Shown here one piece after another: positions 1-64,000 of a stretch of 64,000 nucleotides of DNA (position 1 is the stretch's first letter; each line of letters starts with the position of its first letter). The position numbers and the translations under genes were made by a program. Below the pieces are notes generated by a model. It was not told the origin of the DNA. It was given only the letters and a program-made list of their open reading frames with translations, and did not search any database. Source of the DNA: Mariniblastus fucicola (GTDB lineage: Bacteria; Planctomycetota; Planctomycetia; Pirellulales; Pirellulaceae); contig NZ_CP042912.1 of NCBI RefSeq assembly GCF_008087665.1, positions 2,356,001 through 2,420,000 on the forward strand. Direction: 5' to 3'.

Positions 1-67
1 CCTGCGACCATCCGGCGACAAGCCAACCACGAAGACCTCTCCGCTTCGGTTCAACGCATTGTTATCC
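1..67 (-). repeat. attC 1 (partial, class A)
   Basis: Right part of a class A site cut by the window edge; ends in GTTATCC. Class A sites are about 139 bp and have the arm CGAGCGGACC. Confidence 0.9.
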
Positions 68-105
68 AGGCAGCGGAGTGAATCGCATCCTACTATTTTA
101 CAAGT

Positions 106-555
106 TTAACGTGGTTTGTTGAACTGTCTGCGCGCAATCTTCGTTTGCCAAATTTTACGCAAGTGAAGTTTGGATGCGTTGGCAGCGAACACGGTAGCGC
201 CCGGCAGCAGGCCCAAAAGAAACCCAGACAAAGAAAGAATCGATATCAATACGGTTGTTTTTAACGCAAAACCGACTGGGCCATCTTCATCATACAGTTG
301 GCCTTGAACGGTTTCGTTTGTAAATACGATTGCGGCGGCATTAAGCAAAATCGCTATCACAGGCCAAGTCGCCCCTGCGCAAGCGGCCCAAACCACCGGT
401 CGCCGATCCTTGGCCAAACCAATGCAACTCCAATACAAACTAAAGAGCAGCCACATATAGACGAAGTTGCCCGTAGTTGGCGAAGTAAACAAGCATGCGA
501 TCAACGCGATATTCAGCGTCAATCCAAACAGCCATTTGAGGCTAACATTCTTCAC
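106..555 (-). CDS. Cassette 1: four-helix membrane protein
   Basis: A 149-residue protein of unrecognised family. Hydrophobic segments lie near residues 8-25, 30-48, 55-77 and 98-125, and the C-terminus is basic, so it is probably an inner-membrane protein. The ATG is only 14 nt inside the R' box of attC 2, with a weak GTGAAG before it. Confidence 0.75.
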   Translation of the reverse strand: MKNVSLKWLFGLTLNIALIACLFTSPTTGNFVYMWLLFSLYWSCIGLAKDRRPVVWAACAGATWPVIAILLNAAAIVFTNETVQGQLYDEDGPVGFALKTTVLISILSLSGFLLGLLPGATVFAANASKLHLRKIWQTKIARRQFNKPR

Positions 556-569
556 TGTGACCTCAGTCT

Positions 570-711
570 GGATAACGCCCGCGTTAACCGAGACGCGACG
601 AAAAGGTAAGTAGTGAGTGGAGCGGATGATACAATGCGAGGAACGAGCATCATCCGCGGAACAGTGTTCGCACAGCGGAAAACGCGGCTTCGGTTCAACG
701 CTTTGTTATCC
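570..711 (-). repeat. attC 2 (class B)
   Basis: 142 bp. Class B sites have the arm CGAGACGCGG and an inner hairpin built on GCGGATGAT/ATCATCCGC. Confidence 0.93.
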
Positions 712-1170
712 AACGCCGGGCGGTTGGTACGGGTTTACGTCTGATTCCGGGTACCTCACGACTGGAGGTGTCATTTCATCATCGTTCGATTTTTGGCCAA
801 ACATTTTGGTGATCCATTCGGCCAAATACAAAATGGAAAAACACACAAAAACCCAGATCGCAGTGTAGGGCAATCCAATGACGGGAGCGAGGGCACGTCC
901 TGTGTCATCGGTTAGTTCCTGCATCGCCCGTTCAGCAGCTGGCGTCATTTCGGCGTCACTGAACCACCCATCTCCATTCTTGTCGAATCTGTCTAATTTC
1001 GAACTCAGATCGGCGTCAACAGCCCAGACTGCTGCAAGAAGTAGGAAGTACCCAGCCAAGACAGTCGTGAAAAACAATATCAGTCCATTGAGCCGATTGG
1101 TTCGACACCGGTTTCCTATGTAGACGACGAGAGGAAGGAGTAGCCAAAAAACCGGAAGTGCTATATGCAT
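706..1170 (-). CDS. Cassette 2: membrane protein with one EF-hand loop
   Basis: 154 residues with hydrophobic segments near 3-18, 27-50 and 100-120. Residues 63-74 form a textbook 12-residue EF-hand loop (D63, N65, D67, G68, S71, E74), suggesting Ca2+ binding in the loop between helices. NPYQPP near the C-terminus resembles a planctomycete motif usually seen at N-termini. The stop codon TAA is supplied by the attC box GGATAAC, so the protein ends in an attC-encoded Gly. Confidence 0.8.
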   Translation of the reverse strand: MHIALPVFWLLLPLVVYIGNRCRTNRLNGLILFFTTVLAGYFLLLAAVWAVDADLSSKLDRFDKNGDGWFSDAEMTPAAERAMQELTDDTGRALAPVIGLPYTAIWVFVCFSILYLAEWITKMFGQKSNDDEMTPPVVRYPESDVNPYQPPGVG

Positions 1171-1181
1171 TTAGTGATGTT

Positions 1182-1322
1182 GGATAACGCCCGCGTTAAC
1201 CGAGACGCGGGGTAAAGGTATGTAGTGAGTGGAGCGGATGATAAAATTGGCGTCAGCCAATCATCCGCGGAACGATGTTCGCACAGCGGAAAACGCGGCT
1301 TCGGTTCAACGCTTTGTTATCC
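1182..1322 (-). repeat. attC 3 (class B)
   Basis: 141 bp; the inner hairpin carries TTGGCGTCAGCCAA, as in attC 4 and 48. Confidence 0.93.
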
Positions 1323-1335
1323 CGCGTCTTCGGCA

Positions 1336-1779
1336 CTAAACGAGCGGCATCATTCTACCGAAACATCTCGCAATTCCAAACATGGTGATTGGCAGCCAAA
1401 TCGCGACGATTTGTGCAATTCGTAGTTCAATATTCGCTCTGCTTCCCGATTGGTGCTTTATTAGCTGCAGCATTGCAAGGACAGCCGGCATCAAAAAGAG
1501 CGTAATCAGTATGTTGAATGGGATCCTCCACCAGCCATATTCATACACGATGCCCGGAACCAATAGGACTGACAAAAGAGCCCCGATCCCAACGTGATAA
1601 CGGGTCTTTAGAATACCCGGACAGACATCAGAATTGTAAACGCACGGTATCAAGAAAAGCAACGGCAACACCAAGATCGGAATTACCGATCGCCCCATTT
1701 CGCCAAACGGAATCAAGGCCGCGATCAATGATGCATAAGCGGTGGCAGCCAAGAGATGGATTATGCGAAATTGAATCAT
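1336..1779 (-). CDS. Cassette 3: polytopic membrane protein
   Basis: 147 residues with about five hydrophobic segments (about 8-25, 31-46, 62-80, 85-105, 120-138). It begins MIQFRIIHLLAATA, the signal-anchor style shared by many cassettes here. No family recognised. The ATG is 8 nt from the attC 4 box. Confidence 0.75.
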   Translation of the reverse strand: MIQFRIIHLLAATAYASLIAALIPFGEMGRSVIPILVLPLLFLIPCVYNSDVCPGILKTRYHVGIGALLSVLLVPGIVYEYGWWRIPFNILITLFLMPAVLAMLQLIKHQSGSRANIELRIAQIVAIWLPITMFGIARCFGRMMPLV

Positions 1780-1786
1780 TCGAGCG

Positions 1787-1927
1787 GGATAACGCCCGCG
1801 TTAACCGAGACGCGGGTGAAAGGTATGTAGTGAGTGGAGCGGATGATAAAATTGGCGTCAGCCAATCATCCGCGAAACGATGTTCGCACAGCGGAAAACG
1901 CGGCTTCGGTTCAACGCTTTGTTATCC
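1787..1927 (-). repeat. attC 4 (class B)
   Basis: 141 bp, almost the same sequence as attC 3. Confidence 0.93.
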
Positions 1928-2039
1928 AGCGTGCCGCGTTCGGGCTTATATTTTATCTCGAAAGTCGACGAGAGGGCAAGTCTAAGCGAACGCGGACACG
2001 ACGTCGACGCGCTGGCGGCGGCGTGAGGTTGCTGAATAT

Positions 2040-2414
2040 TCATTGCCGAATGAGCACTCGTGTCGTTGTATTGCTGATGTCATCGAAAATGAGTATCGAA
2101 TCGTCATGGATGGGCTGGGGCGCAAGCATTAGCCATGGACGCCATATCGCAGAATTGTGCAACGAAGCTGCCTGTCGATGTCGTTTTCCAACAGCAGAAA
2201 TTGCGAAGACGGTTGACGGGCTGTCGCCCCATTTCATGGCGCTGAATGCCGATTTCTGGCAGGCGACGCATGCAGCTTGATGTCCCTCAATTGCAGCCAT
2301 AAACCGCGAGCGACGATGATTCAATGCTAAGGCAAACGCGAATAGAGCGACTAGCACTAATAAATGACGAGTCGTCCAAGTCATGCAATACTTCGCCATT
2401 CCGTCCTCATGCAA
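2040..2414 (-). CDS. Cassette 4: small single-span protein
   Basis: Up to 124 residues; the likely start is the Met at residue 6 (MAKYCMTW, position 2399). A hydrophobic helix near residues 18-32 is followed by a His- and Cys-containing soluble part with no recognisable domain. The 112 bp between stop and attC resemble the body of gene-free cassette 84. Weaker than its neighbours as a coding call. Confidence 0.5.
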   Translation of the reverse strand: MHEDGMAKYCMTWTTRHLLVLVALFAFALALNHRRSRFMAAIEGHQAACVACQKSAFSAMKWGDSPSTVFAISAVGKRHRQAASLHNSAIWRPWLMLAPQPIHDDSILIFDDISNTTTRVLIRQ

Positions 2415-2431
2415 CCATTGGGATTTGAGCG

Positions 2432-2570
2432 GGATAACGCCCGCGTTAACCGAGCGGACCTGAAAACGTAAATTAGTGAAAATGGAGTCGGATACAATGG
2501 GAGCCTGCGACCATCCGGCGACTTGCCAACCACGAAGCCAACTCCGCTTCGGTTCAACGCATTGTTATCC
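2432..2570 (-). repeat. attC 5 (class A)
   Basis: 139 bp. Outer pair GGATAAC/GTTATCC, inner pair GTTAACCGAG/CTTCGGTTCAAC with one unpaired C on the plus strand. Confidence 0.95.
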
Positions 2571-3086
2571 AGCGGCGGATTTCACAGCCAACGAAATGTT
2601 TTCAATTAACTTTCTGTCAAAACTGCTGTCCATAATGATAGCAGCAGATATCAGTGGCACGACAATAAACCACAAAGCGAGAAAGGTCAGTGAGATAATC
2701 ATGGATCGATGCAATCCATACGACAGTGTTGAATCTTGCGGCGACTCAGGATTGTACCTGACTGCGACAATCGTTGATTCCTGTAAAATATTGACGATGG
2801 CCGCGTGAGTTTCTCGATTCTTTGTGGATTCAAAACCATGAGCAATGGTGTAGCCATTAAAGCTCCGTCCAGCTACCGAATACGTGTAGTCTACTGTTGC
2901 CATGTAAGTCGGAGTTCCTTTGGATGTTGACGATTCAAGCACATCGGAACTGTTGACAACGCCCACGGCCGTTGGCCAGTCAGCGGCCTGCCAACAGGCC
3001 ACCAAATTTGGGTATAGCTGGGAAAAAAGCGAGAGACCAGCCAACAAGAAAAGTGCCGCGACAGCTACGACAATCCACTGAAACAT
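2565..3086 (-). CDS. Cassette 5: DUF3592 membrane protein
   Basis: 173 residues: a helix near 4-24, a beta-rich loop (about 35-125), then a helix near 128-152. The loop has the DUF3592 pattern: W-P-x-A-x-G-x-V, Y-x-Y-x-V-x-G-R-x-F-x-G and V-x-V-R-Y-N-P-x-x-P. The biochemical role of DUF3592 is not established. TAA comes from the attC box. A second, shorter DUF3592-like gene is in cassette 35. Confidence 0.82.
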   Translation of the reverse strand: MFQWIVVAVAALFLLAGLSLFSQLYPNLVACWQAADWPTAVGVVNSSDVLESSTSKGTPTYMATVDYTYSVAGRSFNGYTIAHGFESTKNRETHAAIVNILQESTIVAVRYNPESPQDSTLSYGLHRSMIISLTFLALWFIVVPLISAAIIMDSSFDRKLIENISLAVKSAAG

Positions 3087-3108
3087 TCTACGCCTTGTTT
3101 GTGAAGCT

Positions 3109-3247
3109 GGATAACGTCCGCGTTAACCGAGCGGACCTAGAAATGTAAATTGGTGTAATCGGAGTCGGATATAATGGGAGCCTGCGACCATCCGGCGACA
3201 AACCAACCACGAAGCCCTCTCCGCTTCGGTTCAACGCATTGTTATCC
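3109..3247 (-). repeat. attC 6 (class A)
   Basis: 139 bp, canonical outer boxes. Confidence 0.94.
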
Positions 3248-3310
3248 AACGAAGCCATTCACCATATCCTAGCAACTTGACCAATCGACGTCGAGCATGC
3301 CCCAAGCATC

Positions 3311-3544
3311 CTACGGGATGATTCGCGAGCCACTAATGACTATCGAACCATCTGCTGATTCCGGCACATTGAAGTCAATATCCGCGTAGCTTGGAGAAGA
3401 GATTTTGTCGCGTCCTTGAAGCTCAATCTGTTCTGTTAGCTCCTGGATTTTGCGATTCCGCGTTGCCTCACGAGAAGCAAAGAATAGGACAGTGCAAGCG
3501 ATCGCAGTAACCCAGAGCAGAGTGGAAATTCGGAATCGGATCAT
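3311..3544 (-). CDS. Cassette 6: small signal-anchored protein
   Basis: 77 residues. MIRFRISTLLWVTA begins a single hydrophobic helix (about 8-24), followed by a polar helix rich in Glu/Gln and a short tail, probably facing the periplasm. No domain recognised. About 85 bp lie between the start and attC 7, longer than usual for this array. Confidence 0.65.
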   Translation of the reverse strand: MIRFRISTLLWVTAIACTVLFFASREATRNRKIQELTEQIELQGRDKISSPSYADIDFNVPESADGSIVISGSRIIP

Positions 3545-3628
3545 AATTTATGCGTCCGTGTGGTTTCATTGTTGCGGGCACTGATTGGGCCCGTTCGATC
3601 ATGTCGTCCGCGCACTCCAGCCATAGTT

Positions 3629-3767
3629 GGATAACGTCCGCGTTAACCGAGCGGACCGAGAAATGTAAATTAGTGAAACTGGAGCCGGATACAATGGGAG
3701 CCTGCGACCATCCGGCGACTGGCCAACCACGAACCCATCTCCGCTTCGGTTCAACGCTTTGTTATCC
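3629..3767 (-). repeat. attC 7 (class A)
   Basis: 139 bp, canonical outer boxes. Confidence 0.94.
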
Positions 3768-4038
3768 GCGTGTCCGGTCCTGGCGTTCTTTAATTCTAGC
3801 GACCTGTCGCGGCGAAGTCGAGCACGTCGTCCGCATGATTCGAGCCTGCCAATTGCACGTCAGAGCGAGGTTGCGGATGAATGACGCCTTAAATCAAATT
3901 GACTTTGCCAATGCGTGCTGCCTTTACGCCTGCATTCGTTTAGTTGTCGAATACGTCCGCGCAAGGGCTGCATGCCATCACGCTGCCAACTGAATTTTCC
4001 TGCATGTCACAAGCCTGTCGACGCAAGATAGTTCCGCA
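3768..4038 (-). other. Cassette 7 body: gene-free, family 1
   Basis: About 270 bp without a credible gene. Family 1 also has members in cassettes 18, 22, 24, 38, 50, 56, 60 and 75. They share a start near attC (GTCCGG...CCAGCGTTC), the tail element GAAGTCGAGCA(C/T)GTCGTCCGCATG, and an end CGACGCAAGATAGTTCCGC next to the following box. A 21-residue minus-strand reading (M-Q/R-E-N-x-V-G-S-V) recurs in several members but is broken in others. Confidence 0.75.
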
Positions 4039-4178
4039 GGATAACGCCCGCGTTAACCGAGGCGTCGAATGGGTTTGAATTAGTGAAAATTGTCGTCGGA
4101 TATAATGGGAGGTACGACCATCCGACGACTTGGCCAACCCTAGCGATTTGGACGCTTCGGTTCAACGCTTTGTTATCC
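4039..4178 (-). repeat. attC 8 (class C)
   Basis: 140 bp. Class C sites have the arm CGAGGCGTCG and an inner stem GTCGTCGGAT/ATCCGACGAC. Confidence 0.93.
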
Positions 4179-4189
4179 AACGTTGCCCA

Positions 4190-4534
4190 CTAGCGAGTCA
4201 CCTCAAGTATGTACGTGGTCTTCCGTCTCATTTTATTGTATGTGTACAGGTCTGTCACGCCAATACGTTTCGCGGTCACGATGAATTCACTGGCCCTTTT
4301 GAATTCTGCAGCGACAATGTCCGGATTTTCTATCACGAGTTCGGGCATTCCGGATTGATTTGAAATTGCGCGAGATTCGCCGAGCGGAATTGTCATGGGT
4401 ATCGTTTTGCCGCGTGTATTTCGGTCCACATCATTCCAAAACATCCCGCATAGAAAAGCAGCGCAAGTCGGAGTGCACCAAAGAAGCGTTGAAATCGATA
4501 TTCTTAGTAAGCGATTTGTACGTGGTTTCGGCAT
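4190..4534 (-). CDS. Cassette 8: anchored protein with a pilus/secretin N-terminal-like domain
   Basis: 114 residues from the ATG at 4534; a longer reading frame upstream only translates attC 9. A hydrophobic helix lies at about 12-32. Residues 45-114 follow the pattern of the T2SS/T3SS pilus-formation N-terminal domain (ultra-hydrophobic start, P-L-G-E-S-R, E-N-P-D-I-V-A, F-I-V-T-A-K-R-I-G-V-T-D-L, final E-V). That domain is normally found in secretin-type outer-membrane proteins such as CpaC; here it stands alone. Confidence 0.65.
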   Translation of the reverse strand: MPKPRTNRLLRISISTLLWCTPTCAAFLCGMFWNDVDRNTRGKTIPMTIPLGESRAISNQSGMPELVIENPDIVAAEFKRASEFIVTAKRIGVTDLYTYNKMRRKTTYILEVTR

Positions 4535-4579
4535 CCGTTGCCTTCGCAGGTATATGGGAACTGACGTTTTGATTGAGTT

Positions 4580-4722
4580 GGATAACGTCCGCGTTAACCG
4601 AGACGCGGCAGAAAGGTGTGCAGTGAGTGGAGCGGATGATACAATGCGAGGTACGAGCATCATCCGCGGAACGACGTTTTGACCAGCGCCAAACGCGGCT
4701 TCGGTTCAACGCTTTGTTATCC
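4580..4722 (-). repeat. attC 9 (class B)
   Basis: 143 bp, with CAGCGCC in the right arm. Confidence 0.93.
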
Positions 4723-5097
4723 TGCGAATAGCGTCCCGAGCTCGGTTTCGATCGAGTACGCATTGCCGGTGAGTTTGCATTATTGCTCGCCATCGAAGGA
4801 AATGCAAACACAGCATTTGCACGTCGGCGCGACGATCATTGAATCGTTTTGAGCGTTCAGTTTCTCAGGCAGTGAAACGGCAAAATGCACGTCGTAGCGC
4901 GTTGCCGCATGTCGACGCAACGATCGTTGAACTGGTTTGAGTTGCCAATCCGTTTTGTCCAAGCCATACAGAATGCACGTCGGCACGCGTTCGGGTTTGA
5001 TGAACCACCAAGACGCTTTCGATCGAGTGCGACTTCGAACGTGCAAGATCTACACTCAAGCCACCATCTGCGAAGCCAATTCGATAAAGCTTTCGCT
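4723..5097 (-). other. Cassette 9 body: gene-free, family 3
   Basis: About 375 bp. Family 3 (cassettes 9, 15, 19, 66, 82) contains repeated words TGCACGTCGGCGCG and GTCGACGCAACGATCGTTGAA and ends AGCCACCATCTGCGAAGCCA before the next box. Open frames occur on both strands, but no frame is shared by all members. Confidence 0.75.
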
Positions 5098-5189
5098 GGA
5101 TAACGACCAAGATCACCGAGCCGGGACAAGTGATCATCTATTCCAAGCAGCACGCAAGACCCGGCTTCGCGTGCATCGTATTGTTATCC
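5098..5189 (-). repeat. attC 10 (class D, short)
   Basis: 92 bp. Class D sites have the arm GATCACCGAGCC paired with CCGGCTTCGCGTGCATC; same box spacing and the same extra base as class A. Confidence 0.9.
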
Positions 5190-5206
5190 GGCATTTGCGA
5201 GTGTAC

Positions 5207-5656
5207 CTACTTCGCGGCGGATTGAATTATAAATATTTTTTTCACGTCATCTACGCACATGGCATTCTCATAGCTGCCATTGACACTCTTCTTAAACGTC
5301 CCGTCATCGTTGACAGAGTCAAATTCATATTTCCTATTTGCGTCCCGCAAGGGGAACCACGAAATATTCGCGCGTTCATCAAACAGTCCGGCGAAACTTA
5401 AGTCAGACACGCCATCTGGATCAGCCTCAAGGTGAAACGTTCGTATGATCTCATTCAGTTCGTCTTCCGTAGTGTAACTAGCCTTCACCATGTAAAAGGC
5501 ATCCATCCCGGTAGTGTCGCTAAAGGTTTCGAGTATTGCGACGTTGCTGGGCAATTTGCCAGCGAGAGAGTACTTGGGACTGGGCGTGAAACTGCAGGCG
5601 GCACCAGCCAGCGACAGGCATGCCAGAAGACAGCAAAACACGCGCACGGTTCTCAT
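5207..5656 (-). CDS. Cassette 10: secreted protein or lipoprotein
   Basis: 149 residues with a hydrophobic signal region to about residue 20. Cys21 after A-G-A-A could be a lipidation site, although -3 is Gly rather than Leu. The rest is an acidic soluble domain with no recognised family. It is bounded by the short class D attC at its 3' end. Confidence 0.65.
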   Translation of the reverse strand: MRTVRVFCCLLACLSLAGAACSFTPSPKYSLAGKLPSNVAILETFSDTTGMDAFYMVKASYTTEDELNEIIRTFHLEADPDGVSDLSFAGLFDERANISWFPLRDANRKYEFDSVNDDGTFKKSVNGSYENAMCVDDVKKIFIIQSAAK

Positions 5657-5686
5657 TGGTGAGTTTGCCCTCGGTTGGGTTGAGCG

Positions 5687-5827
5687 GGATAACGCCCGCG
5701 TTAACCGAGCGGACCTAGAAGTGTTAGTTTGCCGGAAAATGTCGTCGGATACAATGGGAGGTCACGACCATCCGACGACGGAATGGCCGAGCAATATACG
5801 CCGCTTCGGTTCAACGCATTGTTATCC
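5687..5827 (-). repeat. attC 11 (A/C hybrid)
   Basis: 141 bp; a class A outer arm (CGAGCGGACC) with a class C inner stem (GTCGTCGGAT/ATCCGACGAC). Confidence 0.92.
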
Positions 5828-6295
5828 TGCGGATTCTCCATTTGCGATCGACGAGGAGTACGCCTCCTTTGCACTCCAGTATTCCATAGTCGCTACACCG
5901 ATTGGAGGCATTGCGCTGCACCACAATCTAACAAGTTTGTCTTCGCGAAAGTAGAGATAACCTTCTGTCGCCACAGTCCAGTTTTTGCCATCTCCGTAAT
6001 TGTCGCACATGAATTTGAGATCTGGCGCAGGGAAGGATTTCTCAGGAAAATAGACGATGCAGTGGATTTGACCTCGCCATTCCCACGCGACACATCCATG
6101 GAACGGTGAGACATCAAATGTGTATTCAGTCGATTCTGGTAAGCTGTCACTCTTGCAAACTTCGAATGGGTCACCGTAGAGAGCAATGGCGTCGCTCAAT
6201 GAACTGCCAAGCGGGAGTGCGTCGTGTCTATCGAGTCGTTCGGCACCGAACAGTTTTAGCACGAGCAATAGTAAGTATGACAATAAAGTTCGCAT
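5822..6295 (-). CDS. Cassette 11: secreted protein, unknown family
   Basis: 157 residues; a short signal peptide (residues 1-18), then a domain with Cys at about 47, 68, 79, 97 and 127. The part L-G-S-S-L-S-D-A-I-A-L-Y-G-D-P resembles the first strand-helix of small periplasmic beta-domain proteins, but I cannot name the family. The stop codon is in the attC box, giving a Gly end. Confidence 0.7.
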   Translation of the reverse strand: MRTLLSYLLLLVLKLFGAERLDRHDALPLGSSLSDAIALYGDPFEVCKSDSLPESTEYTFDVSPFHGCVAWEWRGQIHCIVYFPEKSFPAPDLKFMCDNYGDGKNWTVATEGYLYFREDKLVRLWCSAMPPIGVATMEYWSAKEAYSSSIANGESAG

Positions 6296-6311
6296 GAGAA
6301 CGTTTTGAGCA

Positions 6312-6453
6312 GGATAACGCCCGCGTTAACCGAGACGCGGCGAAAAGGTAAGTAGTGAGTGGAGCGGATGATAAAATGCGAGGAACGAGCATCATCCGCG
6401 GAACAATGTTCGCACAGCGGAAAACGCGGCTTCGGTTCAACGCTTTGTTATCC
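6312..6453 (-). repeat. attC 12 (class B)
   Basis: 142 bp, canonical boxes. Confidence 0.93.
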
Positions 6454-6996
6454 ACCGTCAAGCAGTACGAAACGCTTGCCATCCCATTGAAACACGAGTT
6501 CACAATGCACGAAGCGTTCAGGGTAGCTCAAGCGTTGATTGATTTCAACAATCATTTGTTTTTCGGTTGTATCCAAGCGATAGTTAACCAGGCAACTCGA
6601 GTCGGTATTGCCGCCACCGTTTAGTCGACCTGAGACGTAGTACTCTCCCCACGAATCATTGAAGTTCGCGTCCACACTAAAATTGTATTTGAATGAACTA
6701 TTTCCAAATCTGTCATCAAAATTTACCGAGAGTAGTTTTTGATCGATGTAGGTTTCGAATTGGCCCGGCCGTCCAGTCGGGACGTTTTGTAAAACGACAG
6801 GACGACAATTGACGCCTGAGAGTCGATCAAACTGAGGTCGAGATTGCCAATCGGGGGAATACTCGCGGTCACATACAAGAAACGATTCACTGGATGCATC
6901 GGTTCGATAACCGTAATCTAGCCACGCGAGAGCACCAAGACCGGCGGCCAAGACGGCCGTCCAGTAGAAGATGCTCCGCGTCGTGAACTTCGGCAT
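6448..6996 (-). CDS. Cassette 12: signal-anchored protein, unknown domain
   Basis: 182 residues; an anchor helix near 10-27 after MPKFTTRSIFYWTA, followed by a beta-rich, aromatic-rich domain facing the periplasm. No family recognised. TAA is formed by GGATAAC of attC 12, so the end is Asp-Gly-Gly. Confidence 0.72.
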   Translation of the reverse strand: MPKFTTRSIFYWTAVLAAGLGALAWLDYGYRTDASSESFLVCDREYSPDWQSRPQFDRLSGVNCRPVVLQNVPTGRPGQFETYIDQKLLSVNFDDRFGNSSFKYNFSVDANFNDSWGEYYVSGRLNGGGNTDSSCLVNYRLDTTEKQMIVEINQRLSYPERFVHCELVFQWDGKRFVLLDGG

Positions 6997-7004
6997 GGCG
7001 AGGT

Positions 7005-7143
7005 GGATAACGTCCGCGTTAACCGAGCGGACCTGAAAATGTGAATTGGTGAAACTGGAGTCGGATACAATGGGAGCCTGCGACCATCCGGCGACAAAAC
7101 GACCGAGAAGGCCTCTCCGCTTCGGTTCAACGCATTGTTATCC
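7005..7143 (-). repeat. attC 13 (class A)
   Basis: 139 bp; nearly identical to attC 24 and attC 54. Confidence 0.94.
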
Positions 7144-7207
7144 AGACAGCGGATTGAATCGTTTGCCCTAATCTTAACAGCTCCCTAAGCACTGGTCGAG
7201 CATGACA

Positions 7208-7555
7208 TCAATTTGGATGATCGTTCTCGGGTGATTGTTTTCGTATCGCACGCTGGATTTCGTGCATCTGGTATGAGAATAACCAGCACGTCGCAGTCAT
7301 TGCCAAACTCGAAAATCCGACAAGCAGCAGAACTGCGTGGCCGGTTGCGTATCCCAATACCACCAATGATGTCATCGTGAAGATCCAGAACGCCTGTGCC
7401 AGAGAGTATTGGCGATTGGGTGCTGGTGTCGCTGGAATGCACTGGTCAGCGTGGCGGAAGTCTTCTGTCATCGTCCCGTCTATTTTTGTCCCACAATTCC
7501 AGCAAGCATCAAACTGCTGTTCGACATGAATTTCACATTGCTGGCACGTCCACAT
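7208..7555 (-). CDS. Cassette 13: zinc-ribbon membrane protein (copy 1)
   Basis: 115 residues. Cys4, Cys7, Cys18 and Cys21 form a compact zinc ribbon at the N-terminus, followed by two hydrophobic helices near 54-71 and 74-93 and a basic tail. The predicted protein is identical to that of cassette 54, 25 kb away. A role in protein-protein contacts at the membrane is possible but not shown. Confidence 0.78.
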   Translation of the reverse strand: MWTCQQCEIHVEQQFDACWNCGTKIDGTMTEDFRHADQCIPATPAPNRQYSLAQAFWIFTMTSLVVLGYATGHAVLLLVGFSSLAMTATCWLFSYQMHEIQRAIRKQSPENDHPN

Positions 7556-7565
7556 TGGTCAGTCT

Positions 7566-7703
7566 GGATAACGTCCGCGTTAACCGAGCGGACCGAGAAA
7601 TGTAAATTAGTGAAACTGGAGCCGGATACAATGGGAGGAACGACCATCCGGCGACGAGCCAATCACGAAGGCCTCTCCGCTTCGGTTCAACGCATTGTTA
7701 TCC
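7566..7703 (-). repeat. attC 14 (class A)
   Basis: 138 bp, canonical boxes. Confidence 0.94.
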
Positions 7704-7777
7704 GACGGGCCCGGTTGAGGGGTTGTCAATAATCTAGCGACTAAGCCGATCGGCGTCGAGCATATCGAAGGGTGCAA

Positions 7778-8059
7778 TTATGATCGCACAAACAGGTTAG
7801 TCGTGCCATTGAAGGCCAGCCAGAGTCCGTATCCGCCCATTAAGATTTGCCATATTGCAACCGGAGTGAATCGCCAAAAATATTCTGTCCCCACGAAATC
7901 GAATGCTGTTTGGATGGAAGTTAGAATCGCCAAAACTCCAATTAGCCCGGAAAGGAACCGGTAGACAGGACGCATTTCGGCCCGAGGCTCGTCAACATGA
8001 ATCTCGTCGCCTGTTAGCTTGCCGGCGGGCGATTTGTAAGGGTTTTGTTCTTCTCCCAT
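7778..8059 (-). CDS. Cassette 14: NPYKSP-type two-helix membrane protein
   Basis: 93 residues beginning MGEEQNPYKSP, the N-terminal motif common in planctomycete membrane proteins. Helices near 33-52 and 65-85. No enzymatic motif. Confidence 0.72.
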   Translation of the reverse strand: MGEEQNPYKSPAGKLTGDEIHVDEPRAEMRPVYRFLSGLIGVLAILTSIQTAFDFVGTEYFWRFTPVAIWQILMGGYGLWLAFNGTTNLFVRS

Positions 8060-8129
8060 CTTTGCCTCTGTGTAAGATTCTAATTGAACCCAATTATTTT
8101 GACTGTGCCAGTGTGCGCTCCACTGCGTT

Positions 8130-8271
8130 GGATAACGGTTGCGTTAACCGAGACGCATGAGAAAGGTATGAAGTGAGTGTAGCGGATGATAAAATGCGAG
8201 GGACGAGCATCATCCGCGTAACGACGTTGGCCGAGCGTAAAATGCGGCTTCGGTTCAACGCTTTGTTATCC
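8130..8271 (-). repeat. attC 15 (class B)
   Basis: 142 bp; the R'-L' spacer is GGTTGC in place of GCCCGC, and the arm is CGAGACGCAT. Confidence 0.92.
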
Positions 8272-8646
8272 GGCGGTTAGCGTTACGATCCCGGTTTCGA
8301 TCGAGTACGCGTCGCCGATTCATTTGCATTATTGCCCGTCATTGAATCGAATGCAAACCCGGAATCTGCACGTCGGCGCGACGATCATTCAATCGGTTTG
8401 AGTTTTGGCTTCTGAGTTTAACCAATCCTGCAGAATGCACGTCGGTGCGCGTTGCCGCATGTCGACGCAACGATCGTTGAATCTGTTTGAACTTTGGCTC
8501 GAGCCAAGCGTCAACCATCGAATGCACGTCGGCGCGCGTTCAATTGTGAAGAAGCGCCAAGTCGTCTCCGATCGAGTGCGACTTCAGGCGTTTTGTGTCT
8601 TCCCGCAAGCCACCATCTGCGAAGCCAAATCGATACAGCCTCCGCA
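8272..8646 (-). other. Cassette 15 body: gene-free, family 3
   Basis: About 375 bp, diverged relative of cassette 9; the GCACGTCGG(C/T)GCG word occurs four times. Confidence 0.72.
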
Positions 8647-8716
8647 GGATAACGTCCGTGATCACCGAGCCGGAACCAGCGATCATCCATTTTCTAAACC
8701 ACGCGCAAGTCCGGCT
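8647..8716 (-). repeat. attC 16, left part (class D, split by IS110)
   Basis: R' box GGATAAC at 8647-8653 and the arm up to CCGGCT. It continues at 10361 after the insertion element; joined, the two parts give a normal class D site very similar to attC 30. Confidence 0.9.
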
Positions 8717-8849
8717 TATGGTCATTGCGTATCGTGATTGGTTGTCTGCCTCGGGAGCCAGAATGTAGCTCGGAGCAGGCAGACAACAGCTTATTGTTGA
8801 TACGGCGAAATTGCAAATTCTGTAATTAGTCTGTGGATAACTCAAACGC

Positions 8850-9000
8850 CTGTCGGGACGCTGACGAATCGTCCGGCCGTCGCCTAAACGACTTACCGAA
8901 GACCTTCGCAGCGTCCCGTTTCAATCACGCAAAACGAATACTCAGATGATGACTCCTTACATAAAAGACCATCCATAAGCACTTCGCGCCGTGATCGAAC
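8850..9000 (+). ncRNA. Candidate bridge RNA of the IS110 element
   Basis: Two stem-loops precede the transposase. Loop 1: a 10-bp stem 8854-8863/8909-8918, a CGAA/TTCG stem 8865-8868/8905-8908 and an inner hairpin 8879-8882/8889-8892. Its internal loop holds GTCCGGC (8871-8877), identical to the target left of the core, and CGAAG (8897-8901), complementary to CTTCG at the core. Loop 2: a stem 8924-8929/8990-8995 and CGAA/TTCG 8935-8938/8983-8986. Its internal loop holds CAGATG (8943-8948), as at the right end of the element, and CCATAAG (8973-8979), complementary to CTTATGG at the left end. Confidence 0.65.
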
Positions 9001-9036
9001 AAGCACTCGAAATCCCACTCTTGAAAGCAGGAATCC

Positions 9037-10281
9037 ATGAACAGTTTAACTCAAAAAACCGTCCTCGTTGGCATCGACTGGGCCGATCAAACCCACGCGT
9101 GGCACGTGCAAGACGGGCAAGCTCAAACCGCAGGACTTCTCCAGCAAGACGCGACCGCCATCCAGGACTGGATCCAACAGCTGCGAAAGCAATATCCCGA
9201 CAGCCAGTTCGCCGTGGCTATCGAAACCACCAAAGGAGCACTCATCTCGGCGCTGCTGGGGCACGATGATCTCACCCTCTATCCAATCAATCCCGCTGCG
9301 ATGGCGTCTTATCGGAAAGCCTTCGCTCACGGTGGCGGCAAGAACGATCCTGGTGACGCAATGCTGCTGTGTCAGTATCTGAAACACTACATCGCAAAGC
9401 TTCGACCTCTGCGGACGGAGTCGCCGTTAACCCGAAAGCTCGCTGCGATGGCCGCAGATCGCCGCCGGCTTGTCGATCAACGCACGGCACATTGCAATGG
9501 GCTCAAAGCAGTTCTCAAGACGTATTTCCCCGAGGTTCTCAAGCTTGGAGCCGCCAGGATTTACGCGGATTTTATCATTGCGTTTCTGCTTAAGTATCCG
9601 AATCTTGCGGTCGCTCAGAAAGCCGGAGCCACCAGACTGCGAAAACTGTTCTACGGCATCGGGTCTCGAGCCAAAGCCGAACAGCGCGTCCAGTTGTTGC
9701 TCGACGCGACTGCTTTGAGTGACGATTCGACTCTGATCGAAACCAATTCGATGCGAGTCGTGGCATTGGTGTCTTTGATCCAAACTTACAACGCACAGAT
9801 CCGAATCTATGCCGCACAGATCGCTGAAGCGGTGGTTGAGCATGAAGACTACGCGATCTTCAAATCGTTGCCGGGAGCCTCGGACCTGACTCACAGTCGG
9901 ATGATCGCTGCGATGGGCGACGACCGGACTCGCTACGAAGATGCCGGTTCACTTCAGGCAGCCACAGGCATCGCGCCACTAACGACTCAAAGCGGCAAGC
10001 AGCGATTCGTGTCGGCGCGTTGGGCTTGCACGAAGTTCCTCAGGCAAACGTTCCAAGAGTTCGCTGGGCTCTCGATCGCAAAAAGCAAGTGGGCTGCCGC
10101 CTATTACAAGTTTCAGTTGGACAAAGGCAAGTCACCTCAGATGGCCAAGCGTGCGTTGGCCTATAAATGGCAGCGAATTATCTTCCGCTGTTGGCAGGAC
10201 AGAGTCCCTTACGACGAAGCTAAATATATCGAGCGGCTGAAGAAAACCGGCTCACCGATCTATCAATTAATCAAGGCATGA
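9037..10281 (+). CDS. IS110 family transposase (DEDD recombinase)
   Basis: 414 residues. The N-terminal RuvC-like DEDD domain starts V-G-I-D-W-A-D, with Glu in A-I-E-T-T and the D-P-G-D-A segment near residues 106-110. The C-terminal transposase-20 domain has L-P-G-A, L-Q-A-A-T-G-I-A-P and Q-S-G-K, whose Ser is the likely nucleophile. The length fits the family. Start ATG with AGGA about 9 nt upstream. It appears intact and so possibly active. Confidence 0.95.
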   Translation: MNSLTQKTVLVGIDWADQTHAWHVQDGQAQTAGLLQQDATAIQDWIQQLRKQYPDSQFAVAIETTKGALISALLGHDDLTLYPINPAAMASYRKAFAHGGGKNDPGDAMLLCQYLKHYIAKLRPLRTESPLTRKLAAMAADRRRLVDQRTAHCNGLKAVLKTYFPEVLKLGAARIYADFIIAFLLKYPNLAVAQKAGATRLRKLFYGIGSRAKAEQRVQLLLDATALSDDSTLIETNSMRVVALVSLIQTYNAQIRIYAAQIAEAVVEHEDYAIFKSLPGASDLTHSRMIAAMGDDRTRYEDAGSLQAATGIAPLTTQSGKQRFVSARWACTKFLRQTFQEFAGLSIAKSKWAAAYYKFQLDKGKSPQMAKRALAYKWQRIIFRCWQDRVPYDEAKYIERLKKTGSPIYQLIKA

Positions 10282-10360
10282 CAGGGGAGAAACCGTCAAC
10301 AATCGATTCGAACAAAACGTTCAAAACTCCACCCGAGACTTGACACGATGCCACAGATGT

Positions 10361-10385
10361 CTTCGCGTGCATCACATTGTTATCC
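10361..10385 (-). repeat. attC 16, right part (split by IS110)
   Basis: CTTCGCGTGCATCACATT then GTTATCC; the L''/R'' half of the class D site. Confidence 0.88.
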
Positions 10386-10402
10386 GACGATTACGCTAAC
10401 CT

Positions 10403-10915
10403 CTAGGTGTTGCAGTAGGGGGCAAGATTTTCAAGCGTCATTTTTGCATAGTCAGCGATTTCTTCGTTTGGGTGTTGGACCAACTCGCGAAAACGTTCCA
10501 ATTTCTGAATTAGTATTTTCCGAATGTCGCATGTCCAATTGTAGTCGTCTGGGTAATTGAAAGAGCGCCTCGCAAGTGCCCAGTCCGAATCATTCCATTG
10601 AGACGTGTCAATTGGTGAAAGGTAGTGCGAAAACGAATATACCACAACCATCAGTTCCTCCAGGACTGGAGAAGGCGATCCCTGCTCAATTCGTTCAATC
10701 AAAAATGGCAATGCCGGTACAGAAATTGAACCCGCATTTCCTTGATGCGCGATCATGTGCGAGAGTTTGTTTATGGCTGCTTGCGCTACTGATTCAGTTG
10801 AATCGAAAAGTGACAGCAGTAAACCGGGAACCTGCTCAAGGTGCGAACTAGGGTAGCAAGGGTGCGAGAAGGAGTCCCAGTCAACAGATTGAATCCGTTT
10901 TTGCAGATCGGTCAT
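10403..10915 (-). CDS. Cassette 16: helical-repeat (HEAT-like) protein
   Basis: 170 residues from ATG 10915 (MTDLQKRIQSVDW). The amphipathic helices resemble HEAT/armadillo-type scaffolds: a conserved-looking W-D-S-F at the start and L-L-S-L-F-D-S-T-E-x-V-A-Q-A-A in the middle. No signal peptide; cytoplasmic. Its attC is broken by IS110, so the cassette probably cannot excise on its own. Confidence 0.65.
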   Translation of the reverse strand: MTDLQKRIQSVDWDSFSHPCYPSSHLEQVPGLLLSLFDSTESVAQAAINKLSHMIAHQGNAGSISVPALPFLIERIEQGSPSPVLEELMVVVYSFSHYLSPIDTSQWNDSDWALARRSFNYPDDYNWTCDIRKILIQKLERFRELVQHPNEEIADYAKMTLENLAPYCNT

Positions 10916-10929
10916 GAGCAATTTTAGTC

Positions 10930-11067
10930 GGATAACGCCCGCGTTAACCGAGGCGTCGAAAAGGTTTGAATTAGTGAAACTGGAGCCGGATACAATGGGA
11001 GGTACGACCATCCGGCGACAAGCCAACCGAGACGGCATCTCCGCTTCGGTTCAACGCTTTGTTATCC
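10930..11067 (-). repeat. attC 17 (class C)
   Basis: 138 bp, class C arm with an A-type inner stem. Confidence 0.93.
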
Positions 11068-11141
11068 AACGAGCCGAGTGATCCGCTTCCCACATCCTAG
11101 CAACTCGGCCCATCGAAGTCGAGCATGTCCAAGCGTGACAG

Positions 11142-11693
11142 CTACTCAACCAATTTCAGAACAAGCAATCGTGGAGAAAAATGAAATCCCGTATCCGGCC
11201 ATCCACCAATCCCCTCTGGCAAGTTGTCAGGAGTCCCAACATAGCCACCTGTCTCATAGCACCATAGTTTAACAACCGTTCCTACATAGTCCTTCTTCTT
11301 TTCAATTCGCTCCCTCTTTGTTAGCGGCTGCGTATTGATTTCATCCAACAGTTTGTTAAATCCGCTATGGGTAGAAGCCAACGGCATTTTTTGGAAATCA
11401 AAAGAGAGCGGAAAGACGCCAAAACGCATATCTCGAGTTCGTTCGAGTTTTTGTCCGTCGACATGAGTCACACGAAGTAAATAAGTAGAAACGGTCGACT
11501 TTTTTCGAAGAGTATTGCCGTCGATAATCTGCGCTTCTATCGCGATTGATGTACCCAGCGGAACTCCGAGTTTTCCCATTACGCCACGCTCTGAAATTTC
11601 GTCTAGCGGAATCGGCAGTTTTGGGTCTTCCGTCTCACTCTCTTGAAGCAACACCGTCAATAAAAGACAAGCAACCAAAAGTGCATACTTCAT
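11142..11693 (-). CDS. Cassette 17: secreted protein, conserved-looking
   Basis: 183 residues with a signal peptide (about 1-18). The part G-V-M-G-K-L-G-V-P-L-G-T and the C-terminal Y-E-T-G-G-Y-x-G-x-P...F-H-F resemble a family of secreted planctomycete proteins whose function I do not know. The 74-bp tail before attC contains the common element CGAAGTCGAGCATGTC. Confidence 0.7.
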   Translation of the reverse strand: MKYALLVACLLLTVLLQESETEDPKLPIPLDEISERGVMGKLGVPLGTSIAIEAQIIDGNTLRKKSTVSTYLLRVTHVDGQKLERTRDMRFGVFPLSFDFQKMPLASTHSGFNKLLDEINTQPLTKRERIEKKKDYVGTVVKLWCYETGGYVGTPDNLPEGIGGWPDTGFHFSPRLLVLKLVE

Positions 11694-11709
11694 GGCGATA
11701 ACTCACGTT

Positions 11710-11848
11710 GGATAACGTCCGCGTTAACCGAGCGGACCAGAGAATGTGAATTAGTGAAAATGGAGTCGGATACAATGGGAGCCAGCGACCATCCGGCGAC
11801 AAGCCAACCGGGAAGACCTCTCCGCTTCGGTTCAACGCTTTGTTATCC
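11710..11848 (-). repeat. attC 18 (class A)
   Basis: 139 bp. Confidence 0.94.
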
Positions 11849-12119
11849 GCGAGTGCAGCCCCAGCGTTGCTTAATTCTAGCGACCTGATCCAGCGAAGTC
11901 GAGCACGTCGTCCGCATGGTTCGAGCATGCTAATTGCATGTCAGAGCAAGTTTACGGATGAATGACGTCCGTGATTAGCTTGGTTTTGCAAATGCTTGCT
12001 ACCTTTATGCCAACATTCGATCAGTTGTCGAGTGCGTTCGCGCAAAGGCCGCATGTCATCACGCTGCCAACCGCATTTTCTTGCATGTCACGATCATGTC
12101 GACGCAAGATAGTTCCGCT
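11849..12119 (-). other. Cassette 18 body: gene-free, family 1
   Basis: About 270 bp, closest to cassettes 75, 60 and 56 (shared GATTAGCTTGGTTTTGCAAA). Confidence 0.75.
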
Positions 12120-12261
12120 GGATAACGCCCGCGTTAACCGAGACGCGGGTGAAAGGTGTATAGTGAGTGGAGCGGATGATGCAATGCGAGGAACGAGCAT
12201 CATCCGCGGAACAATGTTCGCACAGCGGAAAACGCGGCTTCGGTTCAACGCTTTGTTATCC
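12120..12261 (-). repeat. attC 19 (class B)
   Basis: 142 bp, near-identical to attC 82. Confidence 0.94.
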
Positions 12262-12634
12262 GGCGAATAGCGCTCCGAGCTCGGTTTCGATCGAGTACGC
12301 GTGGCCGATTGTGCATTATTGCCGGTCATTGAAGCAAATGCAAACCCAGCATTTGCACGTCGGCGCGACGATCATTCATTCGTGTTGAGCATTGAGTTTC
12401 GCTAACGATGAACACGACAAAATGGACGTCGTAGCGTGTAGCCGCATGTCGACGCAACGACCGTTGAATTGGTTTGCGTTGCCAACCCGTTTTGCCCAAG
12501 CCCAACAGAATGCACGTCGGCGCGCGTTCGAGCATGAAGAACTGCCAAAACGTGTCCGGTCGAGTGCGACTTCGAGCGTGCAGAGTCTCGTCAAAAGCCA
12601 CCATCTGCGAAGCCAACTCGATACAGCTTTCGCA
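12262..12634 (-). other. Cassette 19 body: gene-free, family 3 (copy of cassette 82)
   Basis: 373 bp; differs from 48352-48724 by very few bases, together with its attC. A recent duplication. Confidence 0.8.
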
Positions 12635-12776
12635 GGATAACGCCCGCGTTAACCGAGACGCGGCGAAAAGGTATGTAGTGAGTGTAGCGGATGATACAAT
12701 GCGAGGCACGAGCATCATCCGCGGAACGATGTTGGTACAGCGGGAAACGCGGCTTCGGTTCAACGCTTTGTTATCC
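12635..12776 (-). repeat. attC 20 (class B)
   Basis: 142 bp. Confidence 0.93.
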
Positions 12777-12808
12777 CGCGTAATGAGCAACCAACGGTTT
12801 CGCCATTC

Positions 12809-13162
12809 TTAGGCGTCGTCTTGCATGTCTTTATGGAGCAAGATGAATTGATCACGCTCACTTATGATTGTATTGGAGGCGCCCGCAAAATCAATGTCGG
12901 TCAACGCGCCATCAATGTAGGCGCGAAACACGGCGAATTCAGACGCAGAGCCCGTAAACCGCTTGTACAGTTCTCGCGATATGCCGTTGTGAAAAACATG
13001 GATACGATGGTTCATCTCGATAGCGGAGATTTCACCATTCTCGACAGATTCTATGCCAGCCCGAAGCTTGGAAAGTTCTCCCAGCAAAAGACGCTCATGG
13101 GCAGTGTCAGCAAGCTTGCGTATCCGCTTTCTGTCTAGTTTTGAATACATGTGCCTGTACAT
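12809..13162 (-). CDS. Cassette 20: soluble helical protein
   Basis: 117 residues (or 113 from the second Met at 13150). Predominantly helical and charged, without a signal peptide or membrane helix, so probably cytoplasmic. H-R-I-H-V-F-H-N-G-I-S-R-E-L-Y-K in the middle is distinctive, but I do not recognise the family. Confidence 0.68.
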   Translation of the reverse strand: MYRHMYSKLDRKRIRKLADTAHERLLLGELSKLRAGIESVENGEISAIEMNHRIHVFHNGISRELYKRFTGSASEFAVFRAYIDGALTDIDFAGASNTIISERDQFILLHKDMQDDA

Positions 13163-13173
13163 TCACAGGAGTG

Positions 13174-13312
13174 GGATAACGCCCGCGGTAACCGAGCGGA
13201 CCTGAAAATTTAAATTAGTGAAACTGGAGTCGGATATAATGGGAGCCTGCGACCATCCGGCGACATGCCCACCACGAAGCCATCTCCGCTTCGGTTCAAC
13301 GCATTGTTATCC
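13174..13312 (-). repeat. attC 21 (class A)
   Basis: 139 bp; the L' box is GGTTACC instead of GGTTAAC. Confidence 0.92.
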
Positions 13313-13439
13313 GGCCTGGATCGCTGAACAACGCACTTCTGGCGACAAGCTTGAGGCATGCATGTGTCCGCGCACCCGGTTCCTATCGCAATTATTCAAC
13401 AACGCGGACAAGGAATCAAGTCAATCCTGATGCACCTAG

Positions 13440-13742
13440 TCATGAGGGCAGGTTGTCTTCGTTCAGTTCAGCCACCAAGTCATATGCAACATTGAATACG
13501 AAGTACATTGATTCAAACGCAAATGGGAGTATCGCGAACGCGGCACGATACCCGACCGTTGAAATTGGTAACATGAGAATGCCAATTGTGGCGAGTGCAG
13601 ATGGCACGAATGAAAGACCGCTGGCGAACTGGCCTGTCCTGATGCGGCGAACGGCCATCATTAAAAGCGAAATTATCATCACCGAATAAAGTGAAAGGCA
13701 AGTTAGCCCAAGAATCCAGCGTAGTGCGATCATGGCATGCAA
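13440..13742 (-). CDS. Cassette 21: three-helix membrane protein (copy 1)
   Basis: 100 residues (or 97 from the Met at 13733). Hydrophobic helices near 8-30, 45-62 and 66-85, with an acidic C-terminus. Nearly identical to cassette 25, with only about three conservative differences. The 127-bp tail between gene and attC is also duplicated. Confidence 0.72.
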   Translation of the reverse strand: MHAMIALRWILGLTCLSLYSVMIISLLMMAVRRIRTGQFASGLSFVPSALATIGILMLPISTVGYRAAFAILPFAFESMYFVFNVAYDLVAELNEDNLPS

Positions 13743-13746
13743 GACC

Positions 13747-13884
13747 GGGTAACGTCCGCGTTAACCGAGCGGACCTAAAAATGTAAATTAGTGAAAATGG
13801 AGCCGGATACAATGGGAGGAACGACCATCCGGCGACTGGCCAACCACAAAGCCCTCTCCGCTTCGGTTCAACGCTTTGTTATCC
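13747..13884 (-). repeat. attC 22 (class A, altered box)
   Basis: 138 bp; the left box is GGGTAAC. Confidence 0.9.
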
Positions 13885-14155
13885 GCGTGTCCGGCCCCAG
13901 CGTTCTTTAATTCTACCGACCTGACCTGGCGAAGTCGAGCACGTCGTCCGCATGATTCGAGCATGTCAATTGCACGTCGGAGCGAGTCTGCGGATGAGTC
14001 ACGCCGTCGATCGGATTGACTTTGCCAATGCGTGCTGTCTTTGTGCCTGCATTCGCCCAGTTGTCGAATACGTCAACGCAAAGGCTGCATGTCGTCACGC
14101 TGCCAACCGGATTTCATTGCATGTCACGATCATGTCGACGCAAGATAGTTCCGCT
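13885..14155 (-). other. Cassette 22 body: gene-free, family 1
   Basis: About 270 bp; the short recurring reading frame is interrupted by a stop here, against coding. Confidence 0.75.
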
Positions 14156-14293
14156 GGATAACGTCCGCGTTAACCGAGCGGACCAAGAAATGTAAATTAG
14201 TGAAAATGGAGCCGGATACAATGGGAGGTACGACCATCCGGCGACTGGCCAATTGCGAAGGCCTCTCCGCTTCGGTTCAACGCTTTGTTATCC
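14156..14293 (-). repeat. attC 23 (class A)
   Basis: 138 bp. Confidence 0.94.
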
Positions 14294-14354
14294 AGCGACC
14301 GGGTGATTTACACTTAAATTTTATATTCTCGAATTATCGAAGTCGAGCATTTCG

Positions 14355-14741
14355 TCACCATCCATCTCGCCGATTCTTGAACGCCCTTTTTACTTGGCGA
14401 TCATTGAGTGAGATAAGTGCCCAGATTCCAAACGGAATTGAAATGAAAGTGCCGGTGCAGCAAGGGGCACAAGCGAGCACTGCCCCGATTGTACATACAC
14501 CTTCGCGACGCATCTGAATCAGTGAGATTCCACCGAAAAGCACCATTGCATTGCCGGCAATCGCCCCAAAACCAACGTATTGGAAAACTTCGTCAACCTT
14601 CTTGATCCACGGATCTGCAAATCTGCCGCGGTGTTCCTTTTTGCCGCCGTAGAGCATGTCACCACATAAAAGCAAAATGATCATGATCAATGAAACCATT
14701 AGTAGGCCTGTGCCGGGCCCTTTCGTTTTCATTTCATGCAT
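14355..14741 (-). CDS. Cassette 23: three-helix membrane protein (copy 1)
   Basis: 128 residues; helices near 13-31, 54-75 and 83-112, with G-I-W-A-L-x-S-L-N-D-x-Q-V-K-x-A-F at the end, a C-terminal pattern I associate with small bacterial membrane proteins. The cassette 73 product differs at only a few positions. Confidence 0.75.
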   Translation of the reverse strand: MHEMKTKGPGTGLLMVSLIMIILLLCGDMLYGGKKEHRGRFADPWIKKVDEVFQYVGFGAIAGNAMVLFGGISLIQMRREGVCTIGAVLACAPCCTGTFISIPFGIWALISLNDRQVKRAFKNRRDGW

Positions 14742-14754
14742 GAAACACCAAGCT

Positions 14755-14893
14755 GGATAGCGTCCGCGTTAACCGAGCGGACCTGAAAATGTGAATTGGT
14801 GAAACTGGAGTCGGATAAAATGGGAGCCTGCGACCATCCGGCGACAAAACGACCGAGAAGGCCTCTCCGCTTCGGTTCAACGCATTGTTATCC
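14755..14893 (-). repeat. attC 24 (class A, altered core box)
   Basis: 139 bp; the left box is GGATAGC, which changes the AAC/GTT cleavage triplet and probably weakens the site. Confidence 0.9.
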
Positions 14894-15162
14894 ACGCGTG
14901 CGGCCCCAGTGTTTTCAATTCTAGCAACCTGCCCCGGCGAAGTCGAGCACGTCGTCCGCATGATTCGAGTACGCTAATTGCACTTCAGAGCGATCCTGCG
15001 GATGAGTAACGCCGTCGATTGGATTGGCTTTGCCAATGCGTGCTGCTTTTACGCCTGCATCGCCCAGTTGTCGAATGACTCGGCGTAAGGGTTGCATATC
15101 ATCACGCTGCCAACCGCATTTTCTTGCATGTCACGAGCCTGTCGACGCAAGATAGTTCCGCT
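14894..15162 (-). other. Cassette 24 body: gene-free, family 1
   Basis: About 269 bp, with a small deletion relative to the other members. Confidence 0.75.
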
Positions 15163-15301
15163 GGATAACGTCCGCGTTAACCGAGCGGACCAGGAAATGT
15201 GAATTAGTGACAATGGAGTCGGATACAATGGGAGCCTGCGACCATCCGGCGACAAACCAACCACGACGCCATCTCCGCTTCGGTTCAACGCATTGTTATC
15301 C
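15163..15301 (-). repeat. attC 25 (class A)
   Basis: 139 bp. Confidence 0.94.
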
Positions 15302-15428
15302 GGCCTGGATCGCTGAACAACGCACTTCTGGCGACAAGCTTGAGGCATGCATGTGTCCGCGCGCCCGGTTCCTATCGCAATTATTCAACAACGCGGACAA
15401 GGAATCAAGTCAATTCTGATGCACCTAG

Positions 15429-15731
15429 TCATGAGGGCAGGTTGTCTTCGTTCAGTTCAGCCACCAAGTCGTATGCAATATTGAACACGAAGTACATTGA
15501 TTCAAACGCAAATGGGAGTATCGCGAACGCGGCACGATACCCGACCGTTGAAATTGGTAAAATGAGGATGCCAATTGTGGCGAGTGCAGATGGCACGAAT
15601 GAAAGACCGCTGGCGAACTGGCCTGTTCTGATGCGGCGAACGGCCATCATCAAAAGCGAGACTATCATGACTGAATAAAGTGAAAGGCAAGTTAGCCCAA
15701 GAATCCAGCGTAGTGCGATCATGGCATGCAA
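15429..15731 (-). CDS. Cassette 25: three-helix membrane protein (copy 2)
   Basis: 100 residues, paralogue of cassette 21 two kilobases away. The two copies keep the same frame and differ by conservative changes (for example Ile/Val), which suggests the protein is under selection. Confidence 0.74.
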   Translation of the reverse strand: MHAMIALRWILGLTCLSLYSVMIVSLLMMAVRRIRTGQFASGLSFVPSALATIGILILPISTVGYRAAFAILPFAFESMYFVFNIAYDLVAELNEDNLPS

Positions 15732-15735
15732 GGCC

Positions 15736-15875
15736 GGATAACGCCCGCGTTAACCGAGGCGTCGAAAAGGTTTGAAGTTGTGTAAACAGGAGTCGGATAC
15801 AATGGGAGCCTGCGACCATCCGGCGACAGATCGGCCGGGAATCGCAGGACGCTTCGGTTCAACGCTTTGTTATCC
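15736..15875 (-). repeat. attC 26 (class C)
   Basis: 140 bp. Confidence 0.93.
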
Positions 15876-15940
15876 AGACATCCGGGCAATTCGTTAACCA
15901 AGTCTAGCGGTTTGAACTGACGACGTCGAGCATGGTCAAG

Positions 15941-16276
15941 TTAGTTGCCTATCGATTCGTCAAGCAATGCCTGGCATTCTTCCACCGTCATCGAAGTGCA
16001 TTGAGTCAGCGCGTTGAGACATTGTTCGTGGGTGGCGCCTTGAGATGTTAGCACTCGCAACGCAATTTTCGACGTGCTGCCCGAATCAAGCATTTCTTTC
16101 AGCATGCGGTGAAAATCTTGGCCATGCGGAGGTTGTTTATCCACCCAGTAATGTTGATGGTGTCCGCGACCGATGTACATTGCCGCCAAATGATCAGCCT
16201 TCTCCTTACTCAAACCCTTCTCAACGAGAAACTCGTTGGCGTTGTAGTCAAGTCTGTAGACTGCCCAATCGTTCAT
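15941..16276 (-). CDS. Cassette 26: soluble protein
   Basis: 111 residues without a signal peptide or membrane helix. The N-terminal half has G-R-G-H-H-Q-H-Y-W-V-D; the C-terminal half (S-K-I-A-L-R-V-L-T ... S-M-T-V-E-E-C-Q-A-L-L-D) reads like a small helical domain. Family unknown; cytoplasmic. Confidence 0.68.
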   Translation of the reverse strand: MNDWAVYRLDYNANEFLVEKGLSKEKADHLAAMYIGRGHHQHYWVDKQPPHGQDFHRMLKEMLDSGSTSKIALRVLTSQGATHEQCLNALTQCTSMTVEECQALLDESIGN

Positions 16277-16286
16277 TCGTTAGTCT

Positions 16287-16425
16287 GGATAACGCCCGCG
16301 TTAACCGAGCGGATCAAGAAATGTAAATCAGTGAAAACGGAGTCGGATAAAATGGGAGCCTGCGACCATCCGACGACAAACCAACCACGAAGACCTCTCC
16401 GCTTCGGTTCAACGCATTGTTATCC
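16287..16425 (-). repeat. attC 27 (class A)
   Basis: 139 bp. Confidence 0.94.
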
Positions 16426-16437
16426 GGCGATTCAGGC

Positions 16438-17004
16438 CTACGGATTAACTAATCGAAATGATTCTCCGGTTTTCCGCACCCTTGATATGGTTTCGGCAGT
16501 TTCTTGATCTACAAGCAATCCTACGATATCGGAATCGGGCACCGAATGAAATATCTGAATGGGTGATGTCTCCAGAACAGTTTCGGCTCCGTCAACATTT
16601 GCTGAAAGGCCTACACCGTCCCCTCGCATGAGTAAGTGCATAATGAGCGGATCTGTGTTTGGTCGAATCCTAACATTGACGACTTTATATCCGGGTGGAA
16701 ACGCAAAACTGTACATCGTCCTGTCGGAAAAGTTTGCCGCAAGAACCATTTCGCTATTTTGAATGGGTACCGAAAGCGATTTTCCGTCGGCATAGGCAAG
16801 GGTCCTGACAGCACTTGCTGGAATGTTCCTGCTGAGACGATACTCCAATCGAAAATCGCCGTCTTGAACGATGTGCCTTCTGGGTAGGTCACGGGTTGCA
16901 ATCAGAACGGATTCCATTGTCGCAGTTCGTCCAGCAAAGAATGCAGCAACGACAGCGGTGGCCCAAAACAACGTGCTTGTTTTCCATTTGAAACGGCTAG
17001 GCAT
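16438..17004 (-). CDS. Cassette 27: CpaB/SAF-domain-like anchored protein
   Basis: 188 residues; a signal anchor near 10-26 (T-L-F-W-A-T-A-V-V-A-A-F-F-A-G), then V-L-I-A-T-R-D-L-P-x-R-x-I-V-x-x-G-D-F, the opening of a SAF domain as in Flp pilus assembly protein CpaB. A second domain follows with M-R-G-D-G-V-G-L-S-A-N-V-D, like the CpaB/RcpC part that binds channel proteins. In pili CpaB acts in the periplasm; whether this stand-alone gene does is unknown. A related gene is in cassette 85. Confidence 0.75.
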   Translation of the reverse strand: MPSRFKWKTSTLFWATAVVAAFFAGRTATMESVLIATRDLPRRHIVQDGDFRLEYRLSRNIPASAVRTLAYADGKSLSVPIQNSEMVLAANFSDRTMYSFAFPPGYKVVNVRIRPNTDPLIMHLLMRGDGVGLSANVDGAETVLETSPIQIFHSVPDSDIVGLLVDQETAETISRVRKTGESFRLVNP

Positions 17005-17026
17005 GTGAAATTCAGCGGCTCAAGCT

Positions 17027-17165
17027 GGATAACGTCCGCGTTAACCGAGCGGACCGAGAACTGTGAAATAGTAAAACTGGAGTCGGATACAATGGGAGCC
17101 TGCGACCATCCGGCGACAAGCCAACCACGAGGATTTCTCCGCTTCGGTTCAACGCATTGTTATCC
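17027..17165 (-). repeat. attC 28 (class A)
   Basis: 139 bp. Confidence 0.94.
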
Positions 17166-17579
17166 TGCGCTTTCGCTGCAGGTCCCACCCTTTCGCATCC
17201 GCTCAGTTTCAGCCCTGCTTAGCCAGATTATGGCAAACGACGCAGAGAATGCAATTGTGGAGCCAAGTGCATAGCCAATGAACCATAGAGAGAAGCTTCC
17301 CTGTTCTTTTGGTGCCACAAAGGAAAACACGACGGAAGTCAGTAAAACGGTAAAAAGCCAGGCTTGGATAATTGAAAATCGGTTTCGCTTCACAACCTGC
17401 CATTGGATCGCAACAATTGCAAATTCCGGAAGCAGAAGAAACCATCCAAAAAATGCAAGCAACGGGGCAGCAAGTATCGTCAGTGGACCGCCGGTAACGC
17501 CGGCAAGTACCGCGCTGCCGATTAAATGAGCGATCAACGTGACGACGGCAATTGATCCAATGTCTTGAATTCGTTTCAT
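17160..17579 (-). CDS. Cassette 28: four-helix membrane protein
   Basis: 139 residues from ATG 17579 (MKRIQDIGS); upstream codons belong to attC 29. Helices near 7-29, 33-60, 71-90 and 98-122. Family unknown. The stop codon lies in the attC box and the protein ends Ser-Ala-Gly. Confidence 0.7.
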   Translation of the reverse strand: MKRIQDIGSIAVVTLIAHLIGSAVLAGVTGGPLTILAAPLLAFFGWFLLLPEFAIVAIQWQVVKRNRFSIIQAWLFTVLLTSVVFSFVAPKEQGSFSLWFIGYALGSTIAFSASFAIIWLSRAETERMRKGGTCSESAG

Positions 17580-17609
17580 AAAGAGGCTCAGAAGCGTTCG
17601 CCTTAAGCT

Positions 17610-17748
17610 GGATAACGCCCGCGTTAACCGAGGCGTCGAAAAGGTTTGAATTGGTGGAAACAGTCGTCGGATATAATGGGAGGTACGACCATCCGACGAC
17701 TGGCCAGCCCTGACGCATTGAACGCTTCGGTTCAACGCTTTGTTATCC
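17610..17748 (-). repeat. attC 29 (class C)
   Basis: 139 bp. Confidence 0.93.
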
Positions 17749-17753
17749 TGCGC

Positions 17754-18200
17754 CTAGTCTGAGGGAGTAGCCTCCCATGCCCCCGAGCACTCAGTATAGT
17801 TCGTTAAAATATACCATTTGCCGGCCAGCCTCATCTCGATTGCGTCAAAGTCGCCAAAGTATTGAATCGGCGGGTGCCTTGTGGAGGTTTTTGATGAGGT
17901 GCCGTCTGGATTCAATATTGTCCCAACGGGCATGTATTTGGTGAATTCAATAGTTGTCTTGCGAACACGGCCCTTGATTGTACCAATTTCTTGCATGTCA
18001 GATTCTGGGCCGTCCTGCACAGCACCGGTAAACCGACCAAACCAGTTAAATTCCCACCACATTGAGAACGAAACTGGAAGAAGCTCCACGTCAATGCTCT
18101 CATGCAGATCATACGCGTACCACCCGTCCCATGACGTAGGAATTGAAGCTGGAGAACTTGGCGAAGCGAATGGATTCTTGAACATGTCACGCGGCATCAT
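17754..18200 (-). CDS. Cassette 29: soluble protein with NPFASP start
   Basis: 148 residues from 18200; starts at 18197 or 18185 are equally possible. Near the N-terminus is K-N-P-F-A-S-P, a variant of the planctomycete NPYxSP motif, but no helix follows. W-D-G-W-Y-A-Y and W-W-E-F-N-W-F-G-R-F-T-G suggest a beta-sandwich of a lipocalin-like type, an inference only. The start is 10 nt from the class D attC box. Confidence 0.68.
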   Translation of the reverse strand: MMPRDMFKNPFASPSSPASIPTSWDGWYAYDLHESIDVELLPVSFSMWWEFNWFGRFTGAVQDGPESDMQEIGTIKGRVRKTTIEFTKYMPVGTILNPDGTSSKTSTRHPPIQYFGDFDAIEMRLAGKWYILTNYTECSGAWEATPSD

Positions 18201-18210
18201 AAGCCAAGCT

Positions 18211-18302
18211 GGATAACGTCCGTGATCACCGAGCCGGGAAGGTTGGTCATCCATTTTCAAAAGACGCGCAAGACCGGCTTCGCGTGCATCACATTGTTAT
18301 CC
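18211..18302 (-). repeat. attC 30 (class D, short)
   Basis: 92 bp; carries the uninterrupted CCGGCTTCGCG that IS110 used as target in attC 16. Confidence 0.92.
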
Positions 18303-18321
18303 AGCACATTGCGCCTTGAAA

Positions 18322-18951
18322 TTACTTAAAAATCTCTTTGATGTCGAGGTTCGGCGTTTGCGTTGCAAGGTCATCAAGTTGTGATTTCGAATAGGTGCAG
18401 TTTATCAAATCAAGCTGACGCAACGATCCCGATCCCGTTATTGGCGAAAACGACAATACGTCAATTCCACGGAGTTCCAGGGATTCGAGCCGTCGAAATT
18501 TCTTGAGAAACGAGAGATCGTGGGTAATCCTCGGGCTGTCATATTCCGACCCAAGCAAGGAAAGTTCTCGAAGTGTAGAGATTTCACCAATTCGCATGTA
18601 AATATCCGGGTTGCGACTCTCAAGCGTTAACTGTTGCAGCCCAAAAAGATTTTGTAACTCGCTAAGCTCATTTGAAGTTGGCTGAACGACCGTTGCCCAA
18701 CAGACGGTTTGGAACCAATCAACACCAAGAAGGTCTATCATGAACTTGGGGGCACCCGGCTCATGAGAGCCTAACAAATCACTCTGAAACATCGCTTTTT
18801 GATAGTCGTATACGATCAAGTGCCGGCCTAGCGAACTTACTGCCATTTTCTGTTTTGCACTTCGGTGCGACCATAACGCGAGCAGTACACAACAGCCTGC
18901 CATAATGACCAGTGCCCATCGAATAGTGTACGTTCTCCAGTTTGCCCTCAT
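18322..18951 (-). CDS. Cassette 30: anchored leucine-rich-repeat-like protein
   Basis: 209 residues from ATG 18951. An anchor helix near 11-27, then from about residue 95 irregular leucine-rich repeats (L-x-x-L-x-x-L-x-L-x-x-x-x). Probably exposed in the periplasm and used for binding. Compare cassettes 47 and 55. Confidence 0.72.
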   Translation of the reverse strand: MRANWRTYTIRWALVIMAGCCVLLALWSHRSAKQKMAVSSLGRHLIVYDYQKAMFQSDLLGSHEPGAPKFMIDLLGVDWFQTVCWATVVQPTSNELSELQNLFGLQQLTLESRNPDIYMRIGEISTLRELSLLGSEYDSPRITHDLSFLKKFRRLESLELRGIDVLSFSPITGSGSLRQLDLINCTYSKSQLDDLATQTPNLDIKEIFK

Positions 18952-18966
18952 TAGTTGATCCGTGCT

Positions 18967-19104
18967 GGATAACGCCCGCGTTAACCGAGCGGACCTAGAA
19001 ATGTAAATTAGTGAAACTGGAGCCGGATACAATGGGAGGGACGACCATCCGGCGACAAACCGACCACGAAAGCTTCTCCGCTTCGGTTCAACGCATTGTT
19101 ATCC
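18967..19104 (-). repeat. attC 31 (class A)
   Basis: 138 bp. Confidence 0.94.
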
Positions 19105-19186
19105 AACTCGCCGCATGAGCTTCTTTCCATTTTATCGGCCAGACCGATCGAAGTCGAGCATGTCATGATTCATGTTGGTTCGTAAA

Positions 19187-19405
19187 TCAAACAGCGCCCG
19201 GAGGGTGTCGACCTGCAAACTCGTGATGGCTATCGCAATATTTGCATTTGTACAAGCGAATCCTGCCCTGCTTGTCAGTTTGGCGTTTGGAAATGAATTT
19301 CAATGCCAACTTCCTATTGCAGTTCGGGCACACACGAAGCAGGTCGACTCCAAGTGGAAAAGGGATAAATCCTTCATTGCGCAGTCGGTTCATCGTTACT
19401 GCCAT
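19187..19405 (-). CDS. Cassette 31: small zinc-ribbon protein
   Basis: 72 residues (68 if the Met at 19393 starts). Cys26-P-N-Cys29 and Cys54-K-Y-Cys57 make a zinc ribbon with a basic spacer. No membrane segment; it could bind nucleic acid, but this is not shown. Confidence 0.68.
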   Translation of the reverse strand: MAVTMNRLRNEGFIPFPLGVDLLRVCPNCNRKLALKFISKRQTDKQGRIRLYKCKYCDSHHEFAGRHPPGAV

Positions 19406-19453
19406 TTTGCACGGGAATGTTTCCGGTCATAGTCAGCCGAGATGGTCGCAGTT

Positions 19454-19592
19454 GGATAACGCCCGCGTTAACCGAGCGGACCTGGAAATGTAAATTAGTG
19501 AAACTGGAGTCGGATAAAATGGGAGCCTGCGACCATCCGGCGACTTGCCAACCATGAAGCCATCTCCGCTTCGGTTCAACGCTTTGTTATCC
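19454..19592 (-). repeat. attC 32 (class A)
   Basis: 139 bp. Confidence 0.94.
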
Positions 19593-20033
19593 CGCGACGT
19601 CGCGTCTGTGTTCGATTGTCAAATGGAACCACGAACGAACCAAGGACAGCGCACCCGAGATTATGGCGAAGCTAATTGTAAATGTAACGAGATGAATAAT
19701 CAAAACCTCGAAAGGCCCGATAGTAATCGGATGGTGCACGTTCGATTGGTTTATTCGTGTTACCCACCAGAGCCACCACCCAAGCATCGCAAGACTGGGC
19801 GTCAGTATCGCCACCAGCCATCGAGGTACTGAAGTCAGGCCAGCAGCGTCGCATGCGACATGCATAAAAATTGTGACCGAAGCAATCAATCCAATTGGTC
19901 GGAAATTGATCAAGAACGAATAGTCTACGCCATTTGCCGGGTTCGGTTCAGTTTTCGGGAACTGCCAAATCGCAATGCATGCCGCGATGAGAGTTATGCA
20001 AAACAACAGATATCGAATTTCGAAGCGTTGCAT
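19587..20033 (-). CDS. Cassette 32: four-helix membrane protein
   Basis: 148 residues, starting MQRFEIRYLLFCITL. Helices near 7-24, 38-58, 68-92 and 105-128. Family unknown. TAA is from the attC box (ends Ala-Gly). The ATG is 11 nt from the next box. Confidence 0.72.
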   Translation of the reverse strand: MQRFEIRYLLFCITLIAACIAIWQFPKTEPNPANGVDYSFLINFRPIGLIASVTIFMHVACDAAGLTSVPRWLVAILTPSLAMLGWWLWWVTRINQSNVHHPITIGPFEVLIIHLVTFTISFAIISGALSLVRSWFHLTIEHRRDVAG

Positions 20034-20044
20034 TTTAGTAAGCG

Positions 20045-20183
20045 GGATAACTTCCGCGTTAACCGAGCGGACCTGAAAATGTAAATTAGTGAAATCGGAG
20101 TCGGATACAACGGGAGCCTGCGACCATCCGGCGACTGGCCAGCCCCGAAGGCCTCTCCGCTTCGGTTCAACGCTTTGTTATCC
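20045..20183 (-). repeat. attC 33 (class A)
   Basis: 139 bp; the R'-L' spacer is TTCCGC. Confidence 0.93.
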
Positions 20184-20451
20184 TGCAACGGGCCGGGGCC
20201 ATGTTCCAATTTTAACGAGTCGGCCAATCGAAGTCGAGCATGTTTTGCCGCATGATTCGAGCATGTCGACCGCGTGTCGGAGCGAATTTGTCCCAACCCA
20301 AGCACTGCGATCGAATTCGTGTTGCAGGTGCATGCTGCCATTGTTTCCGCAACGGCCTTCGAGCATGTCCGTTGCAATGGCCGCATGCCTTTGTACTGCT
20401 GACCGTATTGCATTGCATGCCACGAGCATGTCGGCGCGCGATAGCTCCGCA
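20184..20451 (-). other. Cassette 33 body: gene-free, family 2
   Basis: About 268 bp. Family 2 (cassettes 33, 36, 58, 59) begins GCAACGGGCCGGGGCCATG next to attC, is dotted with CGAGCATGTC, and ends GTCGGCGCGCGATAGCTCCGC. Confidence 0.75.
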
Positions 20452-20591
20452 GGATAACGCCTGCGTTAACCGAGGCGTCGAAAAGTAATAAAGTTGTGAA
20501 AACGGTCGTCGGATACAATGGGAGGTACGACCATCCGGCGACATAGCCAATCCTAACGAAATGGACGCTTCGGTTCAACGCTTTGTTATCC
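20452..20591 (-). repeat. attC 34 (class C)
   Basis: 140 bp; the spacer is GCCTGC. Confidence 0.93.
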
Positions 20592-20636
20592 AACTCGCCC
20601 GACGAGTACGCATTTGAATTCTAGAGGTTCGAACAT

Positions 20637-21116
20637 TCACTGTCGACCATGATTTGGCCAAGCAATTACCCCTGCTATAATCGCCGCAAGCAAATAGACA
20701 CCAGCGGTAAAGATGATCAGCAGGATTGGGACTAGGAAGACGTGCATTTGAGCTGCGTTATCAACCGTTTGGAGTTGGCCGGCCATCACCAGCAACAAGT
20801 ATCCGAATATGCTGATTTGTGAGACAAGGAATGCTGGTGCCAGAAAAAGAAACCGAATCCGTGTCGGTTTCCTTCGATATAGCTCAGCTACCGCGAGCCC
20901 AGGGAACTGCGAAATGACAGCACCTACGGTGACAAGAATAACATTTCCGAAACCCGGAACCTGTTCTTGGAGAGAGTTGATGAAAGCAAGGACGAAGGTG
21001 AAAGAAAGGAAAATCCAAAGCAGTACAGCTGGAATGGGAGATGTCTCGGGAATGTCAACAAGCGAGACTCGCTGGTTTGAATTGATCTGCACTGATTTGT
21101 ACGGATTCTGATTCAA
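20637..21116 (-). CDS. Cassette 34: NPYKS-type four-helix membrane protein
   Basis: 159 residues beginning MNQNPYKS. Helices near 28-48, 56-78, 88-108 and 124-152. Function unknown. Confidence 0.75.
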   Translation of the reverse strand: MNQNPYKSVQINSNQRVSLVDIPETSPIPAVLLWIFLSFTFVLAFINSLQEQVPGFGNVILVTVGAVISQFPGLAVAELYRRKPTRIRFLFLAPAFLVSQISIFGYLLLVMAGQLQTVDNAAQMHVFLVPILLIIFTAGVYLLAAIIAGVIAWPNHGRQ

Positions 21117-21132
21117 CAGGATGACCCAAGTT

Positions 21133-21271
21133 GGATAACGCCCGCGTTAACCGAGCGGACCAAGAAATGTAAATTAGTGAAATTGGAGTCGGATACAATG
21201 GGAGCCTGCGACCATCCGGCGACTTGCCAACCATGAAGCCATCTCTGCTTCGGTTCAACGCTTTGTTATAC
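21133..21271 (-). repeat. attC 35 (class A, altered box)
   Basis: 139 bp; the right box is GTTATAC and the right arm has CTGCTTCGG. Confidence 0.9.
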
Positions 21272-21326
21272 AGACAGCCAAACATGTCGTGCTCCACATT
21301 CTAACGCCATAACGTAACAAAGTCGA

Positions 21327-21650
21327 TCATTTTATGGGCAGGAAAAGTCGAGAACGCGTTTCTGGGTCGTTGGGGCGGAATTCAATTTCAGCGTCAATGC
21401 CCACAGGGAATCTGGCGAGTTTATTTTGTGCGTCTTCCTCATCGCGACACCAAATCGATTCATTGCCCCAGTATGGTTGATCGTTGATGTGGAATTGATA
21501 GCGGATCAACAAACAAATACTGTCGTGATCGTGTTGTATTGAAGATTCCTCGATTGTTCCAGTCGCGACAAGCCATCTTGGTTCCGTAAATCCGCGATAG
21601 ACAGTGTTGACGATGTGCAGCAACAGTAAAGCGAGGATTGGCGCAAACAA
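21327..21650 (-). CDS. Cassette 35: short DUF3592-like protein
   Basis: 107 residues; start TTG at 21650 is the only obvious initiation codon, although the frame is open further upstream. One helix near 2-18, then a DUF3592-like domain: W-L-V-A-T-G-T-I, I-R-Y-Q-F-x-I-N-x-Q, R-F-P-V-G and I-E-F-R-P-N-D-P. Shares its pattern with cassette 5 but lacks the second helix. Confidence 0.68.
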   Translation of the reverse strand: MFAPILALLLLHIVNTVYRGFTEPRWLVATGTIEESSIQHDHDSICLLIRYQFHINDQPYWGNESIWCRDEEDAQNKLARFPVGIDAEIEFRPNDPETRSRLFLPIK

Positions 21651-21706
21651 GGTTGCAAAAAACCAAGGCTCAAGATCGTTCGTGAAGATCGTTGTGACCT
21701 CAGTCT

Positions 21707-21845
21707 GGATAACGTCCGCGTTAACCGAGCGGACCTGAAAATGTAAATTAGTGAAACTGGAGCCGGATACAATGGGAGCCTGCGACCATCCGGCGACAAG
21801 CCAACCACGAAGACCTCTCCGCTTCGGTTCAACGCTTTGTTATCC
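21707..21845 (-). repeat. attC 36 (class A)
   Basis: 139 bp; near-identical to attC 59. Confidence 0.94.
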
Positions 21846-22112
21846 TGCAGCGGGCCGGGGCCATGCTCCAATTCTAACGAGTCGGCCGATCGAAGTCGAG
21901 CATGTTTTGCCGCATGATTCGAGCATGCCGACCGCATGTCGGAGCGAACTCGACCAATCAAAGTATTGCGATCGAATTCGTGTTGCATGTGCTTGCTGCC
22001 ATCGTGTCCGCTACCGCCTTCGAGCATGTCCGTTGCAATGGCCGCATGTCGTCATGTTACCAACCGCATTTCATTGCATGTCACGAGCATGTCGGCGCGC
22101 GATAGCTCCGCA
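21846..22112 (-). other. Cassette 36 body: gene-free, family 2 (copy of cassette 59)
   Basis: 267 bp; appears identical to 34914-35180, including the preceding attC. Confidence 0.8.
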
Positions 22113-22219
22113 GGATAACGCCCGCGGTAACCGAGGCGCGGCCACGCGGACTGGAGCGGGTTTAGTTTTAGGAAATTGCTGGACGATTGTCACGACTTCG
22201 GTTCACCGCATTGTTATCC
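22113..22219 (-). repeat. attC 37 (107 bp, unusual)
   Basis: Canonical outer boxes but a shortened inner part, GGTAACCGAGGCGCGG and GACTTCGGTTCACC; both L boxes carry C in place of A. Confidence 0.85.
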
Positions 22220-22283
22220 AGCAGCGAACAACCCTTCGCGTGGTAATTCTAAAGGCTTAGTTAAGTGATGTCGAGCAAGCCAA

Positions 22284-22667
22284 TTATCGCGAACTGTGTT
22301 TTCGGGGAGTAGTGTGTTTGTAGAATATGAGAAGGGAATTCTTGTTTCGATTCTCAAATCGTTGCATTCGGAAATCGTGACCACCAAAAGTGCCAGCGGG
22401 AATCACATGTTGCCGGATTGTGCCGTCGACTGAATAGTTTGCGGTAGTTCTGACATTCCCATAGCAGTAGTTTGCGCCAGCCCATCGGAACGGTCCTTCT
22501 GAATCACCGATGGATTCGACGAATTCCCAGTCGGCATGTCGATTTACGCGGAGAGCTGCATGGAAGTCAATATATGGATATTTGATGGTCCATCTGTCGA
22601 CGAAGAACGCAACCAGCACAGCTGAAACGGCAACGAGAGCAAGGAGATGTGACAGAGAGAATCGCAC
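22284..22667 (-). CDS. Cassette 37: signal-anchored protein
   Basis: 127 residues; MRFSLSHLLALVAVSAVLVAF forms the anchor (7-24). The remainder is an aromatic-rich periplasmic domain with a basic end. No family recognised. Confidence 0.7.
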   Translation of the reverse strand: MRFSLSHLLALVAVSAVLVAFFVDRWTIKYPYIDFHAALRVNRHADWEFVESIGDSEGPFRWAGANYCYGNVRTTANYSVDGTIRQHVIPAGTFGGHDFRMQRFENRNKNSLLIFYKHTTPRKHSSR

Positions 22668-22692
22668 AAAAGTCTCAGTTCATCGATTAGCT

Positions 22693-22831
22693 GGATAACG
22701 TCCGCGTTAACCGAGCGGACCTGAAAATGTGAATTAGTGAAAATGGAGTCGGATACAATGGGAGCCTGCGACCATCTGGCGACAAACCAGCCACGAAGCC
22801 ATCTCCGCTTCGGTTCAACGCATTGTTATCC
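22693..22831 (-). repeat. attC 38 (class A)
   Basis: 139 bp. Confidence 0.94.
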
Positions 22832-23102
22832 GCGTGTCCGGCCCCAGCGTTCTTTAATTCTACCGACCTGACCCAGCGAAGTCGAGCACGTCGTCCGCAT
22901 GGTTCGAGCATGCCAATTGCACGTCAGAGAAAGGTTGCGGATGAATGACGCATTAAATCAGATTGACTTTGCCAATGCGTGCTGCCTTTACGCCTGCATT
23001 CGATTAGTTGTCGAATACGTCCGGGCAAAGGCCGCATTTCATCACGCTGCCAACTGCATTCTCTCGCATGTCACGAGGATGTCGACGCAAGATAGTTCCG
23101 CT
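22832..23102 (-). other. Cassette 38 body: gene-free, family 1
   Basis: About 270 bp, very close to cassette 7. Confidence 0.75.
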
Positions 23103-23241
23103 GGATAACGTCCGCGTTAACCGAGCGGACCAAGAAATGTAAATTAGTGAAACCGGAGTCGGATATAATGGGAGCCTGCGACCATCCGGCGACAAACCAA
23201 CCGGGAAGAAATCGCCGCTTCGGTTCAACGCTTTGTTATCC
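23103..23241 (-). repeat. attC 39 (class A)
   Basis: 139 bp. Confidence 0.94.
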
Positions 23242-23317
23242 AGATAGCGGGCGGTTCTGCTTTCAGTATCGGAAAGGTTCGAACGAGGTCGAAGATGACC
23301 TGAGGCAGGTTTTTAAC

Positions 23318-23692
23318 TCAAACACCGAAGAATGCAATAAATAACGGGAATACTATCTCAAATTCAATCGCGCATATGAAGCCAAGAATTGCGTAATTTC
23401 GACCTTTGACGTGATCAACGAAAAACAAAGAAGCACTGGCAATCGCACATACGATTGAGGCGGACACTATAGAATCCAATGCCCAAGCGGTAAACCAAAT
23501 GATACCAATGTCATCTGGATATCCCGGCGAGAGCAGGACGGCCGCGTAAGCAAGGTAGAAGGTCAGCAAGCCTGAGATAAAGGAAACCCCGATAAAAACG
23601 GATCGCGACGTCATCCACAGTGTTTGACAAGCGGTTTTGCCTTCGCCTGATGATTGAGCAGGCGACGAACATTGATTTCCTTGCATCGACAT
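23318..23692 (-). CDS. Cassette 39: four-helix membrane protein
   Basis: 124 residues from ATG 23692 (MSMQGNQ; the Met at 23686 is an alternative). A polar N-terminus of about 28 residues, then helices near 30-52, 60-80, 80-95 and 100-122. Unknown family. Confidence 0.7.
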   Translation of the reverse strand: MSMQGNQCSSPAQSSGEGKTACQTLWMTSRSVFIGVSFISGLLTFYLAYAAVLLSPGYPDDIGIIWFTAWALDSIVSASIVCAIASASLFFVDHVKGRNYAILGFICAIEFEIVFPLFIAFFGV

Positions 23693-23712
23693 CAAAAAAG
23701 CGGAGTCAGTCT

Positions 23713-23855
23713 GGATAACGGCGGCGTTAACCGAGACGCGGCGGAAAGGCATGTAGTGAGTGGAGTGGATGATAAAATGGGAGCTTGCGACCAACATCCA
23801 CGGAATGATGTTCGCACAGCGGAAAACGCGGCTTCGGTTCAACGCTTTGTTATCT
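23713..23855 (-). repeat. attC 40 (class B, altered box)
   Basis: 143 bp; the right box GTTATCT matches the AGATAAC at the left of attC 41, as expected for the two ends of one circular cassette. Confidence 0.92.
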
Positions 23856-23859
23856 GGCG

Positions 23860-24363
23860 CTACTCGGTCGGATCGGGGTATATGCGTTTGATGGCGTCGC
23901 CTAAATTAGCGTCGTAGTGAGTTTCGCCGACAATTACCCTGCCGTCCATCAAAATTAGCATTGACATCACGTAGGGAGGTCCGGAGTGACCACTTAACCT
24001 AACGCCTTGAAATGGAACCAAGTAGCACCATTTTGAACGATTTTCAGAATACAGGTTGTTGTCGAGCGGAACAAGGTCCAGTGAATCAAACGTCCATTTG
24101 CCCACGTCAAATTGTTTGGTTTCAGTGTTCATGTTGGACGCGATCTCGTCAGCGATCCCAAGTGCTTTTCGAACAGAAAGCGGCGGATTCTCTTCAGTTG
24201 CACTCCAAGTAGGAGACGCCTTCAGTGCCTCCTGTCGAATACTCCAAGAAAAACTATCGCCGGTTGAAATGTCGAGTGGTTTTTTGCGCTGAGTCAGGAT
24301 CGCGAACGACAAGGCAACGATCACTACTGCCAGCAAAAGGTTTAGAATGGAGATCTTCATCAA
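23860..24363 (-). CDS. Cassette 40: signal-anchored protein
   Basis: 167 residues; an anchor near 5-23, then a soluble domain. The last 40 residues (Y-V-M-S-M-L-I-L-M-D-G-R-V-I-V-G-E-T-H-Y-D) look like a beta-hairpin core. Unknown family. The stop is four bases from attC 40, and the ATG abuts the attC 41 box. Confidence 0.72.
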   Translation of the reverse strand: MMKISILNLLLAVVIVALSFAILTQRKKPLDISTGDSFSWSIRQEALKASPTWSATEENPPLSVRKALGIADEIASNMNTETKQFDVGKWTFDSLDLVPLDNNLYSENRSKWCYLVPFQGVRLSGHSGPPYVMSMLILMDGRVIVGETHYDANLGDAIKRIYPDPTE

Positions 24364-24367
24364 AGCC

Positions 24368-24506
24368 AGATAACGCCCGCGTTAACCGAGCGGATCTAGA
24401 AATGTAAATTGGTGTAATCGGAGTCGGATATGATGGGAGCCCGCGACCATCCGGCGACAAGCCAACCGGAAAGCGTCCTCCGCTTCGGTTCAACGCTTTG
24501 TTATCC
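24368..24506 (-). repeat. attC 41 (class A, altered box)
   Basis: 139 bp; the left box is AGATAAC. Confidence 0.92.
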
Positions 24507-24511
24507 CGCGG

Positions 24512-24895
24512 TTAGTCCATTATGTCGAAGCCCAAGACAGCCATTGAAAAGAGTATCGTAAAACAGAACAGGATCACAAGCCCCGCACACGTCGCAAGGA
24601 AGTGCAGAAAGCGTCGACCCGCGGTACCTGGATATGCGACCGAACCCGCCAAAGCAACCGCCAGGGATGCAAAGCATATGAAGTCAATAAAACGTGGGCA
24701 GTCGATTTCCGAGCAATAAGCTCCGTTTAAGTAGAACCCACTGCAACAAGAAATCACGAAAACCACCACTCCGAGTAGCCAAAGTGTTGCCATTACAAAA
24801 CGAAACGAACCAGCCGAATGAGAGCCGGCCGCGACAGAGGATGGCGAATGGTATGGGTTTATCACGGAGTTGGCGGAAAAAATCGATAGATCCAC
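24512..24895 (-). CDS. Cassette 41: NPYHSP-type three-helix membrane protein
   Basis: 127 residues; I-N-P-Y-H-S-P at 12-18, helices near 35-56, 68-90 and 98-122, Cys-rich loops (C50, C51, C61, C66, C73). Unknown function. Confidence 0.72.
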   Translation of the reverse strand: MDLSIFSANSVINPYHSPSSVAAGSHSAGSFRFVMATLWLLGVVVFVISCCSGFYLNGAYCSEIDCPRFIDFICFASLAVALAGSVAYPGTAGRRFLHFLATCAGLVILFCFTILFSMAVLGFDIMD

Positions 24896-24950
24896 AATGG
24901 CAGAACGGAATTGTTGATACGCTAGAGTTACGGATTTAGTTCGTTTAGCG

Positions 24951-25040
24951 GGATAACGTCAATGTTCACCAAGCGTCGTGGTGAAGCGAAACTTCAAAAC
25001 CCGCGCACCAACGACGCTTTGGTGCAACATATTGTTATTC
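24951..25040 (-). repeat. attC 42 (class F, short)
   Basis: 90 bp; boxes GGATAAC and GTTATTC, L boxes GTTCACCAAGCG and CGCTTTGGTGCAAC with the usual extra base. It lies wholly inside the reading frame of the cassette 42 gene. Confidence 0.85.
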
Positions 25041-25540
25041 AGCGTTTGGGTCTGGCATCCATTTTGAACAAAGCTTGGCAGTTCACGATCAGCTGCATCA
25101 GCCGTGAATTCATCGCGGTCATCCTCATCAATAATGATCTTCTGCACCGGCTTCACATCAGTAAAGTAGAATACTTGCAGCAACTTGGTATCTAAAGGCA
25201 CATTCTCACCGTCAACCCTGAATTTACAGATAGGGCGTCGCCCAGCATTGGAATATGTCGAATGCAAAGTCGATTGAATGTTGAAGGTCGCGACACTGGT
25301 AGACCAGCCCGGCGGATTTGCTTTTGGCGTCGTTTGGTGTTGGATTGACACTGCCAAAACGTGGTCATCGGCGTTTTTATAAAGTGTTGCAACAATTCCA
25401 GTACCATCCTCGTTGTACTTGAAGTACGAGTCGGTGTCAGACCAGATGTTTCGGAGGGGCGTCTGACTGAAGAGCCACGCCAATGTGACACAGGCAACAG
25501 CGGTAGCGATAAGGAGCGATGTAATTCTGAACTGTCTCAA
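24959..25540 (-). CDS. Cassette 42: signal-anchored protein whose frame runs through attC
   Basis: 193 residues; the anchor near 8-24 begins MRQFRITSLLIATAVAC. The soluble part ends with D-E-D-D-R-D-E-F-T-A-D-A-A-D, after which about 27 codons are read from attC 42 itself before the stop at 24959. If translated, the attC hairpin adds a basic, Gln/Asn-rich tail. Unknown family. Confidence 0.72.
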   Translation of the reverse strand: MRQFRITSLLIATAVACVTLAWLFSQTPLRNIWSDTDSYFKYNEDGTGIVATLYKNADDHVLAVSIQHQTTPKANPPGWSTSVATFNIQSTLHSTYSNAGRRPICKFRVDGENVPLDTKLLQVFYFTDVKPVQKIIIDEDDRDEFTADAADRELPSFVQNGCQTQTLNNNMLHQSVVGARVLKFRFTTTLGEH

Positions 25541-25569
25541 GGTTCACTCGGACTTATAAATGGCAAGCT

Positions 25570-25708
25570 GGATAACGCCCGCGTTAACCGAGCGGACTTG
25601 AAAATGTAAATTAGTGAAACTGGAGTCGGATACAATGGGAGCCTGCGACCATCCGGCGACTGGCCAACCACGAAGACCTCTCCGCTTCGGTTCAACGCAT
25701 TGTTATCC
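25570..25708 (-). repeat. attC 43 (class A)
   Basis: 139 bp. Confidence 0.94.
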
Positions 25709-26042
25709 GGCGTGCCACGATACTGCCCCTAGTTTAGCTCAAATGGCGACAGCAAGGCAAGTCAACGCGGAGCGAGCCCATTGCCGTCCGCATCCGCGGA
25801 GGAAGCAAGGATACCGAAGTGAGCTTGCGAACAAGGATTCCGAAGCAATGCCGCAATTGCACGGTTTTCGAAGCCCTCAAGTGAGGCAACAGCACTGCAA
25901 CGCAACGACGCAAGGAAGGTTGGCGATACGGAAAACGGGATGTTCGTTTGTGAAGTTCTGTTGCGGAACGAATGTTCGGCAGGACGGAATCGCCAACGTC
26001 TAGAAATGTCCAAGCTTGATTTCCCGACATGTAGCTCACGCA
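25709..26042 (-). other. Cassette 43 body: gene unclear, family 4
   Basis: 334 bp, related to cassette 84 (shared GGATACCGAAG, AACAAGGATTCCG and TTCTGTTGCGGAACG). Minus-strand frames of about 80-100 codons are open and give a partly similar reading (F-R-N-R-T-S-Q-T-N) in both, but composition and start choice do not favour coding. Confidence 0.55.
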
Positions 26043-26184
26043 GGATAACGTCCGCGTTAACCGAGACGCGGCAAAAAGGTAAGTAGTGAGTGGAGCGGAT
26101 GATACAATGCGAGGAACGAGCATCATCCGCGGAACAATGTTCGCACAGCGGAAAACGCGGCTTCGGTTCAACGCTTTGTTATCC
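26043..26184 (-). repeat. attC 44 (class B)
   Basis: 142 bp. Confidence 0.93.
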
Positions 26185-26230
26185 GGCACGTTAGCTTGAA
26201 TCAGATTCGCCAGACCGAATGATTTTTATA

Positions 26231-26647
26231 TTACGGGCAATGGTGTTCAAGATCAATTAGATAAGTAACGGAAATGCCAGTTACGAGTGAGTAGTAGGCG
26301 AGATTGCTGTTGACGTTCAAGGGTATGCCGCACAAACCTGGAGTGTCAGGCAAGACGTAGTGAATCATCAAGTTTCGAATTGAAGCACCTTTGAACTCTG
26401 AAAGTCGTTTCAATTCCATTTCGTTTTTTTCGAGGTATTCGCTCGCCAGAGTTGTTTGTTCGTCAAGCGTCAAACACGTTCCGTCACCCAACAACACTGA
26501 GAACCCGCTCCTCTTGTGTGTAGCGCCGCGCTGCGAACGGTCACCACGTCGCCATCTTTTGTTGTATCTTAGGCCTGAATCTTTTAGGAACGCGTCTACA
26601 TCGAAGTGTTCACCATGGATGAGTAGCCGAAATTGATCGAGAAGCAT
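26231..26647 (-). CDS. Cassette 44: soluble protein
   Basis: 138 residues, cytoplasmic. The opening F-R-L-L-I-H-G-x-x-F-D-V-D-A-F-L and the basic W-R-R-G-D-R-S are reminiscent of DUF4279-type proteins, which are common near immunity genes, but the match is weak. ATG 29 nt from attC 45. Confidence 0.65.
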   Translation of the reverse strand: MLLDQFRLLIHGEHFDVDAFLKDSGLRYNKRWRRGDRSQRGATHKRSGFSVLLGDGTCLTLDEQTTLASEYLEKNEMELKRLSEFKGASIRNLMIHYVLPDTPGLCGIPLNVNSNLAYYSLVTGISVTYLIDLEHHCP

Positions 26648-26676
26648 GGGTTCGTGTTATAGGAACGCTTGGTGCC

Positions 26677-26816
26677 GGATAACGCCCGCGTTAACCGAGG
26701 CGTCGGAAAGTGATAAAGTTGCGAAAACAGTCGTCGGATATAATGGGAGGTACGACCATCCGACGACTAAGCCTACCCTAACGAAATGGACGCTTCGGTT
26801 CAACGCTTTGTTATCC
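26677..26816 (-). repeat. attC 45 (class C)
   Basis: 140 bp. Confidence 0.93.
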
Positions 26817-26860
26817 TGCGTTTCGATGTGAGAAATCAGTTTAACGGTTTCATTGCGGAC

Positions 26861-27033
26861 TCAATAAAGGTCCATCGCGGATCTTTGTGGGTAGCTCGGT
26901 TTCCTGGAGAATACGGGCGTTTGCTGACAGCTCGCCGGGACTGCTTTTTCCCGGGGAAATGAAGCTTCTTAAGTTTGGCCTCGGAAGATCAAGGTTTGGC
27001 GACCCACAAGAAACCACGAAGGACCTCAATAAA
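26861..27033. mobile_element. 157-bp MITE with ISL3-type ends, in cassette 45
   Basis: Inverted ends at 26869-26893 and 27001-27025 (20 of 25 positions pair) start GGTCC and match the ends of the ISL3 element at 54700-56000; the left end shares GGTCCATCGCGGATCT with that element's right end. The 8 bases TCAATAAA stand on both sides (26861-26868 and 27026-27033), the target duplication size of ISL3. It has no coding capacity. Confidence 0.85.
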
Positions 27034-27471
27034 GGCCTCGAATTCTTGGGATTCTGGTGTTTTACTCTTCAATACTGCGTTCCATTTCCAATTTGCGCCA
27101 TCAACGAGACGACGCAGATCTACGATCGTTTCGCATCCAAGATCGCGCATAGAGGATTGGATGTACATTCTCACAAGGCGTGGGTCTTCAATCCTTTCGC
27201 GCAAACTGTAGACGCTCATCATGTGAAGGAATTGTTCGGATTTGTCGTCGATCTCGTACATTATGTCGTATAGCTGGTGCTCGGCGATCGTGTCGACCGC
27301 CATCGAAGGCGTTGAAAACAGCCCGGCTTGGTCACTGGCCCGTCGCGCTCCGAGTAACTTGGCGAAATCGGCTTTGTGTGTTGCTGCCTGAATCGTGCGA
27401 TCTATTCGCCATGCTAACAGTGCCGCAAGGAAAGCAACTATGAGCAGCATGTTTGCGATGCTTATTTTCAT
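26989..27471 (-). CDS. Cassette 45: signal-anchored protein with MITE-derived C-terminus
   Basis: 160 residues from ATG 27471 (MKISIANMLLIVAFLAAL, anchor 5-23), then a helical domain. The last 11 residues (V-L-R-G-F-L-W-V-A-K-P) are translated from the MITE end. Removing the MITE and one target copy restores the frame to ...A-F-I-E-S-A-M-K-P-L-N followed by TGA near 26839, so the native protein was of similar length. Confidence 0.75.
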   Translation of the reverse strand: MKISIANMLLIVAFLAALLAWRIDRTIQAATHKADFAKLLGARRASDQAGLFSTPSMAVDTIAEHQLYDIMYEIDDKSEQFLHMMSVYSLRERIEDPRLVRMYIQSSMRDLGCETIVDLRRLVDGANWKWNAVLKSKTPESQEFEAFIEVLRGFLWVAKP

Positions 27472-27480
27472 GACTGAGCT

Positions 27481-27619
27481 GGATAACGTCCGCGTTAACC
27501 GAGCGGACCTGAAAATGTGAATTAGTGAAACTGGAGTCGGATACAATGGGAGCCTGCGACCATCCGGCGACAAACCAACCACGAAGCCATCGCCGCTTCG
27601 GTTCAACGCATTGTTATCC
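27481..27619 (-). repeat. attC 46 (class A)
   Basis: 139 bp. Confidence 0.94.
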
Positions 27620-27717
27620 AACTCGCTGAGTGCATTGCTGCAGGTATTCTAGCGACTCAGTTAGTAGAAGTCGAGCATGTCGCAATAAGGGTGGAGCTAA
27701 GCCCAAGTGCCGATTGG

Positions 27718-28059
27718 CTATCGAGAACCCATGACGCCGTGTGCCGTCTTGAGTTTATGAATTACAAGCATCGTAGCGATCATGGTAAATCCGAATATGA
27801 CTGGCATAAACTCGTATTCCCGAAATAGGAAACATCCGGACAGAACGGTCGTGAGAAAGCCACCGAGAATCAGTCGGTGAGGCGAGAAGGGAAGGTGGCA
27901 TGCGAGCAAGCATTGGCAGCCAATGCAGCGATAGCGAAACGTTTTTAGAACCATTTCCCGCGATACAGGGGTTTGGCAATTTGGGCACGCGCTTTCTTTG
28001 CCTTGCGCAGCAACAGCTTTCTCTTTAATGGGATTTGGGCTTTGATAGGGATTTGTCAA
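27718..28059 (-). CDS. Cassette 46: NPYQSP-type zinc-ribbon membrane protein
   Basis: 113 residues if TTG at 28059 is the start, chosen because it puts T-N-P-Y-Q-S-P at the very N-terminus as in related proteins; no ATG is available. Cys25, Cys28, Cys45 and Cys48 form a zinc ribbon; helices near 60-80 and 85-103. Confidence 0.7.
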   Translation of the reverse strand: MTNPYQSPNPIKEKAVAAQGKESACPNCQTPVSREMVLKTFRYRCIGCQCLLACHLPFSPHRLILGGFLTTVLSGCFLFREYEFMPVIFGFTMIATMLVIHKLKTAHGVMGSR

Positions 28060-28077
28060 CGAAGCACAACCCAAGTT

Positions 28078-28217
28078 GGATAACGCCCGCGTTAACCGAG
28101 GCGTCGAAAAGTGTGGAAGTTGTGAAAACTGTCGTCGGATATAATGGGAGGTACGACCATCCGACGACCAAGCCAACCCTAGCGAAATGGACGCTTCGGT
28201 TCAACGCTTTGTTATCC
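28078..28217 (-). repeat. attC 47 (class C)
   Basis: 140 bp. Confidence 0.93.
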
Positions 28218-28318
28218 AACAGGCCGATTGATTGGTTCTCCATATCCTATTCGCCTGAACTTGCGGAGTCGAACGACACCACAGAAGGTGACCAACTCCT
28301 TAGACGACCTGAGTATTC

Positions 28319-28714
28319 TTAAAATCCTACCCAATATCCGCGATCAACGTCAATTGATGGAAAGTCATATTCAATTTTCCCCACACCGAAAGCAGCGTCA
28401 TGCCCATATAGTTCAATGTGATTCAAGTGAGAAAGGCGTCTTAGTTGCTGTTCCATCGTGTCATCATATTCGTGAAAAGTAATCTTAACGCCTGTGGCTG
28501 AATGGCGCAGATGCTTTGCAATCGACGATGTCGATGAGCTTGCAAACATCCAATTTCCAAACACCGAAATGTCATCCCGGAAGTATACGGTTCCGCCCAA
28601 CTCTTCGATTTTTTGAACTGCGTCTCGTTGCGAATGAGCTCGGCTTACGACAAACCCCAAGGTAACACATGCAGCAGTAATTGTGAGCAGCAAACGCCTG
28701 ATGGTAAATCGCAT
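28319..28714 (-). CDS. Cassette 47: signal-anchored, LRR-type N-terminus
   Basis: 131 residues; anchor near 8-25 (MRFTIRRLLLTITAAC), then Q-R-D-A-V-Q-K-I-E-E-L-G-G-T-V-Y-F, a linker typical of planctomycete leucine-rich-repeat proteins (compare cassette 55). Only one repeat-like stretch (L-R-R-L-S-H-L-N-H-I-E-L) follows, so it may be a shortened relative. Confidence 0.72.
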   Translation of the reverse strand: MRFTIRRLLLTITAACVTLGFVVSRAHSQRDAVQKIEELGGTVYFRDDISVFGNWMFASSSTSSIAKHLRHSATGVKITFHEYDDTMEQQLRRLSHLNHIELYGHDAAFGVGKIEYDFPSIDVDRGYWVGF

Positions 28715-28730
28715 TAGAGAAACTCACGTT

Positions 28731-28871
28731 GGATAACGACCGCGTTAACCGAGACGCGGGTGAAAGGTATGTAGTGAGTGGAGCGGATGATAAAATTGGC
28801 GTCAGCCAATCATCCGCGGAACGATGCTCGCACAGCGGAAAACGCGGCTTCGGTTCAACGCTTTGTTATCC
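28731..28871 (-). repeat. attC 48 (class B)
   Basis: 141 bp; the spacer is GACCGC. Confidence 0.93.
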
Positions 28872-28933
28872 AGACTGCGGAGAGATCTGTGTTCCATTAT
28901 CCTAACGGCAAAACAAACCGCAGTCGAGTGACG

Positions 28934-29347
28934 CTATTGTTGCGGTTGTGCTTGCATTTGGACGTATGCTTCATTCGGAAGCGTTTGTGGTTCAGGATCA
29001 ATCCAGAGTTTTGTATATTCAGCCAACGGAGTAATCAGCCCCATGTTTTCGACGATTGGTTCAAGTGGGGCGTACAGATGGTGGTAGTTCAACTCATGTT
29101 CAAGTCTACTGTCCAGCCATACCATCGGCCCAATGCTCGTGACGTAAATGGGAAAGAGCGACATGACAAGCGCCACAGCCACGAGCATTTTCCCTGCAAC
29201 GCCAATACGAGTGCGGGCCAACAAATAGAGGCAAGCGAAAAGTGGCGCAATGCTCAGCAGCAGGATCGTTGAACCGGGCGCGAAGGCAAATCCGATAGCC
29301 AGAAGGGTGATCGCTACTAACAGAAACTTAATCGTGATTCTGGTCAT
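28934..29347 (-). CDS. Cassette 48: membrane protein with exposed C-terminal part
   Basis: 137 residues from ATG 29347. Three or four helices in the first 75 residues, then about 60 soluble residues ending in a Gln-rich tail. Unknown family. Confidence 0.68.
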   Translation of the reverse strand: MTRITIKFLLVAITLLAIGFAFAPGSTILLLSIAPLFACLYLLARTRIGVAGKMLVAVALVMSLFPIYVTSIGPMVWLDSRLEHELNYHHLYAPLEPIVENMGLITPLAEYTKLWIDPEPQTLPNEAYVQMQAQPQQ

Positions 29348-29371
29348 GACTCTGCGTTCCTTGCCTAGTCT

Positions 29372-29511
29372 GGATAACGTCCGCGTTAACCGAGACGCGG
29401 CAACACGGACAGGAGTTGATTTAGTTGAGTCGGATACAATGGGAGGTACGACCATCCGACGATTGATCGACCAAGCAAATTTCACGGCTTCGGTTCAACG
29501 CTTTGTTATCC
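29372..29511 (-). repeat. attC 49 (B/A hybrid)
   Basis: 140 bp; class B outer arm with an inner stem of the A/C type. Confidence 0.91.
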
Positions 29512-29958
29512 AGACGGCGGATTGGCAATCTTTCCGTTGGCTGAACCATTCACAAAATCGCCGTTTCCAATTGTAACGCGATGTTTTGCGCCTGTTTCAC
29601 CCCAGCTTGCAGAAATGGCCAATGTGTCATTTTCAGTCCTTCGATATACGATACTCAAAGCTCCAGCATTTGGATACGACACCGTTTTACCATCAGCGCC
29701 ATTGAGCGAAATTGTGTGCGTTGTAGCCCAAATTGAATGCTCGTCGGTTGTGTGATCAACTGCCGTTCGGACAGTTTTTCGGTTCCAAAAAAGCGTTGAG
29801 TGCTCAACCAAACTCAAACTCAATGCCCAACTGCCGTCTGGGGATCGAGATGTGAATTCTCCAACTGTAGTCTGTTGCTCAACGATACATGCAAGGGCGA
29901 AAGCGGTGAGCAGCACCACTAGTAACAGGTGGAGAATTGTGAACTTACCACGTCGCAT
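29506..29958 (-). CDS. Cassette 49: signal-anchored beta-rich protein
   Basis: 150 residues; anchor near 8-25, then a domain with S-P-D-G-S-W-A-L-S-L and S-I-V-Y-R-R-T, suggesting beta strands. TAA from the attC box (ends Ser-Gly). Unknown family. Confidence 0.7.
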   Translation of the reverse strand: MRRGKFTILHLLLVVLLTAFALACIVEQQTTVGEFTSRSPDGSWALSLSLVEHSTLFWNRKTVRTAVDHTTDEHSIWATTHTISLNGADGKTVSYPNAGALSIVYRRTENDTLAISASWGETGAKHRVTIGNGDFVNGSANGKIANPPSG

Positions 29959-29977
29959 GGGACAGATTAATTAGTCT

Positions 29978-30116
29978 GGATAACGTCCGCGTTAACCGAG
30001 CGGACCTGAAAATGTAAATTAGTGAAACTGGAGCCGGATACAATGGGAGCCTGCGACCATCCGGCGACAAGCCAACCACGCAGCCTTCGCCGCTTCGGTT
30101 CAACGCTTTGTTATCC
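29978..30116 (-). repeat. attC 50 (class A)
   Basis: 139 bp. Confidence 0.94.
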
Positions 30117-30387
30117 GCGAGTGCGGTCCGAGCGTTCTTTAATTCTAGCGACCTGCCGCGGCGAAGTCGAGCACGTCGTCCGCATGATTCGAGCATGTTA
30201 ATTGCACGTCAGAGCGAGTTTGCGGATGAATGACGCCTTCGATCGAATTGACTTTGCCAATGCGTGCTGCCTTTGCACCTGCATTCGCCAAGTTCTCGAA
30301 TACGTCCGCGCAAAGGCCGCATGTCATCACGCTGCCAACTGCATTCTCTCGCATGTTACGAGCATGTCGGCGCAAGATAGTTCCGCT
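30117..30387 (-). other. Cassette 50 body: gene-free, family 1
   Basis: About 271 bp, a typical member. Confidence 0.75.
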
Positions 30388-30527
30388 GGATAACGCCCGC
30401 GTTAACCGAGGCGTCGGAAAGTGTTGAAATTGTGAAAACAGTCGTCGGATATAATGGGAGCTACGACCATCCGACGACTTGGCCAATCCTAGCGCTTTGG
30501 ACGCTTCGGTTCAACGCTTTGTTATCC
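30388..30527 (-). repeat. attC 51 (class C)
   Basis: 140 bp. Confidence 0.93.
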
Positions 30528-30623
30528 TGCGTTTGCAACTTGGGCTCAGTTCGCCGAAGCATCGACCGCAACTGGATTATTGGCACAGTTGCATGTCACG
30601 AAATCGAGCTGAGTTCCTCATGT

Positions 30624-30956
30624 TTATTCGCCAAGCGTCCAGTCAGTTTCCTCAGTGTAGCCGCATGATTTGCATGTCAGGTATTCGTCATCAGTCTTAT
30701 TGTATGTAAATTTCGCGATGCCGTCTCTGCATTTCGGGCATCGAGCCCGCCACCGACACATGGACATAAAGAATATGGCCGCGCACCCAACGAGGGCGAT
30801 AGCTAACGGAATCAAAAACATTTGATCGAAGCTTGGCCAGCGGTCGTAAGCTACACCATAAATCCATGTGAAGAAAAAGAGCCCAGAGAATGACAGAATG
30901 GAGGTTAGTCCTCGGGCGTTCGCAGTTTTTTCGGCTGGCGTCATAGGCGGTGGCAA
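30624..30956 (-). CDS. Cassette 51: membrane protein with C-terminal zinc ribbon
   Basis: 110 residues (or 106 from the Met at 30944). Helices near 20-36 and 45-66; Cys73-P-K-Cys76 and Cys95-K-S-Cys98-G form a zinc ribbon, the reverse domain order of cassettes 13 and 54. Confidence 0.75.
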   Translation of the reverse strand: MPPPMTPAEKTANARGLTSILSFSGLFFFTWIYGVAYDRWPSFDQMFLIPLAIALVGCAAIFFMSMCRWRARCPKCRDGIAKFTYNKTDDEYLTCKSCGYTEETDWTLGE

Positions 30957-30981
30957 TAAATGCGTGATGATCAGTCGAGCA

Positions 30982-31120
30982 GGATAACGCCCGCGTTAAC
31001 CGAGGCGTCAAAAAGGTTTGAATTGGTGAAAATGGGAGTCGGATAAAATGGGAGGTACGACCATCCGACGATTGGCCAACCCTAGCGGTTAGGACGCTTC
31101 GGTTCAACGCATTGTTATCC
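30982..31120 (-). repeat. attC 52 (class C)
   Basis: 139 bp; the arm is CGAGGCGTCA. Confidence 0.92.
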
Positions 31121-31407
31121 AACGAGCCAACGGATCCACTCCCTATATCCTAGCAACTTGGCCAATCGAAGTCGAGCATGTCGTCGGCAGCAATCGAGCA
31201 TGACCGTCCGCACGATTCACGCTGGTTGATTGATGCCTGAAGCAGAATCACATATTTCGTTGATTTGTGACGCCGATGCTTGCTCCCTTGGAATTCTGCG
31301 GACGCGCTGGTCGAGAATGTCGTCACGATGGGTCGAGCAAGTCGCAAACGCGTTCAAGAGAATTCAAGCATGTCCGATCATGTCGTCCGCGCACTCCAAC
31401 TTCCGTT
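31121..31407 (-). other. Cassette 52 body: gene-free
   Basis: 287 bp. Begins with the common tail element (CCTAGCAACTTGGCC, CGAAGTCGAGCATGTC) and contains further GAGCATG/GAGCAAGTC words; ends GTCGTCCGCGCACTCCAAC, also seen before attC 7 and 62. No gene seen. Confidence 0.7.
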
Positions 31408-31546
31408 GGATAACGCTCGCGTTAACCGAGCGGACCTGAAAATGTAATTTAGTGAAACTGGAGCCGGATACAATGGGAGCCTGCGACCATCCGGCGATAA
31501 ACCAAACACGAACGCCTCTCCGCTTCGGTTCAACGCTTTGTTATCC
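31408..31546 (-). repeat. attC 53 (class A)
   Basis: 139 bp; the spacer is GCTCGC. Confidence 0.93.
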
Positions 31547-31627
31547 AGACAGCGGAGTGACTCTCTAGCCACCATTCTAGCGGTTTGACAAACAGTAGTC
31601 GACGCTGATCGGTGCATGCCCATTGTA

Positions 31628-31957
31628 TTACTGCCGTAGCGCACTGCAAACGAAAGCAAACGTCGCCCCAATAAAGCTGGAATTCAGGAACCGCGACACG
31701 TGCCATGCAAAATCATCTGCGTTAGCGCCCGATCCAGCGAGCAGTATCGCGATCCCAGCAATTAGCCCACCAAGCAGTCCAACGACGGCGTCGTGAAACG
31801 CTGTGGTCAGTGAGGATTCTTCATGCAAAGGTGACATGCAAAGCAAACCATAGACGAGGCCTATGGAGAATAGGTACACAGGTTCCTGAGCAACGACAAT
31901 AAGCACGGATATGCAAGCGACGATTGCGAAAAGTGATTTCACATTGAAACGAAACAT
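31628..31957 (-). CDS. Cassette 53: membrane protein
   Basis: 109 residues; MFRFNVKSLFAIVACISVLIV anchor, then further helices near 28-42, 56-75 and 90-107. Unknown family. Confidence 0.72.
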   Translation of the reverse strand: MFRFNVKSLFAIVACISVLIVVAQEPVYLFSIGLVYGLLCMSPLHEESSLTTAFHDAVVGLLGGLIAGIAILLAGSGANADDFAWHVSRFLNSSFIGATFAFVCSALRQ

Positions 31958-31998
31958 ATGCCGCGCAAAGATGATCGATTGAATTTTGAACTCAGTCT

Positions 31999-32137
31999 GG
32001 ATAACGTCCGCGTTAACCGAGCGGACCTGAAAATGTGAATTGGTGAAACTGGAGTCGGATAGAATGGGAGCCTGCGACCATCCGGCGACAAAACGACCGA
32101 GAAGGCCTCTCCGCTTCGGTTCAACGCATTGTTATCC
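31999..32137 (-). repeat. attC 54 (class A)
   Basis: 139 bp. Confidence 0.94.
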
Positions 32138-32201
32138 AGACAGCGGATTGAATCGTTGGCCCTAATCTTAACAGCTCCCTAAGCACCAGTCGAGCATGAC
32201 A

Positions 32202-32549
32202 TCAATTTGGATGATCGTTCTCGGGTGATTGTTTTCGTATCGCACGCTGTATTTCGTGCATCTGGTATGAGAATAACCAGCACGTCGCAGTCATTGCCAA
32301 ACTCGAAAATCCGACAAGCAGCAGAACTGCGTGGCCGGTTGCGTATCCCAATACCACCAATGATGTCATCGTGAAGATCCAGAACGCCTGTGCCAGAGAG
32401 TATTGGCGATTGGGTGCTGGTGTCGCTGGAATGCACTGGTCAGCGTGGCGGAAGTCTTCTGTCATCGTCCCGTCTATTTTTGTCCCACAATTCCAGCAAG
32501 CATCAAACTGCTGTTCGACATGAATTTCACATTGCTGGCACGTCCACAT
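32202..32549 (-). CDS. Cassette 54: zinc-ribbon membrane protein (copy 2)
   Basis: 115 residues, same predicted protein as cassette 13; the few nucleotide differences between the copies are in the tail or silent. The cassette upstream in the array differs (55 here, 14 there), so the unit was copied as a cassette. Confidence 0.78.
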   Translation of the reverse strand: MWTCQQCEIHVEQQFDACWNCGTKIDGTMTEDFRHADQCIPATPAPNRQYSLAQAFWIFTMTSLVVLGYATGHAVLLLVGFSSLAMTATCWLFSYQMHEIQRAIRKQSPENDHPN

Positions 32550-32559
32550 TGGTCAGTCT

Positions 32560-32698
32560 GGATAACGCCCGCGTTAACCGAGCAGACCTAGAAATGTAAA
32601 TTAGTGAAAATGGAGTCGGATACAATGGGAGCCTGCGACCATCCGACGACTGATCAACCACGCAGATTTCACGGCTTCGGTTCAACGCTTTGTTATCC
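32560..32698 (-). repeat. attC 55 (class A)
   Basis: 139 bp; arm CGAGCAGACC, right arm ACGGCTTCGG. Confidence 0.92.
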
Positions 32699-32760
32699 AA
32701 CGTGCTGGGTTATTTGTTCCCCATACTATAGTAACTTGGCCAATCCAAGTCGATCATGCC

Positions 32761-33306
32761 CTATTCGAGAAAATGGTGTTTGACTTCAAGGCCCGGCCGC
32801 AAAGCCTGAAGCGATTGAGCCCCCTTCTTGGTTACCCTCGAACCTTCAAGATTAACGTAATTTAAGTTCTGAAGTCCCATTAAACTGGAAATGCAGTCGT
32901 CCGACACAAGGGTGTGCATTAGATCAAGATGTTTCAATTCACCACAGGACGTGAGGTGTTCAATCCCTGCGTCGGTGACCGAGGCATTTAACAATGACAA
33001 GCTCTGCAAATTTGAAAGCCTCCCAATTGGTTCGGTAATAGAGTCGTCAAACTGCGATCCTTCCGCACGAACAATGACAACGGTCTGGAAATAGTCATTC
33101 CCAGTTACCTTGCCAATTTCTTTAGTCACTCCTTCAAGCGGAGCATCATATTGCACAGTACCGCCACCTTGAACGATTTTGGCAACTGCCGAAGCTTGGC
33201 TGCCGGCTCTGCTGCCCGTCCAGCCGACCCATAAGGCCAGCACTGCCGTAACAGCCAGCAGGAATTTCAGATTGAAACGAGGGACGGCACGTGAACTGGT
33301 CATCAT
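32761..33306 (-). CDS. Cassette 55: anchored leucine-rich-repeat protein
   Basis: 181 residues from 33306 (tandem Met). Anchor near 14-28; linker A-S-A-V-A-K-I-V-Q-G-G-G-T-V-Q-Y-D; then about four leucine-rich repeats in residues 90-165 (I-G-R-L-S-N-L-Q-S-L-S-L, C-G-E-L-K-H-L-D-L, M-G-L-Q-N-L-N-Y-V-N-L). A periplasmic binding role is likely for the fold; the partner is unknown. Confidence 0.78.
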   Translation of the reverse strand: MMTSSRAVPRFNLKFLLAVTAVLALWVGWTGSRAGSQASAVAKIVQGGGTVQYDAPLEGVTKEIGKVTGNDYFQTVVIVRAEGSQFDDSITEPIGRLSNLQSLSLLNASVTDAGIEHLTSCGELKHLDLMHTLVSDDCISSLMGLQNLNYVNLEGSRVTKKGAQSLQALRPGLEVKHHFLE

Positions 33307-33323
33307 TCGCCTCGTGGTTAGTT

Positions 33324-33462
33324 GGATAACGTCCGCGTTAACCGAGCGGACCAAGGATTGTGAATTAGTGAAACTGGAGTCGGATACAATGGGAGCCTGC
33401 GACCATCCGGCGACTAGCCGACCACGAAGCCATCTCCGCTTCGGTTCAACGCTTTGTTATCC
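33324..33462 (-). repeat. attC 56 (class A)
   Basis: 139 bp. Confidence 0.94.
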
Positions 33463-33734
33463 TCGAGTGCAGCCCCCAGCGTTCCCTAATTCTAGCGACC
33501 TGCCCCAGCGAAGTCGAGCACGTCGTCCGCATGATTCGAGCATGTCAATTGCATGTCAGAGCGAGGTTGCGGATGAATGACGTTCGTGATTAGCTTGGTT
33601 TTGCAAATGCTTGCTATCTTTATGCCTACATTCGATTAGTTGTCGAGCGCGTTCGTACAAATGCCGCATGTCATCACACTACCAACCGCATTTCATCGCA
33701 TGTCACGAGCATGTCGACGCAAGATAGCTCCGCT
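33463..33734 (-). other. Cassette 56 body: gene-free, family 1
   Basis: About 272 bp; close to cassettes 18, 60 and 75. Confidence 0.75.
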
Positions 33735-33874
33735 GGATAACGCCCGCGTTAACCGAGGCGTCGGAAAATAATGAAGTTGTGAAAACAGTCGTCGGATATA
33801 ATGGGAGGTACGACCATCCGACGACTTGGCCAACCCTAACGCTGTGAACGCTTCGGTTCAACGCTTTGTTATCC
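33735..33874 (-). repeat. attC 57 (class C)
   Basis: 140 bp. Confidence 0.93.
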
Positions 33875-33898
33875 AGACGTCCACCAAAGAACAGTATT

Positions 33899-34360
33899 CT
33901 ATCGCCTGAACCAGATGAATGCGATGGCAAAGGCCAGTGGCAGTATCGCAGGAATGTCGATTGAACGGTAATCAGGGTGGAGCGATCCGTTAATTCTCCA
34001 GAATCCGCGAATGTCGGAACTTCGTTCGGCCAATATTTCGACCGGTCCTCGGTTGAATATCGTCGTGGGTTCAGGAACCACCAAGCCATCAAAGATCTCG
34101 TCGTCAAATAGCGAATCATCCATCTCGGGGTCACCCGAAACCGCATCGGCGTAACCGAGATGAATCAAGCCTGATGTCGAGCCTAACCAAACGTCTTTCT
34201 TGCCGAGATGGACGCAGATGTACAACGACCAACCAACGGCATTCACTATCAAGAAGGTAAGGACTATGACGATGATCAAACTGACTGCCGTCCTCAGTGA
34301 AGAAATACGGACTGAACTTGATTCAGATTCAGCATTTGGGCTTTGAAAAGGTGATGTCAC
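33899..34360 (-). CDS. Cassette 57: two-helix membrane protein, SPFQSP start
   Basis: 153 residues if GTG at 34360 is the start, which puts T-S-P-F-Q-S-P at the N-terminus like other planctomycete proteins. Helices near 25-48 and 132-150 enclose a soluble acidic loop (M-D-D-S-L-F-D-D-E-I-F-D). Unknown function. Confidence 0.68.
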   Translation of the reverse strand: MTSPFQSPNAESESSSVRISSLRTAVSLIIVIVLTFLIVNAVGWSLYICVHLGKKDVWLGSTSGLIHLGYADAVSGDPEMDDSLFDDEIFDGLVVPEPTTIFNRGPVEILAERSSDIRGFWRINGSLHPDYRSIDIPAILPLAFAIAFIWFRR

Positions 34361-34368
34361 GCGAGTCT

Positions 34369-34507
34369 GGATAACGTCCGCGTTAACCGAGCGGATCAAG
34401 AAACGTGAATAAGGGAAAATGGAGCCGGATAGAATGGGAGCCTGCGACCATCCGGCGACTGGCCAGCCAGGAAGGCCTCTCCGCTTCGGTTCAACGCTTT
34501 GTTATCC
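34369..34507 (-). repeat. attC 58 (class A)
   Basis: 139 bp. Confidence 0.94.
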
Positions 34508-34774
34508 TGCAATGGGCCGGGGCCATCTTCCAATTCTAACGGGTCGGCCAATCGAAGTCGAGCATGTTTTGCCGCATGATTCGAGCATGCCGACCGCATG
34601 TCGGAGCGAACTTGCCCAATCAAAGTATTGCGATCGAATTCGTGCCGCAGGTGCTTGCTGCCATTGTGTCCGCAACTGCCTTCGCGCATGGCCGTTGCGG
34701 TGGCCGCATGCCTTTGTGCTGCTGACCGCAATTCGTTGTACGCCACGAGCATGTCGGCGCGCGATAGCTTCGCA
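34508..34774 (-). other. Cassette 58 body: gene-free, family 2
   Basis: 267 bp; a diverged neighbour of cassette 59, so two family 2 members stand in tandem. Confidence 0.75.
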
Positions 34775-34913
34775 GGATAACGTCCGCGTTAACCGAGCGG
34801 ACCTGAAAATGTAAATTAGTGAAACTGGAGCCGGATACAATGGGAGCCTGCGACCATCCGGCGACAAGCCAACCACGAAGACCTCTCCGCTTCGGTTCAA
34901 CGCTTTGTTATCC
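34775..34913 (-). repeat. attC 59 (class A)
   Basis: 139 bp. Confidence 0.94.
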
Positions 34914-35180
34914 TGCAGCGGGCCGGGGCCATGCTCCAATTCTAACGAGTCGGCCGATCGAAGTCGAGCATGTTTTGCCGCATGATTCGAGCATGCCGAC
35001 CGCATGTCGGAGCGAACTCGACCAATCAAAGTATTGCGATCGAATTCGTGTTGCATGTGCTTGCTGCCATCGTGTCCGCTACCGCCTTCGAGCATGTCCG
35101 TTGCAATGGCCGCATGTCGTCATGTTACCAACCGCATTTCATTGCATGTCACGAGCATGTCGGCGCGCGATAGCTCCGCA
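34914..35180 (-). other. Cassette 59 body: gene-free, family 2 (copy of cassette 36)
   Basis: 267 bp, apparently identical to 21846-22112. Confidence 0.8.
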
Positions 35181-35319
35181 GGATAACGTCCGCGTTAACC
35201 GAGCGGACCAGGGAATGTGAACTAGTGAGACCGGAGTCGGATAGAATGGGAGCCTGCGACCATCCGGCGACAAGCCGACCACGAAGGCCTCTCCGCTTCG
35301 GTTCAACGCTTTGTTATCC
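35181..35319 (-). repeat. attC 60 (class A)
   Basis: 139 bp. Confidence 0.94.
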
Positions 35320-35590
35320 GCGAGTGCAGCCCCAGCGTTCCCTAATTCTAGCGACCTGACCCAGCGAAGTCGAGCACGTCGTCCGCATGATTCGAGCCTG
35401 TTAATTGCATGCCAGAGCGAGGTTGCGGATGAATGACGTTCGTGATTAGCTTGGTTTTGCAAATGCTTGCTACCTTTATGCCTACATTCGATTAGTTGTC
35501 GAGCGCGTTCGCACAGATGCCGCATGCCATCACGCTGCCAACCGCATTTCATCGCATGTCACGAGCATGTCGACGCAAGATAGTTCCGCT
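35320..35590 (-). other. Cassette 60 body: gene-free, family 1, next to the internal attI
   Basis: About 271 bp; the first cassette downstream of the internal attI copy. Confidence 0.75.
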
Positions 35591-35660
35591 GGATAACAAG
35601 TGTTATACAGAAGTTCTTCTGCATAATCTTTGAAGAAACGTTAACAAACTTCTGCATAAC
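35591..35660 (-). other. Internal second attI-like site
   Basis: Same elements as the site at 51146: R box GGATAAC (35591-35597), 4-nt spacer, L box GTTATAC (35602-35608), and two direct repeats CTTCTGCATAA(T/C) at 35616-35627 and 35649-35660. Confidence 0.8.
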
Positions 35661-35875
35661 GCGGAAGCACGAACCATTTTGTATCGGTTTTTTCCGAGCG
35701 AGTCAAATTCAGCTCCACGTTATACAGAAGCCTTTGCTCCACGTTATCCAACCCGATGGATAACGCCGATACTTGCCCAGTTTAAACTGCCCAAACAGCC
35801 ACAGGTTTCGCCGACGGAAAGAACCTGCCAATATTTAAAACTTGGCGCGAGCATGCCGACTGCATGACTCAAGCT
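35661..35875 (-). other. Leader segment behind the internal attI (duplicated)
   Basis: Homologous to 51216-51381 up to about 35828, including GTTATCC-8 nt-GGATAAC (35744-35765). The last 47 bases before attC 61 are unrelated to the other copy and hold GAGCATG. No gene. Confidence 0.75.
35678..35706 (-). promoter_or_regulatory. Candidate Pc promoter of the internal attI
   Basis: On the minus strand TTGACT (35701-35706), 17 nt, TACAAA (35678-35683), pointing at cassette 60. The spacing is one nt better than in the copy at 51233. Confidence 0.4.
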
Positions 35876-36016
35876 GGATAACGCCCGCGTTAACCGAGAC
35901 GCGGGATAAAGGTAAGTAGTGAGTGGAGCGGATGATAAAATTGGCGTTAGTCAATCATCCGCGGAACGATGTTCGCACAGCGGAAAACGCGGCTTCGGTT
36001 CAACGCTTTGTTATCC
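35876..36016 (-). repeat. attC 61 (class B)
   Basis: 141 bp. Confidence 0.93.
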
Positions 36017-36103
36017 AGCGAGCCGGGTGATAGGTTATCCATAGCCTGGCAACCGAACCTGTCGAAGTCGAGCAAGTTCGATCCTAACATGGATGACATG
36101 CTG

Positions 36104-36346
36104 TCAGCTCAACAATTCGTGGGTGGATTTGCCATCAACAGATTCGACCACCAATTGCGATGATTCGATCCAGTAAATTTGTCCGCTGTCGTCGCTGATG
36201 CACGACATCGCATGCTGGCCTTCGGTAGTGTCAGCCATTAAGTCACCCAAAAACCAGTTCGGTTTCTTCGATTGAAATGCTCCAAACCCTGACCCCAAGA
36301 GCACGTATCTGCTGCCTGTTTGAGTGTGTCTGACGATCGTTGCCAT
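36104..36346 (-). CDS. Cassette 61: small soluble protein
   Basis: 80 residues; G-S-R-Y-V-L-L-G-S-G-F-G-A-F-Q-S-K-K-P-N and Q-I-Y-W-I-E-S-S-Q-L-V-V-E-S-V-D-G suggest a compact beta domain that looks conserved, but I cannot name it. No signal peptide. Confidence 0.7.
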   Translation of the reverse strand: MATIVRHTQTGSRYVLLGSGFGAFQSKKPNWFLGDLMADTTEGQHAMSCISDDSGQIYWIESSQLVVESVDGKSTHELLS

Positions 36347-36413
36347 TGTGAATTCTATTTGTGTTGAAGCTTAGCTTGTTGGGTCATGTCGTCCGCGCAC
36401 TCCAACTTCCGTT

Positions 36414-36552
36414 GGATAGCGTCCGCGTTAACCGAGCGGACCAAGAAATGTAAATTGGTAAAATTGGAGTCGGATATAATGGGAGCCTGCGACCATCCGG
36501 CGACAAACCAACCACGAAGCCATCTCCGCTTCGGTTCAACGCATTGTTATCC
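36414..36552 (-). repeat. attC 62 (class A, altered core box)
   Basis: 139 bp; the left box is GGATAGC, the same core change as in attC 24. Confidence 0.9.
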
Positions 36553-36705
36553 GCGTGTCCGGCACCAGCGTTCCTTAATTCTAGCTACCTGACCCAGCGA
36601 AGTCGAGCATGTCGTCCGCATGGTTCGAGCATGTTAATTGCACGTCAGAGCGAGTTTGCGGATGAATGACGTTCCCCCATCGCTCGACCCAACATCGCCC
36701 CAAGT

Positions 36706-37068
36706 CTACTGACGATTTGCAATGGATCGAATTTTGCGCCACGCGAGACAGCTTATGCAACCAACAAAAAACCATTGCAACACAGCTGACAATACGAAAA
36801 CGACAATTTCGGCGGCATAGGAATGCAATGCAGCAACGTTTGCCAGCATCGCGGCGGGGAAATCAATTAGCACAATCAGCAAGCCTAACGCCATCCATTT
36901 CTGATCTTCTGAGTGAGTTAATGCATCTGTAAAAAGAAGTACCATCGCGATGAACAGCAAATGAATACCAGCAAACCAAAAGCCAGCTACCAAGACTGGC
37001 CTAAGGGAACGGCGAACGCCATCCATGAAATCTGCTTCATGGGTCGAATCTGGCACCATTTGTGTCAT
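36706..37068 (-). CDS. Cassette 62: three-helix membrane protein
   Basis: 120 residues from ATG 37068 (or from the Met at 37059). Helices near 25-48, 57-80 and 86-108. Its long tail (36553-36705) is the same sequence that opens the family 1 gene-free cassettes, which links those to ordinary cassette tails. Confidence 0.7.
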   Translation of the reverse strand: MTQMVPDSTHEADFMDGVRRSLRPVLVAGFWFAGIHLLFIAMVLLFTDALTHSEDQKWMALGLLIVLIDFPAAMLANVAALHSYAAEIVVFVLSAVLQWFFVGCISCLAWRKIRSIANRQ

Positions 37069-37074
37069 CAAGCG

Positions 37075-37212
37075 GGATAACGCCCGCGTTAACCGAGCGG
37101 GCGAAAAGGTATGAATTAGTGAAACTGGAGTCGGATACAATGGGAGGTACGACCATCCGACGACTAGCCAACCCTAGCGATCAGGCCGCTTCGGTTCAAC
37201 GCTTTGTTATCC
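37075..37212 (-). repeat. attC 63 (A/C mixed)
   Basis: 138 bp; arm CGAGCGGGCG. Confidence 0.92.
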
Positions 37213-37517
37213 GCGATTGCCGTCCCCGGCGTTCCTTAATTCTAGCGACCTGACCCAGCGAAGTCGAGCATGATGTCTGCATGGTCCAAGCATGACGCCC
37301 ACATCACACGAGCATTGCAGAGTGAGCGAAACCAACAAATCAGGATTGATTTCGGCGTTGGCGTGGCCAATGCGTGCTGATTCGCCGCCCTGCTGCCGTC
37401 GACAACGAGCCGTTTCGCGATCAATGCGGCGGTCCGTCAGCATGGCATCGCGCTAGACGAGCATGGCCCGCGATGGCCGAGCATGGTCCGCGCTGGTCGA
37501 GCAAGATAGCCTCCGCA
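37213..37517 (-). other. Cassette 63 body: gene-free, family 1-like
   Basis: 305 bp; starts like family 1, then has a run of GAGCATGG/GAGCATGAC words near 37440-37505. A 78-codon minus frame ends in the attC box, but its composition is that of the repeats. Confidence 0.65.
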
Positions 37518-37656
37518 GGATAACGTCCGCGTTAACCGAGCGGACCTGAAAAGGTGAATTGGTGAAAACGGAGCCGGATACAATGGGAGCCTGCGACCAT
37601 CCGGCGACTAGCCAGCCACGAAGGCCTCTCCGCTTCGGTTCAACGCATTGTTATCC
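37518..37656 (-). repeat. attC 64 (class A)
   Basis: 139 bp. Confidence 0.94.
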
Positions 37657-37744
37657 AGACTTTGAGAGTGATTCTCTTCCCATTTCTATCGGCTTGAACT
37701 GTCGAAGTCGAGCATGCCTATCTGCATTCTCGAAGAAGCGAAAG

Positions 37745-38140
37745 CTATTCAGTTTGATAGAAGAAGACGCCCGGGGCAACCCGTTCGCCATAACCATCTT
37801 GCCGCATTTCGCCGGTTGGCGCGATATCAAGGCCAAAGTGACCATGACCATCACCGTATTCAATGTGCAGCCAACCTTCGCATGCCATAACTCGGACCGG
37901 ATTGCTACCTCTGATTTCTGCAGGAATAACCGTGGAATCCCCATCAATAGAAAAATTTGGACCAAGCGAATCAACAAGCGACCGTCCTGCGTCGCGTATT
38001 GATTCGTGGTCAAGTAGAGATTTGACTTCGTGCATGCGTGCAAAGCTTGGGAAGGCAAGCCTTAGTAGTTGAGGCGATGCAGTCAGAATGATGAAACCTA
38101 GAGCAGCCACGATCAGAATTGTTCGCAACCGAAATTGCAT
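37745..38140 (-). CDS. Cassette 64: signal-anchored protein
   Basis: 131 residues from ATG 38140 (MQFRLRTILIVAALGFIIL, anchor 6-21). The periplasmic part ends H-I-E-Y-G-D-G-H-G-H-F-G-L-D-I. Unknown family. Confidence 0.72.
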   Translation of the reverse strand: MQFRLRTILIVAALGFIILTASPQLLRLAFPSFARMHEVKSLLDHESIRDAGRSLVDSLGPNFSIDGDSTVIPAEIRGSNPVRVMACEGWLHIEYGDGHGHFGLDIAPTGEMRQDGYGERVAPGVFFYQTE

Positions 38141-38160
38141 TGGAGCGATGACCTGAGTCT

Positions 38161-38299
38161 GGATAACGTCCGCGTTAACCGAGCGGACCAAGAAATGTGA
38201 ATTGGTGAAACTGGAGTCGGATACAACGGGAGCCTGCGACCATCCGGCGACAAGCCAACCACGCAGCCATCGCCGCTTCGGTTCAACGCATTGTTATCC
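38161..38299 (-). repeat. attC 65 (class A)
   Basis: 139 bp; inner GGATACAACGGGAG. Confidence 0.93.
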
Positions 38300-38363
38300 A
38301 GCAGCCGGATGATTCGCCTGTCAATTCTATCGGTTTGAGCTGGCCATGTCGTGATTTGTTTCG

Positions 38364-38939
38364 CTATTTCTCAAACGTTTCGTGGCGAGTTCCATCTTCT
38401 TTCAATTTCGGCAGCAAGGATTCAATCTTGCCGCCGAAAGCCGAAAACAGTTTTGACACACGGTCAACCCGCGAATCAGGTTGGACGAAATAGGAGTCAA
38501 CGCGAACATTTGAAAATTCATTTAAGAGTTGTTTCAACTGCAAAGTTGTAGCGTGCCGCGTAGAAATCGAAAGCTCTAATTCGTTGGTTTCCGAATCGGC
38601 GGCAATCATCAGATTTTGATCCAACCATTCGTAATCTGGATCGGCGCCACGAAGTGGTCGAGGGCGGTCGTGGTCAGCGATCTTCCCAACCACGGAACGA
38701 AGTATCGCGCGCCCCTTTAGCTTCTTGGCCCGCTCTTCAGCAGAAAGGGAGCTGTAAACACCTTTCTTCAGCACACCGTTTATTAGGACATCCACATCCT
38801 CCGGCGGGCTTCGATCGGCCAATCTCAATACCGCAGTACGTTCGTACGTAAAATAGAAGCTCAACCCGGCTGCAAAAGCTACCATTGCAAAGAGTGCGCG
38901 AAGAGTAAATGTCCAAGACATCGAAATACGGCGGGGCAT
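38364..38939 (-). CDS. Cassette 65: anchored protein with a charged helical domain
   Basis: 191 residues (185 from the Met at 38921). Anchor near 11-29 (L-R-A-L-F-A-M-V-A-F-A-A-G-L); then D-V-D-V-L-I-N-G-V-L and E-T-N-E-L-E-L-S-I-S-T. The C-terminal 60 residues are strongly charged. Unknown family. Confidence 0.72.
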   Translation of the reverse strand: MPRRISMSWTFTLRALFAMVAFAAGLSFYFTYERTAVLRLADRSPPEDVDVLINGVLKKGVYSSLSAEERAKKLKGRAILRSVVGKIADHDRPRPLRGADPDYEWLDQNLMIAADSETNELELSISTRHATTLQLKQLLNEFSNVRVDSYFVQPDSRVDRVSKLFSAFGGKIESLLPKLKEDGTRHETFEK

Positions 38940-38991
38940 CTACGGCAGTCCTTATTTCTGTTTCGTTTTCATCATCGCCACAACCCGAGCT

Positions 38992-39134
38992 GGATAACGT
39001 CCGCGTTAACCGAGACGCGGCAGAAAGGTGTGCAGTGAGTGGAGCGGATGGTAAAATGCGAGGCACGAGCAACCATCCGCGGAACGATGTTGGCTCAGCG
39101 TGAAACGCGGCTTCGGTTCAACGCTTTGTTATCC
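38992..39134 (-). repeat. attC 66 (class B)
   Basis: 143 bp; the inner stem is GCGGATGGT/ACCATCCGC, a paired change that keeps the hairpin. Confidence 0.93.
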
Positions 39135-39509
39135 GGCGAATAGCGTTACGAGCTCGGTTTCGATCGAGGACGCGTTGCCGGTGAGTTTGCATTATTGCTC
39201 GCCATCGAAGGAAATGCAAACACAGCATTTGCACGTCGGCGCGACGATCATTGAATCGTTTTGAGCGTTCAGTTTCTCGCACGGTGAAACAGCAAAATGC
39301 ACGTCGTAGCGCGTTGCCGCATGTCGACGCAACGATCGTTGAATTCGTTTGAGTTTCCAATCCGTTTTGCCCAAGCCGTACAGAATGCACGTCGGCGCGC
39401 GTTCGAGTTTGACGAACTACCAAAACGCTTTCGATCGAGTGCGACTTCGAACGTGCAAGGCCTACACTCAAGCCACTATCTGCGAAGCCAATTCGATAAA
39501 GCTTCCGCA
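39135..39509 (-). other. Cassette 66 body: gene-free, family 3
   Basis: 375 bp, closest to cassette 9. Confidence 0.75.
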
Positions 39510-39648
39510 GGATAACGCCCGCGTTAACCGAGCGGACCAAGAATTGCAAATTGGTGAAACCGGAGTCGGATACAATGGGAGCCTGCGACCATCCGGCGAC
39601 AGGCCAACCGCGAAGACCTCTCCGCTTCGGTTCAACGCATTGTTATCC
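39510..39648 (-). repeat. attC 67 (class A)
   Basis: 139 bp, near-identical to attC 83. Confidence 0.94.
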
Positions 39649-39977
39649 AACGCGCCGGATGAATCGCTTCCGATATTCTAGCGACTCTGCCAATCGAAGT
39701 CGAGTTTGTCTCGATCCTAACGACAGCATGCCCAACCGCTTGAATTGCGTTTTCGCTTCACTAGAATGCCGATCAATGTCACGAACTCCAGTCACGCGGT
39801 AATTTCGTCAGCGTGATTGCTGTGTCGAAAAAGCCTGATCGTGGACATTGAGCGTTCCGAACCGCCGACGATCTGGACGTGATCAGCGAGCCGACTGCAA
39901 TATTAGCATGTCAGACTGCATTTCCGAGTCCGTTGACCGCCTGTACGAGTATGTCAGCCACGCACTCCAACTACGTT
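39649..39977 (-). other. Cassette 67 body: gene-free, family 5 (copy of cassette 83)
   Basis: About 329 bp, apparently identical to 48864-49192. Contains the common tail element and GAGTATGTCAGCCACGCACTC at the far end. Confidence 0.78.
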
Positions 39978-40069
39978 GGATAACGGCAACGATCACCGAG
40001 CCCGAACCAGAAATCATTGCTTCAAAAAACACGCGCAAGTCGGGCTTCGCGTGCATCGTATTGTTATCC
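39978..40069 (-). repeat. attC 68 (class D, short)
   Basis: 92 bp; the right arm is CGGGCTTCGCG. Confidence 0.9.
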
Positions 40070-40074
40070 CGCGA

Positions 40075-40707
40075 TCAGACCTGCCAAAGATGTGGATGTC
40101 GGTCGGGCACGAGGTAGTAGTCAATTGTCGTATTTACCAAGCAGCTGTCAATCGAATCTGTTGGTGCGAGATCATCAAGTTCAACGTTTAGCGATTGCAA
40201 CCGATCGAGTACGCCATCCAAATCAATTGGATTAAACCGCGAGATACGTGTCGTGGTATCCAAAATCGCATAATCGTAGTCGAGTCCGTAATGCTGTTCG
40301 GTGTATTTCGGGTGATGGGCAATTACACGAAAGTCAAACGTTCCCCGGCCATCAGGAATGATGTGTACGAAAGTTGACAACGATGGCGACACGTTTGTAA
40401 TCTCAATTGCAAGTTCCCCACCGGCCACAAGTACATCACGATTTGACGGCGGTGGAGTTGGGTTGTCGGATCGCCACCTTCGCGATGCAAGTTCTGTGTC
40501 ATAGTCAGCTGCATCGAGGTATGTTTCAGTCGATTCTTGCGAGATTGCCATTTCAATGGCGAATTTGCCCACGAGCAATTGACGTGCGACGGTGATTGCC
40601 TTCGTGATGTCGTTGTTTGCAGACGCCAAAGCGCGCTGGCATAGCGAAATTGGCGCAGGTATCTGTGAACGCATTTCAATGACGAGTTGTTTGGTTTCAG
40701 GCGTCAT
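40075..40707 (-). CDS. Cassette 68: soluble protein with UBA/EF-Ts-like N-terminus
   Basis: 210 residues from ATG 40707. Residues 3-50 match the pattern of the UBA-like domain of elongation factor Ts (V-I-E-M-R-S-x-I-x-A-P-I-S-x-C-x-x-A-L-x-x-A-x-x-D-I-x-K-A). The rest is a soluble domain with F-D-F-R-V-I-A-H-H-P-K-Y-T-E. No signal peptide. Confidence 0.7.
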   Translation of the reverse strand: MTPETKQLVIEMRSQIPAPISLCQRALASANNDITKAITVARQLLVGKFAIEMAISQESTETYLDAADYDTELASRRWRSDNPTPPPSNRDVLVAGGELAIEITNVSPSLSTFVHIIPDGRGTFDFRVIAHHPKYTEQHYGLDYDYAILDTTTRISRFNPIDLDGVLDRLQSLNVELDDLAPTDSIDSCLVNTTIDYYLVPDRHPHLWQV

Positions 40708-40719
40708 GAAAGTCGAGCG

Positions 40720-40857
40720 GGATAACGCCCGCGTTAACCGAGCGGACCTAAAAATGTAAATTAGTGAAAATGGAGTCGGATACAATGGGAGGTACGACCA
40801 TCCGGCGACTGGTCAGCCACGAAGGCTTCTCCGCTTCGGTTCAACGCATTGTTATCC
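40720..40857 (-). repeat. attC 69 (class A)
   Basis: 138 bp. Confidence 0.94.
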
Positions 40858-41436
40858 GGCTTTTCGCGACAAATCAGGGTCATCCAGTGATCTGACAGTT
40901 TCCCCGTCGGCATCTATAATCAAAGGTTTTCCATTGCGAAAGATGTATGTGTTGCCCCAATCATCATTGTATTCAAGAAACCCGTCCCCGTCGCGATCTG
41001 TTGTGCGTGCATCGTCAATATCGTAAAAGACCTCTACGTCTGCAAGATTCTCCGGAAAGATTCTGCGACAGCCGCCGGATAACCAAAACGCCAAAGTCTC
41101 CGCCTCATCAAGAGATTGGATTTCAGGAGGCATTTCTTTCGTTATGCCGAAAAGGCTCTCTAAGTGCGTGGCTACATCTTCTGCATCGCAACTTGGAGGG
41201 GCAGAGCCGTGATGGATTTTGTAGTTTGCCACAGCTGTTTCAATTTGAAGAAGCTCATTCGCTTGCGCAAACTCTCTTGCGCGAAGGAGAGTGTTGCGTC
41301 CGACGAATACGATGAATGCGATCAACAACGCAGACGCCAAGGCGACGAGCCACCAGCAGCCAAAGCCTTTACGTGGACTGTCGATTTCCTGCCGTCCATG
41401 CTGATTTGATGATTCGTCGATGCTGTAGTTTTTCAT
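40852..41436 (-). CDS. Cassette 69: pseudopilin-like protein
   Basis: 194 residues from ATG 41436. After a 31-residue leader, R-K-G-F-G-C-W-W-L opens a helix (about 33-53) that continues as R-A-R-E-F-A-Q-A-N-E-L-L-Q-I-E-T-A-V-A-N-Y-K-I-H-H-G-S-A-P-P, the layout of GspG-type pseudopilins, though without the canonical F-T-L-I-E. The end has D-R-D-G-D-G-F-L-E and D-W-G-N-T-Y, also pseudopilin-like (Ca site). The stop is in the attC box. Confidence 0.72.
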   Translation of the reverse strand: MKNYSIDESSNQHGRQEIDSPRKGFGCWWLVALASALLIAFIVFVGRNTLLRAREFAQANELLQIETAVANYKIHHGSAPPSCDAEDVATHLESLFGITKEMPPEIQSLDEAETLAFWLSGGCRRIFPENLADVEVFYDIDDARTTDRDGDGFLEYNDDWGNTYIFRNGKPLIIDADGETVRSLDDPDLSRKAG

Positions 41437-41448
41437 CGAACCTATGCT

Positions 41449-41587
41449 GGATAACGTCCGCGTTAACCGAGCGGACCTGAAAATGCAAATTAGTAAAACT
41501 GGAGTCGGATACAATGGGAGCCTGCGACCATCCGACGACAAACCAACAACGAAGTCTTCACCGCTTCGGTTCAACGCTTTGTTATCC
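41449..41587 (-). repeat. attC 70 (class A)
   Basis: 139 bp; right arm CACCGCTTCGG. Confidence 0.93.
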
Positions 41588-41626
41588 AGCGACCAGTGCC
41601 CGCATCGAGTGAATTGAAAACTCTGG

Positions 41627-41965
41627 TCAGCGAACACTCATCGTACCTGGTAAGAACATCCAGGGCCACATGTAGTATGAGACGGTCTTCGTTTCTCCAT
41701 CAGAAAGCTGGAATTCGACGTTGTTGCGACCACATTCATTCCTGAAAAAGTAGCGAAAGAATATTGTAACGTTGTATTTGCCGGGCGCAAATTCGTAGGA
41801 GTAGTGACCCCATGCGTGCGGCTGTGGATTCCCATTGATCACGACAGTCGGAGTGCAAAACAACAGGAAAAAACCTAAGGGGAAGAATCCGAGCTTCAGC
41901 TCAATAGTCCCTTTAGGATTTTTGAAGTTAAGGAACGGGTTTGTTTCGTCGTCTGATGTTGCCAT
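41627..41965 (-). CDS. Cassette 70: membrane-associated protein
   Basis: 112 residues; M-A-T-S-D-D-E-T-N-P-F start, helix near 24-42, then a beta domain (Y-E-F-A-P-G-K-Y-N-V-T-I-F-F, D-G-E-T-K-T-V-S-Y). Unknown family. Confidence 0.7.
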   Translation of the reverse strand: MATSDDETNPFLNFKNPKGTIELKLGFFPLGFFLLFCTPTVVINGNPQPHAWGHYSYEFAPGKYNVTIFFRYFFRNECGRNNVEFQLSDGETKTVSYYMWPWMFLPGTMSVR

Positions 41966-41981
41966 GGCGGTTTGTTTAGCT

Positions 41982-42120
41982 GGATAACGCCCGCGCTAAC
42001 CGAGGTGTGTGAAAGTGTTCAGTTTGTGAAAACGGGAGTCGGATACAATGGGAGGTACGACCATCCGACGACTGGCCAGCCTTGGCGAAACGGACGCTTC
42101 GGTTCAACGCTTTGTTATCC
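41982..42120 (-). repeat. attC 71 (class C)
   Basis: 139 bp; L' reads GCTAACCGAG and the arm GAGGTGTG. Confidence 0.91.
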
Positions 42121-42135
42121 GGCGTTAAGCGAGTG

Positions 42136-42549
42136 TCAATTGGGGAAATTAAATTTGAAAGCGCCTAAATACTTGAGCTGGGAGGTGTCCTTCATCTTGC
42201 ATTTGTAACCTCCGAGGGAGTGCAACGCACCCGGGAAAATCAACACAAATGTATTCATGCCGGTAGAATCATTTTCAACGGATTCAATATCTGTGGCAGA
42301 TTTTAGATGGCTCGTTACATAAGCGAGGCGGGTTTTGCCTGTGACAGTCTCGATCGAATCACTGTCTAAGAACCCTTCTCCGTTCAGGTCAAATTCCAGC
42401 TCCCAAATTGGATTCCGCTCCTCCCATTCCTCGAACTCCTCATCCGAAGCCGAATCATCTGGTTCCGGCTCCCACTTCGCTTCAGTGTATTTGCACGCGT
42501 GTTTCCGGCTTTGAAAGTTGACAGCAAATATGTGGAGCTTGTTTTTCAT
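42136..42549 (-). CDS. Cassette 71: acidic soluble protein, possibly immunity-like
   Basis: 137 residues; M-K-N-K-L-H-I-F-A-V-N-F, W-E-P-E-P-D-D-S-A-S-D-E-E-F-E-E-W-E-E-R-N-P and I-E-T-V-T-G-K-T-R. The small, acidic, cytoplasmic fold resembles Imm22-type immunity proteins from memory; this is not secure. The cassette carries no partner toxin. Confidence 0.65.
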   Translation of the reverse strand: MKNKLHIFAVNFQSRKHACKYTEAKWEPEPDDSASDEEFEEWEERNPIWELEFDLNGEGFLDSDSIETVTGKTRLAYVTSHLKSATDIESVENDSTGMNTFVLIFPGALHSLGGYKCKMKDTSQLKYLGAFKFNFPN

Positions 42550-42558
42550 TCACTAGCC

Positions 42559-42697
42559 GGATAACGTCCGCGTTAACCGAGCGGACCAATAAATGTAAAT
42601 TAGTGAAGACGGAGCCGGATACAATGGGAGCCTGCGACCATCCGGCGGCAAACCAACCACGACGCCATCTCCGCTTCGGTTCAACGCATTGTTATCC
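42559..42697 (-). repeat. attC 72 (class A)
   Basis: 139 bp; inner ATCCGGCGGC. Confidence 0.93.
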
Positions 42698-42810
42698 CTC
42701 GATGCTGGATTTCGCTGACCACATCCTACCAGGTTCGCCCGACGAAGTCGAGTTTGTCGCAAGCAGTCGAGTTGCATTGGTCAGACGTCGTTCTCGGTAG
42801 CTTGAGCATG

Positions 42811-43068
42811 TCAATCGCACCCGAGATCATCAACAAAGGATTGCTCTGGATATACGCGATAATAATCGACGCCAAGTTGTTCGGAAACGATGCGTCGTAC
42901 ACGAAGAGCGATGTCTCGGTTGGTGCCCGCCGAGCATCTCAACATGAATTCGTCATCGCTAATCGGAGACCATTTATCCTGCCAACGCCTGTGCTCGACA
43001 ATGGAGTAGCTAACGATCGAGATAAATATGACCGCAATTACCGCCAGTTTGACTACTGCTGCTGTCAT
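42811..43068 (-). CDS. Cassette 72: anchored acyl-carrier-like protein, truncated
   Basis: 85 residues; helix 5-23, then V-R-R-I-V-S-E-Q-L-G-V-D-Y-Y-R-V-Y-P-E-Q-S-F-V-D-D-L-G-C-D, which is helix 1 and loop 1 of an acyl carrier protein. It stops right before the serine of the D-S-L motif that would carry phosphopantetheine. The bases after the stop would give D-M-L-K-L in another frame, so a small deletion may have removed the serine; a family that naturally ends here is also possible. Confidence 0.62.
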   Translation of the reverse strand: MTAAVVKLAVIAVIFISIVSYSIVEHRRWQDKWSPISDDEFMLRCSAGTNRDIALRVRRIVSEQLGVDYYRVYPEQSFVDDLGCD

Positions 43069-43081
43069 GAAAGACCCGGAG

Positions 43082-43220
43082 GGATAACGTCCGCGTTAAC
43101 CGAGCGGACCGAAAAATGTGAATTGGTGAAAACGGAGCCGGATAAAATGGGAGCCTGCGACCATCCGGCGACTAGCCAGCCACGAAGGCCTCTACGCTTC
43201 GGTTCAACGCATTGTTATCC
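43082..43220 (-). repeat. attC 73 (class A)
   Basis: 139 bp; right arm CTACGCTTCGG. Confidence 0.93.
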
Positions 43221-43281
43221 AGCGACCGGGTGATTTACACTTTAATTGTATATTCTCGAATTATCGAAGTCGAGCATTTCG

Positions 43282-43668
43282 TCACCATCCATCTCGCCGA
43301 TTCCTGAACGCCCTTTTTACTTGGCGATCATTGAGTGAGATAAGTGCCCAGATTCCAAACGGAATTGAAATGAACGTGCCGGTGCAACAAGGGACACAAG
43401 CGAGCACTGCCCCGATTGTACATACACCTTCGCGACGCATCTGAATCAGTGAGATTCCACCGAAAAGCACCATTGCATTGCCGGCAATCGCCCCAAAACC
43501 AACGTATTGGAAAACTTCGTTAACCTTCTTGATCCACGGATCTGCAAATCTGCCACGGTGTTCCTTTTTGCCGCCGTAGAGCATGTCACCAGAAAAAAGC
43601 AAAATGATCATGATCAATGAAACAATTAGTAGGCCTGTGCCGGGCCCTTTAGTTTTCATTTCATGCAT
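43282..43668 (-). CDS. Cassette 73: three-helix membrane protein (copy 2)
   Basis: 128 residues from ATG 43668; differs from cassette 23 by about six residues (for example F-S-G-D for L-C-G-D). Its attC and upstream neighbour differ from those of cassette 23. Confidence 0.76.
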   Translation of the reverse strand: MHEMKTKGPGTGLLIVSLIMIILLFSGDMLYGGKKEHRGRFADPWIKKVNEVFQYVGFGAIAGNAMVLFGGISLIQMRREGVCTIGAVLACVPCCTGTFISIPFGIWALISLNDRQVKRAFRNRRDGW

Positions 43669-43681
43669 GAAACACCAAGCT

Positions 43682-43826
43682 GGATAACGGTTGGGATCAC
43701 CGGGACGCGAGTGAAAGTGTAAATATGAGTGGAGCGAATGATACAATGCGAGGCACGAGCATCATTCGCGGAACGCACGTCCCCACAGCGCCATTTCGCG
43801 GCTCCGTGTGCATCCCGTTGTTATCC
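43682..43826 (-). repeat. attC 74 (class E)
   Basis: 145 bp; arm GGGATCACCGGGACGCGAG paired with CTCCGTGTGCATCCC; the only relative is attC 79. Confidence 0.9.
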
Positions 43827-43922
43827 AACCAGAACGACGGACAACTTGTGCATTCTATTGCGTGAAACTGAAGGAGTCGAGAATGTCTCATGCGGTGCGT
43901 GGTTGTCGTACACCCAAACAGG

Positions 43923-44228
43923 TCAGAAAGACACGCAATCGACCTCGCCATTCTCGTCAAATCCGACGAGCATCATATCACTGTAGGGCACGAAGCCGTT
44001 CCAAACACGGTAATACCAATCACTGCCGTCTGTCTGATGCGGTTTCCCTGCAATTTGCAGAACCTGCTCACGCGTGAGGCCTTCGATAATCCGGTTTGAG
44101 GTTTCGTCGGCGATTGCGAAGCCCGAAATTGCCGAGTAACACGCCAGAAAGAGCGCAATCGCTGCGACCAAGGCAAGGAGACCGCGAATCGAAATCTGGT
44201 CAGGATTGCGTGACTGCGATTCTGGCAT
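43923..44228 (-). CDS. Cassette 74: anchored BamE/SmpA-like protein
   Basis: 101 residues from ATG 44228. Helix near 16-36, then I-I-E-G-L-T-R-E-Q-V-L-Q-I-A-G-K-P-H-Q-T-D and W-Y-Y-R-V-W...V-G-F-D-E-N-G-E-V, the helix-helix-strand pattern of BamE/SmpA-like small domains, which act on envelope proteins. Confidence 0.72.
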   Translation of the reverse strand: MPESQSRNPDQISIRGLLALVAAIALFLACYSAISGFAIADETSNRIIEGLTREQVLQIAGKPHQTDGSDWYYRVWNGFVPYSDMMLVGFDENGEVDCVSF

Positions 44229-44237
44229 GAGTCGGTT

Positions 44238-44376
44238 GGATAACGTCCGCGTTAACCGAGCGGACCAAGAAGTGTAAACTAGTGAAAATGGAGTCGGATA
44301 TAATGGGAGCCTGCGACCATCCGGCGACAAGCCAACCGGGAAGACCTCTCCGCTTCGGTTCAACGCTTTGTTATCC
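44238..44376 (-). repeat. attC 75 (class A)
   Basis: 139 bp. Confidence 0.94.
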
Positions 44377-44647
44377 GCGAGTGCAGCCCCATCGCTCCCT
44401 AATTCTAGCGACCTGATCCAGCGAAGTCGAGCACGTCGTCCGCATGATTCGAGCATGCTTATTGCATGTCAGGGCGACTTTACGGATGAATGACGTCCGT
44501 GATTAGCTTGGCCTTGCAAATGCTTGCTACCTTTATGCCCACATTCGATCAGTTGTCGAGTGCGTTCGCGCAAAGGCCGCATGTCATCACGCTGTCAACC
44601 GCATTTTTTCGCATGTCACGATCATGTCGACGCAAGATAGCTCCGCA
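44377..44647 (-). other. Cassette 75 body: gene-free, family 1
   Basis: About 271 bp, closest to cassette 18. Confidence 0.75.
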
Positions 44648-44785
44648 GGATAACGCCCGCGTTAACCGAGCGGACCAAGAAATGTAAATTAGTGAAAATG
44701 GAGCCGGATACAATGGGAGGTACGACCGTCCGGCGACAAGCCAACCGCGAAGACCTCTCCGCTTCGGTTCAACGCATTGTTATCC
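44648..44785 (-). repeat. attC 76 (class A)
   Basis: 138 bp; inner CCGTCCGGCGAC, one mismatch in the stem. Confidence 0.93.
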
Positions 44786-44834
44786 CGCGCCTTTTTGCAT
44801 TGCCTCCGAAAGAATCCAAACGCCGAAATACGTC

Positions 44835-45224
44835 CTATTTTCCATGGATTGGGACAGAGAGCAACTGCGCGATGTACACGTCATTCTCAATGTCAATCTC
44901 GGATAACACAAGTTGCCGTTTGGGATGGTGTGTTTTGCCGTCGAAGAATATCATTTCAAATTTATCATTTCCGAGTGAACAGAACGCGATTGACGGATAG
45001 TCCATTTCGAGACCGTGCTTTGCAGATCTGGAAATGCAGAGGGAATGGAGAGACTGCCCAGCGCGAAATTCTTTGTTCAGCTGATTCTCCTCGAAAAGTT
45101 CGATCAATTTGAGCATTGGACGAACCTGATCCCAACCACTGTAGTTCGTCACCAGATCGTTGAAGAAGTCGGTCATTACGATCCACGACTGAACGAATGC
45201 GTCGGTGAGGTTTTTATCAACCAT
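44835..45224 (-). CDS. Cassette 76: soluble protein
   Basis: 129 residues from ATG 45224 (MVDKNLTDAFVQSWIVMTDFF). The first half is helical; the second half is beta-rich (F-E-M-I-F-F-D-G-K-T, V-L-S-E-I-D-I-E-N-D-V-Y-I). No signal peptide; unknown family. Confidence 0.7.
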   Translation of the reverse strand: MVDKNLTDAFVQSWIVMTDFFNDLVTNYSGWDQVRPMLKLIELFEENQLNKEFRAGQSLHSLCISRSAKHGLEMDYPSIAFCSLGNDKFEMIFFDGKTHHPKRQLVLSEIDIENDVYIAQLLSVPIHGK

Positions 45225-45233
45225 GACTAAGCG

Positions 45234-45372
45234 GGATAACGTCCGCGTTAACCGAGCGGACCTAAAAAGGTGAATTAGTGAAAATGGAGTCGGATACAAT
45301 GGGAGCCTGCGACCATCCGGCGACAAACCAGCCGAGAAGGCCTCGCTGCTTCGGTTCAACGCTTTGTTATCC
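45234..45372 (-). repeat. attC 77 (class A)
   Basis: 139 bp; right arm GCTGCTTCGG. Confidence 0.93.
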
Positions 45373-45520
45373 ACCGAACCGAGTGATTTGCATTCCGCAG
45401 CTTAGCAAGTCGGCCCAACGAAGTCGAGCATGTCGCATGCGGGGATTGGGCATGTCTGTCCGCACTGCCAATCACAGTTTCATACTGCCAGCTCGAAACA
45501 GGCAATCAGTTTCATAGTAG

Positions 45521-45778
45521 TCAGTCCCCTACATCAACAAGCGATGGAAGTTCCCTTTCCGAAACCAGAAGTTTGATACTGCGCGCCTGACGTGGTGTCC
45601 GTTCAATCAGACCAAGCGATTCGAGTCTGACGATCATTGAATGCACCGTTGGGGCGGTAACACGAAAATACGAGACAAAATCGGATTCGGCTGGTGATTT
45701 TCGGTTCAGCCTTTGATAATCGCGAATGAAAGCGAGGTACTGTCCTTGCGTACTCGTGAATCTGGATTCGTTGGCCAT
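45521..45778 (-). CDS. Cassette 77: LexA-type winged-helix DNA-binding protein
   Basis: 85 residues from ATG 45778 (MANESRFTSTQ; 88 from the Met at 45787). F-T-S-T-Q-G-Q-Y-L-A-F-I-R-D-Y-x-x-x-x-x-K-S-P-A-E-S-D-F and V-T-A-P-T-V-H-S-M-I-V-R-L-E-S-L-G-L-I-E-R match the LexA DNA-binding domain pattern, without the autoprotease part. It is the one clear transcription-factor-like cassette in the window. Confidence 0.8.
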   Translation of the reverse strand: MANESRFTSTQGQYLAFIRDYQRLNRKSPAESDFVSYFRVTAPTVHSMIVRLESLGLIERTPRQARSIKLLVSERELPSLVDVGD

Positions 45779-45838
45779 GGAATACATATCGATTGAAAAA
45801 AAATGTCGCCCGTGTCCGCCGCGCGCTGCACCTCAGGT

Positions 45839-45978
45839 GGATAACGCCCGCGTTAACCGAGGCGTCTAAAAGGTTTGAATTCGTGAAAATAGGAGTCGGA
45901 TATAATGGGAGCCTGCGACCATCCGGCGACTGGTCAACCACAACGCGATGGACGCTTCGGTTCAACGCATTGTTATCC
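45839..45978 (-). repeat. attC 78 (class C)
   Basis: 140 bp. Confidence 0.93.
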
Positions 45979-46396
45979 CGCGTTCTTTAACGCTGTTAGC
46001 GATTGCCACCGAAATTGTACCAATCGCCAGCGCGGTGACCAGAGTAATCGAGTGGTGGAGAGGCGTGAAACTAAAACCATTTTCAAGTCCCATCAAGACG
46101 TATGAAGCCATCCAAGCTGGAAGCATGGAAAAGGAGCCGAGGGCTATTTCAGCCGTTTTGTTGGTGTTAGCCCTAGCGGGAGTTACTCGAAGCAGCGCTC
46201 CCAACGTTACAAAGCAAGAGAATAGGAAGACCGACATCAGGGCGCCGACAGCAGGAAGGGCGATCAACAACATTCCTAGTCCACCCAGATCCAGAGCAAA
46301 GCCACCAGTCAAGAAAATGTCGACAATTCCAAACAACATGCCATAGGCTATCGCTGCAATAAAAATCGGCAGGGCTAGGCGTTTTAGATTGTGCAA
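45962..46396 (-). CDS. Cassette 78: four-helix membrane protein
   Basis: 144 residues with TTG 46396 as the start (no ATG lies between attC and the first helix). Helices near 8-28, 35-58, 62-80 and 95-130. The frame crosses the attC box out of phase with its TAA and ends ten bases further, giving the tail G-I-T-M-R. Confidence 0.65.
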   Translation of the reverse strand: MHNLKRLALPIFIAAIAYGMLFGIVDIFLTGGFALDLGGLGMLLIALPAVGALMSVFLFSCFVTLGALLRVTPARANTNKTAEIALGSFSMLPAWMASYVLMGLENGFSFTPLHHSITLVTALAIGTISVAIANSVKERGITMR

Positions 46397-46415
46397 GTCG
46401 ACCTTCTTCTGAGCG

Positions 46416-46560
46416 GGATAACGGTTGGGATCACCGGGACGCGAGTGAAAATGTAAACTTGAGTGAAGCGAATGATACAATGCGAGGCACGAGCATCATT
46501 CGCGGAACGCACGTCCCCACAGCGTCATTTCGCGGCTCCGTGTGCATCCCTTTGTTATCC
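46416..46560 (-). repeat. attC 79 (class E)
   Basis: 145 bp, close to attC 74. Confidence 0.9.
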
Positions 46561-46572
46561 CGCGATCAGCCC

Positions 46573-47112
46573 TTAATTCCGGTCCAAGTGTGATTTAAGC
46601 CATGCAGAGGCTTCATCAGGCGAATTGCATTGTAGCAAATTTTCAAACTGGCGATCCGTTAAGTATTCCGTCGTTACTTCCGCCGTTGGAAGCACTAGCA
46701 AGAGGCAGTTGTTGTTTTTGACGGTGAATGAAGATGACACGTGTGCGATCAAGGGAGTTAATGATTCAGTAATTTCAATCGGTGTTAAATCTGGATACAG
46801 GAGCACTGTTTTGTCTGAATCACCAAGTCGAAATGCTTGTCTATCAACAATATCCCATTTCATTTTGACGTCGAACATTGAATCATCAATATCAGTAGGC
46901 TTCGGGGCGTTTTCAACGATTTGTCGAATTGTCGGCAGTTGCGTGCCATTATCGGCGTACCGCAATTCGTTGATTTCAAGAGAAATGGGAAGCAGCGCTG
47001 CTCGTTCACATTCGCGCTGGTGAACATAAGCCACACCGTTCAAGTATGGATGCGCAAACGAATAGGCGACCACTCCGGCTACGACAACGGCAACGATTAC
47101 CAGTCGCTTCAT
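46573..47112 (-). CDS. Cassette 79: signal-anchored protein
   Basis: 179 residues; a basic start and a hydrophobic segment 4-19, then a mostly soluble domain with I-R-Q-I-V-E-N-A-P-K-P-T-D-I-D-D and L-L-L-V-L-P-T. The end D-E-A-S-A-W-L-K-S-H-L is helical. Unknown family. Confidence 0.72.
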   Translation of the reverse strand: MKRLVIVAVVVAGVVAYSFAHPYLNGVAYVHQRECERAALLPISLEINELRYADNGTQLPTIRQIVENAPKPTDIDDSMFDVKMKWDIVDRQAFRLGDSDKTVLLYPDLTPIEITESLTPLIAHVSSSFTVKNNNCLLLVLPTAEVTTEYLTDRQFENLLQCNSPDEASAWLKSHLDRN

Positions 47113-47129
47113 TTGCGTTTACTCAAGCG

Positions 47130-47222
47130 GGATAACGTCAACGTTCACCGGGCCGCGGCGAAAGACTTGCAAGCAGAAAAAGCCGCGCGGCCCGCGGCTC
47201 CGTGTGCAACGTATTGTTATGT
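47130..47222 (-). repeat. attC 80 (class F, short, altered box)
   Basis: 93 bp; boxes GGATAAC and GTTATGT; arms GTTCACCGGGCCGCGG and CCGCGGCTCCGTGTGCAAC. Confidence 0.87.
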
Positions 47223-47231
47223 CGCGATTCG

Positions 47232-47666
47232 TTACGTGTAAGGCTCTGAATCGGATTCGTTCCAGCATATTTTATGCAGAGGATGTCGTGGGGGCCAAGG
47301 GCATGTTGGCCAGACCTTCAAGTCACTATCTGGTCGTTTCAAAAGCATCATCATCAAGTTGTGTTTCTCAGTTCTGTCACCATACCAAAAATTTAATCCG
47401 GTTTGTTCTGGGTAATACCCGTCCTGCGACTGGGTAATTGAATCACATGGAATATTGAATTCGTAAAACGAGTCCGCGCCGAACGGAACTTCTGGATCCC
47501 CCGAGATTGAAACGATTTCATCTGCATCCGAAAACAAGAGGCTGTATTTGAGATTCTTGCCAGCGTAATCAATGGTTCCGCTTACGCCATGCTCTCCGGG
47601 TTCGGGCAAGATGATGCTGGTCCCGAAGAACGCTTCGATCAGAGTAGGGTCAAATTCGATTGGCAT
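47232..47666 (-). CDS. Cassette 80: soluble protein
   Basis: 144 residues without a signal peptide; beta-rich (Y-S-L-L-F-S-D-A-D-E-I-V-S-I-S-G, S-F-Y-E-F-N-I-P-C-D-S-I). Unknown family. The cassette has matching end boxes ACATAAC and GTTATGT. Confidence 0.7.
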   Translation of the reverse strand: MPIEFDPTLIEAFFGTSIILPEPGEHGVSGTIDYAGKNLKYSLLFSDADEIVSISGDPEVPFGADSFYEFNIPCDSITQSQDGYYPEQTGLNFWYGDRTEKHNLMMMLLKRPDSDLKVWPTCPWPPRHPLHKICWNESDSEPYT

Positions 47667-47688
47667 TGAGCAACGTGATCCTCAAGCG

Positions 47689-47828
47689 ACATAACGCCCG
47701 CGTTAACCGAGGCGTGTGAAAGGTATGAATTCGTGAAAATAGGAGTCGGATACAATGGGAGGAACGACCATCCGGCGACTTGGCCAACCTTGACGCTGTG
47801 GACGCTTCGGTTCAACGATTTGTTATCC
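47689..47828 (-). repeat. attC 81 (class C, altered box)
   Basis: 140 bp; the left box is ACATAAC and the right arm has GGTTCAACGATT. Confidence 0.91.
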
Positions 47829-48028
47829 AACGAGCCGGGTGATTCTCTTTACATATTCTAGTGACTCAGTTGGTCGAAGTCGAGCATGTCTTTGGATTCG
47901 CTTGAGCATACATGCCGCACGCCAGAGCGGCGATGCCCAGAGAAACAAGTTCTGGTTCGACGCTGCCCAGTGTCCGTTGCTTTCTAGATCACAGGCGTGC
48001 ATGTCTCTTACAATTGGCCTACTTGAAT

Positions 48029-48199
48029 TCAGTCAAAAAGACCTTGGTTAACTGCTCGACGATAGTACCAATAAAGCCGAAAAACCAACCAGCATGCAAG
48101 GAAAAGAAACAGCCAATTCAGCGACAATTGGAAATAGAAGAGCGCAACCAAGCAAAGCGAGAAAGGAACAATATCAATTGTGGATAATAGACCGCGCAT
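48029..48199 (-). CDS. Cassette 81: 56-residue two-helix membrane protein
   Basis: Reads M-R-G-L-L-S-T-I-D-I-V-P-F then two hydrophobic stretches (about 11-26 and 28-42) and a basic, Tyr-rich end before TGA. The ATG is 11 nt from the attC 82 box, as for other cassette genes. Family unknown. Confidence 0.6.
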   Translation of the reverse strand: MRGLLSTIDIVPFSLCLVALFYFQLSLNWLFLFLACWLVFRLYWYYRRAVNQGLFD

Positions 48200-48209
48200 T
48201 GGTCACGTT

Positions 48210-48351
48210 GGATAACGCCCGCGTTAACCGAGACGCGGGTGAAAGGTGTATAGTGAGTGGAGCGGATGATACAATGCGAGGAACGAGCATCATCCGCGGA
48301 ACAATGTTCGCACAGCGGAAAACGCGGCTTCGGTTCAACGCTTTGTTATCC
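48210..48351 (-). repeat. attC 82 (class B)
   Basis: 142 bp, near-identical to attC 19. Confidence 0.94.
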
Positions 48352-48724
48352 GGCGAATAGCGCTCCGAGCTCGGTTTCGATCGAGTACGCGTGGCCGATT
48401 GTGCATTATTGCCGGTCATTGAAGCAAATGCAAACCCAGCATTTGCACGTCGGCGCGACGATCATTCATTCGTGTTGAGCATTGAGTTTCGCTAACGATG
48501 AACACGACAAAATGGACGTCGTAGCGCGTAGCCGCATGTCGACGCAACGACCGTTGAATTGGTTTGCGTTGCCAACCCGTTTTGCCCAAGCCCAACAGAA
48601 TGCACGTCGGCGCGCGTTCGAGCATGAAGAACTGCCAAAACGTGTCCGGTCGAGTGCGACTTCGAGCGTGCAGAGTCTCGTCAAAAGCCACCATCTGCGA
48701 AGCCAACTCGATACAGCTTTCGCA
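48352..48724 (-). other. Cassette 82 body: gene-free, family 3 (copy of cassette 19)
   Basis: 373 bp; only scattered single-base differences from 12262-12634. Confidence 0.8.
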
Positions 48725-48863
48725 GGATAACGCCCGCGTTAACCGAGCGGACCAAGAATTGCAAATTGGTGAAACCGGAGTCGGATACAATGGGAGCCTG
48801 CGACCATCCGGCGACAGGCCAACCGCGAAGACCTCTCCGCTTCGGTTCAACGCATTGTTATCC
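48725..48863 (-). repeat. attC 83 (class A)
   Basis: 139 bp. Confidence 0.94.
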
Positions 48864-49192
48864 AACGCGCCGGATGAATCGCTTCCGATATTCTAGCGAC
48901 TCTGCCAATCGAAGTCGAGTTTGTCTCGATCCTAACGACAGCATGCCCAACCGCTTGAATTGCGTTTTCGCTTCACTAGAATGCCGATCAATGTCACGAA
49001 CTCCAGTCACGCGGTAATTTCGTCAGCGTGATTGCTGTGTCGAAAAAGCCTGATCGTGGACATTGAGCGTTCCGAACCGCCGACGATCTGGACGTGATCA
49101 GCGAGCCGACTGCAATATTAGCATGTCAGACTGCATTTCCGAGTCCGTTGACCGCCTGTACGAGTATGTCAGCCACGCACTCCAACTACGTT
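48864..49192 (-). other. Cassette 83 body: gene-free, family 5 (copy of cassette 67)
   Basis: About 329 bp; with its attC it repeats 39510-39977. Confidence 0.78.
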
Positions 49193-49332
49193 GGATAACG
49201 CCCACGTTAACCGAGGCGTCGAATAGTATTGAATTTGTGAAAACAGTCGTCGGATATAATGGGAGGTACGACCATCCGACGACTAAGCCGACCCTAGCGA
49301 TTAGGACGCTTCGGTTCAACGTTTTGTTATCC
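49193..49332 (-). repeat. attC 84 (class C)
   Basis: 140 bp; the spacer is GCCCAC and the right arm has GTTCAACGTTTT. Confidence 0.92.
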
Positions 49333-49674
49333 AGCGTGCCACGTTCGGGCCCATATTTTAGCATCAAAGACGACAGAAAGGCAAACCCACGCGGAAGCGG
49401 TCGCACTGGATGTCCGCGCGGGCGGAGGAGTACGGATACCGAAGCGAGGTCACGAGCAAGGATTCCGTGCGACGTAGCGACCGCATGATGACCAAGGGCG
49501 ATAAGTGCAGCAACAGTACGGCGGCACAATGACCGCAATTCAGCTTCAATCGTGATTGGTGTAATGTTCGTTTGCGACGTTCTGTTGCGGAACGGGTGTT
49601 CAGAAGTCGAAACCTTCAAATGCCGGAAAATGTTCGGACTTGATTTCCCTCACGCAGCTCGCGATGCCCAAGCA
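49333..49674 (-). other. Cassette 84 body: gene unclear, family 4
   Basis: 342 bp, related to cassette 43 and, at its attC end (GTGCCACGTTCGGGC), to the tail of cassette 4. No reading frame stands out. Confidence 0.55.
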
Positions 49675-49816
49675 GGATAACGTCCGCGTTAACCGAGACG
49701 CGACGAAAAGGTAAGTAGTGAGTGGAGCGGATGATACAATGCGAGGAACGAGCATCATCCGCGGAACGATGTTCGCACAGCGGAAAACGCGGCTTCGGTT
49801 CAACGCTTTGTTATCC
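49675..49816 (-). repeat. attC 85 (class B)
   Basis: 142 bp. Confidence 0.93.
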
Positions 49817-50416
49817 ACCTTCCTCGACAAACTGAACGTCTACTTTACCGTCTTGCTTTGATTCAATGTAGTCAATTGATTCCGAATCGGTAAGTTCTAT
49901 CCCCATAGACCAGTAAACATTGTTCGGCGTGTCGGCAGAACGTCGATAATCTCGCACTACAAGTGCATTGCCCGCTATTATCCGTTTAACGCCGTCTTTG
50001 ACGTGGAAAACCTGAACTCGATCACCTGCAATCGGGCCCATTCCGAAGACGTCACCGTCAGAACCACAATCAACGGTAATTATATTCGATCCGTGTTTGG
50101 GGCGTGTGGTTAAGAAGTCAATAATTTCTTCAAGGCTAGCAAAATCGCTGTTAGAAATCGCCATTCCTCTTCGAGCACGATGCCGCAAGTATTTTCCTGT
50201 AACTTCGTTTTTTTCTGACGGGAGTTCTGTTGGTGCCAGTGAAGCGGGCCAGTTTTCGAGTTCCAGGTCGTCCGACGTAACAAGGGTCCAACGATCTAGG
50301 TCCCCTGTTGCCACCACCACTGGAATCGGTTGCGGAAACAGATACAGGTAAGACCAAGCGCAAGCAGCTGGCAATAGTAAAGCGGCAAGTAGAATTGTAC
50401 GCAAACTGAAACGCAC
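49811..50416 (-). CDS. Cassette 85: CpaB/SAF-domain-like anchored protein
   Basis: 201 residues from GTG 50416 (M-R-F-S-L-R-T-I-L-L-A-A-L-L, anchor 7-26). Then V-V-V-A-T-G-D-L-D-R-W-T-L-V-T-S-D-D-L-E-L-E-N-W-P, a SAF domain opening, K-Y-L-R-H-R-A-R-R-G-M-A-I, and a domain with I-A-G-D-R-V-Q-V-F-H-V and K-R-I-I-A-G-N-A-L-V-V, as in Flp pilus protein CpaB. Longer relative of cassette 27. The stop is in the attC box (ends Gly-Gly). Confidence 0.78.
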   Translation of the reverse strand: MRFSLRTILLAALLLPAACAWSYLYLFPQPIPVVVATGDLDRWTLVTSDDLELENWPASLAPTELPSEKNEVTGKYLRHRARRGMAISNSDFASLEEIIDFLTTRPKHGSNIITVDCGSDGDVFGMGPIAGDRVQVFHVKDGVKRIIAGNALVVRDYRRSADTPNNVYWSMGIELTDSESIDYIESKQDGKVDVQFVEEGG

Positions 50417-50433
50417 TGGAATTCCATGAAGGT

Positions 50434-50571
50434 GGATAACGTCCGCGTTAACCGAGCGGACCTGGAAATGTGAATTAGTGAAACTGGAGTCGGATATAAT
50501 GGGAGGCACGACCATCCGGCGACAAACCAACCACGAAGCCATCTCCGCTTCGGTTCAACGCATTGTTATCT
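50434..50571 (-). repeat. attC 86 (class A, altered box)
   Basis: 138 bp; the right box GTTATCT equals the R box at attI, as expected for the cassette inserted last. Confidence 0.93.
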
Positions 50572-50576
50572 CGCGT

Positions 50577-51131
50577 TCAGTTTGCATTCTGAACCTTCGC
50601 TAAGTTTTCGGTCAGGAATTCAACGCACGTTTTTGTCCATTCTGTCGGATCTTGTTCATGTTTCTGTTTGGCAGAGTTCAGGGAATAATTGGCACATTCT
50701 ACACGCATTTCGTGAAGTGTTTTACCCTTTCGTTGCCCAATCCATTCTCGGATATTTGAATTATTCAGTACGTGGTATTGTCGAAATCCTTTTGGCCAAA
50801 CGCCTTCGGCCTGCCCTTGTATCAGATCAAAACAGGCTCGGCCAATTGATGGATGATATGGTTCGTGAGGTCCATCGCCGAAAGAGCCAACTGCGTGCAT
50901 GAAGCGGTCGCAAGCGTCTGAGTCATCATCGAGACGAGCAAGCAGGGCTGGAAATGCATCAACACCGGCGGATTCAAGCAAACGAACAGCGTCACCTGTT
51001 GTTCCGTCTTGTGTTCCGAGAGCTAGAGCATCAATCGCCGAATCGTACACTTCAGCTTGAGAAGTCGATTTTTCATTGCAGCCGATGGCGAGGCCAAGAA
51101 GGAAAGTGACGAGCAATTGTATTCTGATCAA
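50577..51131 (-). CDS. Cassette 86: lipoprotein (attI-proximal cassette)
   Basis: 184 residues from TTG 51131 (TTG 51116 also possible; no ATG is suitable). Signal peptide with L-A-I-G-Cys18 as lipobox. The mature part is helical (D-A-V-R-L-L-E-S-A-G-V-D-A-F-P-A-L-L-A-R-L-D-D-D), like a HEAT-type domain. As first cassette it should be the best expressed if Pc is active. The frame stays open back through attI. Confidence 0.68.
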   Translation of the reverse strand: MIRIQLLVTFLLGLAIGCNEKSTSQAEVYDSAIDALALGTQDGTTGDAVRLLESAGVDAFPALLARLDDDSDACDRFMHAVGSFGDGPHEPYHPSIGRACFDLIQGQAEGVWPKGFRQYHVLNNSNIREWIGQRKGKTLHEMRVECANYSLNSAKQKHEQDPTEWTKTCVEFLTENLAKVQNAN

Positions 51132-51145
51132 GACTGCTCCAAGCG

Positions 51146-51215
51146 AGATAACAAGTGTTATACAGAAGTTCTTCTGCATAATCTTTGAAGAAACGTTAAC
51201 AAACTTCTGCATAAC
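51146..51215 (-). other. attI-like primary recombination site
   Basis: R box AGATAAC (51146-51152), 4-nt spacer, L box GTTATAC (51157-51163), then two direct repeats CTTCTGCATAA(T/C) at 51171-51182 and 51204-51215. On the minus strand the repeats read (G/A)TTATGCAGAAG, in the position and with a sequence similar to DR1/DR2 of attI1. No attC hairpin is present, and all cassettes lie on one side. Confidence 0.85.
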
Positions 51216-51381
51216 GCGGAAGCACGAACCATTTTGTATCGGATTTGCCGAGCGAGTCAAATTCAGCTCCACGTTATACAGAAGCCTTGGCTCCACGTTA
51301 TCCAACCCGATGGATAACGCCGATACTTGCCCAGCTTAAACCGTCCAAACGGCCGCAGGTTTCGTCGGCTAAAATCCTGTC
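51216..51381 (-). other. Leader behind attI, homologous to 35661-35828
   Basis: Contains CCACGTTATACAGAAG and CCACGTTATCC followed after 8 nt by GGATAAC, i.e. further integrase-box-like words. No gene; this is where intI or its promoter would be expected, and none is found. Confidence 0.7.
51233..51260 (-). promoter_or_regulatory. Candidate Pc promoter at attI
   Basis: Minus strand TTGACT (51255-51260), 16 nt, TACAAA (51233-51238), reading into cassette 86. Conserved in the internal copy apart from a one-base spacer change. Confidence 0.4.
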
Positions 51382-51629
51382 CAGCGACTTGAAACCGGTT
51401 ACGGGCAGGTTTGGTTTCGTCATCACAAAACGGCTTCGAAGGATTCGAGTCTGTAACCGGCGAATGGTCGGTTGGACCGGTTTGAAATCGCAGTCTGACT
51501 TCCAATGTCGCCGGGCGGGCAAGTTTCCCGATCGTTCGAGTCGGGGTTATCTGGTGCGAAGCAAAGTTGTCCTACGACAAAGGAACTTTGCGCCACCACG
51601 AAGCTCTAGCTTTCTGCTACAGAGCACCT
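51382..51629. other. Region without recognised gene beside attI
   Basis: About 250 bp with no attC, no integrase-like frame and no clear gene on either strand. GC-rich, with scattered short inverted words such as GAAACCGG/CCGGTTAC. Confidence 0.6.
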
Positions 51630-51866
51630 AAACCTCAAGGCGAAGCATCTAAACTTCACGACGAAGCTGCTTAAACAAATGACGAAGCCGCGAAACCTCG
51701 CGACGAAGCGGCGCAAACAATTGTTTTAGTGGCTTAAACAAATGGTTTCGCGGTTAAAACTCACGACGAAGCGGCGCAAACAAATGATTCCGTGGCGCAA
51801 ACAATTGTTTTCGTGGCTAAAACTCACTACGAAGCGGCTAAAACTCACGACGAAGCGGCTTCGTCA
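51630..51866. repeat. 21-bp degenerate tandem repeat, about 11 units
   Basis: The word AAAC recurs at 51630, 51651, 51673, 51693, 51715, 51736, 51757, 51778, 51799, 51820 and 51841, i.e. every 20-22 bases. The unit resembles AAACTCACGACGAAGCGGCTA with alternating CAATTGTTTT(C/A)GTGG variants. On the plus strand the last units are in frame as K-T-H-D-E-A-A, so it may be a decayed coding repeat. Confidence 0.8.
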
Positions 51867-52134
51867 CAAGGTTTAGACCCTACTTCAGCCGACGCTGCTG
51901 TGATTATCGAAACGTCCCGCTGGACCACGGATGTTTCCCCTGGTCTGGCTTGCAGAATGCTCAAGCTGCCAGAGTTTCAAAACTGTCTCGCCGAAAGCTT
52001 TTTCTGGGCGAGAATGTGTCTTGCCAATGCGATTGCCGTGTCGCTGCACTAGCGCGGATCGAGCTGAAATGCTCAGGGGATTGGGGTCAAAAGGCGTCGC
52101 GTTTAATACCCTTTAGCAATTGAAAGAATCTGGG

Positions 52135-52851
52135 ATGAAACGAAGCTATTTACCAACGACCCTGCACGGGTTCAATGACTTTTGCCGTGACTTTTCCAAT
52201 GAGATCAGCAAAGATCCCACGGAGTACGGTTTGACGGCGGACGATGCGGCGGAATACGCGGCGCTGCAAACTGCGTTTGAAACTTCTTACGATACGTCGC
52301 TCAGCCCGATGACGCGGACGCCTTATCTCGTGGAGATGGTCAGGCAGTTGCGTGCCGAGCTAACGACGTTGACTCGCCGATTGGTGGAATTGTGTCAGGC
52401 CGCGGCGAATATGACGGATGCGAAACGACGCGCGCTGGGGATCACGATCCGCAAGAGCCCGACTCAGCATCCTGCGCCGCAAACATGGCCGTTGGTGGAG
52501 GTGCGTTCGCAGCGACAGAATACGGTTAAGTTCAATTTGCGCGATGTTGAGTTGCGTAGCGGTCGGACGCGTAAGCCTGCTGGGGTGAGTGGCGCGATGA
52601 TTTATACGTTTATTGGTGATCACCCGCCGGCTCAGCTGAGTGACTGGTCGGCGTGGGGGACGGTGAGCAAGTCGAGTTGCGAGGTCACGATGCCAGATTC
52701 GACTCCGTTTGGTGCGAACTTGTGGGTGGCTGCTACGTGGCTGAATACGCGTCTGGAAAGCGGCCCGTTGGGTGATCCGGTTTCGATCCGCTTGGGCGGC
52801 GGTGTGGTGCAGACCAGCGATGGGGAATCGGAAACGGTGGAGACGGTGTGA
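52135..52851 (+). CDS. Conserved-looking hypothetical protein with FnIII-like end
   Basis: 238 residues from ATG 52135 (a TTG at 52120 would add five). The N-terminal half is helical (D-D-A-A-E-Y-A-A-L-Q-T-A-F-E-T-S-Y, L-R-A-E-L-T-T-L-T-R-R-L-V-E-L). The C-terminal half reads as a fibronectin-III-like domain ending N-L-W-V-A-A-T-W-L-N-T-R-L-E-S-G-P-L-G-D. Not part of the integron: no attC follows it, and it lies on the plus strand. Confidence 0.78.
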   Translation: MKRSYLPTTLHGFNDFCRDFSNEISKDPTEYGLTADDAAEYAALQTAFETSYDTSLSPMTRTPYLVEMVRQLRAELTTLTRRLVELCQAAANMTDAKRRALGITIRKSPTQHPAPQTWPLVEVRSQRQNTVKFNLRDVELRSGRTRKPAGVSGAMIYTFIGDHPPAQLSDWSAWGTVSKSSCEVTMPDSTPFGANLWVAATWLNTRLESGPLGDPVSIRLGGGVVQTSDGESETVETV

Positions 52852-52905
52852 GGTGAGCTTGGATAGCGGGATGTGTTTCGGGTCGCAGTGCGTTTGACGC
52901 ATTGC

Positions 52906-53535
52906 GGCTTTTTTTGTTGGGGGGAAGGTGGCATAGGCTTCCAGCCTGTGAACGCGCTGTGTTGGATTGATGGCAGGCAAGACGCTTTGTTCGCGAAAGG
53001 CGTTGAGTGGGGCCCGCGAATGACGCGAATGGGACGCGAATTGAATGCAATGACAGGCTGAAAGCCTATCCCACCAAGGACGTCCACGAATCACACGATT
53101 CGGCACGAATGAGTGCGGGGAGACGGGGGAAGCCACGGATGGACACAGATTGACACAGATGAGGTGCTTGGATCTGTGGCTGTTTCGTATTGTGGGAGTT
53201 GGGGCCCGCGAATGACGCCAATGGGGCGCGAATTAAAATGCAATGACAGGCTGGAAGCCTATCCCACCAAGGTCGTCCACGAATCACACCAATCCGCACG
53301 AATGAAAGGTGGGGTGATGGATGTTGGGCTCACGCAATGGCGCAAGGTTTGGATGGAGTGCTGCTGCATGTCCTTTGCGCCTCTGCGCCTTTGCGTGAGG
53401 CATTGGTTGCACTGGATCTGTGCTTATCTGTGTGCATCTGTGGCTTTTAAAAAATTCAAGCGACGGGAATGACACGAATTGAAATGTAATGAATGACAGG
53501 CTGGAAGCCTATCCCACCTTTGCTGGAATCCTGTC
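52906..53535. repeat. Interspersed repeat block 1
   Basis: No gene. Short phrases recur: GACAGGCTGGAAGCCTATCCC (53050, 53243 and 53493 areas), CGTCCACGAATCACAC, GCGAATGACGC(G/C)AATG and CTGCGCCTTTGCGTGAGGCA. The same phrases occur in blocks 2 and 3, there partly reversed. Confidence 0.75.
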
Positions 53536-53550
53536 CCGCCGTTCGCCTTC

Positions 53551-54078
53551 TTATTGCCCAAAAAACTTCACGACCTTCGTTCCGGCGATATCGTCGTGCA
53601 AACATTTGCGGCTTTCTCTGAAGATCAACAATGCGTTGACAATAGATATTACGCCGCCGATATAGGGAATTGAATAGATGAATGCCATCGCCAGGTATCG
53701 CTTCAGGTACATAGGCCAGAAATCAGGGATTCGACCTTGCTCGTCGAGGATCTGAGTCTTCACGACGAGCTTACCAATCGTCTGCCCCTTGTTGGCTAAC
53801 AGGTAGCCTTGGAGAGCCAGAAATACGAGCTGACTAACTACAAACCCGGAAAGAATGTAACCGATATTGAAGGTGAGGCTTCCCGCTTCCTGAAGGCTTC
53901 CCGCGAAAATCGGAATGATGATCAGGAAGGAGACTGGCATCAGAATCACGATCATCAAGATACTGTCAATGAGCGCACCGACAAACCTGGAACTTCGATC
54001 TGCGAGTTCAGGGCTCATGGACGTGGCTGTGTGAACCGGCATAGCATGCTCAGGAGACTGGAAGGGGTTGTCTGACAT
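53551..54078 (-). CDS. RDD-family membrane protein
   Basis: 175 residues. Starts M-S-D-N-P-F-Q-S-P. R-S-S-R-F-V-G-A-L-I-D opens the RDD domain; helices near 34-60, 70-95 and 138-158; G-Q-T-I-G-K-L-V-V-K-T-Q-I-L-D and D-D-I-A-G-T-K-V-V are the other conserved parts. Role unknown in general (some RDD proteins take part in ion transport). Outside the array, it shows that the NPFQSP start is a host feature. Confidence 0.85.
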   Translation of the reverse strand: MSDNPFQSPEHAMPVHTATSMSPELADRSSRFVGALIDSILMIVILMPVSFLIIIPIFAGSLQEAGSLTFNIGYILSGFVVSQLVFLALQGYLLANKGQTIGKLVVKTQILDEQGRIPDFWPMYLKRYLAMAFIYSIPYIGGVISIVNALLIFRESRKCLHDDIAGTKVVKFFGQ

Positions 54079-54289
54079 TGCGATTCCTCAATTGCTTTCT
54101 GTTTTGGAGTAGGTGCGTCGGTTTACCGCGGATGGGAACGCGAGTGCAGTTTGTTCCATCGGTGGGCTTGGCCATGTTGTGTTGCCACTGTATCAGATTT
54201 GATTGCCGGCGTGTCTTGTGTGGCGGAGGGTGGATGGAGCGGCAGTTGAAATGCTGTCACAGAGATTTTTGTTGGGGGTGGTTTGCCCG

Positions 54290-54691
54290 CGAATGACGCG
54301 AATGCGACGCGAATTTGTTTGTCCACGAATCACACAAATCGGCACGAATGAAAGGTGGGGTGATGGATGTTGGGCTCACGCAATGGCGCAAGGTTTGGAT
54401 GGTGTGCTGCTGCATGTCCTTTGCGCCTCTGCGCCTTTGCGTGAGGCATTCGTTGCATGAGATCTGTGATCACCTGTGTGCATCTGTGGCTTTTAAAATT
54501 CAAGCGACGTGAATGACGCGAATTGAAATGCAATGACAGGCTGGAAGCCTGGCCCACCAAGGACGTCCACGAATCACACGAATCGGCACGAATGAAAGGT
54601 GGGGTGATGGATGTTGGGCTCACGCAATGACGCAAGGTTTGGGTGGTGGGCTGCCGCATGTCCTTTGCGGCTCTGCGCCTTTGCGTGAGGC
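54290..54691. repeat. Interspersed repeat block 2 (ISL3 inserted at its end)
   Basis: Same phrases as block 1 (GCGAATGACGCGAATGCGACGC, GTCCACGAATCACAC, GCGCCTTTGCGTGAGGCA). The block resumes after the IS at 56001 with the continuation of the same phrase (GGGATCTATGCCTATCTG), so the insertion point is exact. The stretch 54079-54289 has no gene either. Confidence 0.75.
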
Positions 54692-54699
54692 ATTTATTG

Positions 54700-56000
54700 G
54701 GTCCATCGCGGAATTTTGTGGGTCCTGTAAAATTCTCCGAGAAGGAGAACGCAAATGCAAGACACGGAACTTTATCAACAGATCCTTGGCATTGAGACGC
54801 CTTGGGAAGTATCGAACGTTGATCTGAACATGGAACTTGGTGAGATCGTCGTTAGTGTGCGTCACGCACAAGGCACGAAGTTCTGCTGCCCTCAGTGCGA
54901 TCAGAAATTGAGCTGCTATGACCATTCTCCATCGCGTCGCTGGCGTCACTTGGACAGCTGCCAATTCAAGACGATGCTGGAAGCTTCGATCCCCCGAGTG
55001 GATTGTCCCGAACACGGCGTGAAACTGGTTCAAGTTCCCTGGTCCAGTCCCAACAGTCGCTTCACGTTGATGTTCGAGGCCTTTGCGATCCGCTTGCTCA
55101 AGGCAACACAAACGATCGAAGGCGCTCGCACGATTCTGCGAACTGGCTGGGAAGCGACCTGGACGATTCTTGAGCGAGCCGTCGAGCGTGGGCAAGCTCG
55201 AAAGCAATCCAGTCCACTGCCTCACATTGGCATCGACGAGAAGTCTTTCAAGAAAGGGCAGAACTACATTACTCTGATTTACGACCTCGACAACAGTACG
55301 GTTGAAGCGATCTCCGAAGGCCACAACAAAGAGGCCGCCAACGAATGCTTTTCTCAACTTTTACCGGGTCAAATCGAAACCGTCGAAGCCATCGCGATGG
55401 ACATGAGCTCTGCTTTTGTGAACGCTGCAAAGTCCAACATTCCCCTGGCAGAAACAAAGATTGTGCACGACCGTTTTCATGTGATGAAGCTGGTCAACGA
55501 AGCGGTAGACAAGGTTCGCAAGCAAGAGAACAAGCGTCTCCGCAGCGAAGGTGACGACACGCTAACAGGGACTCGTTACCTGTTTCTGAAGAACTATGAC
55601 AACCTCAAGGAATCAAGCCAGCAGCGTCTTGATGCGTTGTTTTCTTTCAAACTCGAAACCGGCAAGGCATGGACTTACAAAGAGATGCTTCGCGATCTTT
55701 GGCATCACGACACCGCCAAGGAGGCGAAAGAGTTTTTCAGGTGGTGGTACCGCAAGGTGATTCACACTCGGCTGGAGCCAATGAAGAAGGTCGCACGCAC
55801 GATCAAAACTCGCATCGACAACGTCGTCAGCTACTGCACCTTCAGTGGAATATCAAACGGAGTTGCCGAAGGAATCAACAGCAAGATTCAATCGATCAAG
55901 CGACGAGTTGGCGGCTACAGAAACAGGCAAAACTACAAAACAGCGATCTTCTTTTACTGCGGTGGACTCGACCTCGACCCATAGAGATCCGCGATGGACC
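54700..56000 (+). mobile_element. ISL3-family insertion element, complete
   Basis: 1301 bp with imperfect inverted ends starting GGTCCATCGCGGA on both sides and an 8-bp target duplication ATTTATTG at 54692-54699 and 56001-56008. Intact transposase inside. The MITE at 26869-27025 has the same ends. Confidence 0.92.
54755..55984 (+). CDS. ISL3 family transposase
   Basis: 409 residues, normal length for the family. N-terminal zinc finger C-C-P-Q-C-D...D-C-P-E-H-G, then HTH, then the DDE domain: I-G-I-D-E-K-S-F (first Asp), A-M-D-M-S-S-A (second Asp), H-D-R-F-H-V, and near the end N-G-V-A-E-G-I-N-S-K-I-Q (Glu). GAAGGAGA about 12 nt upstream of ATG. Appears intact. Confidence 0.95.
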   Translation: MQDTELYQQILGIETPWEVSNVDLNMELGEIVVSVRHAQGTKFCCPQCDQKLSCYDHSPSRRWRHLDSCQFKTMLEASIPRVDCPEHGVKLVQVPWSSPNSRFTLMFEAFAIRLLKATQTIEGARTILRTGWEATWTILERAVERGQARKQSSPLPHIGIDEKSFKKGQNYITLIYDLDNSTVEAISEGHNKEAANECFSQLLPGQIETVEAIAMDMSSAFVNAAKSNIPLAETKIVHDRFHVMKLVNEAVDKVRKQENKRLRSEGDDTLTGTRYLFLKNYDNLKESSQQRLDALFSFKLETGKAWTYKEMLRDLWHHDTAKEAKEFFRWWYRKVIHTRLEPMKKVARTIKTRIDNVVSYCTFSGISNGVAEGINSKIQSIKRRVGGYRNRQNYKTAIFFYCGGLDLDP

Positions 56001-56008
56001 ATTTATTG

Positions 56009-56205
56009 CATGGGATCTATGCCTATCTGTGCGCATTTGTGGCCAAAGAAATATCGCTTTTGAATTCCGCCCGCGAATGAATGCAGTATGCTGAAATCGC
56101 GTTCACGACGCTTTCCATTTGTCGATTGCGGCGTATTGCTGTTTACGAAAACCGTCGCGTTCGTGCTACAATAGAATCTTGCAACGGGTTTAGCCAAACA
56201 AGGTT
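56009..56205. other. Intergenic, upstream of the PSCyt1 gene
   Basis: End of repeat block 2, then about 130 bp likely holding the promoter of the next gene; TTGCGG...GCTACAATAG near 56126-56173 could serve, but the spacing is not ideal. Confidence 0.4.
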
Positions 56206-59200
56206 ATGGGTTCGAACAAATACACTCTCGCATTGGTGACGTTGGCGGTTGTTTGGTTGCAGGCGACCAGCACCGATCTGTTGGCGCAGCAGGACGGATT
56301 CACGCCGCAGCAGTTGGAACACTTTGAAAATAAAGTCCGTCCGATTCTGGTCGAACGCTGCTACGAATGTCACGCTGACGGAGAATCGGAAGGTGGGCTG
56401 AGCCTACAGTCGCGGAATGCGATGATCGTCGGCGGCGATGCCGGAGCCGCGATCGTGCCTGGCGATCCGGAAAACAGCTTGCTGATTCAGGCGATCCACT
56501 ACGGCGACGTCTATGAGATGCCGCCGGATTCAAAGATGCCGGATGAAGAGATCAAGATCCTCGAGGACTGGATCCGCGACACTGCTCCCTGGCCCAAGCA
56601 CTCCGATGTCGAAATCGAAACGGCGAAGTCTTTCGACATCGAAGCGCGTGCGAAAGATCATTGGTGTTGGCAGCCCGTCACGCCGCCGCAGTTGCCCGAC
56701 GGCGTTGCTGGATCCGCAGCGATTGACTTTCTGATCGAATCAAAGCTGAAAGAAAAAGGCCTGAATCCAAACGGTCCCGCGAAACGTTCCTCGCTGCTAC
56801 GACGAGTCTGTTTTGACTTGACCGGACTGCCGCCGACGCAAGAATTGACTCAACAGTTCGTCATCGAGCAATCCGTTTCGCTTGAACAGATCATCGACCC
56901 GTTGCTCGAGTCGCCGCACTTTGGCGAACGCTGGGCCCGGCATTGGATGGACTTGTCGCGATACGCGGAAACGCACGGCCATGAGTTCGACTATCCGATT
57001 GCGGACGCGTGGAAGTATCGTGACTATCTGATTCGAGCCTTCAATGCCGACGTGCCTTACGATCAATTCGTGACCGAACATTTGGCGGGCGATTTGCTCG
57101 AATCACCTCGCCGCAATCCGGATTCCGATTTCGACGAATCCGTCCTGGCCACCGGGTTCTGGTTCCTGGGAGAAGCCACGCACGGTCCGGTGGATTCAAA
57201 GGCCGATGAGTCCGCGAGAGTCGACAATCAGATCGATGTGATGTGCCGATCGTTCGTCGGGCTGACCGTTGCCTGTGCTCGATGTCACGATCACAAATTC
57301 GATGCCATCTCGACGCAGGACTACTACGCGTTGTCCGGATTTTTGCAGAGCTCGCGAAAGTATCGTGCGGTGGTCGACAAGGATCGAGTTTTCGAAAACG
57401 CTGCTAGGAAGGTTGCTCCGATTCGACACCGTTTTGCGACGCTAACGGAAGCCTTTCGCGATTCGCTGGCCAACACTGATGTCGACGTCGCGGCCAATCG
57501 TTTGCAAGTGGTTCTGTCGGGCGACGACGATGCGAAGAAAGAGAAACTGAGTCAGGCCATCGCCAGTGCGCCCGTCCTCAATCGCCACCCGGAGTACGTG
57601 GAAGTTGACCTGGACGCGATCGACCCCGAAGTCATTTCCAACACGGAAGTCCCGCTCGACCCACGGTACTGGAAAACGGAAGGCCAGGCGTTTGCCAATG
57701 CTGGCCCGTCGATGATTGTCGGCGAGTCGCTGCAATGGCCTCATCCGAACACGATCTCCAGTGCCGGAAATGGAATGAAGTTCGCGGGAATGGCTCACAG
57801 TTCGACTTTCGAGATCAAACACAAATTCATTCACGTTCGCATCAAGGCAAAGAAAGCTCGCGTCGAACTGGTCGTCGACGGTTGTCGAATGCTGGAGCAC
57901 AACGCGATCCTGTTCAACGGGCTGATCCATAAAGACGTGAACCATGACGAATATCAATGGCTGACGATTGGCAAGGAATTGTATCTGCACCTCGGCAGCC
58001 GAGCCTGGTTGGAGTTCACGGATCCGGGCGACGGATATTTTGCGGTGGATCGAGTTGTTATTTCTCCCGACGGTCGTCCTCCACAGGAGGATCCGGCTGA
58101 GGCTGCTGTTACCTGGAAGGATCGAACCGATGGCGATCCGCTGTCGCGAGCCAAGGAGACGTTTGCACTGGTGAAAGACGCCATGCACGGTCCGCACGCG
58201 GAAGAGGTCATGTCGTGGGTGCTAGAATCCGGGCTGGACGAAGTCCTCGTTGGTGGCCCGGTCGGAACTGGAATTCGGGATTGTCGTCAGTCGATCGTCG
58301 ATATCAACAACAAGCTACCGCGTCCGTCGAAAGCGTTGGCGATTACGGATGGATTCCCTGAGAACGAACATGTTTTCGTTCGTGGCAATCACAAAATGTT
58401 AGGCAAGGTTGCTCCGCGACAGTTCCTGACCGCGATCGTTGACGAAGATTCGGGCTTCGATCGTGAAAGCGGTAGCGGACGACTGCGATTGGCCAATCAG
58501 ATCGTCGATCCCTCCAATCCGCTGACCTCACGCGTCATCGTGAATCGCGTTTGGCATCACCTGTTCGGCCGCGGCATCGTGCGTTCGGTCGACAACTTCG
58601 GAGTGCTCGGCGACGAACCTTCGCATCCTGAATTGCTGGACCACCTGGCAGACGGATTCGTGGAAAACGGCTGGTCGATCAAGCGGCTGGTGAAGAAAAT
58701 TCTGCTGACCGACGCCTACCAACGTAGCAGTACGCCATCGGAATCCGGTCAGGAACTGGATCCGGACAATGTTTACCTGTCTCGAACCAACGTGCGACGA
58801 TTGCAGGGGGAAGCCATCCGCGATTCGATGTTGGCAGCCTCAGGGCGGTTGGACAAAAAGATGTATGGGCCTTCGGTTCGCATCCACGTCACGTCTTTCA
58901 TGCAAGGCCGCGGGCGTCCTGGAAAGTCCGGACCGATCGACGGGGAAGGGCGGCGCAGCATTTACATCGAAACGCGGCGTAACTTCCTGTCGCCGATGAT
59001 GCTAGCTTTCGATACTCCGATTCCGTTCAACGCGATCGGACTACGCACGGTCTCCAATGTCCCGGCCCAGGCTTTGATTTTGATGAACGATCCCTTCGTC
59101 CTGCAGCAGGCTGAGAAATTCGCCGGCAAGGCGTTGCAGTCAGCCGACGATGTCGATGGCCGGATCGAGTTCGTTTACTTGAGTGCGATGGCGCGAAAGC

Positions 59201-59343
59201 CGATTGAAAGCGAATTGGAGAAAGCGAAAACGTTCATCACGACGCACGCCAATCGACTGGACGCGGATGTTGATTCGCCGGAAGTTTGGAAGGACTTCTG
59301 TCACGTCGTGTTTAATACCAAAGAGTTTATCTATTTGAATTAG
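56206..59343 (+). CDS. PSCyt1-DUF1549-DUF1553 (PSD1) protein
   Basis: 1045 residues, exported (signal 1-28). R-Cys52-Y-E-Cys55-His56 is the heme site of the planctomycete cytochrome C domain. DUF1549 runs about 155-385 (R-R-V-C-F-D-L-T-G-L-P-P, E-R-W-A-R-H-W-M-D-L-S-R-Y-A, C-A-R-C-H-D-H-K-F-D). A middle beta domain may be lectin-like. DUF1553 runs about 740-1010 (N-P-L-T-S-R-V-I-V-N-R-V-W-H-H-L-F-G-R-G-I-V). Such proteins pair with DUF1501 proteins, as here; they are thought to act on polymers in the periplasm, but the reaction is not established. Confidence 0.95.
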   Translation: MGSNKYTLALVTLAVVWLQATSTDLLAQQDGFTPQQLEHFENKVRPILVERCYECHADGESEGGLSLQSRNAMIVGGDAGAAIVPGDPENSLLIQAIHYGDVYEMPPDSKMPDEEIKILEDWIRDTAPWPKHSDVEIETAKSFDIEARAKDHWCWQPVTPPQLPDGVAGSAAIDFLIESKLKEKGLNPNGPAKRSSLLRRVCFDLTGLPPTQELTQQFVIEQSVSLEQIIDPLLESPHFGERWARHWMDLSRYAETHGHEFDYPIADAWKYRDYLIRAFNADVPYDQFVTEHLAGDLLESPRRNPDSDFDESVLATGFWFLGEATHGPVDSKADESARVDNQIDVMCRSFVGLTVACARCHDHKFDAISTQDYYALSGFLQSSRKYRAVVDKDRVFENAARKVAPIRHRFATLTEAFRDSLANTDVDVAANRLQVVLSGDDDAKKEKLSQAIASAPVLNRHPEYVEVDLDAIDPEVISNTEVPLDPRYWKTEGQAFANAGPSMIVGESLQWPHPNTISSAGNGMKFAGMAHSSTFEIKHKFIHVRIKAKKARVELVVDGCRMLEHNAILFNGLIHKDVNHDEYQWLTIGKELYLHLGSRAWLEFTDPGDGYFAVDRVVISPDGRPPQEDPAEAAVTWKDRTDGDPLSRAKETFALVKDAMHGPHAEEVMSWVLESGLDEVLVGGPVGTGIRDCRQSIVDINNKLPRPSKALAITDGFPENEHVFVRGNHKMLGKVAPRQFLTAIVDEDSGFDRESGSGRLRLANQIVDPSNPLTSRVIVNRVWHHLFGRGIVRSVDNFGVLGDEPSHPELLDHLADGFVENGWSIKRLVKKILLTDAYQRSSTPSESGQELDPDNVYLSRTNVRRLQGEAIRDSMLAASGRLDKKMYGPSVRIHVTSFMQGRGRPGKSGPIDGEGRRSIYIETRRNFLSPMMLAFDTPIPFNAIGLRTVSNVPAQALILMNDPFVLQQAEKFAGKALQSADDVDGRIEFVYLSAMARKPIESELEKAKTFITTHANRLDADVDSPEVWKDFCHVVFNTKEFIYLN

Positions 59344-59353
59344 GCACTGTACA

Positions 59354-59418
59354 TGAGCGGCAAGGCGCTAGCCGCCGGTGAAAACGTAACGGACCGGCGG
59401 CTAGCGCCTTGCCGCTCA
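59354..59418. terminator. 26-bp perfect hairpin between the PSCyt1 and DUF1501 genes
   Basis: Arms 59354-59379 and 59393-59418 pair without mismatch around a 13-nt loop; the arm starts TGAGCGGCAAGGCGCTAGCC. There is no T-run, so it is either a read-through-modulating hairpin or a REP-like repeat. A one-armed, diverged copy is at 62391-62450. Confidence 0.6.
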
Positions 59419-59532
59419 CAATTACCAAACAATGCCTGGTCGACCGGCAAATTTTAGGGGGCGATTGATCAAAGCAACCAATTGCCAGAAGAACCGATCG
59501 CGGACCATCACGGTTGAGAAAGCTAAACGCTC

Positions 59533-60975
59533 ATGAAACGAAACCGAAAAAACTCAGCTCACTGCGGAAACTTCCGTCCAATGGCAATGTCGCGCCGTGA
59601 CATGCTTCGCCAAGCCGCTTGTGGATTCGGAGGCGTGGCTCTATCCAGCATGTTGGCGCAGTCATCGATGGCTGGTTCGCGCGACGTTCCAGTTCTCGGC
59701 GATCCGCACTATCCGGCGAAAGTCAAAAGCGTCATCTTTCTCTACATGGACGGCGGCCCCAGCCAGGTCGATACCTTCGACCCCAAAGAACGGCTGACCA
59801 AAGACAACGGCAAACCCTTCGCCGCCAAACGCGAACCGACTCAGTTCAACAACGCAGGCAACACGCTGGGCAGTCCGTGGAAATTCAACCAGTATGGCGA
59901 ATCCGGAATTCCGGTCAGCGATCTGTTCAAACACGTGGCTCAACACGTCGACGATCTGGCCGTCGTTCGATCGATGACCAGCAATTTCTCTGAACATACC
60001 AATGCCAATTACTTCCTGCACACCGGTTCCGGATTGCAGGGCCGGCCGAGCATGGGGGCCTGGACCAGCTATGGTTTGGGTAGCGAAAATCAGGACTTGC
60101 CAGGCTTCGTCGTGCTCAACGGAGGCCTCGTTCCGCCGGGCGGGTTGGATAACTTCAACAGTGGGTTCCTCCCCGCGGCCTTTCAGGGTTCGACGTTTCA
60201 ATCCGGAGACATGCCGGTCGCCAACATTCTGCCTCAAGAGAAGAAGCCCGGATTGCAGCGAGCGAAGCTTGATCTGTTGGCGTCGCTCGATCAATCCGCG
60301 ATGCAACGCGATGGCGTGCATGATCAACTCGAATCGGCGATCAAAAATTATGAGCTGGCGTTTCGAATGCAATCGGCTGTTCCCGATCTGACCAATCTGG
60401 ACGATGAAACCGCGGCGACAAAAGAAGCTTACGGGATGAACGCGAAATTCGAGCCGACTCAGATTTATGCTCGGCAATGTTTGTTGGCCAGACGACTGGT
60501 CGAACGTGGTGTCAGGTTCATCGAGTTGACTTGTCCCAAAGTCCGCGGTGATCGCTGGGATCAACACGATGGGCTCCGTGACGGACACGAAAAGAATGCT
60601 CTGGCTGTCGATCAACCCATCGGCGCGTTGTTGGCTGATTTGAAACAACGAGGCCTGTTTGAGGAAACGTTGGTGATTTGGACCGGAGAGTTCGGCAGGA
60701 CCCCCTTTGCGCAGGGGAAGAATGGTCGCGATCACAACCCGTATGGATTTAGCTCGTGGTTAGCCGGCGGCGGCATCAAGGGCGGCACCATTTACGGCGC
60801 GACGGACGAATTTGGCTACCGAGCGATCGAAAACAAAGTCGAGATTCACGATCTGCATGCGACAATGTTGCACCTGTTGGGCGTGGATCACGAAAGGCTC
60901 ACGTTTCGTTGGTCCGGTCGCGACATGCGGTTAACGGACGTTCACGGAAAACTGATCGACGGAATTTTGGCTTAG
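59533..60975 (+). CDS. DUF1501 (sulfatase-like) Tat-exported protein
   Basis: 480 residues. S-R-R-D-M-L-R followed by a hydrophobic stretch (residues 20-45) is a twin-arginine signal. The core has F-L-Y-M-D-G-G-P-S-Q-V-D-T-F-D-P-K, R-S-M-T-S-N, V-I-W-T-G-E-F-G-R-T-P and N-G-R-D-H-N-P-Y-G-F-S-S-W-L-A-G-G-G-I-K-G-G, typical of DUF1501 and of the alkaline-phosphatase/sulfatase fold. Located 190 bp behind its PSCyt1 partner; probably co-transcribed. Confidence 0.95.
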   Translation: MKRNRKNSAHCGNFRPMAMSRRDMLRQAACGFGGVALSSMLAQSSMAGSRDVPVLGDPHYPAKVKSVIFLYMDGGPSQVDTFDPKERLTKDNGKPFAAKREPTQFNNAGNTLGSPWKFNQYGESGIPVSDLFKHVAQHVDDLAVVRSMTSNFSEHTNANYFLHTGSGLQGRPSMGAWTSYGLGSENQDLPGFVVLNGGLVPPGGLDNFNSGFLPAAFQGSTFQSGDMPVANILPQEKKPGLQRAKLDLLASLDQSAMQRDGVHDQLESAIKNYELAFRMQSAVPDLTNLDDETAATKEAYGMNAKFEPTQIYARQCLLARRLVERGVRFIELTCPKVRGDRWDQHDGLRDGHEKNALAVDQPIGALLADLKQRGLFEETLVIWTGEFGRTPFAQGKNGRDHNPYGFSSWLAGGGIKGGTIYGATDEFGYRAIENKVEIHDLHATMLHLLGVDHERLTFRWSGRDMRLTDVHGKLIDGILA

Positions 60976-61129
60976 AACTTCAGTTCGTCCGTTAAGGTTC
61001 GCCCGCCGTGGCGGTTCTAGTTGTGGCAAAATTGGTGAGGCTGTCGGTTAGTGAATTTCAAATTCGGTGACCGGCAGCTTTTTTTTGTTGGCTCTGTTCG
61101 GTAGCGACAGAAGACGGCGTCGGTGGGTT

Positions 61130-61740
61130 CGAAAGTTGTCCACGAATCACACGAATCGCCACGAATATGAATGCAAATTGCGTAGCGTCGGGTGGGCCAG
61201 GCTTCCAGCCTGTCATTGCATTCAATTCGCGTCCGATTCGCGTCATTCGCGGGCCACCTACTCCCGCCATTCGAAACCACCACAGATCCAGTGCAACCAA
61301 CGCCTCACGCAAAGGCGCAGAGGCGCAAAGGACATGCACCTCATCTGTGGTTTCCACGCACCTCATTCGTGCCGATTCGTGTGATTCGTGGACGTCAAAA
61401 CTTCTGGTGGGCAAGGCTTCCAGCCTGTCAATGCATTTCAATTCGCGTCCCATTCGCGTTATTCGCGGGCCCCGACTCCCGCAACTCGAAGCCATCACAG
61501 ATCCAGTGCAACCAATGCCTCACGCAAAGGCGCAGACGCGCAAAGGACATGCAGCCAAGCACCTCATCTGTAGCAATCTGTGTCCATCCGCAGCTTCCCC
61601 CATCAACCCGAACTCATTCGTGCCGATTCGTGTGATTCGTGGACTTCCAATCCCTCGGTGGGCCAAGCTTCCAGCCTGTCATCGCATTAATTCACGTCCC
61701 ATTCGCGTCATTCGCGGGCAAACCACTCACAGGTCATCCC
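61130..61740. repeat. Interspersed repeat block 3
   Basis: No gene: the phrases of blocks 1 and 2 on the opposite strand (GGCTTCCAGCCTGTCA, TTCGTGTGATTCGTGGAC, GCCTCACGCAAAGGCGCAG, ATTCGCGTCATTCGCGGGC), each three or more times. Long open frames here are by-products of the repeats. Confidence 0.75.
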
Positions 61741-61808
61741 ATCCAAACCTTCACGTGTTATCATTCGACGAAACAGACACAGATTCTGATACCTTGAATG
61801 TTCCTCCG

Positions 61809-62306
61809 ATGACCGCTCCCAAATCCGTACTCTTCGTCTGCCTTGGAAACATCTGTCGGTCGCCGACTGGAGAAGGCGTGCTGCAGAACCTGGTCGAACA
61901 GCGAGGCCTCGAAGACCAAATCCAAATCGATTCTGCTGGCACGATTGGCTACCACGAAGGCAACCCCGCCGATCGCCGCATGCGAAACCACGCGTCGCAA
62001 CGAGGCTACGACCTGCTCAGCCGATCACGGAAGATAACCGCCGACGATCTGGAGCGATTTGACTTGGTCATCGCGATGGACCGGCAGAACCTCGCCGACA
62101 TAATGTCGATCGACTCATCTGCCGAAAACGTTCGACTACTCAGCCACTTCCTTGACGACAATTGGCCGGAAGACGTACCCGATCCGTATTACGGTGGAGC
62201 CGACGGGTTTGAGACAGTGCTCGACATGATCGAAGCCGCCTGTCCCGCGATTCTGGATCGACTGCTCGGTCGCGAATTCGAATCTCCTGCCGAAACCAAC
62301 CAATAA
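61809..62306 (+). CDS. Low-molecular-weight protein tyrosine phosphatase
   Basis: 165 residues from ATG 61809; the open frame reaches further upstream only through repeats. V-C-L-G-N-I-C-R-S-P is the C-x5-R-S phosphate loop. D-L-V-I-A-M-D and the late D-P-Y-Y-G-G give the general-acid Asp. The length fits the family. Removes phosphate from phosphotyrosine in the cytoplasm; bacterial members often act on exopolysaccharide kinases. Confidence 0.95.
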   Translation: MTAPKSVLFVCLGNICRSPTGEGVLQNLVEQRGLEDQIQIDSAGTIGYHEGNPADRRMRNHASQRGYDLLSRSRKITADDLERFDLVIAMDRQNLADIMSIDSSAENVRLLSHFLDDNWPEDVPDPYYGGADGFETVLDMIEAACPAILDRLLGREFESPAETNQ

Positions 62307-62390
62307 AAGAACACGGCAGACAAAAATTCAGCGCGAGGGACTTAGGAATACGGATCAGCACTGATCGCACGCCAGACGCTGTTTGTTAAA

Positions 62391-62450
62391 TGTGAGCGGC
62401 AAGGCGCTAGCCGCCGTTCAAAAAGCGCAACGGACCGCCGGCCACGACAT
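62391..62450. repeat. Diverged half of the 59354 hairpin repeat
   Basis: GTGAGCGGCAAGGCGCTAGCCG is shared with the hairpin at 59354; the second arm has decayed to GGACCGCCGGCCACG. It lies in the 300-bp gap after the phosphatase, where I see no gene. Confidence 0.65.
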
Positions 62451-62606
62451 GAAAATCAATTTATCAGACAGTGCCTGGTGAAATCCTCAGGCGTTCCAGC
62501 CCTGAATCTGAGTACGTTGCAAACGGAGGCCACTGCGATGCCCAACCGCCACGGGTTGCCGAGGCTGCAGCGTAAGAACCATGTTAGGTGACTGTTTGGC
62601 GACGCG

Positions 62607-62936
62607 CTACTTGTCGCTCGGCCAATAGTTGAACTTGCGAAGCCGATTGAGTGCAAGTAATTGAGTTCTGCCACGGTTGTCGGTCATAACGACGTATCCG
62701 GGCAAAAACTCGATTGAATCTACCGCCAGTTCTTCGCTTCCGGATGCCGAGCTTGGGCCGGTCTCGTACATGTAGTCGACAGTGACGTTTCGGACAATAT
62801 CGTCACCATGCGATTCCGTCGTCCGGGAGGACAGCCAGCATGCGCCGACGACGACAGCACCGACCAAAAACCCTACTGCGATCAGTACGATCGGAGGTGT
62901 TGGAGCGGCATCATTGGGTTTTAGTTCGTTGTTCAT
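62607..62936 (-). CDS. Small signal-anchored hypothetical protein
   Basis: 109 residues; a polar 15-residue start, helix near 16-35, then a soluble part with V-D-S-I-E-F-L-P-G-Y-V-V-M-T-D-N-R-G-R-T-Q-L-L. Unknown family. Confidence 0.65.
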   Translation of the reverse strand: MNNELKPNDAAPTPPIVLIAVGFLVGAVVVGACWLSSRTTESHGDDIVRNVTVDYMYETGPSSASGSEELAVDSIEFLPGYVVMTDNRGRTQLLALNRLRKFNYWPSDK

Positions 62937-63093
62937 TTCAATGTTCGCCGAACGATAGGTTTTAAGACACCGTCCTAAACGAAGCGAACGATGCCTGAAC
63001 TACCGGAAATTGTACCAAGGCTTTGGCTCGTTACCAAAGAGTCAAGGTGTGCCGAAGGCCTCAGTGTAAAAACCAGGTTGTTGGACCATCTTG

Positions 63094-63543
63094 CTACGAA
63101 TTGGTAGGGTCAAGGGTTTCTGCATCTGCAATATCTTTGGGACGCCCACAAGCTCTTATGTTTACGATCAAATCGTCGCGGCCGATCACGCAAAGTTCAA
63201 TACCATCGATTTCAATAGAAAGCCGGTTGCCCCACGCCTGATCGAAGTCAACGCCAGAAATTGCCGTCAGTATGTCAATTCGTGAAGGTTCGACACCGAT
63301 CTGAAAGACCATGCCGGGTTTAGCCAAGTCATCAATTGTTAGATCGTGAGGCGGTGCTCCAAATTCAGCGAGGACGCGGTAGACACGGGGCGCAGTTTCG
63401 GAGCTCGGACGAACCCAAAGATCGAGGTCGCCAGTAGCGCGTGGATGGCCATGGGCAGCGACGGCATAAGCACCGACGAGCAGGAAATCAATCTTCGCGC
63501 CGGATAACGCGCGCAACATGTCTTTGAAGTCGGGGTTGAACAA
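63094..63543 (-). CDS. Nucleotidyltransferase (MNT/DUF6036-like)
   Basis: 149 residues. V-G-A-Y-A-V-A-A-H-G-H-P-R-A-T-G-D-L-D-L-W-V carries the G-x-x-A...D-x-D signature of minimal nucleotidyltransferases. Often found with a small partner gene, as here, and in several genomes regarded as part of toxin-antitoxin-like or AbiE-type pairs. The start lies inside the upstream gene (56-bp overlap), which suggests translational coupling. Confidence 0.85.
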   Translation of the reverse strand: MFNPDFKDMLRALSGAKIDFLLVGAYAVAAHGHPRATGDLDLWVRPSSETAPRVYRVLAEFGAPPHDLTIDDLAKPGMVFQIGVEPSRIDILTAISGVDFDQAWGNRLSIEIDGIELCVIGRDDLIVNIRACGRPKDIADAETLDPTNS

Positions 63544-63700
63544 CGTTTGGCTCCTTGAATGCCCAAGCGGTTAGTGTCAAAGGCCAAACCATGAGCAAAC
63601 GCTCAGCCGGGGTTGCGTTGGGAGCACCTGAGTCGAGTCCCTGTTGATCTAGCGTCGTGAGCTTCACAACGGAACGGTCCATTCGTGGGAGTGAGGCCAT
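63488..63700 (-). CDS. Small partner of the nucleotidyltransferase
   Basis: 70 residues. N-A-T-P-A-E-R-L-L-M-V-W-P-L-T-L-T-A-W-A-F and R-L-Q-R-H-V-A-R-V-I-R-R are a pattern I recognise from small genes placed just before such nucleotidyltransferases in planctomycetes and others. First gene of the two-gene unit. Confidence 0.75.
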   Translation of the reverse strand: MASLPRMDRSVVKLTTLDQQGLDSGAPNATPAERLLMVWPLTLTAWAFKEPNVVQPRLQRHVARVIRRED

Positions 63701-63920
63701 GGCATTCCTTTTGACTGAGGTCCGACAACGGAAGGTTTTTACGATACCTTTGCACGGATTTTAAGAACCACGCAAAAACGTGAGTCTACTCGGTAAATTC
63801 CGAGGATTCAACCACATTTGTGATTCGGATCTGTGGTCAAGTTTGGTCAACAATTGTCATCCTTAGTCATCTGTTTTGGCACACTGTGTCAACGTCGCGG
63901 TCTCCGATATGGAGAACCCT
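63701..63920. other. Divergent intergenic region
   Basis: 220 bp between oppositely oriented genes, so it should hold both promoters. AGTCAT/GGTCAA-like words recur (TGTGGTCAAGTTTGGTCAACA, CATCCTTAGTCATC). No RNA gene seen. Confidence 0.4.
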
Positions 63921-64000
63921 ATGTCGTTTTATGACTATACGAAACCGAAGAATGGCACCAAATTCGAAGGAATCGGTGTCGCGCGTATCTCTGGTGAGAA
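63921..64000 (+). CDS. Start of an unidentified gene (cut by the window edge)
   Basis: ATG preceded by GGAGAA at a good distance; the first 26 codons read M-S-F-Y-D-Y-T-K-P-K-N-G-T-K-F-E-G. Too little to assign a product. Confidence 0.6.
   Translation, partial: MSFYDYTKPKNGTKFEGIGVARISGE

Follow-up and report, generated by a model that had tools for sequence, protein, structure and literature searches.

Whether an insertion sequence (IS) that splits an integron attC site in Mariniblastus fucicola was directed there by an RNA that the element itself carries is the question raised by this locus. The window, that is, the whole stretch of 64,000 nucleotides that was analysed, holds such an element, and a preliminary description of it had proposed two stem-loops upstream of the transposase gene, each with an internal loop, whose guides match the attC target and the two ends of the element. 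We consider it highly probable, at roughly 0.88, that this is an IS110-group element of a planctomycete which inserts by bridge-RNA guidance, with a target loop aimed at one fixed point of attC.

Anatomy of the element and of the interrupted site

The anatomy and boundaries can be read from the sequence (Table 1). Removal of the element together with one CT joins the flanks as GTCCGG-CT-TCGCG and restores an attC hairpin, and this joined site, folded as bottom-strand DNA, is more stable than expected (z -3.14, 1 of 200 shuffles as good). The core CT is also present at the right side, at positions 10361-10362. From the coordinates, the non-coding ends measure 320 nt on the left (upstream) and 79 nt on the right, and no long subterminal inverted repeats were found in the outer 80 nt of the element, where the best inverted match is 8/11. 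A longer non-coding end upstream, without long subterminal inverted repeats, is the layout of the IS110 group; the features of the IS1111-attC group, a downstream non-coding region and subterminal inverted repeats some 11-13 bp long, were not found.

Table 1. Positions of the features of the element and its insertion site, in window coordinates
Feature	Position	Strand	Remarks
Left half of interrupted attC	8647..8716	.	R box GGATAAC 8647-8653, left target GTCCGG 8709-8714, core CT
Whole IS110-group element	8715..10360	+	1646 bp, one core copy counted; basis, joined flanks
Core CT, left end	8715..8716	.	basis, joining of flanks and seven-copy relative
-10-like box TATGGT of predicted junction promoter	8717..8722	+	17 nt from TTGACA across the CT core
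Hairpin, perfect 11-bp arms	8741..8787	+	possible 5' stem-loop ahead of the bridge RNA
Predicted target-binding stem-loop (loop 1)	8854..8918	+	lower stem CGGGACGCTG/CAGCGTCCCG
Left target guide CGTCCGGCC	8870..8878	+	6/7 match before the core
Right target guide ACCGAAG	8895..8901	+	CTTCGGT on the target strand
Predicted donor-binding stem-loop (loop 2)	8924..8995	+	lower stem ATCACG/CGTGAT
Left donor guide CAGATG	8943..8948	+	matches right end 10354-10359
Right donor guide CCATAAG	8973..8979	+	reverse complement of left end CTTATGG 8715-8721
IS110-family DEDD transposase	9037..10281	+	414 aa; PF01548 1e-26, PF02371 5.1e-13
-35-like box TTGACA of predicted junction promoter	10340..10345	+
Right end CAGATGT plus core CT	10354..10362	+
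Right half of interrupted attC	10361..10385	.	CTTCGCG ... GTTATCC 10379-10385

The encoded protein contains both the DEDD RuvC domain (PF01548) and the Transposase_20 (Tnp) domain (PF02371), each above its Pfam cut-off. Against NF033542 it scores 139 bits, just below the cut-off of 140, which the proteins of two relatives, L002 and L003, exceed. The full set of D, E, D, D and serine is present when compared with the catalytic residues of IS621 given in PMC11208158: in 16 sequences E63, D104, D107 and S319 are invariant, and D14 is kept in at least 90%. The sequence of IS621 itself is weakly similar to the window transposase (E 3.5e-5). Within the 6.57-Mb genome the transposase is the sole match at E up to 0.001, which leaves one copy.

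At the junction of an excised circle, TTGACA from the right end and TATGGT from the left end would rebuild a promoter, to judge from their sequence and spacing. Seven of 12 elements combine a 17-nt spacing with a -35 box of 5-6 of 6 bases and TAT.GT, and the remaining five have a -35-like motif (4-6/6) at 15 nt instead. Directly downstream of the predicted junction promoter lies the hairpin at 8741-8787, a candidate for the 5' stem-loop reported in IS110 RNAs.

The boxes of an attC site are labelled R and L, and the joined site is an imperfect palindrome with the order R-L-loop-L-R, repeated in an array in a genome that also encodes an integron integrase. The window has intact sites with the same attC right half, one starting at 5161 and the other at 18274, and 17 sites genome-wide lie within three mismatches of that half, the element's own included, as against none for a reversed control. 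A conserved attC half-motif, at up to three mismatches, matches the window 82 times compared with 2.3 expected, and a home-made scanner likewise found 82 attC-like hairpins, compared with 1-6 in five Markov shuffles. Thus, the element sits in a very large cassette array. About 80 attC-like sites extend over 570-61003, some 1.1 Mb from the genome's sole integrase passing the curated integron-integrase cut-off. The scanner recognised the joined site of the window element only below its usual threshold; among the joined sites of relatives, relaxing the threshold still left L002 without a hit and L016 with a shifted one. Several attC calls therefore rest on reading of the hairpin together with the surrounding arrays. 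It also matched the non-attC palindrome of L006, an element inserted within a long palindromic repeat (TAACCCG...CGGGTTA) that resembles another mobile repeat.

A predicted two-loop RNA whose guides follow their targets

Between the left end and the transposase gene lies a predicted RNA of bridge-RNA layout, with two stem-loops, each with an internal loop, and a structure conserved among relatives. The two loops are supported in different ways. Loop 1 (8850-8922) forms a much stronger fold than its shuffles (z -5.0, 0 of 200 as good), whereas loop 2 alone does no better than its own (z -0.39, 73 of 200 equally good), and its support comes from the comparative alignment rather than from its own fold. 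In the naked fold of loop 1, however, the left-guide bases GUCCGG are paired, partly to the right-guide side, instead of being open. The ten-base lower stem of loop 1 covaries: across 14 elements each strand fits its own partner at 9.36 of 10 positions as against 5.35 for swapped partners, a difference reached in none of 20,000 permutations. In an alignment of six close RNAs, half of the consensus pairs (21 of 42) carry one or more kept double changes. These pair counts come from the six-RNA alignment, which has a gap similar to those of a 14-RNA alignment that was set aside because its gaps split the stem. An Rfam scan of the window returned no family reaching its gathering score.

Whole genomes and a public genome collection, the latter with 63 loci, supplied the relatives. 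With the single protein as query, no relative appeared among public genome contigs or viral contigs; an alignment query recovered the 63 loci among genome contigs and none among viral contigs. Plasmids held distant kin only (503 records at E up to 1e-40, every one below 60% identity). The 49 loci with near-full matches were kept for further work. The right end CAGATG[T/C]CT is present in 20 of 62 loci examined, the window included, and absent from 42. Consequently, the guide tests cover solely elements with recognisable ends, the 42 being excluded; also omitted were L005r, for which the upstream sequence is missing, and L014, L015 and L019, which are the same loci as L004, L002 and L013, and L007r was not scored owing to an N in its guide.

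All four short motifs that had been claimed for the loops occur where they were said to be. GTCCGGC at 8871-8877 is identical to the left flank at 8709-8715, CGAAG at 8897-8901 is the reverse complement of CTTCG in the right flank (10361-10365), and the donor guides CAGATG and CCATAAG match the element ends. As for chance agreement of the target pair, both target-guide scores are equalled at 207 of 200,000 random window positions, with CT not required. What turns four short matches into evidence is the comparison among elements, which shows that guides follow their own targets. In 15 elements, the right guide agrees with its own target at 4.47 of 5 positions, versus 1.85 for swapped targets, and in 12 elements the left guide does so at 5.5 of 7 versus 3.89, with 0 of 20,000 permutations as good in either case (Watson-Crick scoring, the right guide being scored on the 5 bases beyond the core). 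When G-U pairs are allowed, these become 0 (right) and 1 (left) of 20,000. Without near-duplicates, none of 100,000 permutations is as good for either guide (n=13 right, n=10 left), and with the window element removed as well, 0 (right) and 3 (left) of 100,000 are (n=12 and 9). The preliminary description had named loops that do not follow the target as the outcome that would speak against guidance; the loops of these relatives do follow it.

The donor guides behave differently. The right donor guide tracks the left end in all 12 elements (CTTATGG, CTTATCG, CTTATAG), in a search whose pattern left only one letter of guide and end free to vary, and the left donor guide is nearly invariant, so that its match to the right end comes without covariation. 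In genome G872, a 36%-identical relative occurs in seven copies with the same RNA and the same target, CCCTCC(C)-CT-CGCT, and the sequence shared by these copies has its boundary two target letters to the left of the predicted CTTATAG. The copies (L114, L118 and L120-L124) are identical in the RNA region and amount to a natural test of a single guide RNA over several insertions. Taken as sequence comparisons, these results support well a bridge-RNA guide mechanism for the element group.

At its own site the window element fits only in part (left guide 6/7, right guide 3/5 beyond the core), and these right-guide mismatches, together with the single copy and the decay seen among its kin, namely a remnant in a same-genus genome and a copy without its RNA end (L113), could mean that the element is a relic, formerly guided and now inactive, whose guide no longer describes its movement. 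The remnant (L008:1951-2104, minus strand) derives from a 69%-identical element, with about 136 residues matched; its right guide is unchanged and its left guide similar. However, the 414-aa frame is open and the catalytic residues, both ends, both promoter halves and both loops are all in place. We regard inactivity of this copy as unlikely, though with perhaps the strongest claim of the alternatives, and it would be compatible with bridge-RNA guidance of its ancestors.

The attC site as a proposed target of a clade

In the tree, the window element groups with L055, L014 (= L004), L015 (= L002), L003 and L016, with support of 100/100. This tree omits L002, L004 and L019 as duplicates, as well as L050 and L008, and drops eight rows whose translated match contains stops (L018, L046, L047, L051, L057, L058, L063 and L066), the worst of which probably has a frame change inside the match. 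L112 and L113 are later finds outside the tree; L112 has the same insertion and RNA as L016 and is counted once with it. The attC label requires two changes on the tree, and a single origin is compatible with it.

Several members of this clade are located in attC. Of the five clade copies with both flanks readable, four (the window element, L002, L003 and L016) lie in attC, and the distance from the core to the GTT of R'' is 15 nt in L002, L003 and L016 (for L016 counted by eye, as the script pattern missed it) and 16 nt in the window element. Among them, these four carry three distinct right guides and four distinct left guides at this one attC point. Two further copies agree by eye: L004, whose left side is beyond its contig, has GTT at +15 in its right flank, and so does L113, which is 50% identical and adjoins an attC array. 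L003 lies inside the attC array L086, and L002 is separated by seven kb, with attC sites in between, from an integrase. An integron integrase above the cut-off was found in 8 of 12 genomes searched, in the host of L016 only just, compared with 0 of 14 control genomes.

The elements could nevertheless be bridge-RNA-guided and still have landed in attC incidentally, since guides are short, near-matches occur everywhere, and big attC arrays offer many landing places. Several observations agree with this. The 14-mer of the window guides does not single out attC, with 1,248 genome sites at up to three mismatches versus 1,348 for the reversed control, and some of the 1,248 fit better than the occupied site. 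Scored out of 14 against the attC pools of their own hosts, with left-guide offsets chosen by eye, the guides of the window element, L002, L003, L016 and L055 reach 11, 12, 11, 13 and 12, and the best of seven control guides on the same pools reaches 11, 11, 10, 11 and 9; hence, the window element ties with the best control, and L002 and L003 lead by one. When all attC pools are considered, L003 reaches up to 14 and L002 up to 13, in attC of other planctomycetes. The window element is single-copy, L055 lies outside attC, and the right guide of L003, which is also that of L016, shows no excess in its own array L086 (2 versus 2.4 expected), its counts in L105 and L106 being 5 versus 2.5 and 3 versus 0.8.

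Against a merely incidental landing stand the four clade members that reach the same attC point, 15-16 nt from the GTT of R'', with differing guides. In addition, right-guide 7-mers are enriched in own-host arrays. The 7-mer at the attC point equals the window right guide CTTCGGT in 75 of 82 attC-like window sites, and, with the element removed, the window contains 86 copies of CTTCGGT versus 7.8 expected (11-fold); for the L002 guide CTCACGT, 4 kb of one host integron contig contain 6 copies versus 0.5 expected (12-fold) and the other contig 4 versus 1.0 (4-fold). Control guides in these counts lie mostly near expectation, with raised values for L012 (8 versus 2.0), L010 (4 versus 0.8) and L011 (4 versus 0.7). 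L055, despite its position, has guides that fit the attC of its own host at 12 of 14, and control guides reach at most 9; the host integron sites matched are L109:3205 and 3772. Incidental insertion is improbable to our minds, and we infer that attC is selected as a target and is more than a place where insertions often land.

Guidance itself is supported by the covariation of guides and targets. That the element is programmed to enter integron sites, as the preliminary description had it, has moderate support, with four of five copies in attC, one outside and a partial fit at the window's own site. On the sequence evidence, specialisation on attC appears moderately supported for the clade and least supported for the window copy itself. 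We lean slightly towards a broader proposition, that a planctomycete IS110-group lineage specialises on integrons, with target loops tuned to one conserved attC point and rewritten as host attC types differ, and with RNA guides that evolved independently of those of the IS1111-attC group.

Proposed mechanism and relation to known elements

For bridge-RNA-guided insertion into attC, we infer transcription, RNA binding, circle formation and catalysis along the following lines. The element would be excised as a circle, which would join TTGACA of its right end to TATGGT of its left end across the CT core and so create a promoter. This promoter would transcribe the upstream region, and the resulting RNA would fold into a target-binding and a donor-binding loop. 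The donor loop would pair with the element's own ends and the target loop with both attC strands around CT, whereupon the DEDD/Ser transposase would recombine the two CT cores. The target loop would be aimed at a fixed attC point, with the core CT about 15 nt inside the GTT of R'', and related elements would retain this point and alter the guide letters to suit other attC types.

Most of these features have counterparts in IS621 and other IS110-group bridge-RNA elements (PMC11208160, PMC11208158): a transposase with DEDD and Tnp domains, an RNA upstream of its gene with two internal loops, a left guide for the bottom strand and a right guide for the top strand, a CT core, a promoter rebuilt at the circle junction (reported for IS621 in PMC11208158), and a variable target loop beside a conserved donor loop. 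IS621 differs in its 328-residue chain, as against 414 aa here, and, according to the same two papers, in targeting REP elements rather than integron attC. ISEc21, which is of IS110 type, resembles the window element in its upstream non-coding region and IS110 guide order, and differs in a transposase size cluster of 345-385 aa, as against 414 aa (PMC11187229).

The target class is shared with another group. In the IS1111-attC group (ISKpn4, ISPst6 and ISPa25, PMC11187229; ISPa21, PMC11616780), RNA-guided elements enter a specific place in the attC of gene cassettes, RNA guidance having been shown for ISKpn4 and ISPst6 (PMC11187229). Targeting of attC is ascribed to IS1111-group elements in PMC11187229, PMC11616780 and PMC11089894, and in one paper also to group IIC introns. 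The abstract of PMC11616780 speaks of IS110, but the element named in its text, ISPa21, belongs to the IS1111 group. PMC9229058 cites the IS1111 attC case and describes Shewanella integrons with five IS110-family insertions, all outside attC. Literature that largely excludes subscription journals and preprints yielded no earlier description of an IS110-group lineage in attC.

On the strength of that shared target, the window element could be taken for a member of the IS1111-attC group, with a seekRNA downstream of the transposase and subterminal inverted repeats. That assignment is very improbable: the longer non-coding end is upstream, inverted matches within the outer 80 nt reach no more than 8/11, the guide for the bottom strand comes first, which is the order given for IS110 and not for IS1111, and the transposase has 414 aa compared with 330-350 aa for IS1111. 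The IS1111 group has its RNA downstream, subterminal inverted repeats and the opposite guide order, whereas the window element has the IS110 layout, planctomycete hosts and guides that differ between elements. Targeting of attC by IS1111-group elements is what was known, and the window element is their IS110-group counterpart. Hardly credible at all is chance agreement of the loops in an RNA that is merely a 5' leader or attenuator of the transposase gene: each match is just 5-7 nt and loop 2 folds no better than shuffles, but this is contradicted by the swap tests on 15 right and 12 left guides, by the right donor guide following the left end in all 12 elements and by the seven G872 copies with one target.

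If bridge-RNA guidance to attC is true of this lineage, an IS110-group lineage that reaches attC with a differently built RNA would amount to a natural experiment in guide reprogramming, in which the protein and the donor loop stay and the target loop changes with the attC of the host. It would supply natural guide-target pairs for work on bridge RNAs, and it would bear on how cassette arrays get disrupted or frozen.
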